A stretch of 34,189 nucleotides of DNA from Candidatus Hodarchaeota archaeon (GTDB lineage: Archaea; Asgardarchaeota; Heimdallarchaeia; Hodarchaeales; Hodarchaeaceae), in NCBI GenBank assembly GCA_016839785.1, contig JAEOTQ010000091.1:1-34189 (forward strand), written 5' to 3'. The notes beneath the pieces are model-generated. The model did not search any database. It was not told the DNA's origin and saw only the letters and a program-made list of their open reading frames with translations. A program made the position numbers and the translations under genes. Shown in pieces: positions 1 to 34,189 of the stretch (positions are counted from its first letter, which is position 1; each line of letters starts with the position of its first letter).

Positions 1-3000
1 ACATATTATCAATTAATGCGTCAATCCGATCCAGTCTTCTTCGACTTTGATCACTTAGACCAGAAGAATATTTATCGATGTCTAGTTTCCCCGTCTCAGC
101 ATCCTTAGCTAATTTTTCTAATGTCGCATTCATAAGATTCACAGCCCCTGAAGCATCTTCATAACTGACCTCTTCACTCAAGCGCATTTTTGCTCGAGCT
201 TCTGACAATCTTACCAATGCCTCGAGTTGGCGTGGAGTGATAGCGATGGGATCTGGTCTTCCCTCTTCGATCTTTCCACTTGAGCTCCTTAGATCAGTAT
301 AATATTCCAATAATCGCGCCTCAGCTTCATCTGTGAGCTTCGGATGTAGTGTCCTCCGAGCATGTGCAATGTATTTTCGCAAAAGAGTTTGCTCAATTGG
401 AGGATCAACAGGAAGAGTTTGGAGTTTATGAAGTTTCAAGATATGTAATGCTCTATCGTGATCCTCTTTCAGGTCAGGTTTGTCTTCAAGTACAAATATC
501 AAATCAAATCGTGATAAAATGGTTGGAGGAAGGTTTAAATTTTCCGCTGTGGCTTTATATGGATTCCACCTTCCTCTTCGTGGATTAGCAGCCGCTAATA
601 TTGAAGTTCGCGCATTCAAGGTTGCTACAATACCTGCTTTGGCTATACTTATAGTGTGCTGCTCCATTGCCTCATGTATCGCCGTACGGTCGTCAGGACG
701 CATTTTATCGAATTCATCGACCATTGCTATCCCCTGATCTGCAAGGACTAAGGCGCCTGCTTCAAGAGTGATCTCACCCGTATCCTGGTCTCTAATTACC
801 GCGGCGGTTAATCCCGCGGCCGTACTTCCCTTACCTGTTGTATATAATGCCCTAGGGGCTAATTTGGACACAAATTTCAATAATTGGCTATTGTGAACTA
901 TGAATCCATCAGCAATAAAATTGTGAACCTCTGGTACTTGCAAATCATAAACCCAGTCAGTATCTGATGGAATCTGTGTTATTTCTTCAATACGATCCCA
1001 ATATACCTCAGAGAAACTCAATTTTTCCAGGAGGTCTAATTCTTTGCTCCAAATCTTCCTATCAATAAGATCTTTAACTATAACTTGTAGGTTTTCTCGC
1101 GAAGGATTACTATCCTTTCTCTCATAATGTAATATTGCAGAGCGAGAGAGGGAGAAATCTCGCTGATAAAGCCCAGCATCCAAACGAATCTTTTTTATTA
1201 GATCTCCAACATTTGGAATAATATCAGTATTTGTATTTGCGACTTTTGAGGTGTTTGATACCTTTCTCAGTCTCTCATTCTTATAATCTATCGAAAAGCC
1301 AATCTTTTCGGAATATCGTCTTAATTCCTGAATTCCAGTTATATTTAGTCGATAATAGATTTCTCCATGAATCACTTTCTCCTTGATATGCGAGATAATT
1401 TCAAATCGTAGTAATAAATATTGAATATCCTTAAGTAATTTATACGAAGCTGAAGCAAACTCTATTTTAGGTCTATCATTGGCAATATGGGCTTCTCCAT
1501 CAAACAAGGCCCTAAGAAAAATTGCCACAATATCATCAGTAGCTCTTAGAATGGGATTTGGAACTCTTTTTCTTTTAGATCCATCAACTAATCTTGGTTC
1601 GAGAGCTTTTAGATAATTAAATAATTCACAAGACGCTGAATAGATATCCCATGCTGTTTTCTTACTAGACTTTCTTTGATTAAAATTAACACCAAGTTGG
1701 TTCAAATGGGATCTAAATCTTAATAATAAGTTCTGATCAGAATTAGTGAACCAAATAGTTTTTGATTTTCCCTGATCCTGAGAAGAGCCCTCTGCAATAT
1801 ATAAGCCTAAAAACTCAGCAAACCAGGGGGTAATTGAAGATGGTGGTTTTAACCGAACCGCATTATTTGCCTGACTCTTCTGATAAGAAATATTTAGATG
1901 ATTTCTTCCTTTGATACGGACTTTTCGTGGTACAGCAAGAAATTCGTCAGTTCTTAGGTCTTTGGCAGCAATTCCCCGGATCTTTCCGTTTTTACAAATG
2001 AAAAATGGATGTGTTGGAGTGACCTTAATTCTTCTCCCACTCTGAGTTTTGATTAAAAAAAGAAATTGAGGTGATTTTCTTTTCCATAATAAATTGCTTT
2101 TAAGATCTACAATTTGTGCATTAAGGTTTAGGGATTTTAAATATAAGTCTGAAGGTTGATAGTAACCATCATCAGTAGTAAATTCACCCGATATTTCCTG
2201 ATCGACAAATTCTCCTATGACAAATCTCTCTCCTGATGATAAGATAACCTCTGTTTCAGGAACAACACATTTTCCTACTCCTGGATCTCCTATAAGTAGT
2301 ATATTCGATTCTCCACGAATTTTCATACCATCAGGTGTTAGTTTTTCACTTCCTCCAAAAAGAAGTGCTGCAATGCCCTCTTTAACTATATCATGTCCAT
2401 AAATAGAGGGAGCCAGTGAATCACGAATTTTCTTTATTATATAGGGGGACTCTGATAATTCCTTGATTTGTTTAAGATCTTCTTCGGTGACTTCGATATC
2501 CACATATTCTGCTGTTTCTTTTGTGATGTTTATTCCTTGAAAGAATTTGTTATACGTAGCTAATTGTCCTCTTTTCAGTATTCGAGTGGCTCGAGCTTTC
2601 AAAATTCCTACAACTTCAACACGATCACCTGGACGTGCTTGATCCACGAGATCATCAAGAACATGAATCATAATGCTTTGAGGTAATTGGCCTGGGGGAA
2701 GTTCCTCTGGCCGTTCTTGGATGGTAATTTTTTGCCAATCTATGAATTGACTTTCGTCTAGTAGAAGTGACAATGAACCTTTCCTTTGGCAATGTTCATC
2801 TCCACATTGATAAGGAGGGTTGTAAATACCTTCTGGAAATACCTTCACCTGGTGATGACCACATGACGCACAAATAAAATGTCCTTCTATTAATAATGGT
2901 TTTGTTTCAGTTACACCAATAACAATTCCTTCAAAACTCGTTAGAAGTCCTAAATGTTCAGTTTTTAATGTACGGAGGAGGGCCTTGTCACTATATTTGT

Positions 3001-3292
3001 CGACTCGAATGTGGAATAACCGGTATTTATCGTAGTAATCTTGATCAATCTGTATTAAGATATTTTGTAAGACCTTTTCTCCCTCGCTAAAACATTCTTC
3101 AGGATTATGAACAATTTCTCTCGCTAATCTGGGGTCGTGATGTAGCAAATCACTATACAAGATCAAAAGACTTCTTTGTTCTTTCTGGGGCATATTGCGT
3201 ATTTTTTCACGGTATCGCAATTGACCTGTTTCATCAGCAAATTCATTGATGAACGATTCGAATCGTCCTTTGATATCAAAAGCCAGACCCAT
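1..3292 (-). CDS. mcm: Replicative DNA helicase MCM, partial, interrupted by an intein
   Basis: MCM is the hexameric 3'-5' helicase that unwinds DNA at the archaeal fork. The frame is open from ATG at 3292 to the left edge without a stop (about 1097 codons). About 637 are host protein, so only the end of the C-terminal winged-helix region is missing. Visible in order: an N-terminal domain with a zinc-binding CxxC...CxxxxC pair, Walker A GDPGVGK split by the intein and completed by SQLLKF after it, Walker B MVDEFDKM, sensor-region AAANPRRG, and arginine-finger motif LSRFDL. It starts 2 bp after the GINS stop codon, so the two genes form one unit, matching the functional MCM-GINS association. 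The protein needs intein splicing to be active, because the insertion splits the ATP-binding loop. Identification is certain. Confidence 0.97.
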   Translation of the reverse strand, partial: MGLAFDIKGRFESFINEFADETGQLRYREKIRNMPQKEQRSLLILYSDLLHHDPRLAREIVHNPEECFSEGEKVLQNILIQIDQDYYDKYRLFHIRVDKYSDKALLRTLKTEHLGLLTSFEGIVIGVTETKPLLIEGHFICASCGHHQVKVFPEGIYNPPYQCGDEHCQRKGSLSLLLDESQFIDWQKITIQERPEELPPGQLPQSIMIHVLDDLVDQARPGDRVEVVGILKARATRILKRGQLATYNKFFQGINITKETAEYVDIEVTEEDLKQIKELSESPYIIKKIRDSLAPSIYGHDIVKEGIAALLFGGSEKLTPDGMKIRGESNILLIGDPGVGKCVVPETEVILSSGERFVIGEFVDQEISGEFTTDDGYYQPSDLYLKSLNLNAQIVDLKSNLLWKRKSPQFLFLIKTQSGRRIKVTPTHPFFICKNGKIRGIAAKDLRTDEFLAVPRKVRIKGRNHLNISYQKSQANNAVRLKPPSSITPWFAEFLGLYIAEGSSQDQGKSKTIWFTNSDQNLLLRFRSHLNQLGVNFNQRKSSKKTAWDIYSASCELFNYLKALEPRLVDGSKRKRVPNPILRATDDIVAIFLRALFDGEAHIANDRPKIEFASASYKLLKDIQYLLLRFEIISHIKEKVIHGEIYYRLNITGIQELRRYSEKIGFSIDYKNERLRKVSNTSKVANTNTDIIPNVGDLIKKIRLDAGLYQRDFSLSRSAILHYERKDSNPSRENLQVIVKDLIDRKIWSKELDLLEKLSFSEVYWDRIEEITQIPSDTDWVYDLQVPEVHNFIADGFIVHNSQLLKFVSKLAPRALYTTGKGSTAAGLTAAVIRDQDTGEITLEAGALVLADQGIAMVDEFDKMRPDDRTAIHEAMEQHTISIAKAGIVATLNARTSILAAANPRRGRWNPYKATAENLNLPPTILSRFDLIFVLEDKPDLKEDHDRALHILKLHKLQTLPVDPPIEQTLLRKYIAHARRTLHPKLTDEAEARLLEYYTDLRSSSGKIEEGRPDPIAITPRQLEALVRLSEARAKMRLSEEVSYEDASGAVNLMNATLEKLAKDAETGKLDIDKYSSGLSDQSRRRLDRIDALIDNM
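890..2269 (-). mobile_element. Intein with LAGLIDADG homing endonuclease in MCM Walker A
   Basis: The 460-residue insertion begins with Cys directly after GDPGVGK and ends with His-Asn before Ser, the usual splice-site chemistry (Cys1, penultimate His, terminal Asn, Ser+1). Splicing block A starts CVVPETEV. Block B contains TPTHPFF with its TxxH. Blocks F and G read VYDLQVPEVHNFIADGF then IVHN. Two LAGLIDADG-type motifs, LGLYIAEG and LRALFDGE, keep an acidic residue at the catalytic position, so the endonuclease may be active. Between endonuclease and C-terminal splicing block lies a segment resembling an XRE-type helix-turn-helix (VGDLIKKIRLDAG...SRSAILHYERK). The frame is intact throughout. 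ATPase P-loops are favoured intein sites, and MCM inteins are known in other archaea. Confidence 0.95.
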
Positions 3293-3294
3293 GG

Positions 3295-3891
3295 TTATCC
3301 TCCCTTATCCTCTTGATTAATGAGTGATTTCCAGTTAACAACCCAAGAATTTATTCTTTTTAAAAGAACTGCCTCAAATGCTGTTAAATTGAGTTTTTGG
3401 TGATCAATATTATTACTATCGGATAATTTGATAATTTTTGATAGTCTTTCAGTTATTAGCTGATTAATCCTATCTTTTTGTCGTTTTAATTCTATTTCAT
3501 CATAATGTGAATCGTTAATGTTCGATTTCATTACCTGCTCACTGAATAAAGAATAAAAATAAGGATGAAGCTGTTGTACTTCACCATGTCGTACCTCTTT
3601 TCTCACAGCTGCTGTTAGATCTTGCAATGATAAGGGAAAATCATTTCTAAAATCTTCAATAAAGTTTTCCTTTAATAAAATTTCAGCAATGAAATATGGA
3701 ATATCCAATCTACTGTTTTCGGTGACAGATGGAATTTTAATTCCTCCAAACTCATAACCAGCAAAAGATTTAATAAATTTCACTGAAATAGAACTATCTG
3801 TAAACTCAAATAGTATCCTCTTTAATTCTAACTCCAGTTCTGTATATTCAGATTGAAGATTCTCAGATATTTCGGTGATAATGTTCTCCAC
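3295..3891 (-). CDS. GINS complex subunit, probably Gins23 type
   Basis: GINS joins MCM to form the active archaeal replicative helicase. This 198-residue protein has a beta-rich segment near the N-terminus (about residues 35-75, with SFAGYEFGGIKIP and LDIPYFIAEILL) followed by a helical region with FPLSLQDL and LHPYFYSLF. That B-then-A order fits the Psf2/Psf3-like Gins23 class rather than Gins51. The start is GTG, with an in-frame stop immediately upstream, so a longer product is excluded. It ends 2 bp before the MCM start, an arrangement also seen for gins23-mcm in other archaea. Primary sequence conservation in GINS is weak, so the call rests on local motifs plus position. Confidence 0.8.
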   Translation of the reverse strand: MENIITEISENLQSEYTELELELKRILFEFTDSSISVKFIKSFAGYEFGGIKIPSVTENSRLDIPYFIAEILLKENFIEDFRNDFPLSLQDLTAAVRKEVRHGEVQQLHPYFYSLFSEQVMKSNINDSHYDEIELKRQKDRINQLITERLSKIIKLSDSNNIDHQKLNLTAFEAVLLKRINSWVVNWKSLINQEDKGG

Positions 3892-4290
3892 CTAAACTCA
3901 CTATTATAGGGATTTTTCCTCAACAACTAGGGAGGTGAATTTTTGTATTGATGGAATTTCCTTCACGAAAAATGCTTTATTTTCAGAGTTCAGGAAGTTG
4001 ACTCATTTGTGCTGGAAATCCGACCAGTTTTACAAACCCCTTTACAAACGAATTATTTGGGTGATAAGTTAAAAGACCTTCCTTCCCGTATTACAAATAA
4101 ATTACTTCCCTAATCCGGGTTTAATGCTACAAGGTCCTTATATGCGGAGAAGATTCCCCTTTTTCTTTGTGAGATCTGTTTTACAATGTTTACATTTAAT
4201 TAAAGAAAGTTCAAAAGAATATTCAATCATTATTCGCGTTTTAAACAAATAAAATCAACTTTTTACTGCCACACCAAGGGGAGAATTTCA
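3892..4290. other. Intergenic gap with TTTACAA repeats; candidate replication origin
   Basis: This 399-bp AT-rich gap lies between orc1/cdc6 and the GINS-MCM operon and has no convincing ORF. TTTACAAAC occurs twice in direct orientation at 4029-4037 and 4041-4049, separated by CCC. Related forms are ATTACAAAT near 4090 and TTTTACAATG near 4190. No clear match to the canonical euryarchaeal ORB box was seen. Archaeal origins usually sit next to orc1/cdc6, so origin function is plausible but is inferred from position and repeats only. The GINS-MCM promoter must also lie here. Confidence 0.35.
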
Positions 4291-5511
4291 TTATTCACTT
4301 TTTAATCGCTTAGCAAGAAATACTTCTATTCTCTCAATAAGAATTGCAGCAGGAACATCATGAATTGTTAACCGCGCTCGTACTCCTTTACGTCCTTTTA
4401 CACCTTTGGTAACTTTGCCCAGAATACCTATTGCTTCTAGGGTTGATAGGTAGTTTCTGAATGCTGCTTCACCATTAGGTGTTGCATTCCATTCCTCACA
4501 TATAATTCGATAATTCTTAAAAGAGTGTTCAATCGTTGTTGCAGTAATTCCCTTATGATGTAGCCTCCGAGCGACGCTAAGAGCGGCAAACAATTCGTGT
4601 GGGTTGAGTTCTTCTAAAATATCAGCTCGCATTTCCGGGTATACATCATTTTTTGCTCTACGAATAAGTTCAGGAGTAATTTCATCTATCCGCATTTGAT
4701 CGGCTGCTCTCCCCGCACGATATAGTGTTTCAATCCCGTGTCGCAAATTTTTTGTTTGATCGGAAATTTCAGCTACCATATCGATAATTTCTTCTGATAA
4801 GGCATAAGATTTGAACGCTAGTTCAGAGCGGTAACCAAGAATTTTACGTGTTTCCTCATAGGTGTATGGTTGAAAGTGAATTACATCAGAAATTCTCTGA
4901 GAAACCATTGATGAAAGCGCCACCTTCCATTCAGTCGGACGGCTTATCATGATCAGGGAGATCCTGTGTTCCATACCGAATTCTTCTGACAAATGGACAA
5001 AGCCACGAATATCTTTTTGATTCAGGACACTCACCTCATCAAGGATTAATAGTAGGTAAGCTTGTTCAGAATTCAAGCGTCTAATTAAAATATCGGTTGA
5101 TTCTTCGTCACTAAATCCACGACTTGCAACACCAAATTGATCACGAAGAATAGATCGAAGAATAGACGTTTTCGTTCTTGTAGTCCAACAATTCTTGTAA
5201 TCGGTATAAAGACGAAGATGATATTTTTCAGCCGTTGCTTGTATCCGATCAACGGTATAACGACTAGTTACTGTCTTTCCAATACCAGCAGATCCTGTAA
5301 TTGCCATATTAATCGAAAAACCTGAATATCCTCCTCTTTCTGAAGCAAATAGTTCGCGAAAATTCTGAGAAATTCGTCGAATATGATCTTCACGAAAATT
5401 CAAAATTTCTGGAATATAAGACTGATTGAGAGTTCTTTCTCCACCTTCTTTAAATACTGATGATGAGAATAAAGCCTCTTGAATAATATCAACTGATTTC
5501 TTATCGTTCAT
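4291..5511 (-). CDS. Orc1/Cdc6 replication initiator ATPase
   Basis: Orc1/Cdc6 binds origin DNA and loads MCM in archaea. The 406-residue protein has a AAA+ core with Walker A GSAGIGKT (residues 73-80), Walker B LILDEV (about 155-160) and a sensor-1-like ISRP segment. An arginine-rich lid (RHGIETLYRAGR) follows, then a C-terminal winged-helix region of about 110 residues ending in a basic tail. Length is typical of the family. It is transcribed in the same direction as GINS-MCM but is separated from them by the candidate origin gap. The ATG at 5511 is the only sensible start, with a conserved-looking amphipathic N-terminus. Whether this is the main initiator or one of several paralogues cannot be told from this window. 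Confidence 0.95.
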   Translation of the reverse strand: MNDKKSVDIIQEALFSSSVFKEGGERTLNQSYIPEILNFREDHIRRISQNFRELFASERGGYSGFSINMAITGSAGIGKTVTSRYTVDRIQATAEKYHLRLYTDYKNCWTTRTKTSILRSILRDQFGVASRGFSDEESTDILIRRLNSEQAYLLLILDEVSVLNQKDIRGFVHLSEEFGMEHRISLIMISRPTEWKVALSSMVSQRISDVIHFQPYTYEETRKILGYRSELAFKSYALSEEIIDMVAEISDQTKNLRHGIETLYRAGRAADQMRIDEITPELIRRAKNDVYPEMRADILEELNPHELFAALSVARRLHHKGITATTIEHSFKNYRIICEEWNATPNGEAAFRNYLSTLEAIGILGKVTKGVKGRKGVRARLTIHDVPAAILIERIEVFLAKRLKSE

Positions 5512-5612
5512 GTAACTTGTTTCCTTACCTTAATCAGAACCAAACCATTGTGGGGAATTCAAAAGTGATTGCTATGTTATAGAGTCTATCATTATTTTAG
5601 GAACATGAGTAT

Positions 5613-6794
5613 TCAAATATTTTCAGTGCATTGATTCCATACCCCTACTTCCTGCAACTCTTCTTTTAATACTTGAAGATATTGAGAATTTGCTTCATTA
5701 ATCAACGAATGACGCTCAATTTTCAGGGGATCCAATTTATCATCAGTCAATTTCGTACTTACATCTATTTGATAGGTTTTTTTGCAATAATCAATCCATT
5801 CTTGCGGAGCAAATTCGGGAAGAGATATTCCACTAATTCCCGCCAATATAGTCATCCAGACCCTAGCTACAGAGTCAGGATTGTATCCCCCTCCTCCTAA
5901 TAACAATAATCGGCCATTAGCAGAACAATCATCGCTTAACTCAGAAATTCTCTTTCCAAGGTAGTTATATAGATTGGTAGTTAAATTTAAATGGCCTAAT
6001 ATGTCACCAAAATGGCCATCAGCACCACATTGCCAGACTATGAACTCAGGATCATATTCCTTCCAAATACATGGTATTATACTTTCAAAAAGATCCATAT
6101 ATAGATCATCCCAGGTTCCTGGGAATAAGGGTATGTTAATTGTGTAACCTAGGCCTTCTTCTTTCCCAATTTCATCGGAAAGCCCTGTTCCAGGAAATAA
6201 AAATTGTGGTGATTCGTGAATTGAAAGACCAAGTACATTTTTACTGGAATAGAAGGCACTCAATACTCCGTCTCCGTGGTGAACATCGGTATCGATATAA
6301 AGAACTCGATCAATTCCATATACTTCTTGAAGATGTTTGATTGCAATAACTGCATCATTATAATAGCAGAATCCTGCTGCTCTTTCTTCGAATGCATGAT
6401 GTAAACCTGCCATTAGTGAAAAAGCCTGATCAACTTCATCATTCATAATAAGGTCAGTTCCCATTAAAGTTCCACCTACAATGAGGCAAGATGATTCATG
6501 CATTTCAGGAAAGACAGGACAGTCTCCAGTCCCTAATCCATATCGACCATAATAGCCATCTCCTGCCTTAGAAAGTGATTTGACCATTTTGATATAGTTT
6601 TTTGAATGATATCCTAAAAGGTCGTCTTCAGACGCTTCTACTGGGGTGAAATCCACAATAGAATGATTATCGTGAAAATCAAGATTTTTATATAATTGAT
6701 AAGGAATATCCAGTCGCCTTGCATTCATAGGATGCCCCTCCCCTAGATTATACTTAGTGAATCGGTCAGACCAGATTATTCCAGTTTTTTTCAT
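5613..6794 (-). CDS. Histone deacetylase/AcuC family deacetylase
   Basis: This 393-residue zinc-dependent deacetylase has the class I HDAC/AcuC arginase-like fold. Active-site features are intact: the His pair in GLHHAF (132-133), the YIDTDVHHGDG motif giving zinc ligands D170 and H172, the third ligand D259 in CGADG, and the transition-state Tyr in GGGGYN (Y304). Substrate is not shown by sequence: AcuC-type enzymes deacetylate acetyl-CoA synthetase and other lysines, and archaeal histones or Alba are also possible. No acs gene is nearby. It is transcribed divergently from the Arf-like GTPase. A TATA-like TTTAAATAAT (reading the minus strand) at about 6832-6841 would give a short leader. Confidence 0.93.
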   Translation of the reverse strand: MKKTGIIWSDRFTKYNLGEGHPMNARRLDIPYQLYKNLDFHDNHSIVDFTPVEASEDDLLGYHSKNYIKMVKSLSKAGDGYYGRYGLGTGDCPVFPEMHESSCLIVGGTLMGTDLIMNDEVDQAFSLMAGLHHAFEERAAGFCYYNDAVIAIKHLQEVYGIDRVLYIDTDVHHGDGVLSAFYSSKNVLGLSIHESPQFLFPGTGLSDEIGKEEGLGYTINIPLFPGTWDDLYMDLFESIIPCIWKEYDPEFIVWQCGADGHFGDILGHLNLTTNLYNYLGKRISELSDDCSANGRLLLLGGGGYNPDSVARVWMTILAGISGISLPEFAPQEWIDYCKKTYQIDVSTKLTDDKLDPLKIERHSLINEANSQYLQVLKEELQEVGVWNQCTENI

Positions 6795-6831
6795 CTTTAC
6801 AGATCCCTATTGCGATAATCATCGAGATATC

Positions 6832-6887
6832 ATTATTTAAATTCTTCAAATCTTCCCCCTAAGTATCATTCTAAATGTTTACTTAGG
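6832..6887. promoter_or_regulatory. TATA-like element and inverted repeat upstream of the deacetylase gene
   Basis: The divergent gap between the deacetylase and the GTPase holds a perfect 8-bp inverted repeat, CCTAAGTA at 6858-6865 and TACTTAGG at 6880-6887, with a 14-bp spacer. It lies just upstream of a minus-strand TATA-like element at 6832-6841, the position of an upstream operator for the deacetylase gene. A plus-strand TATA-like TTATTTAAG at 6922-6930 may serve the GTPase. Function is inferred from position. Confidence 0.35.
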
Positions 6888-6999
6888 TCAAAAAAACCTC
6901 ACCAATAGTGTGAAACGTTAGTTATTTAAGAGGACATTCCAAATTCTTTATTTGATAAACACACCAAATCGCAAAATATAAGGAGAATTGTTTTACTTG

Positions 7000-7575
7000 A
7001 TGAAGAAAAACGCGAAAATTAGTGTATTGGGTCTAGATCGTGCTGGAAAAACTACAATGCTTCAGAGGTTAAAAACTGGCCGATGGATTCCAGATACAAC
7101 TCCAACCATTGGAATGAACGCCGAAACGATTCAAATAGGAGATGTCACTTTTTCTGCTTGGGATCTAGGAGGCCAATTACAGTTTAGACGAGCTTTATGG
7201 GAGATGTACACCAAAAACTCGAAGGGTCTCATTTATGTCATTGACTTAAGCGACCCCGCCCGATTTCCAGAGAGTCGAAATTATCTCTGGAGAATGTTAA
7301 AAATGAACCATCTGAAAAATATTCCATTGGCAATTTTCGCAAATAAAATAGACTTGGTAGATTGTACAGAAGAAGATTTGGCAAATTTTATGGGAATAAA
7401 CAAGAAAATGAGTAGAGTCCTTTCGATTTTCAAAACAAGTGCTTTTTCTGGGGAAGGTATTCATAAAGGAATATATTGGTTAGCTGATGCAATTCAGGAA
7501 GGTAAGCATTCCCCCATGGAATTATATCAAATTAAATCTCTATTTGGAAGAGATACATCAATACTAGCTACGTAA
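7000..7575 (+). CDS. Arf-family small GTPase
   Basis: This 191-residue Ras-superfamily GTPase is closest in motif spelling to the Arf/Arl/Sar group. It has P-loop GLDRAGKTT (11-19; eukaryotic Arf has GLDAAGKTT), switch I TPTIGMN (34-40), switch II WDLGGQ (54-59) keeping the catalytic Gln, guanine-specificity ANKID (114-118) and a G5 motif TSAFSGEG (146-153). There is no Gly at position 2, so Arf-type myristoylation is not expected, and no extended N-terminal amphipathic helix is seen. Start choice: AGGAGA at 6981-6986 suits either the ATG at 7000 or a TTG at 6997; a TTG at 6988 lies too close to it. Such GTPases are abundant in Asgard archaea. The target is unknown. The stop abuts that of the convergent gene at 7576. 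Confidence 0.93.
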   Translation: MKKNAKISVLGLDRAGKTTMLQRLKTGRWIPDTTPTIGMNAETIQIGDVTFSAWDLGGQLQFRRALWEMYTKNSKGLIYVIDLSDPARFPESRNYLWRMLKMNHLKNIPLAIFANKIDLVDCTEEDLANFMGINKKMSRVLSIFKTSAFSGEGIHKGIYWLADAIQEGKHSPMELYQIKSLFGRDTSILAT

Positions 7576-8295
7576 TTACGCATCAAAAGCGTGTGTTTCG
7601 ATTGCCAATTTTGACTCTGCAAGCGCACGATGGATGAGTTCTTGATCTTCTTTGTACATATGATTTGTATCATGAAACAGCCATTTCTCAGCTTGTTTCA
7701 TATAAGATGGATCCTTGAGAAGATTCGCTTTCAATAATAACTTTACACCTTGGAATACATGACTTTTTACTATTTTTCCAGGAAGATTTGTTCCGAGTTC
7801 TTTCATTAAATGAGTTGCTTGAAAAGCATCTTCGCCCAGAAGAGCACATAGCACCGCACATGAGTATAAACAACTCGCATTCTCATAAAAACTTAGTTCT
7901 AAATGTTTTTCACCAGCAGTAAGATAAGCATCTTTCGCAGCTTTAAATTGTTTTACTACCAATTCTTCAAGGTGTAATACTCTGGGTTTCTGAGGTGGAA
8001 TACTTTTTAGAATAGAACCGAAACCTCCTTCTGTAATTTCTTTTAGAATATCTGAAGTAAGGTCATCTTCAATTAGAAACGTTAATGTTTCATCAACAGG
8101 ACCTATATATGATACTGATTCCTCAAGTAAAGGAGGACGATTTAATATATCCTCAGGTAACGTCGGTGGAGGGGAAAGAATGGGATAATAAACTGATTGA
8201 GAATATATCCTATCTTCTAGGGAGGGAGGCGAGGGTAATTCAGTGGTTGAAACCTTTTGCAATTTTTTTTTGGGACGACGAAGGATGGGGGGCAT
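7576..8295 (-). CDS. Unrecognised protein with proline-rich N-terminus and TPR-like helical C-terminus
   Basis: I do not recognise this 239-residue protein. Residues 1-60 are basic, then proline-rich and probably disordered (RRPKKK, LSPPPTLPED). From about residue 105 it is helical, with patterns resembling TPR/alpha-SNAP-like repeats (AKDAYLTAGEKHLELSFYEN; YSCAVLCALLGEDA; YMKQAEKWLF). No catalytic motif is visible. Its stop codon is directly adjacent to that of the Arf-like GTPase, tail to tail. Helical-repeat proteins are common GTPase partners, so an effector or scaffold role is possible, but convergent orientation gives no operon support. Restricted distribution within Asgard archaea is likely but not demonstrable here. 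Confidence 0.8.
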   Translation of the reverse strand: MPPILRRPKKKLQKVSTTELPSPPSLEDRIYSQSVYYPILSPPPTLPEDILNRPPLLEESVSYIGPVDETLTFLIEDDLTSDILKEITEGGFGSILKSIPPQKPRVLHLEELVVKQFKAAKDAYLTAGEKHLELSFYENASCLYSCAVLCALLGEDAFQATHLMKELGTNLPGKIVKSHVFQGVKLLLKANLLKDPSYMKQAEKWLFHDTNHMYKEDQELIHRALAESKLAIETHAFDA

Positions 8296-8325
8296 AATCT
8301 GACTCCTAATCTAAATAAACTCGGA

Positions 8326-8390
8326 TGTACTGTGTAGGTACAGGGTAAACGACTATAAAAAATCTACTAACCCGAACGTATTAATACGTT
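8326..8390 (+). promoter_or_regulatory. Promoter with 16-bp palindrome over the predicted start site (CYTH gene)
   Basis: CTATAAAAAA at about 8352-8361 resembles a TATA box. About 26 bp downstream, where transcription should begin, is a perfect 16-bp palindrome, AACGTATTAATACGTT (8375-8390). A second dyad, TGTAC...GTACA with a 7-bp spacer (8326-8342), lies just upstream of the TATA-like sequence. The arrangement resembles an operator blocking transcription initiation of the downstream CYTH-NSUN-NIP7-like operon. No regulator gene adjoins it. Confidence 0.4.
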
Positions 8391-8435
8391 AATACCAGAA
8401 GCTGAGTAATTAATGCCCTCCTTTGGTGTGAATGC

Positions 8436-9008
8436 ATGGAAGCTGAACTAAAAATTCCAATTGCTGATATTTTTATAGATGAAGATCTGAGAGGATATTT
8501 AACTCAAATCATAGGTTCACCAGTGGAAGAAATCATACAGATCGATACTTATTTCCAAAGCCCAGTCAATGATTTCCGTAATACGGATGAAGCACTCCGT
8601 ATAAGACAGATTCTATCACAAGGGGAGAATGAAACAATAGAGTTAACTTATAAAGGTCCCAAAACTGGCAAAGATATGAAAGTTCGAGAAGAAATCACTT
8701 CGAGGATAATTCATTATGCAGAGGCAACTAAAATTCTTGAACAACTGGGATTTTCTATTGTAATGAAAGTTTCAAAAAAACGAACAAACTGGCATACGCA
8801 ATCAATAACACTTTCCTTGGATGAAGTTAAGGGGCTTGATAAATTCATTGAGGTTGAAACTATGACCATAAATTCCCCTCAAGCTATAGATAACGACAAA
8901 AACAAGTTAATCGAGTTTACTCGATCAATATTTCCTGATTGGAATGGGAAGAATGAAAGGAAATCCTATTTAGAACTTCTAATGGAAAAGCAGACTGATT
9001 CAGGATAG
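8436..9008 (+). CDS. CYTH-domain protein (CyaB/thiamine-triphosphatase-like)
   Basis: CYTH enzymes form a triphosphate tunnel and act on inorganic or organic triphosphates; members include class IV adenylate cyclase and thiamine triphosphatase. The 190-residue protein starts with the signature ExExK (MEAELK). It then shows the family pattern DTYFQSP, the TDEALRIR segment, LTYKGPK with an activating Lys, the EEI segment, and LDEVKGLDKFIEVE near the end. Length is standard for the archaeal group often labelled CyaB. The substrate cannot be read from sequence. It leads a tight three-gene operon, with 7 bp to the methyltransferase gene. No Shine-Dalgarno sequence is obvious before the ATG. Confidence 0.88.
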   Translation: MEAELKIPIADIFIDEDLRGYLTQIIGSPVEEIIQIDTYFQSPVNDFRNTDEALRIRQILSQGENETIELTYKGPKTGKDMKVREEITSRIIHYAEATKILEQLGFSIVMKVSKKRTNWHTQSITLSLDEVKGLDKFIEVETMTINSPQAIDNDKNKLIEFTRSIFPDWNGKNERKSYLELLMEKQTDSG

Positions 9009-9015
9009 GTATTGG

Positions 9016-9948
9016 ATGATAGAAAAAACAATCTCTAGGGAGTTCATAAAAAGATGGGGGAATTTCTATGGTAGAAATATAACTGGTAGGATTCTTAGAG
9101 AGTTAGGAAAATCGGATCCCCGCATTCTTGCCCCAAACACCCTCTATACTTCAAAACGTCAGCTTCAAGAAAACCTAGAAAACCAGGGATTTAGGTTTGC
9201 AACCGAATCCCCTTTTAATAGTCTAATTCTCGATTTTGAACCATATAACATTGTTGCTACAACTGAATATCTGTCAGGTTTATTTACAATTCAATCTTTG
9301 ACATCACTAATCCCTTCCAAGAGTTTAAACCCTTCTCATGGGTCTGTAGTAGCTGATTTGGCTGCCTCCCCTGGAATAAAAACGTGCTTGCTTGCAGAAT
9401 TAATGAAAAATACAGGTACCATCTATGCAATTGAGAAAGCAAAAAAACGTATTCCAGCCCTCAAAGCAAACCTTGCTAGGATGGGTATCTATAATACCGT
9501 CATTTTGAATGGAGATGCACGATCATTTCCTGATCTTAACATCGAAGTCGATCATATATTATTAGATGCCCCATGTACAGGAACAGGACTGAAGTTAAGA
9601 AAGAATAAGCGTTTGGAACGCAGAGTACTTAACGATGTCAATCGTCACGCGCAAACTCAACGCGAAATGTTAGAAGAAGCATGGAAGCAACTAAAAAATC
9701 ATGGAACTATTGTTTATTCAACTTGTAGCCTTGAACCTGAAGAAGGGGAGGTTCAAATTAATAATTTTCTTGCTAGACATGAAGGCCAGATCCAAGTCCT
9801 ACCCATAGGATTTAAAACTGGAATTCCAGGAAATATAACAAGATGGGACGAGACCTTGGATTCTCAGATTAGAAATACGAGAAGAATATTCCCTGATCAA
9901 GGAATGGATGGATTTTTCATTGCTCTGATGGAGAAGGTGAGAGCCTAA
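9016..9948 (+). CDS. NOL1/NOP2/Sun family RNA m5C methyltransferase
   Basis: This 310-residue SAM-dependent enzyme probably makes 5-methylcytosine in tRNA or rRNA. Rossmann motif I is DLAASPGIKT (114-123), equivalent to the DxCAAPGGKT of the family. Motif IV is LLDAPCTGTG with C187 and motif VI is STCS with C237, so both cysteines of the m5C mechanism are present. The N-terminal region (about 1-105) could carry the RNA-binding part; there is no obvious PUA domain inside this protein. The next gene, overlapping by 1 bp, encodes a PUA protein, so the two may act together. Whether it is closer to archaeal Trm4 or NSUN6-type enzymes is not decided. Confidence 0.93.
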   Translation: MIEKTISREFIKRWGNFYGRNITGRILRELGKSDPRILAPNTLYTSKRQLQENLENQGFRFATESPFNSLILDFEPYNIVATTEYLSGLFTIQSLTSLIPSKSLNPSHGSVVADLAASPGIKTCLLAELMKNTGTIYAIEKAKKRIPALKANLARMGIYNTVILNGDARSFPDLNIEVDHILLDAPCTGTGLKLRKNKRLERRVLNDVNRHAQTQREMLEEAWKQLKNHGTIVYSTCSLEPEEGEVQINNFLARHEGQIQVLPIGFKTGIPGNITRWDETLDSQIRNTRRIFPDQGMDGFFIALMEKVRA

Positions 9949-10493
9949 TGAAATATTCAAAGCTTATTGATGAGGAGATTATTACTGTAACAAACGTGAT
10001 CAATGAAATTTTAAAATCGGATGATTTCAGTCAAATGCTAAATACTCATTCTCTAATCAAAATCGTTGATAGGCGGGATGATATTTATTTAATAGAGGCT
10101 TCCGATAGTCTCCATCTAAGCAATCTTATGACAGGTAAGAGTAGGCAGAACTTCAAAATCTTAGCGTTTAAGACCAAACTTGGATTTTTTATTCGTCAGG
10201 AATTTAGAATTGGTATTGAATCACTTCGTTTCATTGCCAGTCTTTGTTCAAATCCTGTAATCCTCTCATCAAGACAGGAACAAAAATTTATTTATGGTAA
10301 AGACATAAGAATAAGATTAGATGAGGCAAAAAAGGTTCAAGAGAATTATTTAGACGGTTCATTGATACTAATATCTAATAACAAAGGAATGCCTATTGGA
10401 TATGCCAAAGTTTTTCCAAAAGAAGATTTTCTCCAATTGAAAAACATAGTTGATATTGGGATTTATCTTCGGTCGGAGAAAACAGCATTCTAA
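9948..10493 (+). CDS. NIP7-like protein with C-terminal PUA domain
   Basis: This 181-residue protein has a C-terminal PUA-type RNA-binding domain (about residues 100-178). Recognisable family features are KFIYGKDI, a LISNNKGMPIGYAKV strand pair and the terminal VDIGIYLRSE, close to the D-x-G-x-YLR ending of NIP7 and related archaeal proteins. The N-terminal half is divergent alpha/beta sequence. NIP7 acts in ribosome assembly in eukaryotes. Here the gene overlaps the upstream m5C methyltransferase by 1 bp (shared A in TAATG) and is followed by the RNase P RNA gene, giving an RNA-maturation context. It could instead be a specificity subunit for the methyltransferase. Confidence 0.8.
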   Translation: MKYSKLIDEEIITVTNVINEILKSDDFSQMLNTHSLIKIVDRRDDIYLIEASDSLHLSNLMTGKSRQNFKILAFKTKLGFFIRQEFRIGIESLRFIASLCSNPVILSSRQEQKFIYGKDIRIRLDEAKKVQENYLDGSLILISNNKGMPIGYAKVFPKEDFLQLKNIVDIGIYLRSEKTAF

Positions 10494-10503
10494 AGTAAAA
10501 AAG

Positions 10504-10510
10504 TTTATAT
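10504..10510 (+). promoter_or_regulatory. TATA box of the RNase P RNA gene
   Basis: TTTATAT sits about 25-28 bp upstream of the first base of the RNase P RNA P1 helix, the standard archaeal TATA-to-start distance. It is preceded by the A-rich AGTAAAAAAG (10495-10503), which could act as BRE. Confidence 0.65.
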
Positions 10511-10534
10511 CTTATCCTGATAAAACTCGTCTTG

Positions 10535-10909
10535 TGAGCATCGAAGCAACAGCCTGACTTCGGGTTTCATAGTAAATCTGAGGAAATTCCAGCCATTCAT
10601 TAACGCCGAACAGAGGCTTCCCTTTAACGGGTGAAATCTCTGTCAATCGAGAGGTTGGGCTCTGTTACAGAAACGATACGCCCTTATTCTTATGGCGAGG
10701 ATAGAGTGAAGTCTGTGGTAACACATGATTATTTAAGCTCTTGAGGACGAATAAGGAATCGATGAGACGAACATCCTCGGTGAATGCAAGCAGAATTTTT
10801 GATCTTTTACGAGATCTAGGAGAGTTGCGCTTAGGTTGATGTCAGGAACCTTATTAAGGTGACTTAATTAGGAAAACAGAAGCTGGATTACTCATTGGAG
10901 CGATGCTCA
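10535..10909 (+). ncRNA. rnpB: RNase P RNA
   Basis: RNase P RNA is the catalytic RNA that matures tRNA 5' ends. The ends close as a perfect 9-bp P1 helix: TGAGCATCG (10535-10543) pairs with CGATGCTCA (10901-10909). The CR-I-like segment GAGGAAATTCCAGCC (10580-10594) and the CR-V-like ACAGAAGCTGGATTA (10876-10890) are in their expected places near the two ends and can pair as P4 through TCCAGC/GCTGGA. Length, about 375 nt, fits an archaeal type A RNA. Internal pieces such as GGTGAATGCAAGC near 10780 look like CR-IV, but the middle is divergent and the specificity domain was not folded. A pyrimidine-rich stretch follows the 3' end. Confidence 0.88.
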
Positions 10910-11005
10910 ATTTCTTCTCACATTTACTTAAAGGAATCTCAAAATACTTTAATGTAGAACTAGAAAGACGACTTGTTCGTTAGCTTCAGGGAGCTCTCAC
11001 AAACA

Positions 11006-12841
11006 ATGCGAATTGTGGTTCTTAATACCGATAAATGTAAACCAAAACGTTGTGTTAAAGAATGTCGGGGTTCATGCCCGGTCGTTCGTTCTGGAACGGA
11101 AATGTTTGAATTCCCAACTGATATATCGCAACCGATTATCCATGAACAATTCTGTACAGGTTGTGGCATTTGTGCGCGTACTTGCCGCTTTCAGGCACTT
11201 ACCATAATAAATACCCCAGAAAAATTGGATAAGGATCTGACACAACGATTTGGTAGGAATGGATTTAGTCTATTCCGCTTACCCATAATTAAACCCAACA
11301 AAGTGAATGGATTTGTTGGACAAAACGGAATAGGAAAATCTACAGCGTTAAAAATTCTCTCAGGGGATATAATTCCAAATTTCGGACAACATGAAAAAAA
11401 CCCGTCCTGGGAAAGTGTAAAAGAGTTTTACAAGGGTACAGAATTACAGAATTTCTTCCAGCGTATGATTGATAAAGAAATCAAATGCATAAGAAAACCG
11501 CAAACTATTGAAAACATTCCTAAACAAGTAAAGGGATCTGTAAAGGAAGTATTAAGTCGATTTGATGAAAGAAATGTGCTAGAAGATCTGAAAGAGGATT
11601 TAGCTTTAGAAAAAATATGGGATCGAGAGATTGCGGTATTGTCAGGAGGCGAACTCCAGAAGGTTGCTATAGCAGTGGCAATTACAAGGGAAGCAGATAT
11701 CTATCTATTTGATGAACCCTCCTCATTCTTGGATATCAATGAACGATTGCGTACGGGGAGAGTTATTCGTAGTTTAATTGATGACAAGAAAACTGTAATT
11801 GTTGTGGAACATGACCTTGCTGTTTTAGATTACCTATCTGATTATGTCACAATGTTTTATGGGAGTCCGTCTTCATATGGTATTTGCTCACTACCTTATT
11901 CTGAGAAAGAAGGAATTAACGTTTTCTTAGATGGATTTATTCCTTCAGAAAACATGAGATTTCGTAATTATTCAATTAAAATAAAAAAATCATCAGAACG
12001 AACTGCCCAACTTGACTCTGATCCTCTTTTATCATATGACGATCTCTCAAAAGAGTTTGATCGGAGTAAATTCTCTCTTGATGTTCGAGGGGGCACAATT
12101 CATCAGAATGAAATAATAGGCATCCTTGGACCGAATGGAATTGGGAAAACTACATTTATAAAGATGTTAGCAGGATTAGAAAAACCTTCTACAGGTATTG
12201 TGGTAAAACAAAAATTAGTGGGAAGCGAAATTACAAATCATAACGAAGATGGGGAGGAGTCTGTTTTACGAGTTGCTTATAAACCTCAATACATTTCCTT
12301 AGATTCTGATCTATCAGTAGAAACATACTTGTTGAAGAAAGGGGGTTCAATTGTTGCTACTCCACAGTTTAAAAGCGAAAATATCAAAGCATTTGGACTT
12401 GAAAGTCTCCTTGATCAGCAAGTTCGTTATTTAAGTGGGGGAGAAAAGCAAAAAGTGGCAATAGTTGAAACTTTAGCTCAGTCTGCTGATTTGTACCTAT
12501 TCGATGAGCCTTCAGCATTTCTCTCAATCGAGGATAGATTAAATGCTGCAAAATTAATAAGAAGGATGATTCAATCACATCATGCCGCCGCTTTCATTGT
12601 CGAACATGATATTGTTACTCAAGATTATGTTTCTGATAGAAATATAGTTTTTCTTGGTACTCCAGGAGAATATGGAAGAGCTTATGCTCCTTCTGCAGTT
12701 AGAACAGGGATGAATCGATTTTTGGGGAATTTAAAAGTTTCTTTTAGAAGAGATCCGAAAACAGGTCGTCCTAGAGTTAATAAATTTGATTCAAAACTCG
12801 ACCGAGAACAGAAAAGCCAGGGCGAGTACTATTATGAATAG
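11006..12841 (+). CDS. ABCE1/Rli1 ribosome-recycling ATPase
   Basis: ABCE1 splits ribosomal subunits after termination. The 611-residue protein has all domains: N-terminal 4Fe-4S cysteines (CKPKRCVKECRGSCPV and CTGCGICARTC), NBD1 with Walker A GQNGIGKS, signature LSGGELQ and FDEPSSFLD, a hinge region, and NBD2 with GPNGIGKT, LSGGEKQ and FDEPSAF. It ends with the conserved FRRDPKTGRPRVNK and LDREQK...GEYYYE tail. The start is placed at ATG 11006 because the family begins with M-R-I-x-V-L; an upstream in-frame codon at 10973 would add 11 residues unlike the family. The 3' end overlaps the Tsr3 gene by 8 bp, suggesting coupled translation. It is 96 bp downstream of the RNase P RNA. Confidence 0.97.
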   Translation: MRIVVLNTDKCKPKRCVKECRGSCPVVRSGTEMFEFPTDISQPIIHEQFCTGCGICARTCRFQALTIINTPEKLDKDLTQRFGRNGFSLFRLPIIKPNKVNGFVGQNGIGKSTALKILSGDIIPNFGQHEKNPSWESVKEFYKGTELQNFFQRMIDKEIKCIRKPQTIENIPKQVKGSVKEVLSRFDERNVLEDLKEDLALEKIWDREIAVLSGGELQKVAIAVAITREADIYLFDEPSSFLDINERLRTGRVIRSLIDDKKTVIVVEHDLAVLDYLSDYVTMFYGSPSSYGICSLPYSEKEGINVFLDGFIPSENMRFRNYSIKIKKSSERTAQLDSDPLLSYDDLSKEFDRSKFSLDVRGGTIHQNEIIGILGPNGIGKTTFIKMLAGLEKPSTGIVVKQKLVGSEITNHNEDGEESVLRVAYKPQYISLDSDLSVETYLLKKGGSIVATPQFKSENIKAFGLESLLDQQVRYLSGGEKQKVAIVETLAQSADLYLFDEPSAFLSIEDRLNAAKLIRRMIQSHHAAAFIVEHDIVTQDYVSDRNIVFLGTPGEYGRAYAPSAVRTGMNRFLGNLKVSFRRDPKTGRPRVNKFDSKLDREQKSQGEYYYE

Positions 12842-13382
12842 TGAGATTACTACACGGAATTTTATCACACTCTTTCATGCGAATCAATGTGATCGGCGGA
12901 AATGTACAGGAACTAAAACATGGCAGCTCTATAAAACAAACAAACTCCCATTTATTGAACAATTTCGGTTTGTAAAGCGGATTACACAAATCCCCAGATT
13001 TTCAATCGTACTGAATCCTTTATCCGAAACTAAGTTGACAATTGCCGATCAGCAACTATATCACCGTTTTGGAATTACCGTTCTTGATTGCTCATGGAAT
13101 CAGGCAGAGGATATTTTTTCAAAGAGTTTTCCAAATTCACGATCACTTCCACGTTTAATCGCGGCAAATCCTGTAAATTATGGCAAACAGGCTAAATTAA
13201 GTAGTGTAGAAGCATTAGCAGCTTCACTGTATCTTCTTACTACACCTGATTTGGCAAATAAGGTACTTTCGTATTTTAAATGGGGAAATCAATTCATAAA
13301 ACTAAATCAAAATCTTCTTACTGATTATCTTTCCTGTATTAATTCTGATGAAGTCGCTCAAGTTGAAAAGGAGTATTTCTAA
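12834..13382 (+). CDS. tsr3: Tsr3-type rRNA aminocarboxypropyltransferase
   Basis: Tsr3 transfers the 3-amino-3-carboxypropyl group of SAM to a modified uridine in the decoding region of small-subunit rRNA. Clear family motifs are VLDCSWNQAE, RSLPRLIAANPVNYG and KLSSVEALAASLYL. The N-terminus has the CDRRKCTG segment seen in archaeal DUF367 members. The start is placed at ATG 12834, inside the last codons of ABCE1 (8-bp overlap), giving 182 residues. In eukaryotes both Rli1/ABCE1 and Tsr3 act on late 40S particles, so the pairing makes functional sense. Confidence 0.92.
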   Translation: MNSEITTRNFITLFHANQCDRRKCTGTKTWQLYKTNKLPFIEQFRFVKRITQIPRFSIVLNPLSETKLTIADQQLYHRFGITVLDCSWNQAEDIFSKSFPNSRSLPRLIAANPVNYGKQAKLSSVEALAASLYLLTTPDLANKVLSYFKWGNQFIKLNQNLLTDYLSCINSDEVAQVEKEYF

Positions 13383-13394
13383 CTCATAGCCTAG

Positions 13395-13440
13395 TTGTTT
13401 CTAAGGATTGAAACATAATTCGCTTAGAAACAATTATGTT
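13395..13440 (+). promoter_or_regulatory. Two mutually exclusive hairpins between tsr3 and the UPF0179 gene
   Basis: TTGTTTCTAAG (13395-13405) is perfectly complementary to CTTAGAAACAA (13423-13433), an 11-bp stem. AACATAATT (13412-13420) is perfectly complementary to AATTATGTT (13432-13440), a 9-bp stem. Each stem uses the other's loop, and they share two bases, so both cannot form fully at once. A third, weaker pairing TGTTTC/GAAACA (13396-13401 with 13410-13415) is also possible. A T-containing stretch follows. It may be a terminator, an attenuator-like switch or a DNA operator. Confidence 0.5.
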
Positions 13441-13508
13441 CATCTCATAATAATAATCATTTAGCCTTAAATTCCCTAATTACAAGCTATTTCTTGAGTG
13501 TTCATTAT

Positions 13509-13976
13509 ATGACAGCAGATAAACCTGTAAAAATAACATTGCTTGGTGTTAAACAGTCTAAACCAGGAAATAAGTTCATTTTTGTGGGTGAAACAGAAGG
13601 ATGTTCCGACTGTCGACTCCGTGGAGCATGTTTAAAACTCGAGAAAGGTAGGGTATATGAGGTCCAGGATGTTAAAGAGACTATTCATGTCTGTAATGTA
13701 TTTGATGAGGGTGTGAAAACTGTTGAAATTGTTGATCCCTCATACCAAGTTAGTACAGGAGCTAAACTGGCAATAGAAGGAGCAACGATATCATTCACTC
13801 CAAGAGAATGTGATATCATAGAGTGTCCCAATCATTATTTTCATTGCCGTCCCTCTTTCTTACCTGAAGGAGAAAAATTACGCATTCTTGAAATTACTAA
13901 AGATACAATGGAATGTCCTCATGGATATCAATTAAAATTAATAACTGCCGACAGAATGGAAAACTCTAACTCGTAA
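13509..13976 (+). CDS. UPF0179 family cysteine-rich protein
   Basis: This is a member of the archaeal UPF0179 family, of unknown function. Family features are the start V-K-I-T-L-L-G, FIFVGETEGCSDCRLRGAC, the GRVYEV segment, HVCNVFDEG and a Cys/His-rich part (RECDIIECPNHYFHC) before GEKLRI and a final MECPHGYQL. Eight cysteines in total suggest a metal site. I place the start at ATG 13509 (155 residues); an upstream TTG at 13494 would add five residues. No Shine-Dalgarno sequence is evident, so a leaderless or weakly led mRNA is possible. It follows tsr3 after the hairpin pair and precedes the FKBP gene by 20 bp. Confidence 0.88.
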   Translation: MTADKPVKITLLGVKQSKPGNKFIFVGETEGCSDCRLRGACLKLEKGRVYEVQDVKETIHVCNVFDEGVKTVEIVDPSYQVSTGAKLAIEGATISFTPRECDIIECPNHYFHCRPSFLPEGEKLRILEITKDTMECPHGYQLKLITADRMENSNS

Positions 13977-13996
13977 AAAGCCCCAGAGGGAAATTC

Positions 13997-14752
13997 ATGC
14001 CTATATTAGAAAATGATTGGATTAAAATTAATTATACTGGCCGTCTAAAGGAAAATTCGAAAGTTTTTGATACAACTCTCGAAGCAGTTGCACGCAAAGA
14101 ACACATCTTTGATGAGAAAAGAGGATACAGTCCATTATTATGCCGAGCGGGTGATGAAAAATTCCTAATCCCTGGGTTAGCACGCCAATTAGTAGGAATG
14201 GATCTTGATAAGCCCCAAACATTTGAAATTCCAGTCAAAGACGCTTACGGGGATAGAGATGCAAGTAAAATTGAAATGGTGCCTACAAAGCGACTTAGAA
14301 AAGCAAATATTGATCCACGAGTTGGGAACCGCGTTCAATTGGCAGGTAGATCTGGAACTATCATTTTTGCAGGCGGAGGACGAACAAGGGTTGATTATAA
14401 TCATCCGTTAGCAGGAAAAAAGTTAGTTTTTGATGTCACGATAGTTGAACAACTTGCTGAAGTCGAAGATATTCAAAAAGAAATCATTTCTCGTCGTCTT
14501 ACTGGTGTAAATCTCGAGGAAGTAGCCATTGAAACTTCAGAAGACCCAAAATCCATTACCATCTCCCTTCCAAATTACTTAATATTTATGGAGGGATTGG
14601 CAATTGCTAAATATACCTTGGGAACGGATCTCCATGAATTTCTTGATTTTGAAGTTGTTAAATTCCAAGATGTTTTTGACTATCAGAAAAAAGAAGAACC
14701 TATTGAAGAAGATTCATCACTAGAAGAGGAAGCCTCTTCCGAAGAAGAGTAG
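13997..14752 (+). CDS. Long-type archaeal FKBP peptidyl-prolyl isomerase
   Basis: This 251-residue FKBP has an N-terminal FKBP core (INYTGRL, VFDTTLE, IPGLARQLVGMDLDKP) interrupted by an insert-in-flap segment (about residues 85-135, ending FAGGGRTRVDYNHPLAGK) and closing with VFDVTIVEQL. It probably folds as a prolyl isomerase and chaperone of the SlyD-like archaeal class. A further roughly 80-residue C-terminal region and a Glu/Ser-rich acidic tail follow, as in the long archaeal FKBPs. GAGGGA sits 7 bp before the ATG. No signal peptide, so it is cytosolic. It ends facing the ribosomal protein operon, with a hairpin between them. Confidence 0.93.
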   Translation: MPILENDWIKINYTGRLKENSKVFDTTLEAVARKEHIFDEKRGYSPLLCRAGDEKFLIPGLARQLVGMDLDKPQTFEIPVKDAYGDRDASKIEMVPTKRLRKANIDPRVGNRVQLAGRSGTIIFAGGGRTRVDYNHPLAGKKLVFDVTIVEQLAEVEDIQKEIISRRLTGVNLEEVAIETSEDPKSITISLPNYLIFMEGLAIAKYTLGTDLHEFLDFEVVKFQDVFDYQKKEEPIEEDSSLEEEASSEEE

Positions 14753-14777
14753 GAACCTCAAAAATAAGAAATTAAGA

Positions 14778-14805
14778 ACGAGAAAATAAGCAAATTTTCT
14801 CTCGT
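14778..14805. terminator. Hairpin between convergent FKBP and L24e genes
   Basis: ACGAGAAAAT (14778-14787) can pair with ATTTTCTCTCGT (14794-14805) across a 6-nt loop, with two unpaired bases in the 3' arm. The arms are A/T-rich on the inner side, so the hairpin gives a T-tract on either strand. Its place between two converging genes fits a shared terminator. Confidence 0.45.
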
Positions 14806-14851
14806 GAACAAATTAAAAAATTCGAAAGCTTAGAGGAGTAGAAAAACATCC

Positions 14852-15046
14852 TCACTTAGCTTTAATTTTCGGAACATATTTCTTGGTCCATTTAAACTTC
14901 CGTGGATCACGTTTGAAGTCCAATAAGGAACGTTGACATTTCCGACTACAAAATCGAACCAGTTGTCCGTTTTTACGAACAAAAGACATACCAGTTCCTG
15001 GTTCAACCTCATGGCCGCAATAAGTGCACTCGTATAATCTAACCAT
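14852..15046 (-). CDS. rpl24e: Large-subunit ribosomal protein L24e
   Basis: This 64-residue zinc-ribbon ribosomal protein has CTYCG near the N-terminus and FCSRKCQRS in the middle, which together supply the four zinc-binding cysteines. WTKKYVP follows near the C-terminus, and a basic tail closes it. Length is standard for archaeal L24e. It is the last gene of the L7Ae-S28e-L24e cluster, 19 bp after S28e. In many archaea ndk and IF2 follow this trio; here the operon stops and convergent FKBP follows. Confidence 0.95.
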   Translation of the reverse strand: MVRLYECTYCGHEVEPGTGMSFVRKNGQLVRFCSRKCQRSLLDFKRDPRKFKWTKKYVPKIKAK

Positions 15047-15065
15047 TGTATCTACCTTCTTCTTT

Positions 15066-15281
15066 TTATGGACGTTTCAAGTTCCGGGCTTCTCTTTCTG
15101 TTTCTCTTAAGAGGAGCGTATCACCTTTTCTTACAGGTCCTTTTACATTGCGTACGATAATTCGGCCGCGATCACGACCATCTAAGACACGTACACGAAC
15201 TTGAGTGATTTCTCCTGTTACGCCTGTACGTCCAATAATCTGCAATACTTCAGCTGGAATACTGATATTATCCTCACTCAT
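15066..15281 (-). CDS. rps28e: Small-subunit ribosomal protein S28e
   Basis: This is the 71-residue S28e, an OB-fold protein at the mRNA exit region of the small subunit. The family pattern is clear: [15 protein letters not shown], then [16 protein letters not shown] and [12 protein letters not shown], ending in [12 protein letters not shown]. It is the middle gene of a conserved archaeal trio, 13 bp after L7Ae. Confidence 0.97.
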
Positions 15282-15294
15282 TCAAGCAGGCCTC

Positions 15295-15672
15295 TTAAAT
15301 TCCAGCTAGCTCCTTAATTCGAGCTGCAAGATTATCGATTTTAGCTTTTGATTCGCCTTCATTGATAATTGAACAGCTGGCTGTTTTTACACCAAGATTA
15401 CTAGCATTTCCCAGAATCTCTTTACTAGTCACATATAGATATGGGATCTTTTTATCTTTACACAGGAGGGGAATGTGTGCTACAATTTCAGGTGGGTCTA
15501 CATCTAATGCTAGGAATACTAGCTTAGCATTTCCACGTTCGATACTTTTTGTCGTTTCATTCGTACCTTTTCGAATATTGGATGGATCAGCACTAACCGC
15601 CTCCAATACCGTCAAAGCATCATTTTCAAGCCCTTCAGGCTGTTCATAATTTACATAGAATGGTTTACTCAT
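15295..15672 (-). CDS. rpl7ae: Ribosomal protein L7Ae (kink-turn binding)
   Basis: L7Ae binds kink-turns in rRNA, box C/D and H/ACA guide RNAs and RNase P RNA. The 125-residue sequence has the core IRKGTNETTKSIERGNAKLV, then FLALDVDPPEIVAHIP and LCKDKKIPYLYV, with a C-terminal helix typical of archaea. GGAGG precedes the ATG by about 11 bp. A TATA-like TTTTTATCTT (minus strand) near 15808-15817 would give a leader of about 110 nt, long for an archaeal mRNA and so possibly regulatory. Archaeal L7Ae is known in some species to control its own mRNA through a kink-turn; I did not identify one here. It leads the ribosomal operon. Confidence 0.96.
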   Translation of the reverse strand: MSKPFYVNYEQPEGLENDALTVLEAVSADPSNIRKGTNETTKSIERGNAKLVFLALDVDPPEIVAHIPLLCKDKKIPYLYVTSKEILGNASNLGVKTASCSIINEGESKAKIDNLAARIKELAGI

Positions 15673-15874
15673 GTTTATTTCGACCTCCAGGGTCTAGGAC
15701 GTAAGAAATTCCACTTCATCTGAAAAAGATAGAGCAAAATATTTCTAATTTCGGTTTAAATTCAACCCAATCCTTGGTCGGGCAATTGAATCAGCCTAAA
15801 TTCAAAGATAAAAAGTTTTAGCTCAAGTTTTATTCCGAATTCATCTTTATCCTAATTTCTCTTGAGTTTTCTAT

Positions 15875-17011
15875 TCAATTTGGTCGAGAAGAATACTCTC
15901 TTGGATCAATTCCATAAGCTCTTAACAAATCAGCCGTTTTTCCAGAGATAATAAGAGGTACTGATTTTAAATCTTCAATGGTTTGGCATCCAGTTAAGAA
16001 ACAGGTCAGTTTTATTTGATAAGCTATTTCGTCAATATATTTCAGCGATTTTTCGATCGAATGATCCTGTATAGCAAAAAGGAATGGAATAGCCATTCCA
16101 GCGGCATCTGCTCCAAGCGCTAGAAGTTTTGCAACTTCCATTCCATTTCTAACACCCCCAGATCCAATTATATGCCCGTTAAACGATTCTTTTGCAAAAA
16201 TAGTACTGATTGCTGTAGGAAGTCCCCAATCCCAAAAGACTTCTCCTGCTTTCTTATATATTGGATCTTCTGCCCTAATAGATTCAACACCAGCCCACGA
16301 TGTACCCCCCGCACCTTGAATATCAATTCCTGAAAAACCTGATTTCTTCAATCGTGTAATATCAAATCGACTAAATCCTGAACCTACCTCTTTTGCAATA
16401 ATCGGAGTTGAGGATTCATTAATTAGCTGTGTAACCTTTTCAATCAATTCGTGAAGGTTTGTATCACCATCAGGTTGTATTGATTCTTGTAATGGATTAA
16501 AATGAAATGCAATTGCATCTGCGCTAATCATTGAAACGATATCTTTCAAATCCGTTGAATTCAATCCTTCTACTATCTGTCCTGCACCAATATTACCAAT
16601 TTTAAGCGTCTTAGGGGCATTTTTTTTCACAATTTCAAATGATTCTCGAGCTTGAGTATCTTCCAGGGCAGCTCGTTGACTTCCGACACCCATCCCTATT
16701 CGTGTTTTTTCTGCTACCTGGGAAAGAAAATCATTAAGTTGTTGTGCAAATGAATGGCCACCAGTCATACCTGAAATGATCAATGGAAATTGTAATTTTT
16801 TTCCAAAAATTTTTATTGATAGATCTATATCTTCCATATTGAGATCTGTAGTCGCATGATGTACAAAAGAAATATCTTCCAAACCTGTGGTTATATTACG
16901 ACTTTGAACATCATGTTCAAGACATATCTGTAGATGAGCGAGTTTGCGTTCAGAAGTCATGGTATTTTCTTTTTTCTCATCAATTTCCTGAGGTGAGTTC
17001 TTAGATTCCAT
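15875..17011 (-). CDS. fni: Type 2 isopentenyl-diphosphate delta-isomerase
   Basis: IDI-2 interconverts IPP and DMAPP using FMN, NADPH and Mg. The 378-residue TIM barrel shows MTGG followed by a GMGVGSQRAAL segment, the HFNPLQE motif (HLNxxQE in the family), GIDIQGAGGTSWA and IGSGGVRNGMEVAKLLALGAD for phosphate and flavin binding. It is 42 bp downstream of ubiX on the same strand, so probably co-transcribed with it. The first 17 residues are polar; Met18 (MTSERKLAHL) matches usual IDI-2 starts and could be the true start. It supplies DMAPP to the locus. Confidence 0.96.
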   Translation of the reverse strand: MESKNSPQEIDEKKENTMTSERKLAHLQICLEHDVQSRNITTGLEDISFVHHATTDLNMEDIDLSIKIFGKKLQFPLIISGMTGGHSFAQQLNDFLSQVAEKTRIGMGVGSQRAALEDTQARESFEIVKKNAPKTLKIGNIGAGQIVEGLNSTDLKDIVSMISADAIAFHFNPLQESIQPDGDTNLHELIEKVTQLINESSTPIIAKEVGSGFSRFDITRLKKSGFSGIDIQGAGGTSWAGVESIRAEDPIYKKAGEVFWDWGLPTAISTIFAKESFNGHIIGSGGVRNGMEVAKLLALGADAAGMAIPFLFAIQDHSIEKSLKYIDEIAYQIKLTCFLTGCQTIEDLKSVPLIISGKTADLLRAYGIDPREYSSRPN

Positions 17012-17053
17012 TCCTGGTACACTTCTTAATGGTATTTTTGGCTATTAAAATAA

Positions 17054-17632
17054 TTATTCGGATTCTAGGACACTATTCCATCGTGTATATTTATCATTGG
17101 GTATATTGAAACAATCCAATATCTTACCCGAAATAAAATCGAATAAATCCTGAATCGTTTTTGGCTGGTGATAAAATCCAGGACTAAGAGGAAAGATTAT
17201 TGCACCATATAAAGAAAGTTGATTTAGATTATGGAGACATCCTGGACTTAAGGGAGTTTCTCGGATTCCGATAATTAATGGTTTTCTCATCTTTAACATT
17301 ATATCTGCTGCTCGAGATATTAGGTTTCCAGTATTTGCTGTTGCAATATTGCTAACAGTTTTGACCGTGGCTGGAATTACAACCATACCATCAACAATCG
17401 TAGAGCTACTTGAAATTGCTGCACTCATATCATTCTCTTTATAAAGATGGTCAGGCAACTGTTGAAAATCGTCTAATGTGCTAAATGACTCATTCTCTAT
17501 TAGATGTTTCGCCCATTTACTAATAATGACATGAGTCTCAACATCATGAGAGGATAGAGCTTTTATTACTTCAATTCCATAATCTATTCCAGAAGCTCCG
17601 GTTAAAGCAACAATAATTTTTTTAGGCTTCAA
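17054..17632 (-). CDS. ubiX: UbiX flavin prenyltransferase
   Basis: UbiX attaches a dimethylallyl unit to FMN to make prenylated FMN, the cofactor of UbiD decarboxylases. The 192-residue protein has the flavoprotein start VALTGASGIDYG, the SAAISSSSTIVDGMVVIPATVKT segment, the NLISRAADIMLK helix and RETPLSP, all typical of UbiX. It is the first gene of the ubiX-fni unit and lies divergent from mvaD. The UbiD partner is four genes away in the same locus, on the same strand. The cofactor's prenyl donor derives from this pathway's own product. Confidence 0.95.
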   Translation of the reverse strand: MKPKKIIVALTGASGIDYGIEVIKALSSHDVETHVIISKWAKHLIENESFSTLDDFQQLPDHLYKENDMSAAISSSSTIVDGMVVIPATVKTVSNIATANTGNLISRAADIMLKMRKPLIIGIRETPLSPGCLHNLNQLSLYGAIIFPLSPGFYHQPKTIQDLFDFISGKILDCFNIPNDKYTRWNSVLESE

Positions 17633-17718
17633 TAAATCAATCTCCAGTATAGACCTAACACTTGAAATTCTTTGGTTTAATAAAATGCTACTACGGAAAT
17701 AACTTCATTATGATTAAA

Positions 17719-17748
17719 TCAATTTTATTGAGATTAATTAAATAATAT
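17719..17748 (+). promoter_or_regulatory. TATA-like element and short dyad before mvaD
   Basis: The divergent ubiX/mvaD gap has a TATA-like TAAATAATAT at 17739-17748, giving a start near 17770 and a leader of about 12 nt for the ATG at 17782. Just upstream is a 13-bp dyad, TCAATTTTATTGA (17719-17731). It could hold a regulator controlling the eukaryotic-type branch, but AT-rich sequence makes such dyads easy to find by chance. Confidence 0.35.
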
Positions 17749-17781
17749 TTGTTCTACATACTCTTTATGGTTATGATGTTA

Positions 17782-18774
17782 ATGAAAGCAACTGCAATTG
17801 CAAATTCCAATATTGCACTAGTAAAGTATTGGGGAAAAAGAAATTCCGATTTAATGTTGCCTCACAATTCGAGTGTCTCAATGACATTAGATAATCTTAA
17901 TACAATGACAACAGTGGAGTTTAGTGAGAATTTTTCCGAATATGAGTTGAAAATTAATGGGAAAACTGCAAAGGGTGAAGAATTAAAAAGAGTAGCAACG
18001 CACCTAGACCTCTTGCAGGATTCATCCCCTCAGAAAAGATTTGCAAAGATTATGAGCGAAAGTAATTTTCCTAAAAAAGCTGGATTAGCTAGTTCGGCCT
18101 CTGGATTCGCAGCTTTGACTTTAGCAGGGACAAAAGCTTTGGGCCAAAATCTTACATTGAAAGAATTAAGCATTTTATCAAGAAGAGGAAGTGGGAGTGC
18201 GTCTAGAAGTATTCTTGGAGGATTTGTTGAATGGATTAAAGGTTCTCTATTAGATGGCTCTGATAGTCATGCTATCCAAATTGAAGAAGAAGGACACTGG
18301 CCAGAGCTTTCGATGATTGTTACTATTATATCAACTGAGGAAAAAAAGGTCTCCTCTCGTGCTGGGATGAGTCAAACAGTGAAGACTTCCCCTTTTTATG
18401 ATGCATGGTTGGACACAATTGAGTCTGATGTTGAAAAAATGAAACAAGCAATTACAAAAAAGAATTTCACTTTATTAGGAAAAATTGCTGAAAATAATGC
18501 GCTTAAAATGCATGCAACCATGCATACAACAATTCCACCCATACTATATTGGGAATCAGGGTCATTATCCATTATGAAAGAAGTATTAAAGCTCCGAGAG
18601 GAGGGAACTGAATGCTACTTCACTATGGATGCAGGACCACAGGTAAAAATTTTATGTCAACAAAAGGACTTAGAAACAATAAAATCAAGGGTTACTGAAT
18701 TAGATTTAGTTAAAGATATTATAATTTGCCATCCAGGTGGCGAGGCAAGATTAATTGAAGACCATTTATTTTGA
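17782..18774 (+). CDS. mvaD: Diphosphomevalonate decarboxylase family (GHMP)
   Basis: This GHMP-superfamily decarboxylase would convert mevalonate 5-diphosphate to IPP with ATP. From ATG 17782 (330 residues) it shows SNIALVKYWGKR (K15 and K19), GLASSASGFAAL (101-112), the SGSASRSILGGFVEW motif with catalytic-region R142, and TMDAGPQVK with catalytic Asp D273. These are the residues of true decarboxylases and argue against the decarboxylase-dead mevalonate-3-kinases. Phosphomevalonate decarboxylases of halophilic archaea share the same motifs, so the substrate is not proven; the adjacent phosphomevalonate kinase 21 bp downstream favours the diphosphate. The upstream in-frame Met-rich stretch from 17749 looks untranslated, because homologues begin at MKATA. 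Confidence 0.95.
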   Translation: MKATAIANSNIALVKYWGKRNSDLMLPHNSSVSMTLDNLNTMTTVEFSENFSEYELKINGKTAKGEELKRVATHLDLLQDSSPQKRFAKIMSESNFPKKAGLASSASGFAALTLAGTKALGQNLTLKELSILSRRGSGSASRSILGGFVEWIKGSLLDGSDSHAIQIEEEGHWPELSMIVTIISTEEKKVSSRAGMSQTVKTSPFYDAWLDTIESDVEKMKQAITKKNFTLLGKIAENNALKMHATMHTTIPPILYWESGSLSIMKEVLKLREEGTECYFTMDAGPQVKILCQQKDLETIKSRVTELDLVKDIIICHPGGEARLIEDHLF

Positions 18775-18795
18775 AATTCTGATGGAAGTCAAATC

Positions 18796-19911
18796 ATGAT
18801 TACTGTTTCAGCACCTGGTAAACTTATGCTCTCGGGTGAATGGAGTATACTAGAGAAAAATGTTAGGTGTATTGTTCTTGCAGTTCAACAGAGAGTTTTT
18901 GCCGCAATTCGACCTGAAGAGAGAATATCTATTCATTTGAAAGATTTTAACTTAACCTCAAGATGCCACTACTCTGACGGGGGTCTTTCTTTTAATATCG
19001 AGGATGGAAGACTAATTTTTGCAAAACACGCAATCGAATCTGCTCTAAGATATTTAGAAACGAGAAATATTCCGATACAACCTTTTTACTTGGAGACCTG
19101 GGGAGAAATCAGCATGGTAAAGAATGAGGAAACAGGACAGAAAATGAAGGTAGGGTTCGGGAGTAGTGCAGCTGCTGTTGTGGCAATTATAGCTGCTGTA
19201 TTACAATATCACACTGATTCTAATTTCACACAGCAAGATAAAGAAGTAATTTTCAAACTCAGCATAATTTCCCATTTCTTAGGGCAAGGAAAACTCGGAT
19301 CTGGATTTGATGTTGCCGCATCCACATTTGGTGGAGCTCTTATTTATAGGAAATTTGATCCAGACTGGCTACAACAGAAGATAACAAATGAACCCTTGAG
19401 TAAATTAGTCAATGAAGATTGGCCTCTATTGCAATACATACCAATAAGCTTGCCAGCAGAACTTGTGATGATGGTTGGGTTTACGGGAACGAGTGCTTCT
19501 ACAACAAAACTAGTTCAAGAAATGAAGCTGTATAAACAGAAATATCCTGATGGTTATTTTACTATAATTTCTAGAATTGCCGATGTAACTGAACAATTAA
19601 TAGAAGCCATTAAATCCAAGAATCAGTTATCAATCCTAAAATTACTCGACCAAAATAGAATTTTATTAGAAGAATTAAGTTTTGCCTGTTCGTGTCATTT
19701 GGAAATAGAAGCCCATCAAATCATGAGTCATACAGCTTCAAAATATGGAGCTGTAGCTAAATTTTCAGGTGCAGGAGGCGGAGATTGCAGTGTCGGAGTT
19801 TGTTTTAATGAATTAGATGCCGCCATAATTATCGAAGAATGGACAAAAAATGGGATTATGCCAATTGATATTGAATTTTCAAACGAGGGATTAAAAATAG
19901 AAAAAGAGTAG
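18796..19911 (+). CDS. mvaK2: Phosphomevalonate kinase (ERG8/MvaK2 type, GHMP)
   Basis: This 371-residue GHMP kinase phosphorylates mevalonate 5-phosphate to the diphosphate. The motifs are those of the ERG8/MvaK2 group: SAPGKLMLSGEWSILE at the N-terminus, KVGFGSSAAAVVAI for the ATP loop, GSGFDVAASTFGG, the GFTGTSASTTKLV segment and SGAGGGDCSVGV at the C-terminal motif 3. It follows mvaD by 21 bp in the same orientation. The gene ends 7 bp before the convergent stop of the dehydratase small subunit. In archaea this kinase is restricted to a few lineages, which makes its position inside a dehydratase/UbiD locus notable. Confidence 0.95.
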   Translation: MITVSAPGKLMLSGEWSILEKNVRCIVLAVQQRVFAAIRPEERISIHLKDFNLTSRCHYSDGGLSFNIEDGRLIFAKHAIESALRYLETRNIPIQPFYLETWGEISMVKNEETGQKMKVGFGSSAAAVVAIIAAVLQYHTDSNFTQQDKEVIFKLSIISHFLGQGKLGSGFDVAASTFGGALIYRKFDPDWLQQKITNEPLSKLVNEDWPLLQYIPISLPAELVMMVGFTGTSASTTKLVQEMKLYKQKYPDGYFTIISRIADVTEQLIEAIKSKNQLSILKLLDQNRILLEELSFACSCHLEIEAHQIMSHTASKYGAVAKFSGAGGGDCSVGVCFNELDAAIIIEEWTKNGIMPIDIEFSNEGLKIEKE

Positions 19912-19918
19912 AAGAGAT

Positions 19919-20308
19919 CTAAATTATCTCTACTACTCCGTTTGTACCATCAACGTATAATTTCATTCCAGTTTCGATTTTGCTGACATCTATTTGATCA
20001 ACACAAGGAATTTCAGAAATTATCGTGCCTACCGCAACGATCGCTTCACAATCATTAAGAACCAGTGCTTTTGGACCTTTTCCTGTCATAGCCATTTGAT
20101 AAATCACATAAGATCCTACTGTGGATCCTTTACCTGAAGGAAACACAAGAATCTTTTCATTGATACTTATTCCTTCCAATTCATGCCCTTTTTCGACAAC
20201 AACACCAGTTTCTGGATCGACACCGCCATAAAACGAAATACTGTCTTTTGTAACTAAAGCCTCGCCTGTAGCTTCTCCTTTATAGATTTTTCGACCTGTT
20301 AATTTCAT
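19919..20308 (-). CDS. Phosphomevalonate dehydratase small subunit (aconitase X swivel)
   Basis: This 129-residue swivel domain of aconitase X completes phosphomevalonate dehydratase, which makes trans-anhydromevalonate 5-phosphate. Signature segments are GRKIYKGEATGEAL, YGGVDPETG, FPSGKGSTVGSYVIYQM and EIPCVDQID. Its ATG overlaps the TAA of the large-subunit gene by one base, so translation is probably coupled. Family known from archaeal mevalonate pathway work on DUF126/aconitase X. Confidence 0.95.
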   Translation of the reverse strand: MKLTGRKIYKGEATGEALVTKDSISFYGGVDPETGVVVEKGHELEGISINEKILVFPSGKGSTVGSYVIYQMAMTGKGPKALVLNDCEAIVAVGTIISEIPCVDQIDVSKIETGMKLYVDGTNGVVEII

Positions 20309-21489
20309 TATGATAAAGCCTCCTCAAGACATTCATCCATTGACATTAATTTCACTGCAAACTTGTTCCGTCCTGATCCATAGTAACACATCTTTGCAGA
20401 ATCAGAGGCCAAGCCATGAAAACGCCCTTTGATCGGGGCCACTACACAGCAGGTATCCGCTGCAATTTTTGCACCAGAATCTTCAATCAGCTTCGTGAAT
20501 CCCATTCGATCAGCGATTTGTTTGGTTGGTCGAGCAGTGGTGATCCAGACTTCCTTCTTGGGGTTAATTGATTTTCCTTCTAACTTCTTGGCGATATACT
20601 CTAATTCCTTGAGGGAGGCATGAGGACAACCTAAACTAATGAAATCAATTTCGGTCTCATCGTCTAAATCTCCAAGAGCTTTCTTCATATCTTCCTCGGT
20701 AACAGTCTCTACTGTGTCAGGAACTTTGTTAACTCGATTTGGAGTAATATCTTTCATGTGAAATAACGCAACACCACCGTAAGTGGCATATGAGGCACAA
20801 AAGGATTTCAGCTCTTCTACTGAAGCCTTGGGGATCCCAGTAATATAAGTAATTTTTTTACCAAATCGATCTCCAAGTACTTTACCTAAGGCCCCGAATC
20901 GATAGGTATCCTTCACCTCGCATTTGACTTCGACAGTGAGTTCTGGTTGTCGATTTTCCTCAAGGTGAAATCCGTATTCAGGAGTCTTTCCAACAAGAGC
21001 GGCACTTAATGCACTTGGTCCTCCTTCACGATTGGTTTTGGCACCTAACACCGAATTGGCATAACAAACAGCAGAGCTCTCACTCCAGGAAATATGCTGG
21101 CCGTATGCAGGAAGATTGCCATATAGATAGGGAGTACAAGAACATGTCGTTATCACGCCCAACCTCCCAAAAGCCTCTATTACTCGTTGTTGATTTTCTG
21201 CGAACTCTTCACTAATAGCTAATTTACGCCATTCTTCTAAATCCATTCCTGCTGGATTTAAGGTCGTGAAAACCCGAACCTTTCCATCTTGTGCCATATT
21301 TTCAAGCCAAGATAGACCTGGTTCGTTCAAATTTGCATAACTCACACCAGCAATTTGTACAGAGGTAATATCAATTAATTTCTCGGCTCCGTAAATTTCT
21401 CCAAGAGTGATGAGAATATCCATAGCAGTTTGCGTTGCTTTACCGTATTTCCCTGCCGCCATATCTTGTTCTTCACGTGTTAATTCCAT
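20308..21489 (-). CDS. Phosphomevalonate dehydratase large subunit (aconitase X catalytic)
   Basis: This 393-residue aconitase-X catalytic subunit carries an Fe-S cluster and dehydrates mevalonate 5-phosphate. Candidate cluster cysteines are in TTCSCTPY, LGCPHAS and ADTCCVVAP. Other family marks are YANSVLGAKTNREGGPSAL and the C-terminal YYGSGRNKF. Length fits a stand-alone large subunit; fused bacterial forms are longer. It lies 12 bp downstream of the UbiD gene and overlaps the small subunit, forming the mvk-ubiD-large-small operon. Confidence 0.95.
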   Translation of the reverse strand: MELTREEQDMAAGKYGKATQTAMDILITLGEIYGAEKLIDITSVQIAGVSYANLNEPGLSWLENMAQDGKVRVFTTLNPAGMDLEEWRKLAISEEFAENQQRVIEAFGRLGVITTCSCTPYLYGNLPAYGQHISWSESSAVCYANSVLGAKTNREGGPSALSAALVGKTPEYGFHLEENRQPELTVEVKCEVKDTYRFGALGKVLGDRFGKKITYITGIPKASVEELKSFCASYATYGGVALFHMKDITPNRVNKVPDTVETVTEEDMKKALGDLDDETEIDFISLGCPHASLKELEYIAKKLEGKSINPKKEVWITTARPTKQIADRMGFTKLIEDSGAKIAADTCCVVAPIKGRFHGLASDSAKMCYYGSGRNKFAVKLMSMDECLEEALS

Positions 21490-21501
21490 ACCTAAACCTC
21501 T

Positions 21502-22812
21502 TTATTCATCTAAGTAGTCTTTTAAATCCACTTTAGGGAATTCTGCTCGTGCAAAGCTTTTACCTTTAGTTTTAAGGGGAGCAGTTAAGTCAAACCCAAT
21601 TTTATTTGTAAGTTTCGTTCCGGGTTCGGCACTGGGATCTAAGCTTGATCCAGGTTCTTTTCCAATATCGACTAAATCTCTCTCAGCTTGAAAACGAGTC
21701 GCCATTGACCATTCTACATCGAGAGGGTCATAAATATTGATGTCTTTGTCAACAACAAAGACGTGCTTGCAGCTTCGATGTCCTTGAAAAGCTGCATGGA
21801 TTGCTGTTTTGCCATCCTCTTCTTGTTTCTTATCAATTTTAACAATTGCATGCAACCAGGAAGAGCCACCAGGATTTACATTTACATCAATACAGGTTAC
21901 TCCTGCTTCGTTCACAGTTTTGAAAATCGTGGGTTCACGTGGCATTCCCATCAAGACTTTATGTTCTAATGCCCCAGGAATCAATGCTTGCCATATTGGA
22001 TTCTTCCTATGGGTAATATTTTTTACTTCAAACACAGGTTCGTCCCGAATAACATCGTAAGTTTCAGTTAAATCAATGAATGGTCCTTCATCTGATCGGT
22101 CTTTCATAAATACCCGCCCTTCAAGTACTACTTCGCAACCCGCAGGTATTAGAACATCAACAGATTTTGCTTTCACCACTTGAGTCGGAGCTAAGGCATT
22201 TGCAATTTCTAGTTCATTTATTCCAGTTTTTACTGAAGTTGCTGCTGCCACTAGAACATTAGGTGTATTTCCCACACAATAAACTGCATCTACTTCTCCA
22301 GTTCTTTCTAGAAATTTATAGAAATCTCTTCCCTTAATGATTCTCGTACTCATTCGGTTTTTTGAAAACTGCATGGCCCGATGAAAATCTAAGTTCTGCC
22401 CATATTCGGGATCTTTAGTCACAACAACTGCAGATGAAATATAACGGCCTCCATCTCTCTCATTATGTTTTAAGATAGGTAACTTGTCTAAATCCACTTG
22501 TTCCATGACTACTTCTTGACATGGAGCACTTGTAACCTCTTCAGGTGGACTCCTGTTATCTATGGCTTCCGTTAATTTTGGTATGAGTTGATCGGTAGAG
22601 ATTCCAAAATAATCTGCGATACTTATTTTCGTACTAAAGATATTTCCTGCAACACGAAAGTCTGGATACCCCTTTACATTTTCAAATAAAATAGGGGTTG
22701 GTTCAGCTGTTTTCAACACAGCAGCTGCCTCGATATCTATATCAACATTCTTTTTAATTTTAGTAATTCCATTCTTCTTTTCTAATTGAGTTACATACTC
22801 TCGAAAATCCAT
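21502..22812 (-). CDS. UbiD-family anhydromevalonate phosphate decarboxylase
   Basis: This 436-residue UbiD-fold enzyme uses prenylated FMN. In archaea the homologue beside aconitase X decarboxylates trans-anhydromevalonate 5-phosphate to isopentenyl phosphate. Visible features are PILFENVKGYP near the N-terminus, the RDGGRYISSAVVV prFMN and metal region, and DEGPFIDLTETYD bearing the conserved acidic residues. A later NPGGSSWLHAIVKI segment and an acidic end follow. Neighbours (mevalonate kinase upstream, dehydratase subunits downstream, ubiX in the same locus) fix the substrate better than sequence alone. Isopentenyl phosphate kinase, needed for the next step, is not in the window. Confidence 0.94.
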   Translation of the reverse strand: MDFREYVTQLEKKNGITKIKKNVDIDIEAAAVLKTAEPTPILFENVKGYPDFRVAGNIFSTKISIADYFGISTDQLIPKLTEAIDNRSPPEEVTSAPCQEVVMEQVDLDKLPILKHNERDGGRYISSAVVVTKDPEYGQNLDFHRAMQFSKNRMSTRIIKGRDFYKFLERTGEVDAVYCVGNTPNVLVAAATSVKTGINELEIANALAPTQVVKAKSVDVLIPAGCEVVLEGRVFMKDRSDEGPFIDLTETYDVIRDEPVFEVKNITHRKNPIWQALIPGALEHKVLMGMPREPTIFKTVNEAGVTCIDVNVNPGGSSWLHAIVKIDKKQEEDGKTAIHAAFQGHRSCKHVFVVDKDINIYDPLDVEWSMATRFQAERDLVDIGKEPGSSLDPSAEPGTKLTNKIGFDLTAPLKTKGKSFARAEFPKVDLKDYLDE

Positions 22813-22845
22813 TTTCCATTACACCTTCGTTATTGGATACTAAAT

Positions 22846-23784
22846 TTAAACTCCAATTTTTGTTTTCCAAGCTGCAAATCCTGCATCCTTCAATGCATTG
22901 TAAACTTTATCTTGAAGATCTGCTCCTGGAGTTAATGCATTAATATTTCCTCCGCGTCCTGTACCTGTAACTTTAGCGCCCAATGCGCCTGCATCGGTAG
23001 CAATTTTTACCATCTTATCCAATTTTTCATTAGAAACAGTAATTTTTTGTAATAACTCATGATTTTTATTCATGAGCTTGCCTACCTTCTCTAAATCCAT
23101 CATCTCGAGTGCGTGACGTCCATCCTTAACTACTGATTTGTACTCTTTGACTATCTCCTCAAACCACTTGGGATTCTCTTCTTTCTTTTCACGCACATCA
23201 GCAACAACGACACTCGTATTCGCAGTCATTCCTGAACTGGCTATCACCATGTCAACAGGCTTGGAAAGTTTGATGGTTTCCATCGTATTCGGACCCCCGT
23301 GTAGGTTTTTCACAAAATAGACTAATCCTCCAAATGTTGAAGCTGTGTTATCAATCCCACTTGGAGTTCCATGATACCCTTTTTCTCCTTCGTAAGCCGA
23401 TTCATTTATCCGAGTGTCATCCCATCCCATTTGGAATTCGTCACTGATTGCCCTCGCTAATGCTACACAACTCGCTGCAGATGCTCCCACACCACTGGCA
23501 CAAGTTAAATTTCCACCTAGAGTGATTTTTAATTTTTCTTTATCGAGATCTACGCCCATAAAGGTTAAAACATTTTTTATCGAAATTTTCTGCTCGTCAA
23601 ATTTCTTTTTTTTATACCCTGGCACTTCAGGCCGATTATCACTCAGTTCATATCCCTTACCCTCTTCAATTTCAACGATTGCTTCTGTGAAATCTCCAAT
23701 TGCAGAAGCCATGGCAGGCAAACCATAAACTACAAAATGTTCGCCGAAAAGTATCGTTTTACCAAATCCAGAACCTTTTCCCAT
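22846..23784 (-). CDS. Mevalonate kinase (GHMP)
   Basis: Mevalonate kinase makes mevalonate 5-phosphate, the branch point for both routes encoded here. I place the start at ATG 23784 (312 residues), with AGGTGG 10 bp upstream; an in-frame start at 23817 would add 11 basic residues. Motifs: GKTILFGEHFVVYGLPA, then SGVGASAASCVALARA for ATP binding, HGTPSGIDNTAS containing the likely catalytic Asp, and motif 3 as VTGTGRGGNINAL. That last motif differs from the usual TGAGGGGC, placing the enzyme in a minority TGxGRGG subtype. It leads the mvk-ubiD-dehydratase operon and is divergent from phosphoglycerate kinase. Confidence 0.93.
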   Translation of the reverse strand: MGKGSGFGKTILFGEHFVVYGLPAMASAIGDFTEAIVEIEEGKGYELSDNRPEVPGYKKKKFDEQKISIKNVLTFMGVDLDKEKLKITLGGNLTCASGVGASAASCVALARAISDEFQMGWDDTRINESAYEGEKGYHGTPSGIDNTASTFGGLVYFVKNLHGGPNTMETIKLSKPVDMVIASSGMTANTSVVVADVREKKEENPKWFEEIVKEYKSVVKDGRHALEMMDLEKVGKLMNKNHELLQKITVSNEKLDKMVKIATDAGALGAKVTGTGRGGNINALTPGADLQDKVYNALKDAGFAAWKTKIGV

Positions 23785-23946
23785 TTTTATTTTCCACCTA
23801 AATCTTATCTTAGCCAAATTTCCTTGTTATTGGATGAATTAATTGATCTTTATCGATATTTTCAGATGAAAGTTTTTCCTCACTTGTCTTTTTTTGTCTA
23901 GCTAACTGAGAAAAGTTGAAAAAAAAAAGGATATCTGCGTATAAGT

Positions 23947-25167
23947 ATGAGAACTCTGTTAGATTTCGATTTAAATGCCAAAGTTTGCTTGACTCGTGTC
24001 GATTTCAATTGTCCGCTTGATGATGATAAAAAAATACAAGATTTCACCCGAATTAAAGCACACGCTGAAACTATTAAAGCTATTTCGGATAAGCTTGGAA
24101 AAACTGTCATAATTGCCCACCAGGGGAGGCCAGGAAGCTCAGATTTTAGTAGTTTGGCACAACATTCAGAGAAACTACAGTTAGTTTTATCCGAAAAGTA
24201 CAAAGTTGACTTTATTGACCAGACGCATGGAGTAGAGGTAGAACAGAGGATATCTAGAATGGATCCTGGTGATATCCTTGTTCTTGAAAATGTACGACAA
24301 GTAGAGGGGGAAACACAAAGCAAATCACCTCAAGAACATGCTGAAAATGTGTATATCAAGAGTTTATTGAAAGTTGGGGATATTTTCATTAATGATGCCT
24401 TCTCAGCTGCTCATCGCTCACATATGAGTCTAATTGGTTTTACAGGATTATTACCCTCGGCTGCTGGCCTCATAATGGAAAGAGAAGTCTCCAATCTCCA
24501 ACGTGTTGTAGATAATCCTCAAAAACCGTGTGTATTCATATTAGGAGGAGTGAAACCTGAAGATTCATTCAAAGTTGCTGACCATGTATTAAAAAATGAT
24601 ATTGCAGATGCGGTCTTAACAGGAGGAGTGATATCTGAAATATTGTTGATTGCAATGGGAAAAGCGTTAGGGACACCAACCATGGATTTTCTAAAAAATA
24701 AAGACCTACTAAAGTTTGTTGATCCAGCAAAAAAGCTTCTCTCTGAATTTTCAGATAAAATTGAAATACAACAAGATTTTGCCGTTGATGAGAACGGACG
24801 TACTAACTATAATATGGATGATCTTCCTCTCGATGCTTCTATCTTAGACATTGGTGAAAAAACTATTCAGTATTATGCAGAGATAATTCAAAATTCTTCA
24901 ACCTCTGTTTTTAATGGCCCCATGGGTAAATTTGAGGATCCAAAATTCGCAAAGGGGACTTTAGAAGTGTTTAAAGCCATGAGTAACTCGAATGGATTTT
25001 CTCTTGCGGGGGGTGGACATAGTATTTCCATTTTGGAGAAGAATAAAATTTCACTCTCGTACATGAGTACCGCTGGAGGAGCAATGATCCGTTTTCTTAT
25101 GGGAAAGACGCTTCCTGCCATAGATGCTCTTCACACAAACGAAAAACAGTTTTCAATCGAAACCTAG
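23947..25167 (+). CDS. pgk: Phosphoglycerate kinase, archaeal type
   Basis: PGK interconverts 1,3-bisphosphoglycerate and 3-phosphoglycerate with ATP. The 406-residue protein shows RVDFNCPLDDD at the N-terminus, IAHQGRPGS, VLENVRQ, a NDAFSAAHRSHMS segment, ILGGVKPEDS for nucleotide binding and the C-terminal STAGGAMIRFLMGK. Variants such as GGVK in place of GGAK and LAGGGHS in place of the bacterial GGGDS fit archaeal PGKs. It stands alone, divergent from mevalonate kinase. An AT-rich region precedes the ATG. Confidence 0.96.
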   Translation: MRTLLDFDLNAKVCLTRVDFNCPLDDDKKIQDFTRIKAHAETIKAISDKLGKTVIIAHQGRPGSSDFSSLAQHSEKLQLVLSEKYKVDFIDQTHGVEVEQRISRMDPGDILVLENVRQVEGETQSKSPQEHAENVYIKSLLKVGDIFINDAFSAAHRSHMSLIGFTGLLPSAAGLIMEREVSNLQRVVDNPQKPCVFILGGVKPEDSFKVADHVLKNDIADAVLTGGVISEILLIAMGKALGTPTMDFLKNKDLLKFVDPAKKLLSEFSDKIEIQQDFAVDENGRTNYNMDDLPLDASILDIGEKTIQYYAEIIQNSSTSVFNGPMGKFEDPKFAKGTLEVFKAMSNSNGFSLAGGGHSISILEKNKISLSYMSTAGGAMIRFLMGKTLPAIDALHTNEKQFSIET

Positions 25168-25252
25168 TTCGAGTGATACTTAACACTTCCTATTTTATCC
25201 AGAATAGTTATTGAATGACGAATCATATGCAGATTCCTTAATGTTGGTCAGT

Positions 25253-25347
25253 TACTTCTAAAATCATGAAGTACTACAGATTCTGTGGTCAGAAGTGAAA
25301 AATTTTCATTATATCGGAAGAGATAAAAAAAGAGAATAGTATAAATA
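25253..25347 (+). promoter_or_regulatory. TATA box and upstream dyads before the coiled-coil gene
   Basis: GTATAAATA at 25339-25347 is a good TATA box, predicting a start near 25370 and a leader of only about 8 nt before ATG 25378. Upstream are TACTTC/GAAGTA (25253-25258 with 25268-25273) and an 11-bp near-palindrome ACAGATTCTGT. GGTCAG also occurs twice about 40 bp apart. These may bind a regulator. The rest of the 210-bp gap after pgk shows nothing else. Confidence 0.4.
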
Positions 25348-25377
25348 TCCTAAATTCAGTAAAAAGTTGAGTTTAGT

Positions 25378-25899
25378 ATGGTTAAGTCTGAAGAAGTTGA
25401 ACAAATTCAAAATGATTTAGAATTAGTAACTAAAACCGCTAAAGTATTAGCTACTAAGTTAGAAAAGATATCTCAGCGAATAGATGAGATTATGACTTCT
25501 TTGAAGACGGCAGACGGAGGTTCGAGACCAACTGCCCAAACAACGGTTTCTAAAGCGGCACCTATAGCGAAAAAACCTGTCCAAGCCACTCCAGCTGTAC
25601 AACCAGTCCCTCAAAGACCGAAAAGGACAGAGTCATTTGATAGTACAAGTACTAAAGCGGGAAGGTTTCTAGACGCGTTTTTAGGTCAACTTCAGGAGCT
25701 TAAAAGAGGGAGAGAAATTTCGGAAGTATTATCTCGGCTTAGAGATCAAGTCATGCAATCTGCCGAAGTAGGTTTTCATCCAGCATTTCATGAAATGGGA
25801 AGAGAAGCAAGTCGATTAAAAAATATGAGTATTATAACCGAGGAAGAGAGAGAAGCGTTAATTGAAAAGGTCTATGATTGGAAAGATCGTATCGGGTAA
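25378..25899 (+). CDS. Unrecognised coiled-coil protein
   Basis: I do not recognise this 173-residue protein. Residues 3-45 form a heptad-like coiled coil (VEQIQNDLELVTKTAKVLATK). Residues 48-90 are an Ala/Pro/Gln/Thr-rich linker, probably disordered. Residues 90-173 are helical and charged (AGRFLDAFLGQLQELKRGRE; YDWKDRIG at the end). There are no cysteines, no membrane segments and no catalytic motif. A clear TATA box and sensible codon use support it as a real gene. The convergent neighbour ends 29 bp away. It may be an adaptor or structural protein. Confidence 0.8.
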   Translation: MVKSEEVEQIQNDLELVTKTAKVLATKLEKISQRIDEIMTSLKTADGGSRPTAQTTVSKAAPIAKKPVQATPAVQPVPQRPKRTESFDSTSTKAGRFLDAFLGQLQELKRGREISEVLSRLRDQVMQSAEVGFHPAFHEMGREASRLKNMSIITEEEREALIEKVYDWKDRIG

Positions 25900-25928
25900 C
25901 TTCATTTCAAATTTGTAAGTTTATTTCT

Positions 25929-26456
25929 TCACCCTGATCTTACATGACTCCCACATTTATTGCAGAAAAAGGCATTCCCTGGGAGGGTAGATCCACAGGA
26001 TGAACATTTACGTTTATTATCCATATAAGAAGGGGCGGATGAAAACACAGGTTCCTTCTCGTTTTCATTTTTTACTGAAAACGGACTGGAGCTAAATGGT
26101 GAAAAAGCAGGGGGCGAAGAGTCTTCAAGAGATGAATCAAAAAAGGAAGGTTCAGGACTAGGAGGTGTAGAAACTCTGTCCTCTGCGAAATCCACTCGAC
26201 TTGCTAGGCTATCTATTTTATCAGAAATTTGAGACATGAGGGGGAGAAAAGGACATGTAGCTCCCTGGCCAGTATCCATTGAAGGTGAAATAGAAGAAGA
26301 TTCGGGGCTGATAAGCTTAAATCCGATCCGTAATCCCTCCGTTTTTTCATTGATGGCTATACCTTGCTCAAGTAGTCCTCGGATTACTTCTTTTGCCGAA
26401 TAAGATCGGCCGCGAATTAGAATCCTTCCGGAGACTTGATCAAGGGGTTGATTCAT
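25929..26456 (-). CDS. Unrecognised protein with C-terminal zinc ribbon
   Basis: This 175-residue protein has an N-terminal alpha/beta segment (about 1-50, SGRILIRGRSYSAKEVIRGL). A long Ser/Pro/Phe-rich, probably disordered middle follows (70-145), then a C-terminal zinc ribbon with CSSCG and CNKCG spaced 13 residues apart. Zinc ribbons of this type are common in archaeal and Asgard proteins of unknown role and often recruit partners. There is no membrane segment. It converges on the coiled-coil gene. Confidence 0.8.
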   Translation of the reverse strand: MNQPLDQVSGRILIRGRSYSAKEVIRGLLEQGIAINEKTEGLRIGFKLISPESSSISPSMDTGQGATCPFLPLMSQISDKIDSLASRVDFAEDRVSTPPSPEPSFFDSSLEDSSPPAFSPFSSSPFSVKNENEKEPVFSSAPSYMDNKRKCSSCGSTLPGNAFFCNKCGSHVRSG

Positions 26457-26837
26457 ACCTTTGAGTCCTCATTACAAAATATCCTAGCTGAGATAATAAG
26501 AAAAAATATCACGCGCGTATTATTGAATATATATGATTGGCTAGGAATTATTCATTACTCACTACTTTTTTTTTTAATGGTGTAATTAATCCTTAGACTA
26601 AAGAATCTAAAAGAAATTTTAAAAGAACAATTAAACACTAATGTATTTAATTATACTTTAATCCCTCGCAAGATAATCGCTTAACAACACTACTCCTGAC
26701 AATAACGCAATGTTTTTAATTTCAAATTACGAATTCCTTGAGAACAACATTTTTGAAAATGAATAATTTTTAAAAGGATTAGCTGAAAAGACTAGAAGTG
26801 ACAAAAAGAAGCATATTTCTAACGTTGAGGTGAAAAA
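26457..26837. other. 381-bp divergent intergenic region
   Basis: This AT-rich gap lies between the zinc-ribbon gene and the small Lrp-type gene. For the latter I see a TATA-like TTTTTAAAAGG at 26767-26776, a 14-bp dyad CATTTTTGAAAATG at 26748-26761 immediately upstream, and a Shine-Dalgarno GAGGTG at about 26826-26831. Nothing resembling a tRNA, conserved RNA or ORF was recognised in 26457-26740. Confidence 0.4.
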
Positions 26838-27080
26838 ATGCCTGCTGCTTTTGTATTAGTTAATGCCGAAATTGGATCAGAAGATGATGTATTAGATGAG
26901 TTAAAAAGTACCAAGGGTGTTGTTGGTGCTTGGATAGTTTACGGTGTTTACGACATCGTTGCTAAAATTGAAGCAGATTCTATGGAAAAACTCAAGGAAG
27001 TTATTACTACAAATATTCGTGGCCTTGAGAATGTTCGTTCAACCTTAACAATGATTGTTGTTGAAACGGCAAATCAATAG
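26838..27080 (+). CDS. Stand-alone Lrp/AsnC ligand-binding (RAM) domain protein
   Basis: This 80-residue protein consists only of the beta-alpha-beta-beta-alpha-beta RAM domain that binds amino acids in Lrp/AsnC regulators. Features are the start PAAFVLVNAEIGSEDDVLDEL, VVGAWIVYGVYDIVAKIEA and IRGLENVRSTLTMIVV. There is no DNA-binding helix-turn-helix. Such short RAM proteins are widespread in archaea and are thought to oligomerise or to modulate full-length regulators. It has its own TATA box and Shine-Dalgarno, and a hairpin terminator follows. Confidence 0.92.
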   Translation: MPAAFVLVNAEIGSEDDVLDELKSTKGVVGAWIVYGVYDIVAKIEADSMEKLKEVITTNIRGLENVRSTLTMIVVETANQ

Positions 27081-27100
27081 CAAAAAGATCGGTAATAGAT

Positions 27101-27166
27101 GACTGAATAGACTTTTCATATTAAACCCGTCTGTTTAGTCTCATTTGTCAATCTTTTCTCTTTTTC
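27101..27166 (+). terminator. Hairpin with T-rich tail after the RAM-domain gene
   Basis: GACTGAATAGAC (27101-27112) pairs with GTCTGTTTAGTC (27129-27140) over all 12 positions, two of them G-U in RNA. The loop is 16 nt and the following 25 bases are T-rich. It begins 20 bp after the stop codon, consistent with transcription termination. Confidence 0.5.
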
Positions 27167-27264
27167 TATAGGAAAAGACATAACTCTTAATTTGTTTTTC
27201 TCACGAATCAAAAACATTATTAGTTAATTCAACTTAAATCAAATTAGCTAAGTTAGGTGAATTT

Positions 27265-27963
27265 ATGAAACAGATTCTGACCGATGTTTATTGGCTTCTA
27301 GGCCAAGGTTTTGACTGCAATGTATTCATTATTGATTCAAGGCAAGAATCAATTATGATAGATACAGGTGCCGGTAGTGTTCTTAATCAAAGATTTAGCA
27401 CCGCCTCATCAAATATTGAAACTCTTAAACGGGCGATAGATACCAAAAGAATTAAACACATCTTTCTCACACATGGTCATATTGATCATATTGGAGGAAT
27501 TTTATCTCTCCAATCTGAAGTAGATTGCATGATATCGGCATCATCTGAAGAAGCTTTACAGTTATCTTCTGGTAACAGTCCCTATCTTGATCCAATCATG
27601 AATTCAACCTGCTCTCCGCTTAAAATTACCAAAAAATATGATGAAGGAGACACAATCGCGGTGGGAGATTACAATTTCCAAGTATTTGAAACTCCAGGAC
27701 ATACCAAAGGATCTTTATCTCTTTATGAACCTGAAAAGAAAATACTCATTAGTGGTGATACTGTCTTCCCTCAAGGATCCTTTGGAAGAACGGATCTTCC
27801 CTCTGGTTCCAGTTCAGAGCTTTTAAAATCATTAGAACGTTTATCAAATCTTGAAATCCATGTCCTACTCCCAGGCCATATGCCACCAGTTATTTCACAA
27901 TCACCCCTTAATTCTGTCAAAGATTCATTTAGAAACGCGCAAATGATGCTTTCCTATTATTGA
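27265..27963 (+). CDS. Metallo-beta-lactamase fold hydrolase (glyoxalase II-like)
   Basis: This 232-residue metallo-beta-lactamase fold enzyme carries the metal-binding HTHGHIDHIGG (THxHxDH motif), a later ETPGHTKGSLS His, the bridging Asp in ISGDTVF and the terminal His in LLPGHMPP. The pattern resembles glyoxalase II and related thioester or lactone hydrolases, but the substrate is unknown. AGGTGA precedes the ATG. The last 39 bp overlap the 3' end of the convergent kinase gene. Confidence 0.9.
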   Translation: MKQILTDVYWLLGQGFDCNVFIIDSRQESIMIDTGAGSVLNQRFSTASSNIETLKRAIDTKRIKHIFLTHGHIDHIGGILSLQSEVDCMISASSEEALQLSSGNSPYLDPIMNSTCSPLKITKKYDEGDTIAVGDYNFQVFETPGHTKGSLSLYEPEKKILISGDTVFPQGSFGRTDLPSGSSSELLKSLERLSNLEIHVLLPGHMPPVISQSPLNSVKDSFRNAQMMLSYY

Positions 27964-28446
27964 AATAATCTCATTGCAAGTATCCTCAATATTCCTATCA
28001 TCATTTTGAATTTCAAACATAATATCTTGAGGATAAAATTCTGAAAACTCATAGAACAAGATATTCATAATTTCAGCCTCTAAATTTGATTCAATTTTCT
28101 CATTTGAGTAATCTCGTGATTCTAGTCTTTTCCTCAGGATGGAGATCGAAGTGTGGAGAATAATAATATAATCAATTGGTAAACCTAGTAGAACCATTCC
28201 GCTAGAAATGCAAATTTTTTTGTTAGCTTTCAGTTTCTTGAATAGATTTTGAGTTAAAAGTTCATCATCAACAATTAACGTATCGCGATCGATGTCATAA
28301 CCAAGATACAACCCTTCTTCAATGATAAGATCGTTTATCTCTAGAAAATCTAAATCAAGATTGTAAGATAGATTTTTTGCAATAATTGTCTTACCTGTAC
28401 CTGGTGTACCGGTAATATATATCCGTAATACAGAACTATCACTCAT
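27925..28446 (-). CDS. AK6/Fap7-like NMP kinase
   Basis: This small P-loop kinase is related to AK6 (Fap7/hCINAP), which has nucleotide kinase activity and helps 40S maturation in eukaryotes. It has P-loop GTPGTGKT, a substrate-binding DRDTLIVDDELL segment, RLESRDYSNEKIESNLEAEI (the family's RGY...K-I-x-x-N-x-x-A-E motif) and a C-terminal helix. The usual DxH Walker B region reads ISSGMVLLG here, so the His normally present is missing. The start is taken at ATG 28446 (173 residues); a TTG at 28455 is alternative. It overlaps the convergent hydrolase by 39 bp. Confidence 0.82.
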   Translation of the reverse strand: MSDSSVLRIYITGTPGTGKTIIAKNLSYNLDLDFLEINDLIIEEGLYLGYDIDRDTLIVDDELLTQNLFKKLKANKKICISSGMVLLGLPIDYIIILHTSISILRKRLESRDYSNEKIESNLEAEIMNILFYEFSEFYPQDIMFEIQNDDRNIEDTCNEIISIIGKHHLRVSK

Positions 28447-28581
28447 GACAACCAACCATTGTCTATCTGTCGATTTAAGACTTAGTATATTCCCGAATCT
28501 TCTTTATGTAGGTTTAAATTATTATATTAATAAAGAGGTTGTAGAGAAGAGACGATTCTATCCCGCGAATGGTTATGTATT

Positions 28582-31062
28582 GTGAGCTCAATAATTTCAA
28601 TTGTAGCAGAAAAACCCTCTATCGCAAGAGCATTAGTTAGAGCATTCTCTATCGTTTATAAAATGAAATTTGAAAGCCGAAAAGGTCAAACGCGTTATAA
28701 TTATATCTTTGAAGCCTCATTAGAAGACCAAAAAGTAACTTTTACAATTGAGACGACAGAATACCGATTAAAAAAGGGGGATATATTACTAATCTCGAGT
28801 GTTACTGGGCATATTCTCAACTTTGACTATCCTCCACCCTTCGATAAAGATACAAATTGGCATAATTCTGATCCGATTGAAATGGTCGAAATTGAGCCAA
28901 TTGAAAAAGCGATTCATGAGAGTATGGTTGACCATGTTACTCATATTGGAGCGCTTTCTAATGTATTAATAGTAGCAACAGATTGGGATGGCCATGGAGA
29001 AGTGATAGGTCGAGAAATTGTAGAGGTAGCAAGCAGAGAAAATAAGAAAATTCGCCATGGTAGGATGAGATTTACAAGTACCAATCCCTTATCTCTTCAA
29101 CGTGCTTTTGAATCTCAAACTGGATTAAATTGGGACTGGATCCGTCAAGTCGATTCATTAAGAAAACAAGACCTAAGAATGGGATCTTCTATCACCCGAT
29201 TTTTAACTGTAGGCGTTCAAGATCGAGGTATTCATAATCAGATGATTTCTTATGGTCCATGTCAGACAAGTGTATTGTATCTAATTGCCAGTCGTTATAT
29301 TGAGAATAAAGCATTTAATCCGGAAGAATTCTGGAAGATATCTCTTAAGATTATTGTGAATGATAAACCTTTGTTCCTTGATTGGCATGGGAACCCATCT
29401 AGTGATGAAGAACATGTCGATAATATTCTAAAAAAACTTGAAAATGAAGAAAAGGCAGTCATCAGTGATTTTAATGAAGAAATAGGATCAATTCGAAGAC
29501 CACTTCCCCTTGATACTGATACTCTTGAAGCAGAGTGTTCCAATTTCTTTAAGGTAAGCCCGAAACAAATTTCTGACATTGCAGAACGCTTATACAATAA
29601 TGGATTTATTACTTACCCCAGAACTGAAAGTTCCTACTATCTTGAGAAAGATTTAACAAAATTAACGAGCATTTTTACTGATCATACTGAATTTGGAAAG
29701 ATTGCTCAAGAATGTATTAATCTTGGTGGTGTTACCAAGCCATCTAAGGGGCGTTTTACGAAGGATCATGAACCTATCAAGCCTGTCAAAGCAATAACCA
29801 AGAAAGATTTAGAAAAAACATTTACTAAGACTCCTTCAATAATTAACTTGTCGTGGGCAATATATTCGTACATTGTCTGGAGATTTCTAGCAACTGTCCA
29901 TATTGATGCAAAAACGCTGGATCAGTACATTATTTTATCCGTTGGTGAAGAAGAATTTAAGGGGAAAGGGAAATTGATAACAGAACTAGGTTTTCTCAAG
30001 TTTTATCAGTATCGAAATATTGTCTCTTCTGAACTACCAAAATTGGAAAAACACACTGAATTTCCTTTTGAAACGAATAAACATCTTGGTTATACTACTC
30101 CACCTCCATTATGGAACGAATCTATGCTGATTCGAAAAATGGCTGAATTAAATCTAGGTACTGATGCAACTCGTTCATCTCACATTGACACAGTTCAAAA
30201 ACGCAGATATACGACACCAACAGGCACTCAACGGGTTCTAGTTCCGACTCCACTTGGTTTGGCTTTATATAATGTACTTAATGCTCATGCACAAGATTTA
30301 ATCCTCCCTGAAATCCGAGGAAAAGTAGAAACATGGACACAACAGATAAGAGAACACAAAAAAACTGCTGAAGAAGTAGATAAGTTAGTTATTGATTTAA
30401 CTACGCAAGGCATCATGGCTATGAAATCTAACGAAGAAGATATCTTTTCAACCTTAACCACAAGTTTTAAAGATATGACTGGTGTAGGTAATATCATGGG
30501 GGTGTGTTCAGACTGTGAGGGAGAGTTAGTTCTATTCCAAGGTAAAAAAGGGGCACGGTTCTTAAAATGTATGAATCCTCTCTGTGAAGCAAGTTTCCCT
30601 CTTCCAAAAAAAGGAGAATTAACAAAATTAGAGGAAGAATATTGTAGGATATGTAAGTCCACACCTTTATTGGTTACAGTTAAGTATCATAATTGGATTA
30701 TGTGTCCAGTTTGTTGGACCCGAGAAGCGAGTAAAGATCGCCCTTGGTTTTGTAGTGATTGTAACCGTGAAGAATGCCCGTATTCGGGTTCTTGGAAAGC
30801 TAAATCTAGTGACGAGAATTTAGGTAAGTGTCCTGATTGTAATGGAGATTTGTTCCTTCAAATAAAGGAAGATAATGCACGTGTAGAATGCGTTTCATGC
30901 AATAGAATCTGGAAAACTCCCAAACTTCGTCCTAAGATGTCTATTACCCTAGGAAAGGCATGTACGCAATGTGGGAGAAAGACCCTTTCAGTTGTAAAAC
31001 AAGGAAAAAAGCCCTACAGATTATGCGTGTTTTGCTCGCTATTTTATTTTGATGATTATTAA
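28582..31062 (+). CDS. Topoisomerase III-like type IA DNA topoisomerase with zinc-ribbon tail
   Basis: This 826-residue type IA topoisomerase relaxes or decatenates DNA by single-strand passage. The TOPRIM domain starts IVAEKPSIARAL (E10) and holds DWDGHGE (134-140). The active-site Tyr is Y345 in FITYPRTESS. SYGPCQT (223-229) and RKQDLRMGSSITRF match eukaryotic Top3 better than bacterial TopA. From residue 642 onwards are four or five CxxC zinc-ribbon units. The usual DxDxEGE has His (138) for the first Glu. The start is GTG; an ATG 7 bp upstream is out of frame. A TATA-like ATTATATTAATAAA near 28520 would give a leader of about 30 nt. It is divergent from the AK6-like gene. Confidence 0.95.
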   Translation: MSSIISIVAEKPSIARALVRAFSIVYKMKFESRKGQTRYNYIFEASLEDQKVTFTIETTEYRLKKGDILLISSVTGHILNFDYPPPFDKDTNWHNSDPIEMVEIEPIEKAIHESMVDHVTHIGALSNVLIVATDWDGHGEVIGREIVEVASRENKKIRHGRMRFTSTNPLSLQRAFESQTGLNWDWIRQVDSLRKQDLRMGSSITRFLTVGVQDRGIHNQMISYGPCQTSVLYLIASRYIENKAFNPEEFWKISLKIIVNDKPLFLDWHGNPSSDEEHVDNILKKLENEEKAVISDFNEEIGSIRRPLPLDTDTLEAECSNFFKVSPKQISDIAERLYNNGFITYPRTESSYYLEKDLTKLTSIFTDHTEFGKIAQECINLGGVTKPSKGRFTKDHEPIKPVKAITKKDLEKTFTKTPSIINLSWAIYSYIVWRFLATVHIDAKTLDQYIILSVGEEEFKGKGKLITELGFLKFYQYRNIVSSELPKLEKHTEFPFETNKHLGYTTPPPLWNESMLIRKMAELNLGTDATRSSHIDTVQKRRYTTPTGTQRVLVPTPLGLALYNVLNAHAQDLILPEIRGKVETWTQQIREHKKTAEEVDKLVIDLTTQGIMAMKSNEEDIFSTLTTSFKDMTGVGNIMGVCSDCEGELVLFQGKKGARFLKCMNPLCEASFPLPKKGELTKLEEEYCRICKSTPLLVTVKYHNWIMCPVCWTREASKDRPWFCSDCNREECPYSGSWKAKSSDENLGKCPDCNGDLFLQIKEDNARVECVSCNRIWKTPKLRPKMSITLGKACTQCGRKTLSVVKQGKKPYRLCVFCSLFYFDDY

Positions 31063-31219
31063 GCAATTTTTGAAAACATAGGAATCCATAAGAATAATCC
31101 TCTTTTTGTCTCATTAACTTATTTCTTTCAGATCTCATCCAATCATGAAAATTACTAAACTTCCATTCAAGATGAATAGAATAATATAAAATACTCTGAG
31201 GAATAAATAAAATTCATCA

Positions 31220-31260
31220 ACATTCAGTAGTTCGATTAGAACCTGAATGTCTTAAAAATA
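31220..31260 (+). promoter_or_regulatory. 31-bp dyad abutting a TATA-like box before the transglutaminase-fold gene
   Basis: ACATTCAG (31220-31227) and CTGAATGT (31243-31250) are perfect inverted repeats, and inside them GTTC (31230-31233) and GAAC (31239-31242) are inverted too. That gives 12 paired positions with only a TA interruption. The dyad touches a TATA-like CTTAAAAATA (31251-31260). That box predicts transcription from about 31281, at the ATG (31279), i.e. a leaderless mRNA. The position suits a repressor or activator site at BRE/TATA. Confidence 0.5.
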
Positions 31261-31278
31261 TCTCTTTCAGTGGTTTAT

Positions 31279-33564
31279 ATGAGTTCTAATAAAAACTTTG
31301 GTAGAGATCCCGCCCCCTCTGCAATTCGCTACCTAGTACTATTGAGTGCACTGGTTTCAGGAGTAACAGCCCTTTCATTTCTTCCAAAATTGGCTGGTTC
31401 TAGTACTGCAGAATCAAACTTTTTTACCGGTGCTATTCCTATCTTCACTGGGTTTGCACTGGTTTCTGTTTTCGAATGGTTTTTATTAGGCCGTTCTCGA
31501 AAAATGAGAGGCCCTTATGGGTTCGCATTTGCAGTAGAGATATTAAAGACTGTCGGTCTAGGAATAGGAGCAAATGAATATGCTAGAAATGTGGAAGGAG
31601 CATCTACTGGAGATTTCTTGCTATTACAATTGACTACATACGCTATTCTCGTTATGCTTGCCCTTACTAAATTTCTGAGGACAAGAATCGAAGAGATTGC
31701 ACAAAGAGATATTAGTCGACATGTTCTGAATTTATTACCAACAATTCTTGTTATTCTTCTTTTTATGGGAACTTATGTTACCGAAATTGCGGGTCTTGGG
31801 ACACCTCGTCAACGGCGTAATTTTGATCCATATACGGACAAAATTATTGATTGGAATATGTTTAACACTCCCACATGGGATGCTACTTATATTCTGGAGA
31901 ATCTATTAGATCAATTTACCGCTGGATTATCTGCTCCTGATGTAATTTTATTTAATGTAACGAGTGATGATCCCACCGATTCGACAGAACCGCCTGCGTA
32001 TTGGCGAGTATCTAATCTAGATGATTACGTTTATACCGCCAAACCACCTTATACAACTGATTGGAATCCAAGCACATCAGTTAAAAGAGATACATTCACT
32101 TACTCTAGTGTTGTACCCTCAGATTCACGAACTGCCCGTTTCAACGTCGAAATGCCTTTAGACCATAATAGTACGTCGGTTGATGTTACTATTCATCCGA
32201 GTTTTCCTAATATGTTACCTACAACATGGAATGGTCCTTTGGGTGCATATGTGGCATCAAGTTCTTTCAATCTGTATGATAGTGATGAAGGTTCATTATC
32301 TCTTGTAAATCCGGTATCAGAACAGGCAAAAGAAGTGTTTCCCAATGCCGACCCTGAAGATCTCTTTGGAGTTTATGCTAATTTACAGGTTGCTGAAACA
32401 TCTACTGATGCAGGGCGTTTTGAGTATACTATGGATTATCAAGCTCCTGATATTCAGACAGCAGCTGCGTTCTCCCTTACCAGATCAGATGCGGCCTATC
32501 TAAGTTGTGGGATACACCCTGTTACTTGGGAATCGATAAAATCACGTTATCTCCAGATTCCAAGTACTGTTCCAGCGCCTTCTACAACTTATGCTGAATG
32601 GGCTCCTACAGTCTATGATACTGCTGTAACATGGAATGATTCTTTCCAGACAGTGTTTGGTCAATCATATGCTAATATGTTAAAATTTGGCAATCAGTCT
32701 CAATTTACATTCGATACTGAAATGTGGCTTGGTCAACAACTCGGAGTGATGGCCCATCCTGATGAATATGAGGATTATAATGAATGGTTCCTCAATAGAG
32801 GTAGTGGAGTATCTTTACACTTTGCTTCAGCATATACTATTATTAATCGTCTCCAAAATATTCCTTCCCGTGTAGTTATAGGCTATCTAGCGGGAAATGA
32901 CTCTTATATTTATGGAGGAAAACGTGCTGTCACTTCTCGATTTTTACACGCATGGTCAGAAGTCCTAGTTCCAATAGATCCAAATCCTCTATTACCAGGT
33001 GACGAACGGGTTGAATGGATGAGTTTTGATCCTCTTCTAAGCCAATTAGCAGAGCAATATGGTTTCGAACTTCCCACGGATATTATCCCTCCATCCAGCG
33101 CTGAACAGACAACTTTTATTCGTGCAGATTATGATCTAGAGACTAAAGGATTAGCACAAGCCTATATTGATCAAGGAATAGCTCAAGCATCAGGTGATTG
33201 GCTTTTTGGAAGATGCACGGTAAATAATAGTGTCTTAGGTGATGGCGCAAGTCTCCATGATGGAGATACCGTTATTGTATCTACACGCTTAATTTCGATT
33301 CCCTCGGCTGCCACGTGGTTACCTTACCAGAATGAAACAATTGATTTCTATATTGCCACTGATAGTGAAAATGGCACGGGTGATATTGAAACTGTTGGGA
33401 CCTGGATTGGTACAAAAGAAACTGATAATAATGGAATAGTAACGATTTTATTAACTATCGATATTGGAACACATGGGATAAGAACTGTCCGATTCTATGG
33501 CGTAGTGATTCTAGGTTCAGTTAGGAGACTTGCTATATCATTTGCATATGACATTACGTTCTAG
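31279..33564 (+). CDS. Membrane protein with extracellular transglutaminase-like domain (Cys replaced by Ser)
   Basis: The protein has 761 residues from ATG 31279 (GTG 31270 would add three). The N-terminal third has about five hydrophobic segments (e.g. YLVLLSALVSGVTALSFL, LTTYAILVMLALTKFL and LLPTILVILLFMGTYV). A large outward domain follows, rich in Thr, Ser, Asp and Asn, with a transglutaminase-like core near residues 505-590. That core contains SGVSLHFASAY, IPSRVVIGYLAG, then FLHAWSEV and WMSFDPL. The His and Asp of the triad are kept, but Ser stands where the nucleophilic Cys is expected (GxCxxFA). A C-terminal beta-rich, Ig-like stretch ends it. The layout resembles TgpA-like proteins. 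Role unknown; possibly surface or cell-envelope related. Confidence 0.85.
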   Translation: MSSNKNFGRDPAPSAIRYLVLLSALVSGVTALSFLPKLAGSSTAESNFFTGAIPIFTGFALVSVFEWFLLGRSRKMRGPYGFAFAVEILKTVGLGIGANEYARNVEGASTGDFLLLQLTTYAILVMLALTKFLRTRIEEIAQRDISRHVLNLLPTILVILLFMGTYVTEIAGLGTPRQRRNFDPYTDKIIDWNMFNTPTWDATYILENLLDQFTAGLSAPDVILFNVTSDDPTDSTEPPAYWRVSNLDDYVYTAKPPYTTDWNPSTSVKRDTFTYSSVVPSDSRTARFNVEMPLDHNSTSVDVTIHPSFPNMLPTTWNGPLGAYVASSSFNLYDSDEGSLSLVNPVSEQAKEVFPNADPEDLFGVYANLQVAETSTDAGRFEYTMDYQAPDIQTAAAFSLTRSDAAYLSCGIHPVTWESIKSRYLQIPSTVPAPSTTYAEWAPTVYDTAVTWNDSFQTVFGQSYANMLKFGNQSQFTFDTEMWLGQQLGVMAHPDEYEDYNEWFLNRGSGVSLHFASAYTIINRLQNIPSRVVIGYLAGNDSYIYGGKRAVTSRFLHAWSEVLVPIDPNPLLPGDERVEWMSFDPLLSQLAEQYGFELPTDIIPPSSAEQTTFIRADYDLETKGLAQAYIDQGIAQASGDWLFGRCTVNNSVLGDGASLHDGDTVIVSTRLISIPSAATWLPYQNETIDFYIATDSENGTGDIETVGTWIGTKETDNNGIVTILLTIDIGTHGIRTVRFYGVVILGSVRRLAISFAYDITF

Positions 33565-33834
33565 GAATAAACGTAGAAATCAATGTCTATTCGTATTTTA
33601 ATTTCATTTACAGGAAATTTATACCATTAAAACTCTCAGAATTGATACTCTTCCCCACACAACTGTAATTCGTTTCGGCTGAGTTTTTGGATTCAAGTAA
33701 AGAATACCTTAAAAAAATCAATACATATAAATATAAGGCAAATTTAGATGATGTTATAGATATACTTGTGTGTCTTATTATAAAACACTGAAACAAGGAG
33801 ATATCTTTTAACATTAATGGAGCACGATTAAATT

Positions 33835-34140
33835 ATGTCCAAAGATAAAGTATATGGATATGGAATATCTATAATCACAATAATATTACTTCTCTTATAC
33901 ACCTGGTTTCTACCCATTCAAAGCTATTTTCCAGACATTGTAGAGGCTTTTAATCCACTAGGTACAACGCCAATAGATGCAATGTTATGGCCTGTGTACT
34001 TGGCAACCCTAATGGTCGGGTTTATCATCGCTTGGATTGGAATAACTATGGCTACTACTCCGCCACCAGAGCCCATTGACCTCGATGATCTAAATCTTGA
34101 AGACGAAGACTTTGATGAAGAAGATAAAGATGAAGATTAA
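33835..34140 (+). CDS. Small two-pass membrane protein with acidic tail
   Basis: This 101-residue protein has two hydrophobic helices (about 8-26, SIITIILLLLYTWFLP, and 48-69, WPVYLATLMVGFIIAWIGI). A cytoplasmic or exterior tail of about 30 residues follows, nearly all Asp/Glu from residue 79 on. No family was recognised. It lies 270 bp downstream of the transglutaminase-fold gene on the same strand, with its own TATA candidates (TTATTATAAAAC near 33775 and CATATAAATATAAGG near 33725) and GGAG at 33819-33822. The gene is complete within the window. Confidence 0.75.
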   Translation: MSKDKVYGYGISIITIILLLLYTWFLPIQSYFPDIVEAFNPLGTTPIDAMLWPVYLATLMVGFIIAWIGITMATTPPPEPIDLDDLNLEDEDFDEEDKDED

Positions 34141-34189
34141 ATAACTTCACTTTTCCTCTCTCTCTATTTTTCTTATTTTATACAGGGTC

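What the first reader, a model, noticed from the sequence alone, without database searches (positions are those of the whole stretch)
15875..23784. Archaeal and eukaryotic-type mevalonate branches encoded in one locus
Seen: mevalonate kinase, phosphomevalonate dehydratase (both subunits), UbiD decarboxylase and UbiX sit with phosphomevalonate kinase, diphosphomevalonate decarboxylase and type 2 IPP isomerase within 8 kb. Known: from mevalonate 5-phosphate, archaea normally use either the dehydratase/UbiD/isopentenyl-phosphate-kinase route or the kinase/decarboxylase route. Inference: this organism has a branched pathway with the mvaD-mvaK2 pair inserted between ubiX and the dehydratase operon. 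It may save ATP or Fe-S/prFMN under different conditions, or mark an intermediate in the history of the eukaryotic pathway. Key residues are intact in both branches, so neither looks decayed. MvaD could alternatively be a phosphomevalonate decarboxylase.
Basis: partly seen in the sequence, partly recalled or inferred. Interest (0 to 1): 0.82.

Follow-up and report, generated by a model that had tools for sequence, protein, structure and literature searches.

The report
Asgard dual mevalonate locus, mobile intron
An Asgard archaeon keeps the genes for two alternative routes to its lipid building blocks side by side (already reported for this group), and in close relatives a key gene of one route is interrupted by a 34-36-base insert that is predicted to be an RNA intron and appears to have moved between lineages together with a little neighbouring sequence.

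Summary
The window, whose nearest relatives are Hodarchaeales (Asgard), encodes MK, phosphomevalonate dehydratase (PMDh) L+S, UbiD, UbiX and IDI2 together with a phosphomevalonate kinase/diphosphomevalonate decarboxylase (PMK-MVD) pair. IPK and HMG-CoA reductase lie elsewhere in the genome. The contig is not chimeric: three other assemblies share the pair's junctions. The co-presence is published (Zhu et al. 2024, PMC11052028). MVD has diphosphate-type residues; its tree puts it with DPANN/CPR sequences and rejects a clade with eukaryotes, so 'intermediate of the eukaryotic pathway' is not supported for MVD. New here: the pair is an optional cassette, inverted in the window's clade, co-oriented in Hodarchaeum mangrovi, a pseudogene scar in G038, missing from the locus in four others. 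The relatives also show something the window lacks: four PMDh-L genes carry a 34-36-nt stop-containing insert at one site that folds like a bulge-helix-bulge intron, and whose removal restores the protein. Nineteen of 120 listed PMDh-L protein clusters are gene calls starting exactly at 'exon 2'. One insert sits in an 80-175-nt tract that matches another clade. Two-subunit-type splicing endonuclease and RtcB genes are present in most genomes of the genus. Splicing, enzyme activities and switching between routes are untested.

The parts
15875..17011 (-). IDI2, type 2 IPP isomerase, shared last step
   Evidence: TIGR02151 380 bits, cut-off 281
17054..17632 (-). UbiX, flavin prenyltransferase (makes prFMN for UbiD)
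   Evidence: TIGR00421 194 bits, cut-off 109
17749..18774 (+). MVD, diphosphomevalonate decarboxylase; first gene of the inverted cassette. The listed start is TTG; an ATG at 17782 fits the 330-aa relatives better (inference)
   Evidence: TIGR01240 336 bits (171); K and M of diphosphate-type enzymes; dN/dS 0.07-0.20
18796..19911 (+). PMK, phosphomevalonate kinase; second gene of the cassette
   Evidence: TIGR01220 216 bits (166) against TIGR01219 (ERG8) 123 (377); GFGSSAA and SGAGGGD present; dN/dS 0.04-0.10
19919..20308 (-). PMDh small subunit
   Evidence: NF003046 179 bits (163), PF01989
20308..21489 (-). PMDh large subunit (AcnX); uninterrupted here
   Evidence: PF04412 490 bits; Cys118, Cys288, Cys347 lie at the places of the three cluster ligands, by the alignment to 7cnr and the ligands named in PMC10040528 (passages)
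21243..21250 (-). Empty insert site: here GCAGGA|ATGG is continuous; G037, G041, G042 and G041:C158 hold 34-36 nt at this junction
21502..22812 (-). UbiD-family decarboxylase (trans-anhydromevalonate 5-phosphate decarboxylase, by context)
   Evidence: TIGR00148 354 bits (245)
22846..23817 (-). MK, mevalonate kinase, makes the branch-point intermediate
   Evidence: TIGR00549 231 bits (163)

Best explanation
The locus encodes both known ends of the mevalonate pathway from one branch point, mevalonate 5-phosphate: the archaeal route (PMDh, UbiD with UbiX, and a predicted isopentenyl phosphate kinase elsewhere in the genome) and a classical PMK-MVD pair, which would likely serve as an optional bypass that needs neither Fe-S nor prFMN. 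Shown by sequence: the genes, their family matches, intact motifs, purifying selection, and the pair's behaviour as a cassette (inverted in the window's clade, co-oriented in G036, a pseudogene scar in G038, absent from the locus in G039, G043, G045 and G046). Shown: in four related PMDhL genes a 34-36-nt insert with a stop codon lies at one site while both halves of the gene stay under purifying selection, and around one insert (C158) the exon sequence matches insert carriers of another clade. Inferred: the insert is an archaeal mRNA intron, cut by the tRNA-splicing endonuclease at a bulge-helix-bulge and joined by RtcB; it entered the C158 lineage by recombination with a carrier; in carriers dehydratase synthesis depends on splicing. 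Untested: enzyme activities, expression, splicing, and any switching between the routes.
For: Family matches; shared junctions in three other assemblies; dN/dS; diphosphate-type residues of MVD. In the class IPK is over its cut-off in 40 of 44 AcnX-positive genomes but 3 of 14 others; family f7 keeps MVD in 7 of 9 genomes with AcnX in 0 of 9 and IPK over cut-off in 0 of 9. Insert: same site and frame-restoring removal in 4 of 4; fold z -7.0, -3.5, -3.5 for the three 36-nt inserts; four inner-helix pairs changed on both sides, covariation score reached by 6 of 500 shuffles; 19 of 120 listed PMDhL clusters begin exactly at exon 2; two endonuclease paralogues over the cut-off in 10 of 12 genus genomes, RtcB in 11 of 12; borrowed tract around the C158 insert, 7 of 7 sites, 0 of 20,000 permutations, controls.
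Against: No RNA or enzyme data. 4 of 44 AcnX-positive genomes lack an IPK over the cut-off, among them single-contig G045. PMK is over its cut-off in only 4 of 58 class genomes; in f7 the kinase beside MVD scores 42-67 bits where listed, so a full classical route there is not proven. The C158 insert folds no better than 199 of 1000 shuffles of it, and my shape test at the canonical register failed in the minimum-energy fold of all four; a 5-bp alternative is 0.2-0.8 kcal/mol better than the canonical register in the three 36-nt inserts. One measure (further pair types) is not unusual (90 of 500). The 18 database clusters other than B3_Heim's are without DNA here. P0304, an exon-2-only call, has exon 2 identical to insert-free G038. 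The window's own gene has no insert.
Confidence: 0.7

Rival explanations
1. The insert in PMDhL is not an intron but a gene fission: a stop codon plus an internal start at exon 2's ATG makes two chains, an N-terminal peptide of about 85 aa and a 312-aa chain, which assemble with PMDhS.
For: Exon 2 begins with ATG (GTG in one database cluster), and G041 has GAGGT shortly before it. Public gene calls read it that way.
Against: Fission needs no conserved fold, yet inner-helix pairs change together; the GAGGT is not kept in G042 or C158; the insert-free gene is one chain in the window's genome and seven others.
Confidence: 0.15
2. The insert carriers have a dying dehydratase, and the PMK-MVD pair has taken over.
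For: Stop codons in frame in G037, G041 and G042, a frame break in C158. In family f7 AcnX is absent where MVD is present.
Against: Both parts of the gene have dN/dS 0.02-0.07 between carriers wherever dS was not saturated; IPK is over its cut-off in G037, G041 and G042; the C158 locus has an insert and no cassette between PMDhS and UbiX.
Confidence: 0.05
3. MVD acts on mevalonate 5-phosphate (PMD type) and, with IPK, forms a haloarchaeal-type route; PMK then has another role.
For: IPK is present in the genome, and enzymes of this family are often misannotated (PMC11052028).
Against: K and M of diphosphate-type enzymes; 336 against 180 bits for the two decarboxylase models; a PMK gene lies beside MVD in G000, G037, G040 and G042; f7 genomes keep MVD without an IPK over the cut-off.
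Confidence: 0.08
4. The pair is the ancestral form of the eukaryotic pathway, kept from the Asgard ancestor of eukaryotes.
For: Zhu et al. [quoted passage not shown]
Against: MVD tree: Hodarchaeal rows with Diapherotrites and CPR, eukaryotes outside, joint clade rejected, AU p 0.0008. PMK fits the bacterial-type model better than the ERG8 model. Only four eukaryotic chains were used and the eukaryotic branch is long.
Confidence: 0.12
5. The contig is a chimera around 17.6-19.9 kb.
For: The pair runs against the direction of its neighbours.
Against: The same inverted pair and junctions in G037, G040 and G042.
Confidence: 0.01

Closest known systems
Mosaic mevalonate locus of Hodarchaeales, Zhu et al. 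2024 (PMC11052028; parts 1-4 of 6 read)
   Same: PMK, DMD, AcnX and AMPD on one contig in Hodarchaeales; eukaryote-type genes also reported in order JABLTI01.
   Different: Not stated in the parts read: inversion of the pair, the scar, the tracking of IPK with AcnX, and the insert in PMDhL. My MVD tree disagrees with their favoured Asgard-to-eukaryote descent.
Archaeal modified mevalonate pathway (PMDh, AMPD, IPK; PMC10040528, passages)
   Same: All its specific genes are in this genome; the three cluster cysteines of PMDh are kept.
   Different: Here a complete classical pair sits inside the gene cluster.
cbf5 pre-mRNA introns of Crenarchaeota (PMC2738675, passages)
   Same: Short (36 bp in two Staphylothermus species), at one site in a protein gene, BHB-like fold cut between second and third bulge residue, patchy gain and loss, hetero-oligomeric endonuclease.
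   Different: Other gene (a lipid-precursor enzyme), other phylum (Asgard), and a recombination tract around the insert. Splicing was confirmed there with cDNA, not here. That paper also notes putative introns predicted in other protein genes and 12-bp ones in an archaeal virus.
BHB intron in the 5' UTR of HVO_1309, Haloferax volcanii (PMC7714728, passages)
   Same: An mRNA processed by the splicing endonuclease, 46 nt removed.
   Different: It lies outside the reading frame; the PMDhL insert breaks the reading frame of a conserved enzyme.

Membership tests
Archaeal (PMDh/AMPD/IPK) mevalonate route | PMDh large and small subunits | tested here: met
   PF04412 490 bits, NF003046 179 (163)
Archaeal (PMDh/AMPD/IPK) mevalonate route | three cluster-binding cysteines of PMDhL | tested here: met
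   Cys118, Cys288, Cys347 at the aligned places
Archaeal (PMDh/AMPD/IPK) mevalonate route | UbiD-family decarboxylase with UbiX | tested here: met
   TIGR00148 354 (245), TIGR00421 194 (109)
Archaeal (PMDh/AMPD/IPK) mevalonate route | isopentenyl phosphate kinase in the genome | tested here: met
   G000:C247, NF040647 156 bits (120)
Archaeal (PMDh/AMPD/IPK) mevalonate route | activity of the enzymes | not testable with these tools
   needs assays
Classical (PMK/MVD) mevalonate route | phosphomevalonate kinase | tested here: met
   TIGR01220 216 (166); substrate untested
Classical (PMK/MVD) mevalonate route | decarboxylase specific for the 5-diphosphate | tested here: met
   by sequence only: TIGR01240 336 (171) and diagnostic K and M
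Haloarchaeal-type route (PMD + IPK) | PMD-type decarboxylase residues and score | tested here: not met
   180 bits against a cut-off of 475; K and M instead of N and H
Archaeal BHB mRNA intron (the insert in related genomes, not in the window) | removal restores the conserved protein | tested here: met
   4 of 4
Archaeal BHB mRNA intron (the insert in related genomes, not in the window) | 4-bp helix between two 3-nt bulges with cuts after the second bulge base | tested here: inconclusive
   Possible in all four, and gives the right product; the minimum-energy fold is shifted, and C158 has a G-A mismatch in the helix
Archaeal BHB mRNA intron (the insert in related genomes, not in the window) | splicing endonuclease and ligase genes in the organism | tested here: met
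   PF01974 in 12 of 12 genus genomes, two paralogues over the cut-off in 10; RtcB in 11 of 12
Archaeal BHB mRNA intron (the insert in related genomes, not in the window) | spliced transcript or cleavage in vitro | not testable with these tools
   no RNA data at hand

The most novel reading that the evidence does not exclude
Hodarchaeal phosphomevalonate dehydratase genes are home to a tiny, horizontally spreading mRNA intron: a 34-36-nt bulge-helix-bulge element in a central lipid-precursor enzyme of Asgard archaea that moves between lineages with 80-175 nt of co-converted exon, is gained and lost many times among near relatives, and makes the archaeal mevalonate branch depend on the tRNA-splicing enzymes, while the neighbouring PMK-MVD cassette offers a splice-independent bypass.
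Probability: 0.35. Interest if true: 0.85.

Novelty: new variant of a known kind. Interest (0 to 1): 0.6.

Why it matters
The double mevalonate locus is in print, but its history as an optional, invertible cassette, and the loss of AcnX and of a recognisable IPK in family f7, make it a natural experiment on how one isoprenoid route replaces another in archaea close to eukaryotes. The PMDhL insert matters more. PMC7714728 (2020, passages) knew one BHB intron in an archaeal mRNA, cbf5, and added one in a 5' UTR. An intron in a lipid-precursor enzyme of Asgard archaea, patchy among close relatives and apparently spread by local recombination, would show that protein-gene introns are live and mobile in this lineage. 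It would also explain why many public gene calls of this enzyme are cut short, and it makes the question whether protein-coding BHB introns can move directly testable.

Tried and rejected
Chimeric contig: rejected by the same junctions in G037, G040 and G042.

MVD as phosphomevalonate decarboxylase: rejected on residues and scores.

PMDhL of the carriers as a pseudogene: rejected on dN/dS.

Copies of the insert elsewhere: a covariance-model search of 58 class genomes (with stricter filters) gave the four PMDhL inserts at 73.8-88.4 bits; the next three hits (25.2, 24.7, 21.2 bits) look like chance. No Rfam match up to E 0.1 in the four insert loci.

A homing endonuclease beside the insert: none recognised. 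Large unknown ORFs near PMDhL in G037, G041 and C158 have no Pfam match up to E 0.05; G042 has none between UbiD and PMDhL.

My test of how often shuffled inserts form the bulge shape was too lenient to be of use (57-323 of 1000). The minimum of 16 state changes on the exon-2 tree is inflated by weak forks; five clusters without the TLNPAG string (P0252, P0259, P0261, P0273, P0275) were dropped there. In the MVD tree G031, G032 and G051 fell out because my start motif missed them, and only 28 of the 120 listed database hits were used. In one search the G037 rows for UbiD and MK are wrong matches and were ignored. In the tests of one clade the exon-1 tree also rejected the carriers as one clade, weakly (p 0.036).

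Mended: the identity range, the number of genomes whose endonuclease pair I read (four), the flank identities, and missing results against my reading.
Full report
WHAT IS THERE. The window is contig C43 of a 4.04-Mb, 84.5% complete genome. Its MVD and PMK have their closest named relatives in Heimdallarchaeota / Hodarchaeales MAGs. Seven score over a curated NCBIfam cut-off; PMDhL has no such model over its cut-off but matches PF04412 with 490 bits. On the minus strand the order is MK-UbiD-PMDhL-PMDhS, then PMK and MVD on the other strand, then UbiX-IDI2. The same genome has an isopentenyl phosphate kinase (156 bits, cut-off 120) and an HMG-CoA reductase. Archaeal HMG-CoA synthase is only a partial match near a contig start, below its cut-off.

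ALREADY IN PRINT.

IS THE DOUBLE PATHWAY REAL? MVD, PMK, PMDhS, UbiX and IDI2 have dN/dS 0.04-0.22 among these genomes, UbiD and MK 0.02-0.06 among G000, G040 and G042. PMK of G037 is split between two frames at residue 35. Motifs in the window's proteins are intact. MVD has Lys and Met where 6n0x has Asn and His. I recall, from no call, that 6n0x is a phosphomevalonate decarboxylase and 6n0z an engineered variant of it.

DISTRIBUTION. In the 58 class genomes MVD is over its cut-off in 15, AcnX in 44, PMK in 4 (G036's is cut by a contig end) and IPK in 43. IPK is over its cut-off in 40 of the 44 AcnX-positive genomes and 3 of the 14 others. The AcnX-positive exceptions are G005, G043, G045 and G046; G043 and G045 have a weaker IPK-like domain in a 572-602-aa frame, as have eight other genus genomes including G000. 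Family f7 has MVD over the cut-off in 7 of 9 genomes, AcnX in 0 of 9 and IPK over the cut-off in 0 of 9. There the classical route may have replaced the archaeal one, though the kinase beside MVD scores below the PMK cut-off. G025 also has AcnX and an MVD hit, but its decarboxylase has Gln and His at the diagnostic places, so I do not count it as a double pathway.

THE CASSETTE HAS A HISTORY. In the window's genus (12 genomes) MVD is over the cut-off in 5 (G000, G036, G037, G040, G042). In G000, G037, G040 and G042 the pair is inverted against the operon. In G036 (Candidatus Hodarchaeum mangrovi) MVD follows PMDhS and PMK precedes UbiX in the operon's own direction, on two contigs that end inside the pair. 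In G038 a PMK C-terminal remnant with a frameshift and a broken third motif lies between PMDhS and UbiX in that direction. G039, G043, G045 and G046 have only 88-133 bp there. G043 has a PMK C-terminal part elsewhere, beside a stretch of N. G041 has a PMK end at a contig edge. G044 has neither AcnX nor MVD (71% complete). On the exon-2 DNA tree the inverted carriers and G041 form one clade (100/100), G036 and G038 are sisters (81/88), and the four genomes without cassette at the locus group with C158 (88/94). The simplest reading is presence before the first two groups split, one inversion and at least one loss; for the cassette-less clade gain and loss cannot be told apart.

NOT AN ANCESTOR OF THE EUKARYOTIC ENZYME, AS FAR AS MVD SHOWS. 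In a 47-row tree Hodarchaeal MVD groups with Diapherotrites and then CPR and other DPANN rows; four eukaryotic PDB chains branch outside, and a joint clade is rejected (AU p 0.0008). Eukaryotes are thinly sampled, their branch is long, and the database rows were picked from the nearest hits. This weakens the evolutionary inference and does not settle it; Zhu et al. and PMC12338589 (passages) favour an Asgard source.

A HIDDEN INSERT IN THE DEHYDRATASE GENE. The class search for AcnX flagged one in-frame stop in G037, G041 and G042. Each has 36 extra nt at the same codon junction, TLNPAG|MDLEEW. A second PMDhL on contig G041:C158, whose exon 2 groups with G039 (97/97) and which may be mis-binned, has 34 extra nt there. 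The window's gene and those of G036, G038, G039, G040, G043, G045 and G046 have none. Leaving the insert out gives the uninterrupted protein in 4 of 4. Of 227 phylum genomes 185 have a PMDhL match; among the rows listed a stop appears in these three and in G146, whose match is not longer (weaker matches were not listed).

WHY AN INTRON. The insert with its exon flanks can fold into an outer helix, a 4-bp helix CUGG:CCAG, two 3-nt bulges and an inner hairpin. Cutting after the second base of each bulge (the rule given for cbf5 introns, PMC2738675, passages) gives CUGGAAUGG, the reading of the insert-free gene of G040. Energies against shuffles of the whole stretch: z -7.0, -3.5 and -3.5 for the 36-nt inserts. 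With the insert alone shuffled, 0, 6, 9 and 199 of 1000 fold at least as well (G037, G041, G042, C158). Four inner-helix pairs change on both sides; the covariation score is reached by 6 of 500 shuffles and falls when partners are slid, while the count of further pair types is ordinary (90 of 500); with four related sequences these numbers are not probabilities. The minimum-energy fold prefers a 5-bp alternative by 0.2-0.8 kcal/mol, and C158 has a G-A mismatch, so the cut register rests on the restored frame as much as on the fold. Between carriers dN/dS is 0.05-0.07 in exon 1 and 0.016-0.053 in exon 2 where dS is not saturated. Ten of 12 genus genomes have two splicing-endonuclease paralogues over the cut-off. 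In the four genomes whose pair I read (G000, G037, G041, G042) one paralogue has Tyr, His and Lys at the catalytic places and the other lacks the His (residue roles recalled; both match the Pfam endonuclease domains in G000). That fits the (alpha-beta)2 enzymes with broad specificity (PMC6379350, passages). RtcB is found in 11 of 12.

HOW WIDESPREAD. Among the 120 listed PMDhL protein clusters, 19 are 312-313 aa long and begin exactly at exon 2 (18 with MDLE, one with VDLE), and one partial of 293 aa begins there too. P0292 is B3_Heim's 'hypothetical protein CEE45_13920', whose insert is seen in DNA; the other 18 are inferred. On an exon-2 tree of 89 rows, 24 scored as carriers, at least 16 changes of state are needed. 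Weak forks inflate that number, but supported neighbours differ in state (P0255/P0308, G039/C158, G042 against G040 with P0243). P0304 and G038 share an identical exon 2 and differ in state: either very recent change or a miscall.

EVIDENCE OF MOVEMENT. Along the gene without insert, C158 matches its own clade (G039, G043, G045) at 11 of 11 informative sites before nt 180, the carriers of the other clade (G037, G042) at 7 of 7 sites from nt 188 to 267, around the insert at nt 243, and its own clade again at 49 of 53 sites after that. None of 20,000 permutations gave such a run. With insert-free donors (G000, G040) the best run is ordinary (3454 of 5000); with all five clade members as donors it is ordinary too (1333 of 5000), because few sites are fixed; with insert-free recipients the lowest value was 216 of 5000 (G039, another place). 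The carriers are not one clade on exon 2 (AU p 4e-37). So the insert most likely came into the C158 lineage by recombination with a carrier, with 80-175 nt of exon. Whether the insert drives this is unknown; the region recombines anyway: G037 and G042 are 88-98% identical in 300-nt windows on both sides but 72-85% across PMK-PMDhS-PMDhL.

HOW IT MOST LIKELY WORKS. Mevalonate kinase makes mevalonate 5-phosphate. From there PMDh ([4Fe-4S], PMC10040528) and UbiD (prFMN, made by UbiX) lead to isopentenyl phosphate and, through IPK, to IPP. PMK and MVD lead to IPP with two ATP and no such cofactors. IDI2 serves both. The chemistry is established knowledge; a bypass under oxygen or iron stress is my inference. 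In insert carriers the dehydratase would need its mRNA spliced, which could tie that branch to the tRNA-splicing enzymes; that is speculation.

NOVELTY. Searches of open-access papers listed none that I recognised as reporting an intron in PMDh/AcnX or a protein-gene BHB intron in Asgard archaea. Subscription journals are not covered, and the listed papers were seen by title and start of abstract unless named above. PMC7714728 (passages) counts one earlier mRNA BHB intron (cbf5) besides its own in the 5' UTR of HVO_1309; PMC2738675 notes putative ones predicted in other protein genes. I file the locus as known and the insert as a new variant of a known kind.

Noticed in passing
L058 (G037), L050 (G041), L048 (G042), L118:6036-6097 (G041:C158): 34-36-nt insert with a stop codon at one junction of the PMDhL gene, foldable as a bulge-helix-bulge intron; absent from the window's own gene.
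   Followed up: yes
L119:9000-11700 against L112 (G042 and G037): Two genomes 88-98% identical on both sides differ at 72-85% identity exactly across PMK-PMDhS-PMDhL: a replaced block, so this stretch recombines between lineages.
   Followed up: partly
L112:4333-7851 (G037), L118:1228-5745 (C158), L116:2308-5517 (G041): Large ORFs (1172, 1505 and 1069 aa) beside PMDhL without Pfam match; the first two share 57% identity over about 950 residues, with a stretch reading FAPDVII...AVIQLKG that resembles a nuclease motif by eye.
   Followed up: partly
L004:691-2394 (G000:C14): A 567-aa protein joins an amino-acid-kinase domain that is IPK-like (73.5 bits, cut-off 120) to a metallo-beta-lactamase domain; similar frames in ten genus genomes, and in G043 and G045 it is the best IPK-like match.
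   Followed up: partly
L113:8014-8174 (G038): Decayed PMK C-terminal end between PMDhS and UbiX, in the direction of the operon: a scar of the lost cassette.
   Followed up: yes
L121:6020-6337 (G043): A PMK C-terminal part in an open frame far from the mevalonate locus, beside a stretch of N; whether a whole gene is there cannot be told.
   Followed up: no
L112:9531-10639 (G037) and L122:9845-11142 (G045): PMK of G037 and UbiD of G045 are each split between two frames with a 4-nt overlap, which looks like single-base indels rather than inserts.
   Followed up: no
Family f7 (G049-G057; L124, L125): MVD beside a distant kinase, without AcnX and without an IPK over the cut-off: a lineage that may have changed over to the classical route.
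   Followed up: partly
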